DNA from: a virus
Length of the DNA: 27,767 nt
IMG/VR virus record: IMGVR_UViG_3300029787_000251
Span: 1-27,767 of that record
Reading direction: 5' to 3' (one strand)
Below the pieces are notes generated by a model. That model saw nothing but the letters and a program-made list of their open reading frames with translations, did no database searches and had not been told where the DNA came from. How positions within the stretch are numbered: position 1 is the first letter of the stretch; each line of letters begins with the position of its first letter. This document shows positions 1 to 27,767 of the stretch, one piece after another. The position numbers and the translations under genes were made by a program.

Positions 1-1
1 T

Positions 2-355
2 TTTAACATGTACGAGCCTGTCGGGTATGACTTGAAGAAAGCGATGCCCAAAGCGGAAGCTAAGGCCACCTACGGCGATACTACGCCCTTACGCCGTGCA
101 TTCACGTACAAGGCCCTTAACCGGTTAATCCAGGCTAGTGCTGCGGATATGACAAAACAGGCGATGGTGGACCTCTACGAAGCCGGAGAGCTACCATTGA
201 TACAGGTTCACGATGAGTTGGGTTGTAGTGTAATGAATGCGGACCACGCACGACGGATCAAAAAGGTCATGGAAGAGGCTATAGAGTTGAGAGTTCCCAA
301 TAAATGTGACATCGATATCGGTCCGTCATGGGGTGAGGCGAAAGAGCTTGCGTGA
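2..355 (+). CDS. Family A DNA polymerase, C-terminal fragment
   Basis: This is the last ~117 residues of a phage replicative DNA polymerase of the PolI/T7 type; the reading frame runs in from before the window. The sequence shows the late palm-domain signature LIQVHDELG, whose His-Asp-Glu is motif C (the Asp and Glu contribute to metal binding and catalysis). Before it comes the helix NRLIQASAADMTKQAMV, typical of the region preceding motif C. The polymerase and any exonuclease domains lie upstream and cannot be judged. It is the only clear replication polymerase piece here, and it ends just before a small promoter and RHH gene. Confidence 0.93.
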   Translation, partial: FNMYEPVGYDLKKAMPKAEAKATYGDTTPLRRAFTYKALNRLIQASAADMTKQAMVDLYEAGELPLIQVHDELGCSVMNADHARRIKKVMEEAIELRVPNKCDIDIGPSWGEAKELA

Positions 356-376
356 TATCCCGGATAGTCCTATAAT
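348..376 (+). promoter_or_regulatory. Predicted sigma70-type promoter (TTGCGT-17-TATAAT)
   Basis: A perfect -10 box TATAAT lies at 371-376, 17 bases after TTGCGT at 348-353, overlapping the polymerase stop codon. Transcription would begin near 383, one base before the ATG at 384, so the transcript would be leaderless or nearly so. There is no Shine-Dalgarno sequence before that ATG. Confidence 0.5.
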
Positions 377-383
377 TTCCCGT

Positions 384-554
384 ATGGACACAGAAAAATA
401 CAAGTCAGTTGCAGTGCCGCGAGATGTTTATCAGGACATCAAACTACTTGCGAAGCACGAAGACCGACCAATCAGTAAACAGCTTGCAAAGATCCTAAAG
501 GAGTGGAAGCAGGACCGCATCAATGAAGCGGAATCGTTCTCTTCTCATAGGTAG
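384..554 (+). CDS. Small ribbon-helix-helix-type DNA-binding protein
   Basis: This 56-residue protein reads MDTEKYKSVAVPRDVYQDI, followed by IKLLAKHEDRPISKQLAKILKEW. The pattern is a short beta strand (KSVAVP), a helix (DVYQDIKLLAKHE), a turn with R-P-I-S-K and a second helix, which is the layout of CopG/Arc/MetJ ribbon-helix-helix repressors and antitoxins. The frame is open further upstream, but the ATG at 384 fits the domain start and the promoter at 348-376. No toxin-like partner is evident, so a lone transcriptional regulator is more likely than an antitoxin. The C-terminal tail overlaps the next ORF by 32 bases. The fold assignment is by pattern only; DNA binding is inferred. Confidence 0.65.
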   Translation: MDTEKYKSVAVPRDVYQDIKLLAKHEDRPISKQLAKILKEWKQDRINEAESFSSHR

Positions 555-894
555 GGCAAGGTTTCATCAGACCTTCCGTGGGTTCGCGGCTGCCTTGACC
601 CGAAAGCCGCAATCAATCATTATTCGGCCATCCTTTTCTTCTCCTCGAATAGAAGGTAGCGGTAGCAAGGCCAACCCTTTACGGCCTGACACGCCCCGCG
701 CCGCCCGGGTATCGCGATGGCGGCATTTATTCCTTTTGTCTTTTTTATTATCTGGCTGCAATGCTTTTGAGCCTGCAAAAAGATCTGCTTGGGCATACAA
801 GGGGCATGAGTACGTGAACTGTCCTGATCGTAAAACGATCAAGATGTGTAAGAAGGCTGGGCCTTACATGATTTGCGAGTGTGCGATGAGGTAG
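523..894 (+). CDS. Hypothetical protein with hydrophobic segment and lipobox-like motif; start uncertain
   Basis: Read from ATG 523 (AGGA eight bases upstream) this is 123 residues: a basic, low-complexity N-terminal ~70 residues, then a hydrophobic stretch LFLLSFLLSGC that ends like a lipoprotein signal peptide, then a Cys-containing C-terminus (YVNCPDRKTIKMCKKAG and ICECAMR). The C-terminal part looks like a real small lipoprotein, but no ATG, GTG or useful TTG sits in frame just before the signal-like segment. ATG 717 lies there in another frame and hits a stop after 17 codons. Either the long basic N-terminus is real, or a one-base change removed the original start. Function is unknown; an envelope-associated product is an inference. 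Confidence 0.4.
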   Translation: MKRNRSLLIGRARFHQTFRGFAAALTRKPQSIIIRPSFSSPRIEGSGSKANPLRPDTPRAARVSRWRHLFLLSFLLSGCNAFEPAKRSAWAYKGHEYVNCPDRKTIKMCKKAGPYMICECAMR

Positions 895-952
895 GGAAGG
901 GGCTGGCATCTGGGAGTGAAAACCAAGCCCCCGTGGGGTCAAAGATAAAGTA

Positions 953-1222
953 TCACAAGACCTTCTTTGGTGTCACGTTGAAATCGTCCCCAGCAAGAAA
1001 CTGAGTCTGTTCTTTCAACGCATCGGGGTGATGTGGTTCGCTTGTCATCGTCATACCCATCAGTTGAAGTGTCGGGGGGCTTTGTTTCATGCCCTCTTCG
1101 ATTTTTTTCATCAACGGATGTTCACGGACCTGGTTCATTGATAACGACTGATAGACCACGGTCGAGGGTTTGTGCGTAGCCAGGTTTTGATAAGTAACCG
1201 CCATTGTAAACTTTCTAACCAT
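953..1222 (-). CDS. Hypothetical protein, last gene of the leftward cassette
   Basis: An 89-residue soluble protein with no recognised domain; it begins MVRKFTMAVTYQNLATH and has a Met-rich middle (MGMTMTS). The start at 1222 is supported by AAGGAG eight bases upstream; a second in-frame ATG at 1204 is the alternative. It overlaps the end of the upstream gene by eight bases, so the two are probably translated together. It ends facing the rightward gene at 523-894, with a loose GGGGCT/AGCCCC inverted repeat (899-931) between them but no T-run. Function unknown. Confidence 0.6.
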   Translation of the reverse strand: MVRKFTMAVTYQNLATHKPSTVVYQSLSMNQVREHPLMKKIEEGMKQSPPTLQLMGMTMTSEPHHPDALKEQTQFLAGDDFNVTPKKVL

Positions 1223-1625
1223 CCGTAAGCTCCTTGATGTTCTGGTTGATAATCTGACGTTTTTTCATCTCCAGCATCTCTTCCGGGGTGACTTTGCCGG
1301 TTTCAATCCGTTTGAGATCAAGCTCAGTAATCTTGATAGGTTCGATATCAATGTGATCCATATCACTGTTTTCCAAATACTCCAGCACTTCAGACATCAA
1401 ATTACGGTCCCATGACATACCTTCAAAATGAGCCTTCCAAGCTTCCCATAACTCTTTGTCATTCGGTGTCGGCTTTTCATCGCACCAATCTTCAATGGTC
1501 TTTACGCAAGCCCAGATAACGTTGAATTGATCTTCGTTAAGGTGAAACTCTTTGTCGTTCTCACCACCCATGACCAACGTGGCATAGGCATCATATTGTT
1601 TTGGTGTTTTATCATTCCACTTCAT
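1215..1625 (-). CDS. Hypothetical acidic protein
   Basis: A 136-residue protein starting MKWNDKTPKQYDAYATLV. I chose the ATG at 1625 because GGAG lies seven bases upstream; an upstream in-frame ATG at 1643 would add six residues but has no ribosome site. The protein is rich in Asp, Glu and Trp, with helical stretches (ELWEAWKAHFEGM; KVTPEEMLEMKKRQIINQN). No membrane segment or catalytic motif is visible. It overlaps both neighbours (14 bases upstream, eight downstream), consistent with a tightly coupled operon. Function unknown. Confidence 0.65.
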   Translation of the reverse strand: MKWNDKTPKQYDAYATLVMGGENDKEFHLNEDQFNVIWACVKTIEDWCDEKPTPNDKELWEAWKAHFEGMSWDRNLMSEVLEYLENSDMDHIDIEPIKITELDLKRIETGKVTPEEMLEMKKRQIINQNIKELTDG

Positions 1626-2139
1626 CTTTTTTCTCCATATCATCTAGCCAAACAAATCTACTGAACTTGACCCGGCACGTTGGATGGTCGTCCGGGACTA
1701 AGTGCAGATACACCTGACCGCCATACGCGATTGGTTGATCGTGTCTCTCATCAAGATGAAGAATCACATTTCGAGTGTCATTCTCTTCGTTGTCTTCTTT
1801 CAATTGCAAACTAAAACAAATATTACGCAGGAAGTGCGAAAGAAAAAACGTGAAGTCGCTCAGACTCAAATCATCGAGCAGTTCGACTACATCCTCTGCC
1901 ACAAATTTTTTGCCGTAGATTGTGTTCCGCAGGCTTTCGTTATGCCGCTCTACTTTCGAGATTTTCTCAAGCAGTTCTGCTATTTCTTTTTCAGAATCGT
2001 CCGCCATTTTTCGGATGTTCTGAAAGGAATTTTCGACACCCTCTAGCTTATTCAGATATTTATCCGCCTTCCGTTTCCAGTGTTCGGCAAGCTTTTCAGC
2101 CCTTTCAACGTCTTCAATTAACTCAGCCTTTTTTTTCAT
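1612..2139 (-). CDS. Hypothetical coiled-coil protein
   Basis: A 175-residue protein whose first ~75 residues are a strongly charged, heptad-like coiled coil (for example ELIEDVERAEKLAEHWKRK and EKEIAELLEKISKVERHNE). The C-terminal half is more mixed and contains LSLSDFTFFLSHFLRN and an aromatic segment ending in RVKFSRFVWLDDMEKK. The ATG at 2139 has a strong GAGGAG site, and the start overlaps the end of the preceding small gene by 17 bases. A dimerising or scaffolding role is possible but unproven; no family is recognised. Confidence 0.65.
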   Translation of the reverse strand: MKKKAELIEDVERAEKLAEHWKRKADKYLNKLEGVENSFQNIRKMADDSEKEIAELLEKISKVERHNESLRNTIYGKKFVAEDVVELLDDLSLSDFTFFLSHFLRNICFSLQLKEDNEENDTRNVILHLDERHDQPIAYGGQVYLHLVPDDHPTCRVKFSRFVWLDDMEKKDEVE

Positions 2140-2317
2140 TTACTTTCTCCTCGGTTCCAAAAAATGCGTCAGCCATCATCGTCGCTCGTTTTATCGCGTT
2201 GTACTCCGCTGGGGAGTTATCGCGCAGATAACAACGACTACAAATCACTTCACCGTGCTGGATGACGACGCCCCTTATCAAGCAGTCCTTGCGGACTCCC
2301 TTATATCTACAATCCAT
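2123..2317 (-). CDS. Small probable zinc-binding protein
   Basis: A 64-residue protein with four cysteines: C3 and C12 in the first segment and a C26-x2-C29 pair (ICSRC), with His21 nearby. That spacing suggests a small zinc-binding knuckle or ribbon. The ATG at 2317 is preceded by AAAGGG. The C-terminal helix (AEYNAIKRATMMADAFFG) carries no obvious motif. Phage proteins of this size with Cys pairs often bind nucleic acid or host protein, but no specific role can be assigned. It lies between the 631-residue gene and the coiled-coil gene in the leftward cassette. Confidence 0.6.
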   Translation of the reverse strand: MDCRYKGVRKDCLIRGVVIQHGEVICSRCYLRDNSPAEYNAIKRATMMADAFFGTEEKVNEKKG

Positions 2318-2353
2318 ATTGTTTCCCTTTACTATTGTTGTCAGGTGGAATAA

Positions 2354-4249
2354 TTAATCCCGTTCTACTAATGACTCCGGTGAAATGACCTTCTCCTCTA
2401 CGTTTGTACCGTCAGTCAATACGTGCGGACATACGTCCTTGTTTACGAAAGAATCTCGAACAAACACGACCCTTGAGCCAATTGGCTTACCAACCCACTC
2501 GCCCGTCTGATAGTACCGTTCATGTTTCAATGTACGGAAATGCCAACGACGATAGTGAGATCCCTGCTTACGACCCGTGTAGCCCCTCGGTCCCTTGAGG
2601 GTGAATGTTTTTGGGTTGTTTGATTTCGTTGGAGATGTCTTTTCCAATAACCCGGCACGGTTTTCTTTTTTGTTTGGCACTCCGCGATGCAGTACCTCAT
2701 CTCCCAACGCTTTGATATATATGAGCACCGAGGCCACTAAACGGACTATCTTCAAGCCTTCTGCCATCGCAAAATCGAAATGCTTTTCTGCAAACCGTCT
2801 CGCCTTCGTATCACCAGATTCCGCTAATAAAATCACTTGAGCAATGCAAAGTGGTAAAATCCAGTATTGCCCTTCACAATTAATCACCAAGCATTTTGAT
2901 CGATAATTCGCAGAGTCTCTTCTGTAATGTTCTGCTAACGCATCCAGCTCTTCATCAGTCATATCAGATGAATACATCGGGGTTTTTTGTTGTTGGAACA
3001 CGTACGCCGGACCATCTTCTGGTTTTTTTATGAAATTAACACCGTGAAATCTCGGGTCTCCACCAAGTTCAATGATTTTAGCTTTCTCATCCCAGGCCCA
3101 ACCCAAAGATTCCAACCCCTGAGATCTAAGAAAGCTGGCTGCGGATCGCGCTGATTCAGCGTTGATCTCATAACCCGAAGCAATGCTCACGTACATAGAG
3201 GTCATTTCATCCGCCTCATCAACATAATCGTTTGATTTTTCAGTAAAACCCTCGGGTATCATCAAGGCAAAACTTTGAATACCATCAGAAAAATCGATCC
3301 CATCAATGTGATATTCTGCGTCCAGAATGTCTTCTAGCAACTCTGCGGAGTCAGGGTAAATCACTATTCGATCAGAGTTCGGGCTGTTGTAAAAATAGTT
3401 CATGTTCATAAACTCAGCCGTCGCGACATATGTTTCCGTCAAGAAATCGTTGTATGCGTCGTGAATCGGATATTTCATCGGTTTACCGTCGTTAAAATCA
3501 GGGTGACTCATCTCGCCCGTTTTGCCCGAATCCTTGAGGTAGTGAAGACCAAATAAATGAAATAACGAAAAACGTTGTTGTAACGCATCTAAAACACGTT
3601 TGCGTAGGGATGCTTGAGACGACTCGTCGTCTTTATCTGCCACGAACCAAGTGAGGTGGGTTGTATATTCTTCAAATAAATAATGAGGGTGTAGGTTTTC
3701 GATATCGAATAGGTTTGTGAACCAATCCGGGTGTTTAACAAATTCCAAATCTTCATAAGACGCAGAATTTCTATTATGCCAATTATTCTTTACGAGATCA
3801 GAATCATAAGAAAAACAACCCAATAAATTGTTCAATAGCTGCCAGGTTTGTTCTGACTGCCCGCGATGTTCAAGAATATCCTCCTCCCGTATTCTTGTTA
3901 AATACAAAGAGGCTGCCATGTTACTGAGAAACATCGGGTTCAGTCCTATCTCTAACATTTCTTCTTTGTTACAACTGCGAAACAACGGTCGCGTTATAAT
4001 GTTTGAATTGTGGTATTCAAGCTGGTGCCGTAACTCCAAAGCAATTAAGTTCATCACCTCGAAACCGCCTTTCTCCAAAAGTCTAAGAAATTTTTTTGAG
4101 ACCAAATTGTCAAAGTGCCACGGTTCATTGTCGATTTTTTGTCTGGCGTTAAAATCTCTACGAAAATTTTTTGCTTCTCGTTTCATTCTTTTTATGTAAT
4201 CGGCAAGAAAACTGCGATTAATGTTTGGTAAGTCTTTGTAACCCTTCAT
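2354..4249 (-). CDS. Large conserved-type hypothetical protein with C-terminal RRWHFR motif
   Basis: A 631-residue soluble protein and the main product of the leftward cassette. The ATG at 4249 has a strong GAGGAG site. The N-terminal ~100 residues are basic and helical, and the middle is rich in aromatic and acidic residues with no catalytic signature I recognise. Residues ~530-600 turn basic, ending with HYRRWHFR (565-572), KHERYY (575-580) and a beta-like GSRVVFVRDSFV. A similar His/Arg/Trp block occurs, from memory, at the C-termini of uncharacterised plasmid and phage proteins, suggesting a small nucleic-acid-binding tail. There is no signal peptide or transmembrane segment. Real gene, unknown function. 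Confidence 0.7.
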   Translation of the reverse strand: MKGYKDLPNINRSFLADYIKRMKREAKNFRRDFNARQKIDNEPWHFDNLVSKKFLRLLEKGGFEVMNLIALELRHQLEYHNSNIITRPLFRSCNKEEMLEIGLNPMFLSNMAASLYLTRIREEDILEHRGQSEQTWQLLNNLLGCFSYDSDLVKNNWHNRNSASYEDLEFVKHPDWFTNLFDIENLHPHYLFEEYTTHLTWFVADKDDESSQASLRKRVLDALQQRFSLFHLFGLHYLKDSGKTGEMSHPDFNDGKPMKYPIHDAYNDFLTETYVATAEFMNMNYFYNSPNSDRIVIYPDSAELLEDILDAEYHIDGIDFSDGIQSFALMIPEGFTEKSNDYVDEADEMTSMYVSIASGYEINAESARSAASFLRSQGLESLGWAWDEKAKIIELGGDPRFHGVNFIKKPEDGPAYVFQQQKTPMYSSDMTDEELDALAEHYRRDSANYRSKCLVINCEGQYWILPLCIAQVILLAESGDTKARRFAEKHFDFAMAEGLKIVRLVASVLIYIKALGDEVLHRGVPNKKENRAGLLEKTSPTKSNNPKTFTLKGPRGYTGRKQGSHYRRWHFRTLKHERYYQTGEWVGKPIGSRVVFVRDSFVNKDVCPHVLTDGTNVEEKVISPESLVERD

Positions 4250-4332
4250 CTTTTCTCCTCGAAAAACCCCGCCAGACGGCCCACCCGGACGGGAACGGGT
4301 GTTCTAAGGCAGGAGTATTTGCCTCGGCCTGT

Positions 4333-4551
4333 TCAATGAATCTCTTCTTCTAGTTCCAGCATATTCGCTCGATGGTTAGCCAAATCAAACTCCACCAGGC
4401 TCTTTGCCAGTTCCATCTCTCGTTCAGATAAATCCAAAGACGTTTCGTACAGAAGGTTCAGTACACGCTCTGATTGTTTCTCGGTCGATGCGGTCAGTGC
4501 CATGCGTAGAGATTGTACGAAATACACAAAGTCGTTTGGGATCTCCATCAT
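4333..4551 (-). CDS. Small hypothetical helical protein
   Basis: A 72-residue, almost wholly helical and acidic protein (for example LSEREMELAKSLVEFDLANHRA). The ATG at 4551 follows GAGGAG at five bases; a second ATG directly after it is equally possible. The start overlaps the stop of the preceding gene in an ATGA-type junction. About 80 bases separate it from the 631-residue gene; that gap holds a GC-rich inverted repeat (CACCCG/CGGGTG) followed by five T's on this strand, which might be a weak terminator. Function unknown. Confidence 0.6.
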   Translation of the reverse strand: MMEIPNDFVYFVQSLRMALTASTEKQSERVLNLLYETSLDLSEREMELAKSLVEFDLANHRANMLELEEEIH

Positions 4552-4688
4552 TTTTTCTCCTCTTTGAGATTTTCATTGAGTAAATAGATCGCCTTCAAGA
4601 TCGTATCGATGTCTTTCTCGATCCGTTCAACACGGGCAAATAGCTCTTCAGCCTGTTCCTCGGTCAACGTAAGTTTGATTTCGATCAT
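4548..4688 (-). CDS. Small hypothetical coiled-coil protein, first gene of the leftward cassette
   Basis: A 46-residue protein starting MIEIKLTLTEEQAEELF with a heptad-like helix to its end (RVERIEKDIDTILKAIYLL). I start it at ATG 4688 because CGAGTAAATTC precedes it, resembling the AGGAGTAAAA leader of the rightward units; an ATG at 4739 in the same frame has no ribosome site. Two TCCCA half-sites lie just upstream on this strand (4709-4721). Function unknown. Confidence 0.55.
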   Translation of the reverse strand: MIEIKLTLTEEQAEELFARVERIEKDIDTILKAIYLLNENLKEEKK

Positions 4689-4708
4689 GAATTTACTCGT
4701 TTTGTGTA

Positions 4709-4721
4709 TGGGAACATGGGA
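4709..4721 (-). promoter_or_regulatory. Two TCCCA half-sites upstream of the leftward cassette
   Basis: On the minus strand the sequence reads TCCCATGTTCCCA, two direct copies of the half-site that forms the TGGGA-N4-TCCCA palindrome before the rightward genes. It lies 20 bases before the ATG at 4688 and is followed by CGAGTAAATTC. It may bind the same regulator. Confidence 0.4.
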
Positions 4722-4783
4722 GAGTATCGTGCATCGCATACGAAAACAAGCGTTTTTACGTTAATTCGCCTTACCTATTACAC

Positions 4784-4797
4784 TTTTCTGGAGAAAA
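4784..4797. repeat. 14-bp palindrome TTTTCT-GG-AGAAAA
   Basis: A perfect inverted repeat with six-base arms around GG, at the edge of the A/T tracts between divergent genes. It could be a repressor site or part of an unwinding element. Confidence 0.45.
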
Positions 4798-4832
4798 AAG
4801 TTTTTTGTAAAAAAATATTTTTTCAAAATGGT

Positions 4833-4859
4833 GTGACTAGCGTGACTAGCGTGACCAGA
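4833..4859. repeat. Three tandem 9-bp repeats (GTGACTAGC)
   Basis: GTGACTAGC at 4833-4841 and 4842-4850 is followed by GTGACCAGA at 4851-4859 (two mismatches). The tandem head-to-tail spacing next to an A/T-rich stretch is iteron-like. Confidence 0.7.
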
Positions 4860-4881
4860 CAGCTACGATAGGCCTCTCAGG

Positions 4882-4920
4882 GGTTACACCAGGGTTACAC
4901 CACTCAATAATGGTGTAACC
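4882..4920. repeat. Two direct and one inverted copy of GGTTACACCA
   Basis: GGTTACACCA occurs at 4882-4891 and 4893-4902, and its exact complement TGGTGTAACC at 4911-4920. The second and third copies form a perfect 10-bp inverted repeat with an 8-base spacer. They could bind an initiator or a repressor; as RNA the pair could form a hairpin, but there is no T-run after it. Confidence 0.75.
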
Positions 4921-5034
4921 TTTTCGCTTATACCCCGGAAACCATATATAGGGGCTAAAAAAATAAATTTTGTTAAAAAATTATTTGTTCTGAAAAGTTG
5001 CTAGTGGAAAGCGCGTTTATTAAACTCCTGAGAC

Positions 5035-5574
5035 ATGGCAGAAGCACTCAAGACCGAAACCCGGGGTAGGCCCCCAATATCTGAGAACACACGACTTACC
5101 GGCAAGCAGTCGAAGTTCGTTGAACTTTACTGCACCCGCGAAGGCACTGAAACACTCCAAAACCTGGCAATCGAAGCGGGCTTTTCAAAGTCCGGTGCTC
5201 ATACACGAGCGTACGAAATGCTCAACCCCAAAAAGAGCCCGCACATATGCAAGGCAGTGCGAGAACGAAGGGCAGAGCTAAACGAAAAATACGCTGTCAA
5301 TTTTGGTCAACACCTAGCTGACCTCGGAAAGATCCGAGACCAATCTATAGCGGCAGGGAACTATGCCGCTGCTACTGCCGCTGAAAAAGCAAGGGGTCAA
5401 GCTGCAGGGCTGTACGTTAACCGCAGTGAGATTCGACACGGGAGTATAGATCAAATGTCAAAAGAAGAAGTCCAACAAGCTCTGAATGATTTGAAACGTC
5501 AACTCGGTGAAAAGGTTATCGAACATGAAGCAAACGGAGTCGAACTTCTGGAAGCGTCTCAAAAAGAGGATTGA
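5035..5574 (+). CDS. terS: Terminase small subunit
   Basis: This 179-residue protein should bind the phage packaging site and recruit the large terminase to start DNA packaging. After a short basic N-terminus (TRGRPPISENTR) it shows the terminase_2-type N-terminal pattern: LTGKQSKFVELY, then NLAIEAGFSKSGAHTRAYEML (a helix-turn-helix) and ICKAVRERRAELNEKY. A central Ala-rich helix (AGNYAAATAAEKARGQAAG) and a charged C-terminal helix fit the oligomerising and large-subunit-contact parts. It is unusually far from the large subunit at 10588, with ten genes between. It is the first gene to the right of the divergent region and overlaps the nuclease gene by 50 bases. Confidence 0.88.
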   Translation: MAEALKTETRGRPPISENTRLTGKQSKFVELYCTREGTETLQNLAIEAGFSKSGAHTRAYEMLNPKKSPHICKAVRERRAELNEKYAVNFGQHLADLGKIRDQSIAAGNYAAATAAEKARGQAAGLYVNRSEIRHGSIDQMSKEEVQQALNDLKRQLGEKVIEHEANGVELLEASQKED

Positions 5575-5941
5575 TACAAGTTACGAGTGTCCAACCGTAA
5601 CCCGGATAGAAAATAGCTCGACGCCCGGTGTCCCTGACATACTGTTGATGGACGGTCACAAAAACCTTCATCTGATAGAACTCAAAGTTTGTTCGGGCAA
5701 CAAAGTAAATATCAGCCCCCATCAAGTATCTTTTGCTACCCGCCATGCTAACGCCCGTGTCTGGATGTTGGTCGAGGTTCAAAAGTCGGAGGGTAATAAG
5801 TGTTACCTGTATCGAGCAAATAGCGTAATGAAACTGGCTGAACACGGTTTGAAAGAAGTAGCACCCGATTTGATATTCGACCTGGTGGAAGACTTCGAAA
5901 CTTTCATCTACTGGATCAAGATCCAAAAAAATAGGGGTTGA
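5525..5941 (+). CDS. VRR-NUC/PD-(D/E)XK-type nuclease
   Basis: A 138-residue single-domain nuclease-like protein. Visible core residues are an N-terminal Glu (TESNFWKRL), then RIENSSTPGVPDILL with Asp38, LIELKV with Glu52 and Lys54, and SPHQVSF with Gln67. This order (E...D...ExK...Q) is typical of stand-alone phage VRR-NUC proteins of the restriction-endonuclease fold, which can act on branched DNA. I prefer ATG 5525 (AAGG upstream); GTG 5507 in frame would add six residues. It overlaps the small terminase gene by 50 bases, so a role in trimming or resolving branched DNA before packaging is a reasonable inference. Confidence 0.82.
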   Translation: MKQTESNFWKRLKKRIDTSYECPTVTRIENSSTPGVPDILLMDGHKNLHLIELKVCSGNKVNISPHQVSFATRHANARVWMLVEVQKSEGNKCYLYRANSVMKLAEHGLKEVAPDLIFDLVEDFETFIYWIKIQKNRG

Positions 5942-5971
5942 CATTACATCCCAGATATGAGACAATTCCCA
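5938..5971 (+). promoter_or_regulatory. Promoter with overlapping palindromic operator (site A)
   Basis: A consensus -35 TTGACA (5938-5943) lies 17 bases before GACAAT (5961-5966). The -10 box sits inside TGAGACAATTCCCA (5958-5971), one mismatch from the palindrome TGGGA-N4-TCCCA found before four other units, and an extra TCCCA lies at 5949-5953. A regulator bound here would cover the -10. The leader downstream includes ACATTCTAAAAGGAGG before ATG 6034. Confidence 0.6.
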
Positions 5972-6033
5972 TACGCTTCATTTTCGCCGGGGTTGCGTCC
6001 GGTAGTTCTTTAACATTCTAAAAGGAGGCAGTT

Positions 6034-6267
6034 ATGCAAATAACTGAAACTCAAGTCCTACGTGCGTTAGGCAAACATCAAGACAAACTTGATGATGGTT
6101 TCGACATCTATGAAGACGGAGTAACCATTTACTTGCGGAAACCCTGGGTTTTCGCTGATGGTTGGTCTTCAATCCATTTCGAATGGAAAGAGCCTTTCGT
6201 ACTAAGAACCATTCGTGAATATTCACGAGGTATTCGAACCGTTGATCTAGCAGATTGGAGGTCTTGA
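6034..6267 (+). CDS. Hypothetical protein
   Basis: A 77-residue protein (MQITETQVLRALGKHQDKL...) with a predicted N-terminal helix, then alternating short strands rich in Trp and Phe (VTIYLRKPWVFADGWSSIHFEW). The start is supported by a near-ideal AAGGAGG five bases upstream. Its stop shares a base with the next start (TGATG), so the pair is probably co-translated. No family is recognised. Confidence 0.65.
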   Translation: MQITETQVLRALGKHQDKLDDGFDIYEDGVTIYLRKPWVFADGWSSIHFEWKEPFVLRTIREYSRGIRTVDLADWRS

Positions 6268-6641
6268 TGAAATTTTATCAAACCGACGGTGCGAGGATCT
6301 GCAAAAGCTTCAAAGGAGACTGTGTGATCAGATCGATTAGCACAGTTCTCCGCGAATCTTACAAAACGGTCTTTGAAGAACTCATGCACTTGGGCCTCGA
6401 AATAGGTGCGTATCCAAGCCATGAAAAAGTTTGGGTGACGTACCTGGAGTCGAAAGGGTTGGAAAAACACAAGCCGCCCCGGGACTCGCGAGGCAAGATG
6501 ATCCGCTTGCAGGATTGGAACTTCAAAGGAAGGGCCGCCGTGAGGAACTCGGGACACTTGACCGCCGTAGATGGCGGGACGGTGATCGATTCTTGGGACT
6601 GTCGTTACCGACCGGTGAATTCTTATTGGGTTCATTCATGA
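6267..6641 (+). CDS. Papain-like/C39-like cysteine peptidase-fold protein
   Basis: A 124-residue protein with the pattern of small phage papain-like proteins: GDCVIRSIS near the N-terminus (candidate nucleophile Cys19, followed by the helix that normally carries it), then GHLTAVDGG with candidate His97, then VIDSWD with Asp108 or Asp111 as third member. The start at ATG 6267 overlaps the previous stop and has GGAGG upstream. An intrinsic terminator follows the stop by four bases. From memory, related phage proteins are annotated as hypothetical or C39-like peptidases; whether they cleave anything is not known to me. Host-protein cleavage would be inference. Confidence 0.6.
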   Translation: MKFYQTDGARICKSFKGDCVIRSISTVLRESYKTVFEELMHLGLEIGAYPSHEKVWVTYLESKGLEKHKPPRDSRGKMIRLQDWNFKGRAAVRNSGHLTAVDGGTVIDSWDCRYRPVNSYWVHS

Positions 6642-6644
6642 ATG

Positions 6645-6670
6645 AAAAGGGGCCTAGTGCCCCTTTTTTT
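6645..6670 (+). terminator. Intrinsic terminator
   Basis: Stem AAAAGGGGC (6645-6653) pairs with GCCCCTTTT (6659-6667) around loop CTAGT and runs into a T-tract. It closes the unit ending at 6641. Confidence 0.9.
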
Positions 6671-6671
6671 C

Positions 6672-6699
6672 TTGTGTCCCATTTCTTCCCATGTTAAAA
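6672..6699 (+). promoter_or_regulatory. Possible promoter with two TCCCA half-sites
   Basis: TTGTGT (6672-6677) and TTAAAA (6694-6699) are 16 bases apart, and the spacer holds two direct TCCCA copies (6677-6681 and 6687-6691). Initiation would be near 6706, directly at ATG 6707, which has no ribosome site. The match to consensus is weak. Confidence 0.35.
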
Positions 6700-6706
6700 C
6701 CGCCTG

Positions 6707-6883
6707 ATGTTTTTTCTCATTGAAAAGGTTTTGTCGTGGTTGTATCCAACTGAGGATCAAAAAACCACTGGCGAACTCAAACTCGAAGATGACCGCAGGC
6801 GTCGGGTGGAAACGATACGGTATTGGAACGATCATATCCGTCAGCGAGAAAAAGAATTAGGCATGGCATTTGACGACGATTAA
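6707..6883 (+). CDS. Small hypothetical protein
   Basis: A 58-residue ORF between a terminator and the next promoter: MFFLIEKVLSWLYPTEDQ, then a charged helix (ELKLEDDRRRRVETIRYW; RQREKELG) and an acidic end. The N-terminal ~14 residues are hydrophobic and amphipathic, so membrane association is possible. There is no Shine-Dalgarno before the ATG, but a weak promoter would place the RNA 5' end almost at the ATG. The length, charge pattern and lack of any competing gene argue that it is real. Confidence 0.5.
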   Translation: MFFLIEKVLSWLYPTEDQKTTGELKLEDDRRRRVETIRYWNDHIRQREKELGMAFDDD

Positions 6884-6906
6884 TTTACTCTATAGGATGT
6901 ATCCCA
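6870..6906 (+). promoter_or_regulatory. Promoter with overlapping palindromic operator (site B)
   Basis: TTGACG (6870-6875) lies 17 bases before TAGGAT (6893-6898), the -10 candidate. The latter is the left half of TAGGATGTATCCCA (6893-6906), one mismatch from TGGGA-N4-TCCCA. The leader that follows (CATTCTAATTAGGAGTAAAA) matches those of sites C-E. Confidence 0.6.
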
Positions 6907-6933
6907 CATTCATTCTAATTAGGAGTAAAACGA

Positions 6934-7563
6934 ATGGCGGAAGCAATAGACATAACAACGGTTAGCACAACTCACGAACTCAATATCGATAGTGCTTATG
7001 ATCTCAAAGCATTGGATCTTTTTATCGACAGAAAAGATGTCCGGTATTTCCTTACCGGCCTGCATCTTGATAACAAATACATGACTGCGACTAACGGTAT
7101 AGTGTTACTACGAATACGCCATGACCAGGATCTTGGCTTGGGGGAGGACGGTATTGTCGTTAGCCTGCCGAAAGTGACAGTCAAAGCGAGTGATCCACAG
7201 TTCAGTATATCGATAGAGGAAACCGAAACTCCGGTCCCGCACGGGCATGGCACTGTCACTCAGTATAGCCGGGTGGCGCGTTTGTTTATAAACGACACGG
7301 TACATAACCTAGAGATAATTGATGGTAAGTACCCGGATGTTGCTAAGGTGATCCCTTCCGAAAACCAAACCAAACAATCCGACTCAGCATTCCAAGCTCA
7401 GTATTTGGAACTAATCGCGAAGGCTGCAAGGCTTTTGAATAGCAACAAAAAAGAGACATCCTGCCGACTCTACGGGGAGACTAACAGCGCGCATCGAGTC
7501 GAGATTAGTGGTAGGGACGATGTTGAAATGGTCATTATGCCGACAAGGCCTGGTAAGTTGTAA
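6934..7563 (+). CDS. Short beta sliding-clamp-like protein
   Basis: A 209-residue protein resembling bacterial DnaN over two regions. Residues 36-61 (DVRYFLTGLHLD...YMTATNGIVLLRI) and 126-141 (LEIIDGKYPDVAKVIP) match the start and end of DnaN domain II, whose E. coli counterparts read DVRYYLNGM...TDGHRLA and VDGRFPDYRRVLP. Residues 153-168 (FQAQYLELIAKAARLL) and the C-terminus VEMVIMPTRPGKL match the second half of domain III (E. coli ends VVMPMRL). DnaN has about 366 residues and three domains; here domain I and the first half of domain III appear to be missing. It may be a two-domain processivity clamp like T4 gp45, or a factor interfering with the host clamp. It is a single-gene unit with its own operator and terminator. 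Confidence 0.7.
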   Translation: MAEAIDITTVSTTHELNIDSAYDLKALDLFIDRKDVRYFLTGLHLDNKYMTATNGIVLLRIRHDQDLGLGEDGIVVSLPKVTVKASDPQFSISIEETETPVPHGHGTVTQYSRVARLFINDTVHNLEIIDGKYPDVAKVIPSENQTKQSDSAFQAQYLELIAKAARLLNSNKKETSCRLYGETNSAHRVEISGRDDVEMVIMPTRPGKL

Positions 7564-7586
7564 TCCTATATCGCAAGGTAGAAAAG

Positions 7587-7611
7587 ACCCGGAGTGATCC
7601 GGGTTTTTTTT
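7587..7611 (+). terminator. Intrinsic terminator
   Basis: ACCCGGA (7587-7593), loop GTGA, TCCGGGT (7598-7604), then T's. The stem-loop core CCCGGAGTGATCCGGG is identical to the terminator at 10153-10178. Confidence 0.92.
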
Positions 7612-7677
7612 GACTTGAAGATGGGAGTTATCCCAGATAAGATAACCGGACATTCTAAAACTTAGGAGTAAAAAAGA
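7610..7677 (+). promoter_or_regulatory. Promoter/operator/leader module (site C)
   Basis: The T-run of the preceding terminator leads into TTGACTTGAAG, then a perfect palindrome TGGGAGTTATCCCA (7622-7635), then GATAAGATAACC, then the leader GGACATTCTAAAACTTAGGAGTAAAAAAGA before ATG 7678 (positions 7648-7677). TTGAAG (7615-7620) and TAAGAT (7638-7643), 17 apart, form the best promoter; the palindrome lies in the spacer. AGGAGT is the ribosome site. Confidence 0.6.
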
Positions 7678-8130
7678 ATGACTGTAGAACTTTACAAAAA
7701 CCAGCTACTTCAAAACGGATTAGTGGATACAAGGGCGGCGGCCATATCGGAAGCCATCCTTGAATTGCATAAAGCTTTCGCGGCCTGCGATCTTACGAAT
7801 CGCGGGATTGTGCGTAGTTTGTTTGCAAACCTAACCGTCGATCAAATGATTACTGACTTCGCTAGAACCGAAGATCTCAATAAAGAGATTTTTGATCAGG
7901 ATGCGGAACCGCTCGAAGATCGTATTTATTTCATGGTTAAAGAACGAATGGATGAGGAAGTTCCTTACCAGGTTTTGGCGGCGATGAAAGAACACTTCCA
8001 AAAATTCGATTTTTCTCAATACATCGATGATTACATTGAAGCAAAAATTGACCGGATTCTTGAAGAGCCGGTACACAAAAGCGTGAGCGAGGCACTTCGA
8101 AACGTTAAGCTGGTAATCGAGAATGAATAA
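7678..8130 (+). CDS. Hypothetical protein
   Basis: A 150-residue, largely helical acidic protein with no recognised domain (MTVELYKNQLLQNGLVDTRAA at its start, FSQYIDDYIEAKIDRILEE near its end). The start follows the conserved AGGAGTAAAAAAGA leader. It is first in a three-gene unit (7678-8534) and its stop overlaps the next start by eight bases. The pattern of aliphatic and acidic helices suggests a soluble binding protein. Function unknown. Confidence 0.65.
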   Translation: MTVELYKNQLLQNGLVDTRAAAISEAILELHKAFAACDLTNRGIVRSLFANLTVDQMITDFARTEDLNKEIFDQDAEPLEDRIYFMVKERMDEEVPYQVLAAMKEHFQKFDFSQYIDDYIEAKIDRILEEPVHKSVSEALRNVKLVIENE

Positions 8131-8368
8131 CTTGATGCACCGGGACGATCCCATGATCCGGAGCCGTGTAAACCAAATTCAAAACTGGCTTGCGCGGTCC
8201 GATTTCAATTCAAAACAACGGGGGCAGGCTATTCGAGAGATTAGCTGTTTAGCTGACGATCTTCTCAGGATCACGCCAAAATATGATGGATTCAATTCTG
8301 AATATCGCCACTTGCAAACCGTTAAGGGTTTGGACCGTTGGTACAACGAACTTACAGGAGATTTGTAA
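8123..8368 (+). CDS. Hypothetical protein
   Basis: An 81-residue protein (MNNLMHRDDPMIRSRVNQIQ...). It contains a helical segment with NSKQRGQAIREISCLADDLLRI and an aromatic C-terminus (LDRWYNELTGDL). The start lies inside the end of the previous gene, so it is probably coupled to it; ATG 8153 further in is an alternative. No family is recognised. Confidence 0.55.
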   Translation: MNNLMHRDDPMIRSRVNQIQNWLARSDFNSKQRGQAIREISCLADDLLRITPKYDGFNSEYRHLQTVKGLDRWYNELTGDL

Positions 8369-8369
8369 C

Positions 8370-8534
8370 ATGAGAGATCAAGAACGCGACGATTTGGAAA
8401 CACCGAACACCTTGTATTATGGCAAGCTCCGGGATAGGTACGAAATCTATGTCGATTGTGCCGACGATGGAAACGGTTTCGACATTGGAACCGGCGAACC
8501 GTTGAAAACTTTTGATGAGTGGCTCGACAGTTAG
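8370..8534 (+). CDS. Small acidic hypothetical protein
   Basis: A 54-residue acidic protein: MRDQERDDLETPNTLYYG, then YEIYVDCADDGNGFDIG and LKTFDEWLDS. I start it at ATG 8370 because ACAGGAG lies ten bases upstream and it begins just after the previous stop; an upstream in-frame ATG at 8283 would bury it in the neighbouring gene. The phrase TGEPLKTFDEWLDS is typical of small phage proteins of unknown role. A terminator follows. Confidence 0.6.
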   Translation: MRDQERDDLETPNTLYYGKLRDRYEIYVDCADDGNGFDIGTGEPLKTFDEWLDS

Positions 8535-8554
8535 TCCTAATCACAAACCAAACA

Positions 8555-8579
8555 AACCCGGCCAAGTGCCGGGTTTTTT
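8555..8579 (+). terminator. Intrinsic terminator
   Basis: AACCCGGC (8555-8562), loop CAAGT, GCCGGGTT (8568-8575), then T's. It closes the 7678-8534 unit. Confidence 0.9.
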
Positions 8580-8584
8580 GTGTG

Positions 8585-8646
8585 TTGTGCGTGGGATCAA
8601 TCCCATATAAACTAAGCGGACATTCTAAACTCAGGAGTAAAAAAGA
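8585..8646 (+). promoter_or_regulatory. Promoter/operator/leader module (site D)
   Basis: TTGTGC (8585-8590) and TATAAA (8606-8611) are 15 bases apart, and a perfect palindrome TGGGATCAATCCCA (8592-8605) fills the spacer. The leader GGACATTCTAAACTCAGGAGTAAAAAAGA leads into ATG 8647 (positions 8618-8646) and is nearly identical to that of site C. Confidence 0.6.
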
Positions 8647-8799
8647 ATGGGAACTAGACTACGCAGAAAGAAAACTAGACTCGAAAAGCAAGTTGCCAAG
8701 TATCGGAACCGGGAGCGCGTCCGTGCTGAAAAGAAACGCGAAGAACTGGCAAAGCTTGAGGAAATGGAATCACAACAGGAGATAGCCGCCAATGCATGA
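8647..8799 (+). CDS. Small, highly charged helical protein
   Basis: A 50-residue protein starting MGTRLRRKKTRLEKQVAKYR; the N-terminal half is strongly basic and the C-terminal half acidic (KREELAKLEEMESQQE). It is probably one continuous helix that could bind nucleic acid or form a coiled coil. It sits directly behind the conserved leader AGGAGTAAAAAAGA, which makes it a credible gene despite its size. It overlaps the next gene by eight bases. Function unknown. Confidence 0.6.
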   Translation: MGTRLRRKKTRLEKQVAKYRNRERVRAEKKREELAKLEEMESQQEIAANA

Positions 8800-9334
8800 A
8801 CAAAAGAAACAACCTAGCTGCGCGGATCGTGTACAGGAAGCTTGCGAAAGTAGGCTCGAAGATATCAGGCTCTTGCTGGACCCGACTGAGGATGATTACA
8901 GGCTGGGCGATGACGGCACATTGGATACGGTCATAGTGGTCGGTGAAGAAGAGTTTCGTTTCGATTCCTCAGACTTCGACAATGACACGCCAAAAACCGA
9001 GCAGGCTTACGCCATGTTCGCTGACGATATCGAGGAAACATTGCGGGATCGTTTCAGTGAATACGGTCTCTCTTTCGATTATGTCCCCCGATGGGCGTTC
9101 AATGATCAAAAGCTTGGCTTTGCTTGTTACTTAATATCAACGGGCGGCCCCGGCGAAGAAATCCGTTTTTTTTGTGATGAACAACGCAGCCCCTACCGGG
9201 TCGAGTTCTGGTTTTTAGATTGGGGTGACGGCGCGTGTATCGATATTACCGGGCGTCCCGAAACGGATCTATTGATTGATAGGCTAGGGTTCGACGATTG
9301 GCTCTATGACGATAGGGAGTTCTGGGCGTCTTAG
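8792..9334 (+). CDS. Conserved-type acidic hypothetical protein
   Basis: A 180-residue, strongly acidic protein. The C-terminal ~100 residues contain EYGLSFDYVPRWAF, ISTGGPGEEIRFF and YRVEFWFLDWGDGACIDITG. I recall this combination (YGLSFDYV...GGP..E.RF....EYWFLDW.DGA) from uncharacterised plasmid and phage proteins, but no function. The start overlaps the previous gene and has CAGGAG 11 bases upstream. The fold is probably alpha/beta with many Trp and Asp residues. A terminator lies 20 bases after the stop. Confidence 0.65.
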   Translation: MHEQKKQPSCADRVQEACESRLEDIRLLLDPTEDDYRLGDDGTLDTVIVVGEEEFRFDSSDFDNDTPKTEQAYAMFADDIEETLRDRFSEYGLSFDYVPRWAFNDQKLGFACYLISTGGPGEEIRFFCDEQRSPYRVEFWFLDWGDGACIDITGRPETDLLIDRLGFDDWLYDDREFWAS

Positions 9335-9354
9335 ACACTAACCAGAGAGAGAAG

Positions 9355-9380
9355 GCCCGGAGCGATCCGGGCTTTTTTTT
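9355..9380 (+). terminator. Intrinsic terminator
   Basis: GCCCGGA (9355-9361), loop GCGA, TCCGGGC (9366-9372), then eight T's. It differs from the terminator at 10153 by one loop base. Confidence 0.92.
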
Positions 9381-9392
9381 GGTCGTTCTATA

Positions 9393-9430
9393 TGCGATGA
9401 TTCCCAGACATCTAAACAGGAGTAAAAAAG
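9393..9430 (+). promoter_or_regulatory. Operator and leader module (site E)
   Basis: TGCGATGATTCCCA (9393-9406) has an intact right half and one mismatch in the left half of TGGGA-N4-TCCCA. It is followed by GACATCTAAACAGGAGTAAAAAAG and ATG 9431. A clear -35/-10 pair is not visible; TATATG at 9389-9394 is the best -10 candidate. The operator-to-ATG distance (24 bases) matches site B rather than C and D. Confidence 0.5.
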
Positions 9431-10135
9431 ATGCACAAAATATTGATCGGCTGCGAGTGTAGCGGCACCGTCCGAGATGCGTTCCAAGAGCGCGGGTTTG
9501 ATGCGTGGAGTTGCGACATCAAGCCAAGCGAGACCCCGACTAACTCCCATTTGCAAATGGACGTACTCGAAGCATTGCGAGAGTTTGAGTGGGACATGTT
9601 TCTGTGTGCTCATGTTCCCTGTACGCGATTAGCTAACTCCGGGGTCCGCTGGCTCAACTCTCCCGCTCCGGGTAAAACCAAAGAGCAAATGTGGGCCGAG
9701 TTGCGTGATGGTGCGCGCCTGTTTCGGGATATGCTCGACGCAGATATTCCCGCAATAGCCGTCGAGAACCCCATCATGCACAAGCACGCGAAGCGGCTTA
9801 TCTGGGGTGAGGGCTACGAAAAGCTTTCTCGTAATGACGGGACGTTTATTAGGACCAGCCAACACCCGTACCAGTTCGCGCAGAGTGTCGACAGCCCGGA
9901 CAATCAAACCAAGCTTACGCATTTCTGGATCAAGAACCTACCCGCCTTGAAACCGACTAGCGATCTATCGAAAGAAACGGCCCGGGCCGATTGCCACAAC
10001 GCTCCCCCGGGACCGAACCGAGCCGCCGACCGTTCCCGATTCCATCGCGGAATGAGTGCGGCTATGGCTCGACAGTGGGGTGATTGGATCTTGGCGAATG
10101 TCCGCCCCCGATCCCGTGGTTACGTGGTAGCGTAG
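9431..10135 (+). CDS. C5-cytosine methyltransferase-like protein
   Basis: A 234-residue protein with an AdoMet-methyltransferase layout. A glycine-containing motif I variant (GCECSGTVRDAF, residues 7-18) is followed by a loop Asp (WSCDI, Asp29), a motif IV-like HVPCTRLANSG with candidate nucleophile Cys64, and VENP (111-114) in place of the usual ENV. Classical C5 enzymes have PPC at motif IV; here it is VPC. The C-terminal target-recognition region is short. It belongs to a phage family resembling DNA cytosine methyltransferases, perhaps protecting or modifying phage DNA. Activity and target cannot be read from the sequence. It is a single-gene unit with operator and terminator. Confidence 0.7.
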   Translation: MHKILIGCECSGTVRDAFQERGFDAWSCDIKPSETPTNSHLQMDVLEALREFEWDMFLCAHVPCTRLANSGVRWLNSPAPGKTKEQMWAELRDGARLFRDMLDADIPAIAVENPIMHKHAKRLIWGEGYEKLSRNDGTFIRTSQHPYQFAQSVDSPDNQTKLTHFWIKNLPALKPTSDLSKETARADCHNAPPGPNRAADRSRFHRGMSAAMARQWGDWILANVRPRSRGYVVA

Positions 10136-10152
10136 CCGAGAAACGAGAAACA

Positions 10153-10178
10153 GCCCGGAGTGATCCGGGCTTTTTTTT
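10153..10178 (+). terminator. Intrinsic terminator
   Basis: GCCCGGA (10153-10159), loop GTGA, TCCGGGC (10164-10170), then eight T's. It closes the methyltransferase unit and the block of small units. Confidence 0.92.
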
Positions 10179-10248
10179 GTCTGTCGTTTAACCAGTGAAA
10201 CTTGCGGGGGGTCCGCTGTCCGTGATCCCCCGACAAAATATCCCGGCC

Positions 10249-10365
10249 CCCGGGCCGCAGTCCGCGAACCGAAAACCGCGAACCGCGATACCAGGGTAGC
10301 GCGATACCTGGGTAGCAAATCTCGATACCAGGCAGCACCGATCCCGGGCCGAGGTCCGCGATCCG
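10249..10365. repeat. 23-bp direct repeat pair bracketing three 16-bp repeats
   Basis: Copies at 10249-10271 and 10343-10365 share the skeleton CCCGGGCCG--GTCCGCGA-CCG, 20 of 23 bases identical. Between them lie GCGATACCAGGGTAGC (10285-10300), GCGATACCTGGGTAGC (10301-10316) and TCGATACCAGGCAGC (10322-10336). All were read directly from the sequence. Confidence 0.75.
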
Positions 10366-10531
10366 ATCCGCTCGGAACGTGAACCGGGCTAGGGTCCCCC
10401 GGCGAATTGAGGCTAATCGGCTGCAGCGATCCGGCGGCGGCGGCGCGCGCATCGCGGCACCCGGGCGCGTGCGTGGGCATGTGTACCGGTGCAACTTTTC
10501 CGCAAACAATTACCAAAAAAATAAGAATGGC

Positions 10532-10559
10532 TTTCACTGGCAAAAAAACCTGCTATCCT
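10532..10559 (+). promoter_or_regulatory. Probable late promoter (extended -10) for the virion operon
   Basis: TGCTATCCT (10551-10559) is an extended -10 (TG-n-TATCCT), 16 bases after TTTCAC (10532-10537). It lies 28 bases before ATG 10588, the first gene of the packaging and virion operon, and resembles the TGTTATTCT element before 21612. An RNA would start near 10566. Confidence 0.45.
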
Positions 10560-10587
10560 GCCCCGAGATCCGTGGTCTGGGACCCCT

Positions 10588-12066
10588 ATGAATCTAGCCT
10601 TGGACACTGCCGAAGACACCCAAAAACTCCGCTTAGAACTGCGTCTAAAGCAGTTGGAGAAGGTTGAAGCTTGTCACCAAGAATTTTTACCATTTGTGCG
10701 TAGCATGTGGCCTGGGTTCATTGCGGGCCGTCACCACCACATCATTGCAGAGAAGCTTGAAGAGATAGCCAACGGCAAGTTGAACCGTTTGATCATCAAC
10801 ATGCCACCGCGACACACGAAATCTGAGTTCGCATCGTTTTTATTTCCTGCATGGATGATTGGTCGCAAGCCGGATATGAAGATCATTCAAGCCACGCACA
10901 CGACTGAGTTGGCTGTGAACTTTGGTCGTAAGGTCAAAAACCTTTTGGAGACGGACGAGTATCAGGAGATCTTTGAGACCACGCAGTTGTCACAGGACAG
11001 TAAGGCATCTGGTCGGTGGGACACGAAGTCTGGTGGTATGTATTACGCCGTGGGCGTTGGTTCGAACTTGGCGGGACGTGGTGGTGATCTGATTATTATT
11101 GACGATCCGCACTCGGAGCAGACTGCGATGTCCGCGAGTGGGTTTGAGAATGCCTGGGAATGGTATACGGCGGGTCCTCGTCAGCGATTGCAGCCTGGTG
11201 GCGCGATAGTTCTGGTACAAACCCGGTGGTCCGAGAAGGACATGACGGGTAATTTGATCCGTCAGATGGCTAGGGACCCCCACGCAGATCAGTGGGAGGT
11301 TGTTGAACTGCCTGCCATATTACCGAGTGGCGAGCCTACGTGGCCCGAGTTCTGGAAACGTGAGGAGTTAGAGAGTGTAAAAGCTTCGATACCCCCGTAT
11401 CAGTGGAATGCTCAGTATCAGCAAGCTCCAACCTCTGAAAGTCTGGCGATTTTAAAACGAGAGTGGTGGAAGATCTGGGAAGGGGCGAGTGTCCCGAACC
11501 TTCAATATGTGATCCAGAGTTACGATACGGCGTTCTCGAAACGCGAAACAGCGGACTATAGTGCGATTACAACGTGGGGTGTTTTTTATCCCGAGGAGGC
11601 TGGTGGACCGGCGGCATTGATATTATTGGATGCAAAAAAGGGTCGATGGGACTTTCCGGAGTTGAAACAGATAGCGTTAGAGGAGTATAAGTATTGGGAG
11701 CCGGAGACAGTTATTATTGAAGCGAAGGCTACAGGGACCCCTTTGACTCACGAGTTGAGACAGATTGGTGTACCTGTTGTAAACTTTACGCCAAGCCGAG
11801 GTACGGATAAACTGTCGAGAGCACATGCTGTATCTCCGTTATTTGAAGCAGGCATGATTTTCGCTCCTGATGAATCTTGGGCACATGAGGTTATTGAGGA
11901 ATGCGCTGCGTTTCCGAATGGGACGCACGACGACTTAGTGGATAGCACCACTCAGGCGTTGATGAGGTATCGACAAGGAAATTTTGTTAGTCTGCCCAGT
12001 GATGACACGTGGGGCGACTACGAAGGTAAACAGATGACGATTACGGCGGAATCCTATTATGGTTAG
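10588..12066 (+). CDS. terL: Terminase large subunit (packaging ATPase/nuclease)
   Basis: A 492-residue protein that drives DNA into the prohead and cuts it to length. The ATPase part shows the Walker A variant MPPRHTKSE (72-80), typical of this terminase class, Walker B LIIIDDPH (168-175), and a coupling-motif candidate VQTRWSEKD (210-218). The RNase H-like nuclease part shows SYDTAFSKRETADYSA (Asp313), IIEAKATG (Glu378) and HDDLVDS (Asp448/Asp449) as metal ligands. The length is normal and all motifs are intact. There is only a weak GGGA ribosome site before the ATG. The small subunit lies 5 kb upstream. Confidence 0.96.
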   Translation: MNLALDTAEDTQKLRLELRLKQLEKVEACHQEFLPFVRSMWPGFIAGRHHHIIAEKLEEIANGKLNRLIINMPPRHTKSEFASFLFPAWMIGRKPDMKIIQATHTTELAVNFGRKVKNLLETDEYQEIFETTQLSQDSKASGRWDTKSGGMYYAVGVGSNLAGRGGDLIIIDDPHSEQTAMSASGFENAWEWYTAGPRQRLQPGGAIVLVQTRWSEKDMTGNLIRQMARDPHADQWEVVELPAILPSGEPTWPEFWKREELESVKASIPPYQWNAQYQQAPTSESLAILKREWWKIWEGASVPNLQYVIQSYDTAFSKRETADYSAITTWGVFYPEEAGGPAALILLDAKKGRWDFPELKQIALEEYKYWEPETVIIEAKATGTPLTHELRQIGVPVVNFTPSRGTDKLSRAHAVSPLFEAGMIFAPDESWAHEVIEECAAFPNGTHDDLVDSTTQALMRYRQGNFVSLPSDDTWGDYEGKQMTITAESYYG

Positions 12067-15000
12067 TATAATACGCCAGCTTATGCTGAAACTCGCACAG
12101 AAGAGGGGCATGGTTACAAAAGCTGACCGTGAGCTTGAGATCGAAAACCCCACCCCGCCTGTCAGGGCCAGAATCCAAAAAAAACGAATCAAGGACCAAC
12201 AAGAAGTCGAAAGGCTTGAGCAGGAGATCCGTGACAAAGTGGGTCCCGACGGAAAGTTGCCAGAGGGGTTTTTTGAGGGTGGTGAAGCCTTTAGAGATCC
12301 GCTCATGGAGGATCGAGAGTACGCCTTTGACTCAGAGCGCAACGCTTATTATGAAGACCTAATCCACCCCGAGTACGGGCCAATTCGCAGTTATTTTTCT
12401 CCTAGAGACCAAAGCCCTGTGCCCGTATTGAGTGATGCGCGACAGACCGAACGTGATTTTGAAATCGGAGTGTCAAACATTGCAGACCGTCTCAGGGGCT
12501 TAGAAAGACGAGAATATAATTTAGGGCAAGAATATCCAGAACTTTATGAAATCGCGAGGGATGGTTTAGCTTTTGATATATTGAAAGGGCGGGTACGGGA
12601 AGGAGACGTCACTAGCGAAGATTTGGAAGCAGAGGCCGATGATTTTTACAAACAACTGACAGAAAAACGAGGGGTGCGAATCGTCCCGGAAGCGATGCAG
12701 CAGGTGTACTCTGATTTACAAAATAAACTCAGTAGAGAGGAAAGACAAAAAAGTTTCGACGACATTCGGGGTAAGGGTCGCAGAAAAAGAGCGCAGATTG
12801 AAAAAGCGAGCGGTGGTATGGTTAACAACATGAAACAACCCGTCATATCCAGAGGCTTATCTGGTTTGTTATCAAACTACAGTAGTGGCCCACTTGCGAA
12901 AATAAGTGTTCCACGTGAAACAGTCCCGTCTTTCGCGAGGGGTGGTGGCATACCCTTGTCCGAACAAACCCAAGAAATGCAACTTCCCCCTTCTTTGGCC
13001 GCAAGGTTAAAAGAAAACCTGCAAAAATCAGCGAGGTTTGAGTCTCGTCGAATTAGTGATAACCCTGACGCACCCTATTACATACTAGAGGGTTTTGACC
13101 GCAGCCCTAATATTAATCGTGGTATTTTTCGTGGGCAAATGCCAGAAGAATTAAGAGATCTTATTAGAGCTAGAGATCAACTCACCCCAGAAGGCAAAAG
13201 ATTTTTAGATGCAAAGACGGAAGAAGGTGAATCGTTAGAAAGCACATTGTCTGCGATAGAAATGTTGCGCGAGTTTGACAGAAACCCGGATTTGCCCGTA
13301 TCCGACTTGTTAATTGATAAGCCGATCCAAAGGCCGCCTTCTGACCTTGAGTCCAGGAAAAGGAATATGGACAGTTTTATGGCTAGGGGCGATGCCATGA
13401 TGGAAGAAGCTGAAAGACGGGAAGATTTCAGAGCCTATTTAGACCAGCTTGAGGCGGAAAAAGAAGAGGTGCCCGGATATTTTAGAGGCGGTGCTCCAGG
13501 TATGCGAGACGTCGGTTTCAGAGGACCGCAGCGTATACCTGATATAGATCAATCTGCGATTACAACGGCACTGGCAAACGTTCCACCCCCGCCTCCAGCA
13601 CAGACCAACGTAGCGATACAAAGTCCCGCCGAAAGGTTGGCAGCCTCGACCGTTCCCGCAAGGACGGCGGTCACGCCAGTAGCACAAGCTTTGACAGGCT
13701 CACGACCAACCGACTTTTTGGGTTATGAAACCACAGAAGGGGCTGCCGAAATGGGAGCCACGGCCCCAGGACAAACGCCGTATGAACCCGGCATGATGGG
13801 TTATGACGTTCGTCCGGGCAAAACTAGTGACCCACGAGCCGACCAAATCGCTGCGGACCAAGCGGCAGCAGATCAGTTAGCCGCAGAACAAGCGGCAGCC
13901 GAAGAGGCAGCGCGTATCGAAGCAGAAAGACTCGCAGCAGAGGAAGCGGCGCGTCTTGCCGCCGAACAAGAAGCTGCAAGAATACAACAAGAGCAACTCG
14001 CTGCTGAACAACTCGCGGCCCAACAGGCAGCCGAGCAACTCGCGGCCCAACAGGCAGCCGAGCAACTCGCGGCCCAACAGGCAGCCGAGCAACTCGCTGC
14101 AGAACAATTAGCAGCCGAGCAACTCGCGGCTCAACAGGCAACAGAAGCCGCCGCACGAGAAGAATTACTAGCCCAACAAGAAGCCCAACGTATCGCGCAG
14201 GAGCAATTTGACGCGCAAGTTGCAGCAGAACAAGCCGCTGCTCAACAAACGGCAGCAGAGGTCTTGGCACAAGAACAAGCAGCAGCGCAGGCTCTCCAAA
14301 CACAAACGCAAGAAGTCCAAACAGAATCCGCAGCAGATAAAATCGATCAGGCCAACCAGAAACAGGTTGCTGCCGATGTTGCGAACCAAAATTTGTCTCA
14401 GGCAGCTAACCAAGGTGCTGATTCAGCTACAATCGAGACTTTGACTCTCGATGCGACACTGAAACAGCAGGATGCGGACGCCGCTGCATTGGAGGCAGAA
14501 CTGGCGGTCGCTCCTGATCCTACACCCGTTTACCAAGCTCCAACACAAGGGGAGCTTTTGCAGGCGGCTGCCGATGCGGATACAGGGCCATTGTTTACAA
14601 CGCCCACGGACCTCGGGACAGTTATACCCAGATCGACACTAGGTTTAGTACCGCAAAGACCTGCCGGTATTATGAGTTTCTTGGGTCAACCAAATTTCAA
14701 CGTATCTGATACGATAACTGACTATACGTCTGGATATCCAAGCAGTCAGGATATGCAGATTAAACAAACATTTTATCCGTTCCAGCAGGTGACAGACGAA
14801 GAGGCACAAAACCAGTATATGGCTGACATATTCAAGCCAGTGGCTGACATGTCACAGTTCCGCCCCGCACTGACCTTTGGAGAAAAACAACAGACGAGAG
14901 AGAAAGGATCTGCTTCCGGCTCTTTTATACCAGAAAACGCAAACACAGGTGCAGCAGCCTCGGCCCCAGGACAGTATGGTTTGGATTCCAATCAAATGTA

Positions 15001-15133
15001 TCAATGTCCCGAGGGATACACTTTGGCTTTTGTAAATGGTAGAGCCACGTGTAAAAGCATTAAACTGCGGGGTGGACCTGGGAGACGGAAAGATGTTGAT
15101 CCAGAAATAGTAGAATTAGGGAGGGGAGGATAA
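12059..15133 (+). CDS. Large Ala/Gln-rich coiled-coil protein, probable virion component
   Basis: A 1024-residue protein between large terminase and portal. Residues 1-60 are basic and helical. Residues ~90-480 are mixed, with repeated Arg/Gly turns (FARGGGIPL, FRGGAPGM). Residues ~595-770 are an extreme Ala/Gln/Glu coiled coil containing three perfect tandem QLAAQQAAE units. The C-terminus has YQCPEGYTLAFVNGRATC, with two Cys in a possible disulfide or zinc hairpin, and LRGGPGRRK. It overlaps terL by eight bases and touches the portal gene through TAATG. Size, position and coiled coil suggest an internal or ejection-type virion protein, but nothing identifies it directly. There is no signal peptide. 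Confidence 0.75.
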   Translation: MVSIIRQLMLKLAQKRGMVTKADRELEIENPTPPVRARIQKKRIKDQQEVERLEQEIRDKVGPDGKLPEGFFEGGEAFRDPLMEDREYAFDSERNAYYEDLIHPEYGPIRSYFSPRDQSPVPVLSDARQTERDFEIGVSNIADRLRGLERREYNLGQEYPELYEIARDGLAFDILKGRVREGDVTSEDLEAEADDFYKQLTEKRGVRIVPEAMQQVYSDLQNKLSREERQKSFDDIRGKGRRKRAQIEKASGGMVNNMKQPVISRGLSGLLSNYSSGPLAKISVPRETVPSFARGGGIPLSEQTQEMQLPPSLAARLKENLQKSARFESRRISDNPDAPYYILEGFDRSPNINRGIFRGQMPEELRDLIRARDQLTPEGKRFLDAKTEEGESLESTLSAIEMLREFDRNPDLPVSDLLIDKPIQRPPSDLESRKRNMDSFMARGDAMMEEAERREDFRAYLDQLEAEKEEVPGYFRGGAPGMRDVGFRGPQRIPDIDQSAITTALANVPPPPPAQTNVAIQSPAERLAASTVPARTAVTPVAQALTGSRPTDFLGYETTEGAAEMGATAPGQTPYEPGMMGYDVRPGKTSDPRADQIAADQAAADQLAAEQAAAEEAARIEAERLAAEEAARLAAEQEAARIQQEQLAAEQLAAQQAAEQLAAQQAAEQLAAQQAAEQLAAEQLAAEQLAAQQATEAAAREELLAQQEAQRIAQEQFDAQVAAEQAAAQQTAAEVLAQEQAAAQALQTQTQEVQTESAADKIDQANQKQVAADVANQNLSQAANQGADSATIETLTLDATLKQQDADAAALEAELAVAPDPTPVYQAPTQGELLQAAADADTGPLFTTPTDLGTVIPRSTLGLVPQRPAGIMSFLGQPNFNVSDTITDYTSGYPSSQDMQIKQTFYPFQQVTDEEAQNQYMADIFKPVADMSQFRPALTFGEKQQTREKGSASGSFIPENANTGAAASAPGQYGLDSNQMYQCPEGYTLAFVNGRATCKSIKLRGGPGRRKDVDPEIVELGRGG
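14009..14146 (+). repeat. Tandem 27-bp repeats inside the Ala/Gln-rich gene
   Basis: Three exact in-frame copies (14009-14035, 14036-14062, 14063-14089) each encode QLAAQQAAE. A 30-base variant (14090-14119) and a degenerate 27-base copy (14120-14146) follow. The copies are identical at the DNA level, so they are recent or conversion-maintained and likely to vary in number. Confidence 0.9.
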
Positions 15134-17568
15134 TGGCAAACGGTGACACACCCCAAGTATCTTTGATGGACCGCGAAGGCGGTCTGTTGTCAGACGAGGA
15201 TGTAGAGGCGGTCGAGGTAGAAGCATTACCCAACGAAATGTCACGGATCACGGATATTGAAGGCATAGAAATCATTCAAGAAGAAGATGGTGGTGCTTCA
15301 GTAGACTTTGATCCCATGCGTAGCAGGGACCGTGAAGATGACTTTTATGACAATCTGGCGGAGTTTTTGCCTGATTCTGTCTTGGCCCAGGTATCAAACG
15401 AACTTACTGATCAGTATCGATCCAACAAAGCATCCCGACAGGATTGGGAGGATGCGTACTCCAAGGGCCTTGAACTGTTAGGTTTTAACTACGAAGAGCG
15501 AACAGAGCCTTTTCGGGGCGCGACCGGTGTAACACACCCTCTTTTGGCAGAAGCAGCGGTCCAGTTCCAGGCGCAGGCGTTTAACGAACTGCTACCGGCA
15601 GATGGTCCTGTACGCACCACGGTCCTCGGGACACAGACCAGAGCCAAAACAGAGCAGGCATCCCGTGTTCAAGGGTTTATGAACTACTACATTACTAATG
15701 TAATGGAAGAATACACGCCAGAATGCGACCAGATGTTGTTTTATTTGCCTTTGGCAGGGTCTACATTCAAGAAAGTGTACTTCGATGACGCGCTGGGTAG
15801 GCCGGTTTCTAAGTTCATACCGGCAGAACACCTTGTTGTACCCTATGAAAGCAACGATTTAGAGACTTGTCCGAACATTACACACACTGTTCGTATGTCT
15901 TTAAACGATTTACGCAAGCAACAGGTCAGCGGATTCTACCGGGACATCACAGTTTTACCTTCTCAAGGCGAAAGTACGTCTGTTTCAGACGAAATTGACT
16001 ACATTGACGGCACAAAAGCCACTGGAATCGATTACGACTGCACTTTATTGGAGTGTCATGTCGATTTGGACCTTGAAGGGTACGAAGATACGGACGATGA
16101 GGACGAGCCAACAGGTATTAAGATCCCGTATGTCGTAACAATTAGCGAAGACAACGGAAAAGTGCTGTCTATACGCCGAAATTACCGCGAAGAAGACCCT
16201 TTGAAGGCCAAAATCCAATATTTTGTCCATTACAAGTTCCTTCCGGGCTTTGGATTCTACGGAATGGGCCTCATTCACACAATTGGTGGCTTGTCAAGGA
16301 CCGCGACGGCGGCTTTGAGGCAACTTATTGACGCTGGAACGCTTTCAAACCTGCCAGCAGGCTTCAAAGCTCGTGGTTTGCGGATCAGAGACGATGATGA
16401 CCCTCTGCAACCGGGTGAATTTAGAGATGTAGACGCTCCTGGGGGTCAAATACGTGATTCTTTGATGCCGTTGCCGTTTAAAGGCCCTGATGGCACTTTA
16501 TTTCAGCTTTTGGGCTTCGTAGTCAACGCAGCACAGAGATTTGCAACGATTACAGACATGAAAGTGGGGGATGGAAACCAAGGTGCGGCAGTCGGCACCA
16601 CCATCGCCATGATTGAGCAGGGTGCGCGGGTGATGAGCGCAATTCATAAGCGTCTTCACTATGCCATGCGGATAGAATTTAAGATTCTTGCGCGAGTGAT
16701 GTCAGAAAGTTTGCCGCCAGTGTACCCATATGAGGTCCCCGGAGCCGAAGCAGCGGTCAAATCAGAGGATTTTGACGAGCGTGTGGACGTTATGCCGGTC
16801 TCTGACCCGAATATTTTTTCCCAGAGCCAACGTATAGCTATAGCGCAAACAGAGCTTCAGATGGCAATGCAGGCCCCAGAAATACACAATATACCCGAGG
16901 TATACCGTAGGGTGTACGACGCACTGGGTGTGAAGAACGTAGACCAAATATTGAAGGCAGACACGCCAGATGAGGTGGTGCCAAAAGACCCCGCACGGGA
17001 AAACATGGACGTTTTAGAGAATGTACCGCTCCAAGCCTTTAAAGGGCAGGACCATATGGCACACATTCAGTCTCATTTACTGTTTGTAACGGGCGGTATC
17101 GCAGCTTCACTGCCACCGATAGCCCTAGCAATACAAAAACACATATTAAACCACGTTCAATTGATGGCAGAAGAGCAGGCCGAACAGGCGTTTGCCCAGC
17201 AGAATCCGAATGTGGCTCTGGTTGATCCTGAGTCAAATGCACCGCTACAAGCTTTAATAGCGCAATTTGTAGCTCAAGGTATGCAGCAAGTGGTGGCGTT
17301 GGGTCAGCAAATACAGGCCGCAGGTCAGCCGCAAGAGCAGCAAGGCCCAGATCCGTTAATTGGACTGAAACAACAAGAACTTCAGTTGAGAGCACAACAA
17401 GAACAGAACGACGTCCAAAGAGAAGAGGCGGAGTTAATGTTGGAGCGAGAGAAACTGGCACAGAGAGAAGCAAACTTCCAGCAGCGTTTGGCAAGCCAAG
17501 AGGCTCAGACACAAGCTAGGATTGATGCGGGATTACAACGAGAGCTTTTGAAACAGAGAGGTGACTAA
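15133..17568 (+). CDS. Portal (head-tail connector) protein
   Basis: An 811-residue protein expected to form the dodecameric ring at one capsid vertex through which DNA enters and leaves. Supporting features are position after terL, size, an acidic N-terminus, the segment THPLLAEAAVQFQAQAFNE (~134-152), an alpha/beta central part (LPLAGSTFKKVYFD; KIPYVVTISEDNGKV), a long helical segment around GTTIAMIEQGARVMSAIHKR, and a Gln/Glu-rich C-terminal coiled coil (~680-811), typical of the extended barrel of podovirus portals. The start shares one base with the previous stop (TAATG). I judge it a podovirus-type portal by overall resemblance rather than by a single signature. Confidence 0.88.
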   Translation: MANGDTPQVSLMDREGGLLSDEDVEAVEVEALPNEMSRITDIEGIEIIQEEDGGASVDFDPMRSRDREDDFYDNLAEFLPDSVLAQVSNELTDQYRSNKASRQDWEDAYSKGLELLGFNYEERTEPFRGATGVTHPLLAEAAVQFQAQAFNELLPADGPVRTTVLGTQTRAKTEQASRVQGFMNYYITNVMEEYTPECDQMLFYLPLAGSTFKKVYFDDALGRPVSKFIPAEHLVVPYESNDLETCPNITHTVRMSLNDLRKQQVSGFYRDITVLPSQGESTSVSDEIDYIDGTKATGIDYDCTLLECHVDLDLEGYEDTDDEDEPTGIKIPYVVTISEDNGKVLSIRRNYREEDPLKAKIQYFVHYKFLPGFGFYGMGLIHTIGGLSRTATAALRQLIDAGTLSNLPAGFKARGLRIRDDDDPLQPGEFRDVDAPGGQIRDSLMPLPFKGPDGTLFQLLGFVVNAAQRFATITDMKVGDGNQGAAVGTTIAMIEQGARVMSAIHKRLHYAMRIEFKILARVMSESLPPVYPYEVPGAEAAVKSEDFDERVDVMPVSDPNIFSQSQRIAIAQTELQMAMQAPEIHNIPEVYRRVYDALGVKNVDQILKADTPDEVVPKDPARENMDVLENVPLQAFKGQDHMAHIQSHLLFVTGGIAASLPPIALAIQKHILNHVQLMAEEQAEQAFAQQNPNVALVDPESNAPLQALIAQFVAQGMQQVVALGQQIQAAGQPQEQQGPDPLIGLKQQELQLRAQQEQNDVQREEAELMLEREKLAQREANFQQRLASQEAQTQARIDAGLQRELLKQRGD

Positions 17569-17771
17569 TGGCTACAGTAAAAGTAAACGGTGCTCCACCA
17601 AAAGAGCCCCCAGCAGCGGTCAATTACGCTGATATAAAGGGTCAGGGCAGGATTCCTTACAAGAAGATCGAAGAGGAAGCCACCCCAAATACGCAATATG
17701 CAAAGATTACCCGTGGTAAGAAGCGTGGTATGGGCGCAGCGGAGCGTGGTGGAAAGTTCACAATAGCGTGA
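17568..17771 (+). CDS. Small basic hypothetical protein
   Basis: A 67-residue Pro- and Lys-rich protein (MATVKVNGAPPKEPPAAVNYAD... ending ITRGKKRGMGAAERGGKFTIA). It is coupled to the portal gene by a TAATG overlap. The basic Gly-rich tail (RGKKRGMGAAERGG) resembles short RGG/KGG motifs in several other proteins of this operon. It is probably a minor virion or assembly protein; function unknown. Confidence 0.65.
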   Translation: MATVKVNGAPPKEPPAAVNYADIKGQGRIPYKKIEEEATPNTQYAKITRGKKRGMGAAERGGKFTIA

Positions 17772-17794
17772 ACTAAAGGTTTTGTTTGTCGTTT

Positions 17795-17819
17795 GACTGC
17801 GATAGTATCGGATACAGTC
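17795..17819. promoter_or_regulatory. Inverted repeat GACTG...CAGTC in the gap before the TTG-start gene
   Basis: GACTG (17795-17799) and CAGTC (17815-17819) flank 15 bases in the 73-base gap between 17771 and 17845. TGCGATAGT (17798-17806) could act as an extended -10 for an internal promoter, but no good -35 is present. It is weak as either operator or hairpin. Confidence 0.25.
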
Positions 17820-17844
17820 GGACAATAAACGATAAGGATGACTA

Positions 17845-18042
17845 TTGAACGAACTTGACGTGGTGCAGTTTGTACAAAAAACACTGAAAGGTCGCAAAGC
17901 CCAAATTCAAGAACTCATGGTTGAAGGCGGGATTAAAGATATGGAACATTACAGAGAGTGCATGGGTGAGATCAGAGCGTGTGATTACGTCTTGGTTGAA
18001 CTTTCTGAAATGCTTGAAAAACAGGAACAAAGAAATGCCTGA
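17845..18042 (+). CDS. Hypothetical helical protein with TTG start
   Basis: A 65-residue helical protein reading (M)NELDVVQFVQKTLKGRK, then IQELMVEGGIKDMEHYREC and LVELSEMLEKQ. The only start in frame near the domain is TTG 17845, with AAGGA seven bases upstream, so a rare start codon is likely and would lower expression. The stop overlaps the next start by eight bases. From memory, proteins of this type recur beside marine phage portals, but no function is known. Confidence 0.65.
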   Translation: MNELDVVQFVQKTLKGRKAQIQELMVEGGIKDMEHYRECMGEIRACDYVLVELSEMLEKQEQRNA

Positions 18043-18481
18043 TACGAATAAAGCAGAGGACTTGTCCGAATGCTATGTCGCAGAAGAAGATCGGGTGCTA
18101 GACCCGACGCTTGCCAGTAAAGAAATAATCGACAGACTGCCCCAGCCCACAGGATGGCGTGTACTGATCGCACCCTTCAATCCTCCTAAGAAGTCCAAAG
18201 GCGGCATCTTACTTAACCAAAAAACTCTTGACGAAGACGCAATCCAAACAAACGTGGGTTATGTGCTTCGCATGGGACCGTTGGCTTACTCAGATAAAGA
18301 GCGATATCCAACAGGGCCGTGGTGTGAAGAGAAACAATGGGTCATTTTTGCCCGGTATGCGGGGTCTCGATTCCGTCTTAATGACGAAAAACGAGCCGCT
18401 TTTGGTAGCGAAGTGAGGATTTTAAACGATGATGAAATACTCGGGACAATTATAGATCCCGATGACATTTACAACGGTTAG
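18035..18481 (+). CDS. GroES-like co-chaperonin (Cpn10)
   Basis: A 148-residue protein with a Cpn10 domain in residues ~35-140: GWRVLIAP (40-47), mobile loop KSKGGILL (53-60) with the GG-I-hydrophobic motif that contacts GroEL, GYVLRMGP (75-82), QWVIFARYAGSRF (101-113) and VRILNDDEILGTI (127-139). An N-terminal extension of ~35 residues and an insertion around 83-97 make it longer than bacterial GroES (about 97 residues). Phage co-chaperonins such as T4 gp31 pair with host GroEL to fold the capsid protein; this position between portal and scaffold fits that role. ATG 18035 has AGGA upstream and is preferred to the ATG at 17921 inside the neighbouring gene. Confidence 0.9.
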   Translation: MPDTNKAEDLSECYVAEEDRVLDPTLASKEIIDRLPQPTGWRVLIAPFNPPKKSKGGILLNQKTLDEDAIQTNVGYVLRMGPLAYSDKERYPTGPWCEEKQWVIFARYAGSRFRLNDEKRAAFGSEVRILNDDEILGTIIDPDDIYNG

Positions 18482-18489
18482 GGGGGCAT

Positions 18490-19410
18490 ATGGCAGAGGC
18501 AGAAAAACAATCTAATCACCAGGCGGACGATGGTCAAATAGACCTAGAGTTCACAGAAGAGGCGCAAGAAGTAACGTTAGAAGACGTATCAGATGACGAT
18601 ACGTCTACGGATTCTTCTGTAGAAGAAGAAAAATCATCCGATGACGAGTACAAACAATATAGCGAGTCAGTTCAGAAAAGAATTAATCAACTGACTAAAA
18701 GGGCCAGAGAGGCAGAACGTCAGCGAGAAGAAGCAGTTAGCTTTGCACAACAAGTGCAAGCAGAAAACCAAAACGTCAAGACCCGTTTAAACAACCTAGA
18801 TAAAAATTACATTGATGAATATGGCAACCGTGTTTCTTCGGAGCAACAACGAGCTAAAGAAGAGCTCAAATCTGCGATTGAAACTGGGGATACAGACCGA
18901 CAGTTACAAGCTCAAGAAAAAATATCGCAGTTAGCCGTAGCGGCAGATCGTCACGCGCAAGCTAAAGCGCAGCGTGAGGTACAGTCTCAGCGGTTTGAAC
19001 AAGAACAACAGGCGCAGGTTCAATACCAACCTGCACCAGAACAACAAAGGCCAGATCCTAAAGCTGAAGCATGGGCAGAAACAAACCCGTGGTTCGGTCA
19101 GGATTCTGCGATGACCTTTGCAGCCTTTGGTATTCACAAAGAATTAGTGGAAACCCAGGGTATGGACGGAGCCAGCGATGAATACTATGATGTGCTGGAC
19201 AAAAGAATGCGAGAGGAGTTTCCTCACAAGTTTCAACAAGAAACAGAAGAAGAAACAGCCCCTCGACGCACCACGCAAACTGTTGCGGGTGTATCTCGCC
19301 CTGGTAAGAAGGGGCGCGGCAGACAGGTTAAACTCACTCCGAGCCAAGTCACTATTGCCAAAAGATTAGGGGTGCCACTTGAAGAATACGCAAAATACGT
19401 GAGGGACTAA
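18490..19410 (+). CDS. Capsid scaffolding-like protein
   Basis: A 306-residue, mostly charged and helical protein. The N-terminal ~60 residues are acidic and Ser-rich (DDDTSTDSSVEEEKSSDDE), followed by a long coiled coil (EREAERQ-type heptads, residues ~60-190), a Gln/Pro linker and a C-terminal basic segment RPGKKGRGRQVKLTPSQ that ends in a small helix pair (TIAKRLGVPLEEYAKYV). Acidic start, coiled middle and basic capsid-binding tail are the standard make-up of phage scaffolds, and it precedes the capsid gene. GGGGGG lies before the ATG. Confidence rests on architecture and position. Confidence 0.75.
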   Translation: MAEAEKQSNHQADDGQIDLEFTEEAQEVTLEDVSDDDTSTDSSVEEEKSSDDEYKQYSESVQKRINQLTKRAREAERQREEAVSFAQQVQAENQNVKTRLNNLDKNYIDEYGNRVSSEQQRAKEELKSAIETGDTDRQLQAQEKISQLAVAADRHAQAKAQREVQSQRFEQEQQAQVQYQPAPEQQRPDPKAEAWAETNPWFGQDSAMTFAAFGIHKELVETQGMDGASDEYYDVLDKRMREEFPHKFQQETEEETAPRRTTQTVAGVSRPGKKGRGRQVKLTPSQVTIAKRLGVPLEEYAKYVRD

Positions 19411-19892
19411 TGACAGACATAGATAAAACAATCGACGCTATCAAGAAGACCTCTCGCGCAAAATCCACGAGAGAATCTACGGCTAGGCGTAAGCCGTGGT
19501 CTCCAAAGTCAAATTTAGATGCTCCCGACGCACCAGAGGGCTACAAGCATCGTTGGATACGTTTTGAAACCCGAGGTTTTGATGATCAAGCCAATATTAC
19601 GGGCCGATTACGTGAAGGCTACGAGCTAGTCCGACGAGACGAGTACCCCGATTTTGAAGCCCCGACCATTGAGTCAGGCAAATACGAGGGAGTTTTTGGA
19701 GTTGGCGGATTGCTTCTCGCTAGAATTCCGCTAGAAACAGTTGAAGAAAGGACTGCATATTTCAATTCGAAACATGCAGACCAAATAGAAGCCGTTGAAA
19801 CGGATATACTTAGAGAGAATGCTCACTCAACCATGCGGATTGACAAACCAGAACGTCAATCTCGCGTAACTTTTGGTGGTCCTCGTAAGTAG
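19410..19892 (+). CDS. Hypothetical virion/assembly protein
   Basis: A 160-residue protein: a basic N-terminus (TSRAKSTRESTARRKPWSP), then APEGYKHRWIRFETRGFDD and LREGYELVRRDEYPDFEA, a Gly-rich hydrophobic core (GVFGVGGLLLARIPLET) and a charged C-terminus. Its start overlaps the scaffold-like gene's stop (TAATG), so it is translationally coupled to the capsid-assembly set. From memory, similar proteins occur at this place in uncultured marine phages. No enzymatic motif is seen; the role is unknown. Confidence 0.7.
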   Translation: MTDIDKTIDAIKKTSRAKSTRESTARRKPWSPKSNLDAPDAPEGYKHRWIRFETRGFDDQANITGRLREGYELVRRDEYPDFEAPTIESGKYEGVFGVGGLLLARIPLETVEERTAYFNSKHADQIEAVETDILRENAHSTMRIDKPERQSRVTFGGPRK

Positions 19893-19916
19893 GTAAGTTT
19901 TTAGGAGACTTAACAC

Positions 19917-20567
19917 ATGGCAAATCAAGAAACTGCTTACGGTCTACGTCCTATTGGACTTGTAGGAAGTGCCGTCAATTCTACGGGTGTAACGAAGTAT
20001 GAAATTGCTTCAAACAACACCAACCCTATTTATCAGTATAGCTTAGTCGTACCCACAGCAGCGGGTGTGATTGATCATGCTGGAGACACTGCTGGCGGTA
20101 CTACTGCCGGTCTAGGTGTTTTGGTAGGCGTAGAGTATGTAGACGATACTTCTAAGAAGACCGTATTCAAAAACTATTGGCCCGGATCAAACAACGTAAG
20201 CGTTGACTCGAATTTCCCGATCAAAGCTCTCGTTGCTGATAATCCGATGCAAACGTTCCAAGTAGCAAGTGATGCTACATTGACCGACCGTGCTACGGCA
20301 CTGACGGGCGTGTTCGCAAACGCAAGCTTGGGAACCTCTGCTAGAACGGGTTCAACAAACACAGGTCGCTCAAACTCTGCGTTGAGTGTGTCCTCGATCA
20401 ACACCACGGCTACTTTGCCGCTGAAGATTATTGGCTTAGTCGATGACGACGCTAATAGTGACTTCACCGCAGCAGGTATTGGCTTGGTTGTTCGAATCAA
20501 CGCACACTACAACTCAACGAATGCGCGATTTGATTCACAAACCACAGCCACGACCACTGGCATTTAA
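19917..20567 (+). CDS. Probable capsid decoration/structural protein
   Basis: A 216-residue beta-rich, Thr/Ser/Ala/Gly-rich protein starting MANQETAYGLRPIGLVGSA. It lies directly before the major capsid gene with a strong TAGGAG site. High content of small residues, no Cys and predicted strands (SLVVPTAAG, LGVLVGVEYV, LPLKIIGLVDDD) fit a head decoration or stabilisation protein, which is also suggested by gene order. Direct homology to a named decoration protein cannot be confirmed by eye. Confidence 0.65.
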   Translation: MANQETAYGLRPIGLVGSAVNSTGVTKYEIASNNTNPIYQYSLVVPTAAGVIDHAGDTAGGTTAGLGVLVGVEYVDDTSKKTVFKNYWPGSNNVSVDSNFPIKALVADNPMQTFQVASDATLTDRATALTGVFANASLGTSARTGSTNTGRSNSALSVSSINTTATLPLKIIGLVDDDANSDFTAAGIGLVVRINAHYNSTNARFDSQTTATTTGI

Positions 20568-20580
20568 GGGGGTATAAGAA

Positions 20581-21486
20581 ATGGCTATTACTCGCGCACA
20601 ATTAGCGAAAGAGCTTGAACCCGGCTTAAATGCTCTGTTCGGGCTTGAATATGATCGTTACGATCAGGAACACGCTGAGATATTCGACGAAGAATCTTCT
20701 GACCGAGCGTTCGAAGAAGAAGTCATGCTCTCAGGGTTCGGTACTGCTCCGGTTAAAGCGGAAGGCAGTGCTATCTCGTTTGACGACGCGCAAGAGACCT
20801 TCACAGCGCGTTATACGCACGAGACAATTGCTCTAGCGTTTTCAATAACGGAAGAAGCTATCGAAGATAATCTCTACGACCGGCTAGCTTCTCGTTATAC
20901 GAGAGCTTTGGCTAGATCAATGTCACAGACCAAGCAGGTTCGGGCTGCTGCTGTATTGAACAATGCGTTTAGCACTGCTTCACCTATTGGTGACGGTGCG
21001 GCTCTTTGTTCTGCGGCTCACCCTTCCATATCTGGCAACCAACGTAACCTTCTCAGCACTGCTGCGGATCTCAATGAGACTTCGCTAGAGCAAATGTTGA
21101 TTGATGTTGCTGGGTTGACTGATGAGCGTGGTCTGAAGATTGCAGTCCGAGGAATGAAACTGATCATTCCAAAGGAATTGCAATTTATTGCAGAACGAGT
21201 TCTAAACTCAAACTTGCGACCTGGAACGGCGGATAATGATATTAACGCCACCAAGTCAATGGGTATGTTGCCTGATGGGGCTGTCGTCAACCATTTCCTC
21301 ACGGATACTGACGCTTTCTTCATCAAGACAGACGCACCTAATGGCTTCAAGTTGTTCCAAAGAACCCCCATCAAAACAGCGATGGAAGGTGACTTTGATA
21401 CTGGAAACATGCGATTCAAAGCACGTGAAAGATATTCTTTCGGCGTCAGCGATTGGAGAGCAGTGTTCGGTACTCCAGGTGCATAA
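20581..21486 (+). CDS. Major capsid protein
   Basis: A 301-residue protein expected to form the icosahedral shell. Its N-terminus (MAITRAQLAKELEPGLNALFG) leads to an acidic segment, a helical spine-like part (FSITEEAIEDNLYDRLASRYTRALARS), an A-domain-like LIIPKELQFIAERVLNS, and a C-terminal DTGNMRFKARERYSFGVSDW, consistent with HK97-fold capsid proteins of Mu gpT-like type. Size, GGGGG ribosome site, scaffold and decoration neighbours and the strong terminator directly after it all fit the most abundant virion protein. Confidence 0.9.
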   Translation: MAITRAQLAKELEPGLNALFGLEYDRYDQEHAEIFDEESSDRAFEEEVMLSGFGTAPVKAEGSAISFDDAQETFTARYTHETIALAFSITEEAIEDNLYDRLASRYTRALARSMSQTKQVRAAAVLNNAFSTASPIGDGAALCSAAHPSISGNQRNLLSTAADLNETSLEQMLIDVAGLTDERGLKIAVRGMKLIIPKELQFIAERVLNSNLRPGTADNDINATKSMGMLPDGAVVNHFLTDTDAFFIKTDAPNGFKLFQRTPIKTAMEGDFDTGNMRFKARERYSFGVSDWRAVFGTPGA

Positions 21487-21506
21487 GTAAACGTTTGTTT
21501 ACGCTT

Positions 21507-21536
21507 GAAAGGGTGCTTCGGCACCCTTTCTTTTTT
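21507..21536 (+). terminator. Strong intrinsic terminator after the capsid gene
   Basis: A ten-base stem GAAAGGGTGC/GCACCCTTTC around a TTCG tetraloop, followed by six T's. It separates the capsid gene from the second structural block. Confidence 0.96.
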
Positions 21537-21554
21537 GTGTTGTTTTGTTATTCT
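21527..21554 (+). promoter_or_regulatory. Probable promoter (extended -10) for the second structural block
   Basis: TGTTATTCT (21546-21554) is an extended -10, 16 bases after TTTCTT (21527-21532). It lies just after the terminator and about 58 bases before ATG 21612. The leader contains CAGTC (21568-21572) and GACTG (21582-21586), which could pair. Confidence 0.45.
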
Positions 21555-21611
21555 GTGTGCATCCTGACAGTCGCATCCCGTGACTGACACTAGCCAAGAC
21601 AGGAGAAACAT

Positions 21612-22232
21612 ATGGCTACAACAACTTTCAACGGCCCAGTTCGTTCAGAAAATGGGTTTCAAATGGTTTCTAAAAATGCTACGACCGGTGCAATTACTGT
21701 CACTTCCGGTGATAAGATGGCCGTCGAGGCAACTGGTAGTGCAGGGATCGAAGGCACTGCTGCGGTTTATGTTACACAAGTAAATCGTCTGAAAAGTGAC
21801 GTTTCTACAAACGTCAATATCGTAAAATCATCAATTATGATTGACCTTACAGGTCTGAAAGATGGTGGTACTGCGGGCGATATCATCGGTAAAGATGGAT
21901 CGGGTGTAGCTTTTATTGCTCAAGTTACAGCGGCTAACCAAGGCACCGTATTCGGAGTAACGATGACCTGTGTAGAGACTCCTGCTGGAGGAAGCACGGA
22001 TATTGATTTGTTTTCTGCTACAGAGGGCACCGGGGTAAATGATACGGCTATCGGTGATCTTACCGAGACCCAAATTATTAACGCAGGTGCGGCATCTGCG
22101 GGAAGCTTTGTTGCTGGTGGAGATATCGCTGCTGATCAGTATTTGTATCTAGTTAGCCAAGGAACGGGCGATGCTACTTACACTGCTGGTCGTTTTCTAA
22201 TCGAAATACTTGGTTTCGACGCAGCGTCCTAA
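21612..22232 (+). CDS. Probable virion structural protein
   Basis: A 206-residue beta-rich protein (MATTTFNGPVRSENGFQMVSK...) dominated by Gly, Ala, Thr and Val, with one Cys. It is the first gene after the capsid terminator and the second promoter, with CAGGAG before the ATG. The composition and the sequence FNGPVRSENGFQ resemble head-associated structural proteins of marine podo- and siphoviruses. It could be a decoration or fibre-base protein; the exact role cannot be told. Confidence 0.65.
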   Translation: MATTTFNGPVRSENGFQMVSKNATTGAITVTSGDKMAVEATGSAGIEGTAAVYVTQVNRLKSDVSTNVNIVKSSIMIDLTGLKDGGTAGDIIGKDGSGVAFIAQVTAANQGTVFGVTMTCVETPAGGSTDIDLFSATEGTGVNDTAIGDLTETQIINAGAASAGSFVAGGDIAADQYLYLVSQGTGDATYTAGRFLIEILGFDAAS

Positions 22233-22243
22233 AGGAGTAACGT

Positions 22244-22648
22244 ATGGCTGATGCAGTAACTTCTCAAACATTAGTCGATGGTCCTAAATTTGCGGTTTTA
22301 AAACTAACCAATATATCTGATAGCACGGGCGAATCCGCTGTCAAAAAGGTTGATGTTTCAGCCTTAGCTACCAGTGCGGACGGTGATACTTGCACAAGTG
22401 TCACCATAGACCGCATCTGGTGGCAGTGTATTGGTATGAAAGTACAGCTTTTTTTTGATGCTGATACAGACGCTTTTATTATTGAGCTTGGTGAAAACCA
22501 AAGTGGAGATCACGACTACAGTAGTTTCGGCGGCCTGACAAACAATGCAGGCACTGGAAAAACTGGGGATATCATGTTCACTACGGTAGGTGCTAGTGCA
22601 AACGACACCTACACCGTTATTTTGTATATGAGGAAAGGCTTTAGTTAA
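22244..22648 (+). CDS. Probable virion structural protein
   Basis: A 134-residue beta-strand-rich protein (MADAVTSQTLVDGPKFAVLKLT...) with IDRIWWQCIGMKVQLFFDADTD and a C-terminal TYTVILYMRKGFS. It has a good AAGGAGT site and overlaps the next gene by one base (TAATG). From memory, similar short proteins are frequent in uncultured marine phage structural operons. No specific function. Confidence 0.65.
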   Translation: MADAVTSQTLVDGPKFAVLKLTNISDSTGESAVKKVDVSALATSADGDTCTSVTIDRIWWQCIGMKVQLFFDADTDAFIIELGENQSGDHDYSSFGGLTNNAGTGKTGDIMFTTVGASANDTYTVILYMRKGFS

Positions 22649-22932
22649 TGGCTACGACGAAGAACGTGAAGCGTTTACCGTCTGGCAGATTAGAATACCG
22701 AGGGGAGACTTTTTCGGGATATAACCAACCGAAAAGGTCCTCTGGCGGTTCTAAAAAGTCTGTTGTTCTTGCTAAAAAAGGCAAAGAAGTAAAGATGGTC
22801 AGGTTTGGGGACCCCGATATGACTATTAAGAAAAGCCAACCAGCAAGACGTAAAAGTTTCCGAGCTAGACACAATTGTGATACAGCGAAAGATAAGTTTA
22901 CAGCAAGATATTGGAGTTGTGACGCATGGTAA
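22648..22932 (+). CDS. Small basic conserved-type virion protein
   Basis: A 94-residue, Lys/Arg-rich protein. It starts MATTKNVKRLPSGRLEYRG and contains RFGDPDMTIKKSQPARRKS, then SFRARHNCDTAKDKFTARYW and CDAW, with two Cys near the end. The block MTIKKSQPARRKSFRARHNC is a signature I recall from marine T4-like and T7-like phage structural regions, without known function. One-base overlaps join it to both neighbours. It is the first of four basic small proteins in a row. Confidence 0.7.
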   Translation: MATTKNVKRLPSGRLEYRGETFSGYNQPKRSSGGSKKSVVLAKKGKEVKMVRFGDPDMTIKKSQPARRKSFRARHNCDTAKDKFTARYWSCDAW

Positions 22933-23153
22933 TGACTAGAAACGCGATGCCAAAAGGCTTGAGTTACTACGCAAAAGGTGGTGGCGCATCCAAAAAAAGC
23001 AAAGGCAGTAAGATTTGTCCCGAAGGGAAAGCCTGGGCAAAAAGAACGTTTGATACATACCCGTCAGCTTATGCAAATTTAGCTGCTAGTAAGTATTGCA
23101 AAGATCCAAACTACGCTAAGAAATCCAAAGGCGGTAAAAGAAAAGGTCGATAG
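22932..23153 (+). CDS. Small basic conserved-type protein
   Basis: A 73-residue protein starting MTRNAMPKGLSYYAKGGGA, with KICPEGKAWAKRTFDTYPS, then AYANLAASKYCKDPNYAKK and a tail KKSKGGKRKGR. The start at 22932 follows the operon's TAATG overlap pattern; ATG 22926 two codons upstream is an alternative. Two Cys and a dense Lys/Gly tail suggest DNA or RNA contact. Unknown role. Confidence 0.68.
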   Translation: MTRNAMPKGLSYYAKGGGASKKSKGSKICPEGKAWAKRTFDTYPSAYANLAASKYCKDPNYAKKSKGGKRKGR

Positions 23154-23480
23154 ATGGGTGAGCTAAAAAAATGGCTCGATCAAGAGTGGGTTCGTATAGA
23201 CAGCGAGGGGAATATCGCTGGCTCATGTGGAACTTCTAAAGATACCAAGATGCCGGACCGCTGTTTGCCTAAGAAAAAAGCGCAAAGCATGACCAAAGAA
23301 GAGCGTAAAGCTACTGCTCAAAAGAAAAAACGAGAGCAGAAAAAAGGTAAAACCGTTGTTGCGAATACAAAAGAAGGAAAAGTCACAGGAATGCGAAAAG
23401 GGGGCGAAGTTCGTTCTCAGATAGCAAGAGGGTGTGGTGCTGTTCTCAGCGACCGCAGAAAACAAACTAAATATTACTGA
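23154..23480 (+). CDS. Basic conserved-type protein with Cys-Gly motif
   Basis: A 108-residue protein: KKWLDQEWVRIDSEGNIAG, CGTSKDTKMPDRCLPKKKA, a Lys-rich linker (SMTKEERKATAQKKKREQKK) and a C-terminal MRKGGEVRSQIARGCGAVLSD leading into RRKQTKYY. The WVRID..GNIAG.CGTSKD..PDRCLP block is a widespread phage motif that I recall but cannot assign to a function. It starts directly after the previous stop. The C-terminal RGCGAV segment recurs in marine virion proteins. Confidence 0.7.
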   Translation: MGELKKWLDQEWVRIDSEGNIAGSCGTSKDTKMPDRCLPKKKAQSMTKEERKATAQKKKREQKKGKTVVANTKEGKVTGMRKGGEVRSQIARGCGAVLSDRRKQTKYY

Positions 23481-23488
23481 GGTAAAAC

Positions 23489-23758
23489 ATGGCTAGTAGA
23501 GTAAATCTTGGCATGGGCGGCCCACAAAAGAAAAGCCCAGCTAAAAAAAGCACTGTGAAGCGCAAGACTAACGGTCAAGGCGTGAAAATGAAGTCCAAAG
23601 GCGGAGCAATGGGCGGCAAAAAAGATCTCCCACCAGGAATGATGTACGGTGGCATGGCCGAAAAAGACGACAAGAAAAAAATGAAAAAGAAACCCAAGGG
23701 TATGAAGATGGGCGGCAAAATGACTAAAAAAGGTGGTAAGGTCGGCGGCAAAATTTAG
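23489..23758 (+). CDS. Very basic Lys/Gly/Met-rich protein
   Basis: An 89-residue low-complexity protein with extreme Lys content and repeated KGG/MGG motifs (KMKSKGGAMGGKKD, KKKMKKKPKGMKMGGK, TKKGGKVGGKI). It starts after GAGGT. No folded domain is visible; it could neutralise packaged DNA or act as a histone-like core component, which is an inference from charge alone. The stop shares a base with the next gene's GTG. Confidence 0.62.
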   Translation: MASRVNLGMGGPQKKSPAKKSTVKRKTNGQGVKMKSKGGAMGGKKDLPPGMMYGGMAEKDDKKKMKKKPKGMKMGGKMTKKGGKVGGKI

Positions 23759-24444
23759 TGCCGTATCTACAATCGAACATCCCACATTTTAAGTGTTGGG
23801 TGCGGCGTGAATATACCCACAACCATGAGAAGTATCATGGAGAGTTTCTTCACGCGATGGCGATTGCAGTTACCACAATGCCGTGTAGGTGCTTGAGTTT
23901 TCAAGTAATTTTTACTGGCATAGAAGCAGACGGTGAAGAGGAAGATACGGCACACGGAGGAGCCATGTGGGCAAGAATGCCAATTACTGCGTTATGTGCA
24001 GACATTCCACTCCAAGAGTGGCCGCAGCCTATGGCAACGCATGACGCACAACCTTGGGATTGCAGTTCTCACCACCACGCTGTATACGTTTTGGAAAGAG
24101 CTACTCCATGTCCGTGGATGGCTAAAATAAACGGCCAGATGTTCCCGGCTAAGTATTTGTTTACTGTGGATTATGCAGAAAACGAAATTGCAGATGATCC
24201 GGCGCAACACAAACAAAGTCATGTTTTACAGTTGCTAGACGCTGGGGAGTGGACCGGAAATGTGGTCGCGCTACCAAACAATAGAGTACGTGTAACGCAC
24301 CCTGCCTGGTTCGAAGCAGGCGATTCTGCCCCGGACTTCAAGCCTTCTGCACATATACATTATTCCAAATCTGATTTAGATTACACACTAGATGTAAACC
24401 GTATCTTCGATAATTTATATAACGACGATACCGAGGATGAATGA
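23758..24444 (+). CDS. Conserved-type structural-region protein with GTG start
   Basis: A 228-residue protein, (M)PYLQSNIPHFKCWVRREYT, rich in His, Trp and Cys, with GGAMWARMPITALCADIP, QPWDCSSHHHAVYVLERA and DDPAQHKQSHVLQLLDAGEW. The start is GTG 23758, forming a TAGTG overlap with the previous stop. From memory it matches a protein often found in uncultured marine phages beside head-tail genes; the function is not known to me. Its many His and Cys residues might bind metal, but no classic site is evident. Confidence 0.7.
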   Translation: MPYLQSNIPHFKCWVRREYTHNHEKYHGEFLHAMAIAVTTMPCRCLSFQVIFTGIEADGEEEDTAHGGAMWARMPITALCADIPLQEWPQPMATHDAQPWDCSSHHHAVYVLERATPCPWMAKINGQMFPAKYLFTVDYAENEIADDPAQHKQSHVLQLLDAGEWTGNVVALPNNRVRVTHPAWFEAGDSAPDFKPSAHIHYSKSDLDYTLDVNRIFDNLYNDDTEDE

Positions 24445-25328
24445 TGGCAACCTCTGGTAGTACCAATTTCGAGTTAGACCTAGCTGAGTACGTCGAAGAG
24501 GCGTTTGAGCGGTGCGGTATGGAGCTTCGCACAGGTTATGACGTGCGTACTGCCAAACGGTCTATGAACTTGTTGTTTGCTGATTGGGCAAACAGGGGTT
24601 TGAACCAGTGGACTATCGAACAAACATCGATCACTTTAGCAGAGGGCATACGAGACTACCCCTGTGGTACGCTTACAATGACTGTAGGGGCCTCTGGTTC
24701 GTTCACGGTAGGTGAGACTATAACCGGCGGCACAAGCAACGCTACGGCTTCTATAACCAGTGCTCCAAGCACTACCAGTTTTGCTATTACCATACCCTCT
24801 GGCACGTTTTCTTCTGGTGAGACACTCACGGGGTCTAGCAGTGCCGCGACCACTACTTTGTCTGCGGCGGTAGATTTATCAAACGTTCAAAGCACTGTAG
24901 ACATTTTATCTGCTGTGGTGACAAGAAGTAGCACGGATTTCGAGATTCAACGGGTCAGTCGGTCAAGTTACCTGGATATACCAAACAAAGCACAGACCGG
25001 TAGACCTAACGAGTTTTTTGTGGACCGTCAAATTACGCCGATTCTACGAATATGGCCGACTCCAGAGAACAACACAGATGTCGTTAAGTTTGATCGTTTA
25101 ACGCGAATACAAGACGTAGATGCCGCAACAGATACTGTCGATATACCTTTTCGTTTTTATCCTTGTTTGACCGCCGGTTTGGCGTATTACCTTAGTATGA
25201 AGCGTAATCCTCAGATGATGCCGATGTTGAAAAGCGTTTACGAAGAAGAAATGCAACGGGCTATGGATGAAGACAGGGACCGAGCGTCTCTGCGTATAAG
25301 TCCATCATACGATTACTACAGGGCATAG
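24444..25328 (+). CDS. P22 gp4-like head-tail adaptor with inserted repeat domain
   Basis: A 294-residue protein. Residues 8-60 (ELDLAEYVEEAFERCGMEL, GYDVRTAKRSMNLLFADWANR, GLNQW) match the N-terminal part of P22 gp4-type neck proteins, and residues 150-294 (TVDILSAVV..., RPNEFFVDRQITPILRIWPTPEN) continue that family. Between them, residues ~75-150 are an insertion with two related units, GETITGGTSNATASI and GETLTGSSSAATTTL, looking like a small beta domain. It should connect portal and tail. ATG 24441 just upstream is also possible; GAGG spacing favours 24444. Confidence 0.72.
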   Translation: MATSGSTNFELDLAEYVEEAFERCGMELRTGYDVRTAKRSMNLLFADWANRGLNQWTIEQTSITLAEGIRDYPCGTLTMTVGASGSFTVGETITGGTSNATASITSAPSTTSFAITIPSGTFSSGETLTGSSSAATTTLSAAVDLSNVQSTVDILSAVVTRSSTDFEIQRVSRSSYLDIPNKAQTGRPNEFFVDRQITPILRIWPTPENNTDVVKFDRLTRIQDVDAATDTVDIPFRFYPCLTAGLAYYLSMKRNPQMMPMLKSVYEEEMQRAMDEDRDRASLRISPSYDYYRA

Positions 25329-25329
25329 C

Positions 25330-25635
25330 ATGTCAGGCTTTGCATCAGGTAAAAACGCATACGGCATATCAGATAGATCTGGTGTGCGATACAAACTAAA
25401 TCGCATGAAAAAAGAGTGGAATGGGTCTTTGGTAGGACCAGACGAGTATGAGCCAAAACATCCCCAATTGTATCCACCACCGAGAGCAAGTGACCCAGAA
25501 GCTATTAGAAACGCCCGTCCAGATAGGGTTGAGCCAATGGTGGTAAATTTGGGTTTGCCCGATGTGTTCCAAAAAACATTTATACCGGTGAAAGCTAGTG
25601 GGCAGGTCGGTTCAGTTACGGTGAGCACAACATGA
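25330..25635 (+). CDS. Small structural-region protein with GQVGSVTV tail
   Basis: A 101-residue protein starting MSGFASGKNAYGISDRSGV, with a Pro-rich middle (EYEPKHPQLYPPPRASDPE) and a C-terminus KASGQVGSVTVSTT. The tail resembles one unit of the 22-residue repeats in the gene at 26998. It begins one base after the previous stop and overlaps the next start in ATGA. From memory it is a common marine phage protein of unknown role. Confidence 0.65.
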   Translation: MSGFASGKNAYGISDRSGVRYKLNRMKKEWNGSLVGPDEYEPKHPQLYPPPRASDPEAIRNARPDRVEPMVVNLGLPDVFQKTFIPVKASGQVGSVTVSTT

Positions 25636-26270
25636 GTTTTACATTAGCGTCCTTAAAGACAGCCGTAAAAGATTATTGCGAGGTTAGTGAAACCACGTTT
25701 GATACGCAGTTGACCACGTTCATTTTGGAAGCGGAAGAACGTATCTTGAAGAACGTCGAGTTGCCCGTGTTCCGAAAGAATGTGACAGGCACGGCTACAA
25801 GTGGAAACACTTATTTATCCACACCGTCAGATTTTTTGGCTTCGTATAGCTTGGCTGTAATCAGCAGCAGCGTTTATGAGTATTTGTTATTGAAACATAC
25901 GTCGTTCATTCGCACGTATACGCCAAACGCATCGACTACGGGCACCCCTAAGTACTATGCCTTGTTTGATGATAATACGTTTCTTCTGGCACCAACTCCG
26001 GACAGCAACTACGATTTCGAGCTTCACTACAAATATCGTCCAGCTTCGTTAACCGCAGGTGCTGATAGTGGCACGACCTGGTTATCTACAAATGCGCCAG
26101 ATGCTTTGTTGTACGGCACTTTGGTCGAAGCGGCTACTTTTTTGAAAAATCCTCAAGAGGTTCCTGGGTATGAACAAAGATATGCCCAAGCTGTCGCGGC
26201 ATTGAAGGATCTAGCAGAGGGGTATGGTAAGGTAGACGAGTATCGTTACGGTATTAGTAAGGGTAGATAA
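25632..26270 (+). CDS. Tail tubular A/adaptor-like protein (T7 gp11-type)
   Basis: A 212-residue protein: SLKTAVKDYCEVSETTFDT, EAEERILKNVELPVFRKNV, YLSTPSDFLASYSLAVISS, TGTPKYYALFDDNTFLLAP, ELHYKYRPA and DALLYGTLVEAATFLKNPQ. This order is typical of marine podovirus proteins annotated as tail tube A or phage adaptor, which bridge portal and nozzle. It follows the gp4-like gene, as expected for a short-tailed phage. Overlaps on both sides (ATGA and TAATG). Confidence 0.75.
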   Translation: MSFTLASLKTAVKDYCEVSETTFDTQLTTFILEAEERILKNVELPVFRKNVTGTATSGNTYLSTPSDFLASYSLAVISSSVYEYLLLKHTSFIRTYTPNASTTGTPKYYALFDDNTFLLAPTPDSNYDFELHYKYRPASLTAGADSGTTWLSTNAPDALLYGTLVEAATFLKNPQEVPGYEQRYAQAVAALKDLAEGYGKVDEYRYGISKGR

Positions 26271-26560
26271 TGCTACAGGAAACACCACAGATCGAGATTG
26301 GTGAGGTTGGCGTCACGACCACGCACTGGGCTGGACATGATGTCGATTATTGGGCAGAACAAACTACCAACAAAATTGTAAGTATTGGGGGCAACTGCCA
26401 TCCAATAATTGCACAACAGGCTGAAGCATTCAGAGATGCTGTCCTGCAACAAATTTCATATTATATGAAAGAAGCAATCAAGAGTGACCGCACTACATTG
26501 ATTGCACAATTAGAAAAACAAGGCCAACCAGAAATGGCTGACATTTTAAGGAGACTATAA
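26270..26560 (+). CDS. Hypothetical protein
   Basis: A 96-residue protein with EIGEVGVTTTHWAGHDVDY, AEQTTNKIVSIGG, then a helical C-terminus (QISYYMKEAIKSDRTTLIA and LEKQGQPEMADILRRL). It is linked to both neighbours by TAATG overlaps. No family is recognised; a small virion or chaperone-type protein is likely from context. Confidence 0.65.
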   Translation: MLQETPQIEIGEVGVTTTHWAGHDVDYWAEQTTNKIVSIGGNCHPIIAQQAEAFRDAVLQQISYYMKEAIKSDRTTLIAQLEKQGQPEMADILRRL

Positions 26561-26988
26561 TGGCTATATCGACAGCTATGTGTACGTCCTTCAAGCAGGA
26601 AATTCTTGTTGGCACACATAATTTTACTGCTACCACAGGTAACACTTTCAAGCTTGCGTTATTCACAAGCAGTGCAAGCCTGGGGGCAAGCACCACAGCA
26701 TTTGCAACAACTAATGAAGTTAGTGGTACAGGATACTCAAGCGGGGGTTCAAACCTTACTTCAGTAACACCCACTACATCAGGCACGACCGCACTATGTG
26801 ACTTCTCAGATCTCACATTCTCCAGCGCATCAGTGACAGCTAACGGAGCACTCATTTATAACAGCAGTGCTTCCAACAAGGCAGTTTGTGCGTTGGCTTT
26901 CGGTGGTGATAAAACTAGTACGGCAGGTGATTTTACAATTACTTTCCCAGCAGCGGATGCGTCAAACGCGATAATCCGCATCGCCTAG
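26560..26988 (+). CDS. Conserved-type virion structural protein
   Basis: A 142-residue beta-rich protein (MAISTAMCTSFKQEILVGTHN) with FKLALFTSSASLGASTTAF, NEVSGTGYSSGG, DFSDLTFSSASVTANGALI and DFTITFPAADASNAIIRIA. I recall near-identical protein patterns in many marine phages and prophages, annotated only as hypothetical or structural; its place next to a repetitive surface-type protein suggests a tail or fibre-base role. AAGGAG ribosome site, TAATG start. Confidence 0.75.
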   Translation: MAISTAMCTSFKQEILVGTHNFTATTGNTFKLALFTSSASLGASTTAFATTNEVSGTGYSSGGSNLTSVTPTTSGTTALCDFSDLTFSSASVTANGALIYNSSASNKAVCALAFGGDKTSTAGDFTITFPAADASNAIIRIA

Positions 26989-26997
26989 AGATAATAT

Positions 26998-27767
26998 GTG
27001 GCGGATATTACTGGATGGGGCAGAGGCACTTGGGGCGAAGATGCGTGGGGCGAACCTGATCTCGTCGATGTCACAGGTGTATCTGCAACTGGCTCAGTCG
27101 GATCGGTTACGGTCACGGCAGATGCAAACACCTCTGTCACAGGCGTGGCGGGAACGTCTGCGGTCGGGTCAGTCACAGTCGCAGCAGCCTCTAATACATC
27201 AGTTACAGGAGTATCTGCAACAGGGTCTATTGGATCTGTATCGGTTACGGCAGCAGCTAATGTTACGCCAACGGGTGTCGCAGGTACGAGTGCTGTCGGG
27301 TCTGTATCGGTCAGCGCGGCAGCGTCCACCTCGGTCTCCGGCGTATCTGCAACAGGATCTGTGGGATCGGTTTCTGTTACCGCCGATGCGGTCGTCAGTC
27401 CTACTGGTGTTGCTGGCACTTCAGCCGCTGGCAGCGTTACAGTCTCAGGTGCGGCTAACCTCAGTGTCACGGGCGTTTCAGCAACTGGTGGTGTGGGTTC
27501 TGTCACTGCTACTGCTGGGGCCAACGCTTCTGTTACTGGCGTTGATGCTACTGGTTCAGTCGGTTCGGTATCCGTTACTGGTGCTGCATCGATTACCCCT
27601 ACTGGTGTGGCAGGTACTGGTGCGATTGGCACTGTATCTATTGCGGTCGGGCAAAATATTACAGTCACTGGTACAGCAGGCTCTGCACAAGTGGGTGTTG
27701 TCGCGGTTGAACCAGACACGAATGTATCCCCAGTTGGAGTTAGTGGAACCGGACAAATCGGATTTGC
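26998..27767 (+). CDS. Repetitive tail/surface-type protein, incomplete at window end
   Basis: The frame from GTG 26998 is open to the window end (256 codons). After the Trp/Gly-rich start VADITGWGRGTWGEDAWGEP it consists of 22-residue repeats. Odd and even units tend to alternate between a VTGVSATGSVGSVTV type and a PTGVAGTSAVGSVSV type. The composition (Gly, Ser, Thr, Val, Ala) and lack of Cys suggest a rigid beta-solenoid or Ig-like stack on the virion surface, possibly a tail fibre stem. I chose GTG because it gives this ordered repeat; ATG 26996 reads another frame. A weak GAGA lies upstream. The C-terminus is outside the window. Confidence 0.72.
   Translation, partial: MADITGWGRGTWGEDAWGEPDLVDVTGVSATGSVGSVTVTADANTSVTGVAGTSAVGSVTVAAASNTSVTGVSATGSIGSVSVTAAANVTPTGVAGTSAVGSVSVSAAASTSVSGVSATGSVGSVSVTADAVVSPTGVAGTSAAGSVTVSGAANLSVTGVSATGGVGSVTATAGANASVTGVDATGSVGSVSVTGAASITPTGVAGTGAIGTVSIAVGQNITVTGTAGSAQVGVVAVEPDTNVSPVGVSGTGQIGF
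27070..27767 (+). repeat. Tandem 66-bp repeats (22 residues), ten complete plus one partial
   Basis: Units start at 27070 and every 66 bases to 27664, with an eleventh beginning at 27730. The protein core is (V/P)TGV.(A/G)T..VGSV(T/S)V. Similarity falls toward the end of the window. Alternating unit types give an approximate 132-bp higher-order period in the first six units. Confidence 0.85.

Follow-up and report, generated by a model that had tools for sequence, protein, structure and literature searches.

The repeat element upstream of the TerS gene

The DNA analyzed was the 27,767-nt (27.8-kb) virus record IMGVR_UViG_3300029787_000251, and this whole stretch is referred to below as the window. 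Between two A/T blocks, and bounded by a leftward 63-aa frame and the gene for the terminase small subunit TerS (start at 5035), the window carries six related units. Three 9-bp units stand in tandem (4831-4857); beyond a 24-nt spacer come two inverted units, placed 11 bp apart (at 4882 and 4893), and then one direct unit (4912-4920). The features were as follows.

8-355, + strand: C-terminal end of DNA polymerase A (gene annotation of the window)
4784-4797, unstranded: 14-bp palindrome TTTTCT-GG-AGAAAA at the left edge of the A/T block, absent from most aligned relatives
4793-4828, unstranded: left A/T tract block; an A/T-rich block stands at the same place in the aligned clades
4831-4839, + strand: iteron R1, GTGTGACTA, core GTGAC (R1 to R3 from window sequence and relatives' alignment)
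4840-4848, + strand: iteron R2, GCGTGACTA
4849-4857, + strand: iteron R3, GCGTGACCA
4858-4881, unstranded: spacer from tandem to inverted iterons, variable and in relatives often self-complementary
4882-4890, - strand: inverted iteron IR1, GGTTACACC, core GTAAC on the - strand (IR1 and IR2 from window sequence and alignment)
4893-4901, - strand: inverted iteron IR2, GGTTACACC
4912-4920, + strand: iteron R4, GGTGTAACC, absent in one relative clade and inverted in GGAAC-type relatives
4947-4955, + strand: TATAGGGGC motif, conserved in the relatives' alignment
4957-4988, unstranded: right A/T-rich tract (window sequence and relatives' alignment)
4998-5026, + strand: sigma-70-like promoter TTGCTA-N17-TAAACT, seen by eye and not called by a promoter scan
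5035-5574, + strand: TerS (Terminase_2-like), excluded below as core reader

An earlier note on this DNA had described a 14-bp palindrome, alternating A/T tracts, three tandem 9-bp repeats and three copies of a 10-bp repeat. The palindrome is present, with 6-bp arms and a non-palindromic GG centre, as are the alternating tracts at 4793-4828; a second tract set, at about 4957-4988, had been missed. The 10-bp repeat is exact in all three copies (GGTTACACCA direct at 4882-4891 and 4893-4902, TGGTGTAACC inverted at 4911-4920). For the tandem repeats, GTGACTAGC is exact at 4833-4841 and 4842-4850, but the third copy (GTGACCAGA, 4851-4859) matches at 7 of 9 positions. A further stretch that had not been listed, TGGTGTGAC at 4829-4837, unites the tandem units and the 10-bp repeats into one family (GYGK-NN-C; 91%).

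Nine direct and four inverted pairs of exact 9-mers were counted in 4784-4920. Among 2000 dinucleotide shuffles of this interval, the direct count was never reached, the inverted count was reached four times, and both together never. Across the whole window, both counts were reached by only 2 of 1382 intervals of 137 nt (starting at 4801 and 4821). By shuffling and by scanning, the density of repeats is therefore real and beyond chance.

The promoter-like site stops 8 nt short of the ATG of TerS, with a spacing that the aligned relatives keep; this suggests that the TerS mRNA may be leaderless or nearly so. Two side observations concern the immediate surroundings. The TATAGGGGC motif (4947-4955) is kept beside the right A-tract and, in L115, is doubled around that tract. 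To the left of the element, the slot at 2354-4249 encodes 631 aa in the window and unrelated genes in close relatives (372 aa in G001, G002 and G007; 299 aa in G003 and G009); no clear family was found for the 631-aa and 372-aa proteins.

A fixed layout with a changing core

Relatives were taken from IMG/VR as TerS-anchored loci, to which primase-anchored loci were later added. Across them the layout persists and a core of about 5 bp differs (GTAAC, GTTAC, GGTAC, GGGAC, GGAAC, and others), with a change of core usually hitting all copies together. In 63 of 111 analyzed loci, all three tandem copies and two or more of the inverted ones had the exact core (GTAAC in 30, GTTAC in 18, GGAAC in 6, GGTAC in 4, and others in 5). 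A strict detector gave scores of at least 4 for 66 of 158 distinct upstream regions of relatives, compared to 0 of 3160 block-shuffled ones. The element of the window itself scores below 3, because its tandem core GTGAC and its inverted core GTAAC differ by one base. Intermediate states of this kind were also seen in L010 (one deviating copy) and L101 (GGGAC in the tandem and GGTAC in the inverted units).

The earlier note had made conservation of the repeats in relatives a test of its reading. The architecture is kept, but the letters differ, and since it is the architecture and not the letters that is conserved, conservation seems lost until the copies are compared within one genome. As in iteron origins, several short repeats are clustered in one place with an A/T-rich stretch alongside. 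Most relatives examined have a single array, usually one cluster per contig, and a scan for exact 6-mer clusters found a few contigs with a second cluster or with none. Cumulative GC skew, also suggested earlier as a check, leaves the locus unmarked and tracks gene direction in three near-complete relatives. A nucleotide search with 4300-5600 gave no match among cultured phages, and the layout was not seen by eye upstream of TerS in HTVC023P, HTVC027P, 023Pt_psg01, and DSL-LC04.

Covariation of the core with one primase wing residue

Judging from the way in which the two sequences vary together, the core is very likely read by the winged helix at the C terminus of the archaeo-eukaryotic primase (AEP) that the phage encodes. 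A residue-level comparison found nine type-tracking columns in the AEP primase, and five of the eight listed fall within residues 480-493; in the alignment, this stretch is the wing that follows helix HKIAQRLRDING. Among the neighboring genes (63 aa, 72 aa, 631 aa, VRR-NUC, clamp-like, and 150 aa), some of them fast-evolving and only partly covered in this comparison, type-tracking was not clear, with a single such column in the 150-aa family, and a 175-aa coiled-coil gene had 0 type-tracking columns.

To pair elements with primases, 234 sequences were searched, giving 225 primase hits and 68 elements, with 53 distinct pairs, of which 52 were used. L530 was excluded because its core reads as GGTTA, and clade A (five contigs) lies outside the 52 pairs because its copies carry two cores, and was treated as an exception. 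Several primase-anchored loci lie on contigs already included, and only identical pairs were removed. Residue 476 (G027 numbering) followed the core closely: V in 26 and A in 1 of 27 pairs with GTAAC, L in 10 and T in 2 of 12 with GTTAC, Q in all four with GGTAC and all four with GGGAC, and K in all five with GGAAC. Mutual information (MI) between this residue and the core was 1.72 of 1.87 bits, and the corrected value was 1.45, compared to 0.64 for the next of 524 primase columns. Across UvrD, PolA, SNF2, gp34-like, gp33-like, TerS, and VRR-NUC, the best corrected MI was at most 0.61, so no other column in the eight proteins approaches residue 476. A second wing position separates the two Q types, in that GGGAC always goes with KAI and GGTAC with KVV or KPV. 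For loci fetched after the rule had been noted, 13 of 14 fit it strictly, with L595 having T with GTTAC; one of these 14, L554, is the contig of G035, which had been seen earlier.

Clade A, to which the window belongs, breaks the residue-476 code, since G001, G003, and G004 have L with the inverted core GTAAC. In this clade, of five genomes only, the residues after GK (QI, TT, RV) vary with the core instead. The window has no primase gene of its own; judging by the gene order of relatives, the primase and the other replication genes lie past its left end. Going by clade A, that primase would be expected to have an HSSLL(K/R)IQ wing and its own pair of residues following GK. In 67 of 68 detections the element was found 6.1-13.5 kb downstream of the primase stop, the 68th being G020, whose contig opens at another point, and this distance also holds where TerS has moved beside TerL. 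Of 80 primase loci or records that extend at least 9.95 kb downstream, 30 lacked a strict element there; this set counts G-records and L-loci of one contig twice, so that ten of the 30 are the five clade A contigs doubled. Two cultured phages whose primases are distantly related also gave no element, nor did the DNA examined of the MAG contigs L609 and L610. These two (from Pirellulaceae and Flavobacteriaceae MAGs) encode primase relatives of 63 and 56% identity, respectively, and are possibly phage sequence binned with bacteria.

On a tree built from primase columns 1-430, with the wing left out, the core changed 15 times, residue 476 16 times, and the core-residue pair 16 times, indicating that nearly every switch was joint. 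Close pairs illustrate this: L361 (GTAAC) has STVLKIKGKPT, compared to SMLLKIKGKPT in L363, L365, and L370 (GTTAC), so that the wings of L361 and L363 are two residues apart, and G027 and G036 differ likewise from G016, as does L380 from L368 (GGGAC, with Q). Independent-pair tests on well-supported branches went in the expected direction in 4 of 4 and 3 of 3 cases, numbers too small to reach p<0.05.

The element of G001 resembles that of a sister lineage, unlike its TerS and flanks. An exchange scan of this genome (9849 comparable bases, 1867 windows of 45 nt, with spans merged from 45-, 60-, and 80-nt scans) found three tracts that were nearer to both sister genomes than to any genome of its own lineage, given here in the coordinates of oriented G001.

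19781-19846: primase wing
about 20861-20941: UvrD-like helicase
about 27381-27516: element

With 80-nt windows the element alone had stood out, and the reading that nothing had moved with it was overturned by the shorter windows, which added the primase wing and the UvrD stretch. The UvrD-like helicase tract could be chance or a partner of the switch.

An AlphaFold2 model was made of the last 160 primase residues from 25 sequences (mean pLDDT 71.8, with 80-88 over the domain). The modeled domain would consist of helices 91-100 and 108-117 and a beta-hairpin (121-127/130-138), i.e., a helix-turn-helix followed by a beta-hairpin, and residue 476, at model position 124, is predicted to lie in the first wing strand. 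The best Foldseek hits of the domain were to TcpK (5vfx/5vfy; probability 0.99-1.00, E 0.017-0.06). Among the VIA-align 2 matches listed, TcpK had Z 7.7, SCCmec Cch residues 437-552 had 7.1, and SaPIBov1 Rep 452-556 had 6.0; these values are middling, all below the tool's own mark of 8, and unrelated winged-helix regulators of similar Z were among the matches. The P4 origin-binding domain was absent among the fold matches listed, and a PDB sequence search with the primase domain gave nothing useful. The primase gene itself matches AEP-TOTE and the phrog_21866 primase.

A probable replication origin and alternative readings

We consider it quite probable, on the strength of these sequence comparisons, that the winged-helix domain at the C terminus of the phage's AEP primase binds the element as an iteron array, and that this array is most likely the phage replication origin. 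Since the letters of the repeats and one primase amino acid change together, lock and key are indicated at once. What the genomes show directly is covariation, layout, and gene order, and from these we infer the remaining mechanism. Primase subunits would bind the three tandem and the two or three opposed sites via the beta-wing, while the flanking A/T tracts would bend or open. The bound primase would prime at the array, after which the products of the adjacent operon (UvrD-like helicase, PolA, and gp33/gp34-like proteins) would take over, with the separate UvrD-like helicase and PolA extending the fork. The set of sites and the wing would have to switch together, since replication would fail with a mismatched pair, and each lineage would thereby gain a private origin.

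The earlier note had left the choice between an initiator-dependent origin and a genetic-switch operator between divergent operons. The covariation of the core with a primase wing residue supports the former; no regulator tracking the repeats was found. It seems improbable that the array serves the flanking promoters as an operator or switch to which the winged helix of the primase, or some other regulator, binds. The element does lie upstream of the conserved promoter-like site before TerS, and the leftward genes of the window begin at about 4690-4739. However, no linked regulator covaries, the protein that covaries best is an enzyme of replication encoded 6-13 kb away, and divergence of the flanking operons is not essential, since several relatives have the element between co-directional genes and others before a different gene.

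An equally improbable reading is that the element is a pac site, where, as in SPP1/SF6, the bent A-tract DNA would be wrapped by a TerS ring and the repeats would set the phase of the wrapping. TerS from SF6 is described as picking bent DNA with little sequence preference, and the boxA repeats of SPP1 as being replaced by others in SF6 (PMC4737164); a pac role was therefore taken seriously. As there, repeat-bearing bent DNA whose repeats are not conserved would lie upstream of TerS; here the element has A-tracts on both sides and is followed immediately by TerS (of the Terminase_2 family) in the window and in most relatives. Unlike in SPP1/SF6, the letters of the repeats track the primase and not TerS. 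Loci L002, L003, L004, L006, and L007 encode an identical TerS despite differing cores (L002 and L003 share a core type), so TerS cannot be the core reader, and the best corrected MI of any TerS column was 0.39. In L038 and L039, TerS is found next to TerL, together with VRR-NUC, and the element, which has stayed in place, is about 4 kb upstream; L057 has the same layout of element, VRR-NUC, and TerL. Packaging would also leave the agreement among copies unexplained. The TerL and TerS of the window resemble those of HTVC027P, 023Pt_psg01, and DSL-LC04. As a side observation, 14 of 119 contig ends upstream of TerS fall 150-300 nt from it, the fullest 150-nt bin, and may be assembly breaks.

That the unit works as structured RNA or as a cruciform, with base-pairing as the reason for the agreement among copies, is very improbable. 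Its mean fold z in 32 loci was -3.0 on the + and -2.8 on the - strand, and the arms formed by R and IR units are complementary by construction, but both strands fold equally. No Rfam family came near threshold, the flanks of the direct pair R2-R3 agree at least as well as those of inverted pairs, R4 can be lost or inverted, and base-pairing predicts no protein residue. Just as improbable is homogenization of the copies by slippage or template switching with no reader, which would fit their change in concert and intermediates such as L010, but not clade B, where sites share the core of about 5 bp alone while flanking bases stay different (which argues that the core is recognized and not that tracts are copied), nor covariation with a distant codon.

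The origin bound by the primase would be a variant of known primase/initiator-iteron kinds (P4 alpha, PICI/SaPI, PLE). P4 alpha is reported to be a primase protein that binds origin repeats through a winged-helix domain (PMC4234260), as is predicted here from sequence. It is a single multifunctional polypeptide that also unwinds, whereas here no helicase match was found in the primase, a separate UvrD-like helicase is encoded by the next gene, and the array has three direct and two inverted units (plus one). PICI/SaPI and SCCmec Cch2 systems are described as having short iterons (two sets in PICIs) with specificity in the C-terminal domain of the initiator (PMC7581432, PMC6092414), and the primase model resembles the Cch and SaPIBov1 Rep C-termini. 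However, SaPI Rep and Cch2 are initiator helicases with the ori beside their gene, whereas here an AEP primase would act on an ori 6-13 kb away. In PLE, the satellites of ICP1, the RepA_N DNA-binding domain and the ori iterons are said to covary and to be swapped as modules (PMC8263062). The covariation is alike, but there, in satellites, a whole domain is exchanged, and here, in phages, a change across the core accompanies one or a few wing residues. TcpK of pCW3, the best fold match, reportedly binds 9-nt tandem repeats, GGAACTTTA, in oriT with its beta-wing in the major groove (PMC6137059); unlike the primase, it is a conjugation accessory protein, its boxes lie 3 nt apart, and its crystal dimers bridge two DNAs.

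In the open-access literature covered by a non-exhaustive search, no origin or iterons were described for these phages. The primase-bound origin would name an origin and initiator for uncultured marine phages related to the HTVC023P type, and would supply a natural protein-DNA specificity code with many switches. It also offers a recipe for finding origins with unconserved letters: look for repeats that agree within and not between genomes, then for a protein column that tracks them. More tentatively, and with some doubt, we suggest that in these very abundant marine phages a free-standing AEP primase is the initiator, with a private code: the 5-bp core and a single beta-wing residue (V, L, Q, or K) would have switched in concert, repeatedly, and some of these switches would have come about through very small exchanges, in which the core and about 15 wing codons moved but little of the DNA between them. 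The likely driver would be conflict, i.e., escape from origin-directed nucleases, satellites, or co-infecting phages sharing the origin.

Two minor observations were made upstream of TerS in relatives. L129 and L232 have three additional inverted iterons to the left of the A-tract, and in L027-L060 the intergenic DNA is rich in short GATCCGCG-like repeats that are distinct from the element.

Follow-up and report, generated by a model that had tools for sequence, protein, structure and literature searches.

The window (the whole stretch of DNA that was analysed) is a 27.8-kb virus record of 27,767 nucleotides, with a mean G+C content of 0.475 (sd 0.047). Its large terminase subunit gene, terL, encodes a protein that is 56-66% identical to the TerL of Pelagibacter phages HTVC023P and HTVC027P and of phages 023Pt_psg01 and DSL-LC04. 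A G+C-rich repeat island lies between terL and a DNA methyltransferase-like gene (9431-10135; PHROG 757, E = 5e-44) situated immediately 5' of the island, in place of which relatives carry other genes. An intrinsic terminator closes the methyltransferase-like gene and marks the left border of the region. The features of the locus are as follows.

5035-5574, plus strand: terS-like gene (PHROG 51 terminase small subunit, E = 9e-7; Pfam Terminase_2, E = 1e-4, which is below the curated cut-off)
10152-10178, plus strand: intrinsic terminator, stem AGCCCGGA-gtga-TCCGGGCT, then T8
10201-10391, strand not applicable: G+C-rich direct-repeat array, hypervariable in sequence
10392-10415, plus strand: 24-bp core GGGTCCCCCGGCGAATTGAGGCTA, with a GGGTCCC palindrome at 10392-10398
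10416-10480, strand not applicable: G+C-rich spacer, nearly constant in length and variable in sequence
10481-10513, plus strand: box B (GTGTACCGGTGCAACTTTTCCGCAAACAATTAC), conserved among relatives
10531-10559, plus strand: promoter-like block, TTTCACTG ... TGCTATCCT (extended -10)
10579-10585, plus strand: GGGACCC palindrome, 9 bp before the terL start codon
10588-12066, plus strand: terL, large terminase subunit (PHROG 38, E = 5e-109; Pfam Terminase_6C)
11273-11279, plus strand: GGGACCC inside terL (+685)
11734-11740, plus strand: GGGACCC inside terL (+1146)

The initial annotation described the island (10201-10500) as about 68% G+C, and its content is exactly 0.680, against a maximum of 0.62 elsewhere in the window; the top 300-base segment (0.687) starts at 10204. 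The sharp change in composition that it reported on both sides is present on the right, where G+C falls to 0.477 from 10501, but on the left there is a gradual rise from about 0.56. The split repeat it noted is real (24 nt at 10249-10272 and 10343-10366, 88% identity), as are the three short repeats, with GCGATACC-type copies at 10278, 10294 and 10315. The best direct-repeat score is 16.5, compared with 9.1 +/- 1.2 in dinucleotide shuffles and reached by none of 300 of them, and the excess is confined to 10201-10391, with none in 10392-10587. A proposed GC hairpin fared less well, its inverted-repeat score being matched by 65 of 100 shuffles. None of the five ORFs across the island matches Pfam significantly, in agreement with the view that no plausible gene lies here, and no reading frame is open throughout the island in the close relatives compared. 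A hidden gene was rejected, since family matches are absent and frames are not maintained among relatives; so were a structured RNA (nothing above threshold in Rfam, folding z = -0.02) and a tRNA, of which none was found.

Comparison across relatives separates the left part of the island from the right. The G+C-rich repeat character of the left array is maintained in 98% of 44 distinct contigs, but the repeat sequence is mostly unrelated, even among relatives with near-identical TerL. Over the 200 bp to the left of the core, identity to relatives is 35-49%, whereas the core itself reaches 88-96% in these contigs; L112 and L147 have terL DNA that is 93-95% identical, yet share 42% over these 200 bp. 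The nearest relative, L127, is an exception, with 86% identity. The direct repeats at 10249-10365 had been put forward as TerS sites, but their sequence is unconserved and the conserved part of the locus, 10392-10587, lies outside that interval. The suggestion of a packaging site next to terL is thus supported in part, for the location and not for the repeats. We note that in L109, L144, L128 and others two further words recur 60-240 bp left of the core, AAACGTACCGCG and the inverted pair CGTGGAAGT...ACTTCCA.

A blind DNA scan of the 2.9 million viral contigs of IMG/VR with the core pattern GGGTCCCCC(n4)AAT(n)RAGGYTA matched 77 contigs; as the sequences are related, these counts are not independent. 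In every matched contig that is long enough, a terminase gene begins 180-219 bp 3' of the core. Two arrangements occur. In the first, which is that of the window, terL is the first gene after the core and terS lies 4-5.5 kb upstream or off the contig (5 kb upstream of the terL locus in the window). In the second, terS is directly 3' of the core, as in many relatives, and terL follows about 1.1 kb past the core. Because the core flanks terL or terS, whichever leads, it marks where the terminase operon begins. Among bacterial genome assemblies with the core, one contig has a terL that is 71% identical (L335) and one has no terminase match.

The conserved segment comprises, in order, the 24-bp core, a variable spacer, box B, the promoter-like block and GGGACCC, after which comes terL. 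The GTGCA of box B begins 97 bp after the start of the core, and 97-98 bp after it in most relatives, a spacing that holds although the spacer is unalignable. A scan with box B returned contigs with a recognisable core, again spaced 97-98 bp, together with one group in which TerS is different (58-61%), GGGWCCC is in the same place and the 3' half of the core is another sequence; a few unrelated matches lie within another gene. The promoter-like block reads TTTAACTG ... TGCTATATT in many relatives, and was not reported at 10531-10559 by a generic sigma-70 scan. The segment lies between the terminator and this presumed promoter and is therefore probably untranscribed. Two further observations concern its borders. 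The sequence TTTCACTGG (10531-10545, in the promoter-like block) recurs in inverted orientation as CCAGTGAAA at 10187-10201, left of the island, and both copies seem to co-vary in a few relatives. Intrinsic terminators at 7580-7615, 9347-9387 and 10145-10188 are near-identical (84-86% identity to the third), and each follows a successive gene; some related contigs end at terminators, perhaps because these near-identical repeats are shared there.

The 3' half of the core varies with the type of TerS. It is present in contigs whose TerS shares 66% identity or more with that of the window and absent at 58-61%, and the association could be mere linkage, since terS is a neighbour, 200 bp from the core, in most relatives. 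L229 and L230 (same contig as L007) are exceptional in having a different TerS while retaining the 3' half without the exact palindrome. Their TerL is 92-97% identical to that of the window and their TerS only 53%, the core palindrome is altered to GGAGTCCC, and box B is retained; judged by these identities, the pair represents a natural swap of the small terminase subunit.

The palindrome itself recurs well beyond the core. Among relatives, GGGWCCC occupies fixed places at the core, at -9 of terL (68 of 77), at +584 (50 of 67) and at +1146 (43 of 59). More distant relatives often retain the start-codon site and +584, have further sites at +901, +1016, +1108 and +1273, and contain GGGNCCC even where terL is just 43-47% G+C. 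Synonymous-codon shuffles, which preserve the protein and codon usage, provide the null for in-gene counts; a ranking of sites by codon column was discarded as circular, the columns having been picked for having the motif. In terL, 119 GGGNCCC sites are observed against 19.8 +/- 4.9 in shuffles, a six-fold excess with z = 18 that is the strongest outlier of 128 palindromes tested (seven-base gapped and six-base). Genes in the first 5 kb after the terL start contain 70 sites (29.4 when shuffled), genes further downstream none (3.6 shuffled), and upstream genes are depleted, with 6 observed against 19.7. Ten long records together contain 76 sites. Of these, 44 lie in the 21.7 kb around the terminase genes and the other 32 are spread over the remaining 514 kb, a 33-fold difference in density. 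Other words show depletion of their own, GCCWGGC and CCCWGGG being nearly absent from the genes that precede the terminase operon in relatives and GGCGCC, CTTAAG and GCCGGC being depleted in terL, which possibly reflects restriction-site avoidance.

The named phages with the TerL identities given above have a single GGGNCCC close to terL. The sole GGGNCCC in the 40 kb of HTVC023P sits 26 bp before terL, and HTVC027P (-109), 023Pt_psg01 (-167) and DSL-LC04 (-69) each have one within 170 bp of it. These HTVC023P-type pelagiphages, 023Pt_psg01 and DSL-LC04 thus resemble the window in TerL and in a GGGNCCC 26-167 bp before terL, but the 24-bp core is absent from them, as is almost the entire in-gene array. 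The motif is absent near terL in phages with more distant TerL proteins (35-48%: MinM2, CRP-902, Pam1, ctsTn925), and there is no GGGNCCC in terL of lineages L279, L281, L293 and L328, for which no substitute palindrome was convincing.

The segment is conserved, tethered to the terminase operon and fixed in its spacing, and its palindrome is enriched and depleted at the DNA level. Because it is non-coding, tied to the terminase genes and rigidly spaced, and because the palindrome is kept in terL and avoided elsewhere, it fits a packaging site, and we consider it probable, with some reserve, that 10392-10587 together with the GGGNCCC sites extending into terL is the packaging-initiation locus of this phage group. 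Against this stand the altered palindrome of L229 and L230 and the TerL lineages devoid of GGGNCCC in terL. In the scenario that we infer, the core would serve as the binding site of TerS, perhaps together with box B; TerS seated there would dock TerL, which would cut at or near GGGNCCC, and packaging would then proceed toward the late genes. The sites in terL could offer additional places for binding or cutting, and the rarity of the palindrome elsewhere may keep packaging from starting at wrong places. A broader and more tentative proposal, somewhat less likely than not, is that an upstream core and synonymously selected GGGNCCC sites in terL, purged genome-wide, form a dispersed initiation system in a large uncultured group of marine tailed phages, with a reduced form in the SAR11 phages HTVC023P and HTVC027P.

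A regulatory region could share several of these properties. Box B and the -10/-35-like block would be a promoter and GGGNCCC the operator of a phage regulator, with no packaging role; the element does mark the operon start whichever gene leads, the promoter-like block is conserved, and avoidance elsewhere would also be expected of regulator sites. The core, however, precedes the -10 by about 150 bp, the distance from the palindrome to terL ranges from -9 to -167 in the named relatives, and GGGNCCC recurs in terL far from any start with selection at the DNA level, so that we regard this explanation as rather unlikely.

The ends of contigs bear on how a packaging locus would be used. Verified contig starts lie 0, 1 and 5 bp before the core, and one further verified start is inside the GGGNCCC site at the terL start; the two within 1 bp of the core compare with about 0.2 expected (p ~0.016 before any correction). 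These positions are suggestive of a packaging end and are ambiguous, because the G+C-rich variable flank also breaks assemblies. A third start at the core, in L182, was rejected as a stored-data cut, and none of the approximately 25 contigs carrying the TerS ends just left of the core. The starts at 0 and 1 bp would suit strict cos packaging, in which unit-length genomes have cohesive ends at GGGTCCCC, as would the palindrome, a candidate nick site that precedes the first terminase gene by about 200 bp, with a TerS-associated flank like that of lambda-like cos (PMC4669245). Most contigs run through the core, though, two complete relatives close into circles with end overlaps of 77 and 127 bp (four other long records do not), and there are several palindrome copies per genome, all of which replicating concatemers could also give. 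Some published relatives have likewise been circularised through terminal overlaps (PMC9599517). Strict cos packaging seems an unlikely account, and headful (pac) packaging appears the more likely mode, favoured by the core-crossing contigs and circular relatives, with the same proviso that replicating concatemers would look alike.

A recombination-prone G+C-rich spacer between gene modules, with slippage-born repeats lacking function, suits the left half (10201-10391), which is hypervariable and repeat-rich in nearly all relatives, but it does not fit the conservation of the core, the constant spacing or the distribution of GGGNCCC, which makes it very unlikely for the locus. A replication origin with iteron-like repeats is highly improbable: the repeat-rich G+C half does adjoin an A-rich stretch, but the cumulative GC skew minimum of the window is near 5.1-5.4 kb, away from the island, and the strict terminase linkage and the sites within terL would be unexplained.

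Our literature search found no paper on the GGGNCCC/core motif and no description of a packaging signal for HTVC023P-type and related marine phages. Packaging sites near terL and repeat-based pac sites inside terminase genes are known, and the wide terL array with genome-wide avoidance is, as far as we have checked, undescribed. The preferred reading, a packaging-initiation locus, puts forward an exact candidate for the whole family, made up of the core, its spacing, the palindrome and the in-gene copies. If true, it would give a sequence handle on the ends and orientation of numerous uncultured genomes, and would exemplify how codon choice in a terminase gene can also carry packaging signals.

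Among known systems, pac frequently lies a short way 5' of terL (PMC5000459), and the core is similarly located, 180-219 bp before the first terminase gene. The cos of lambda-like phages is about 200 bp and contains cosQ, cosN and cosB (PMC4669245); it has a similar distance upstream of the first terminase gene and, as here, a candidate cut site next to sequence linked to TerS type, its TerS-specific cosB beside a conserved cosN (PMC4669245) resembling the TerS-linked 3' half of the core. The present locus differs in that relatives assemble as circles, multiple palindromes lie in terL and cohesive ends are hypothetical; homologous R sites or an IHF site were not identified, and 10392-10587 has no significant direct repeat of the kind expected for cosB-like R sites. 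Morganella phage Mecenats66 has a preferred headful initiation site that was mapped from reads and confirmed experimentally (PMC9503643); circular assembly of relatives and site-crossing contigs are compatible with that type. The pac of P1 occupies 161 bp with seven hexamers in pacA (PMC10028697). Its words are TGATCA/G, Dam methylation is involved, and an IHF site is included in the 161 bp (PMC10028697). Here the word is GGGNCCC, it extends over approximately 2-3 kb, and the gene concerned is terL, preceded by a core. With GGGNCCC enriched before and inside terL, and not TGATCA/G in a small-terminase gene, the locus falls outside the P1 type, but it shares with P1 pac multiple short palindromic words at a terminase gene, partly in coding sequence and compatible with synonymous constraint.
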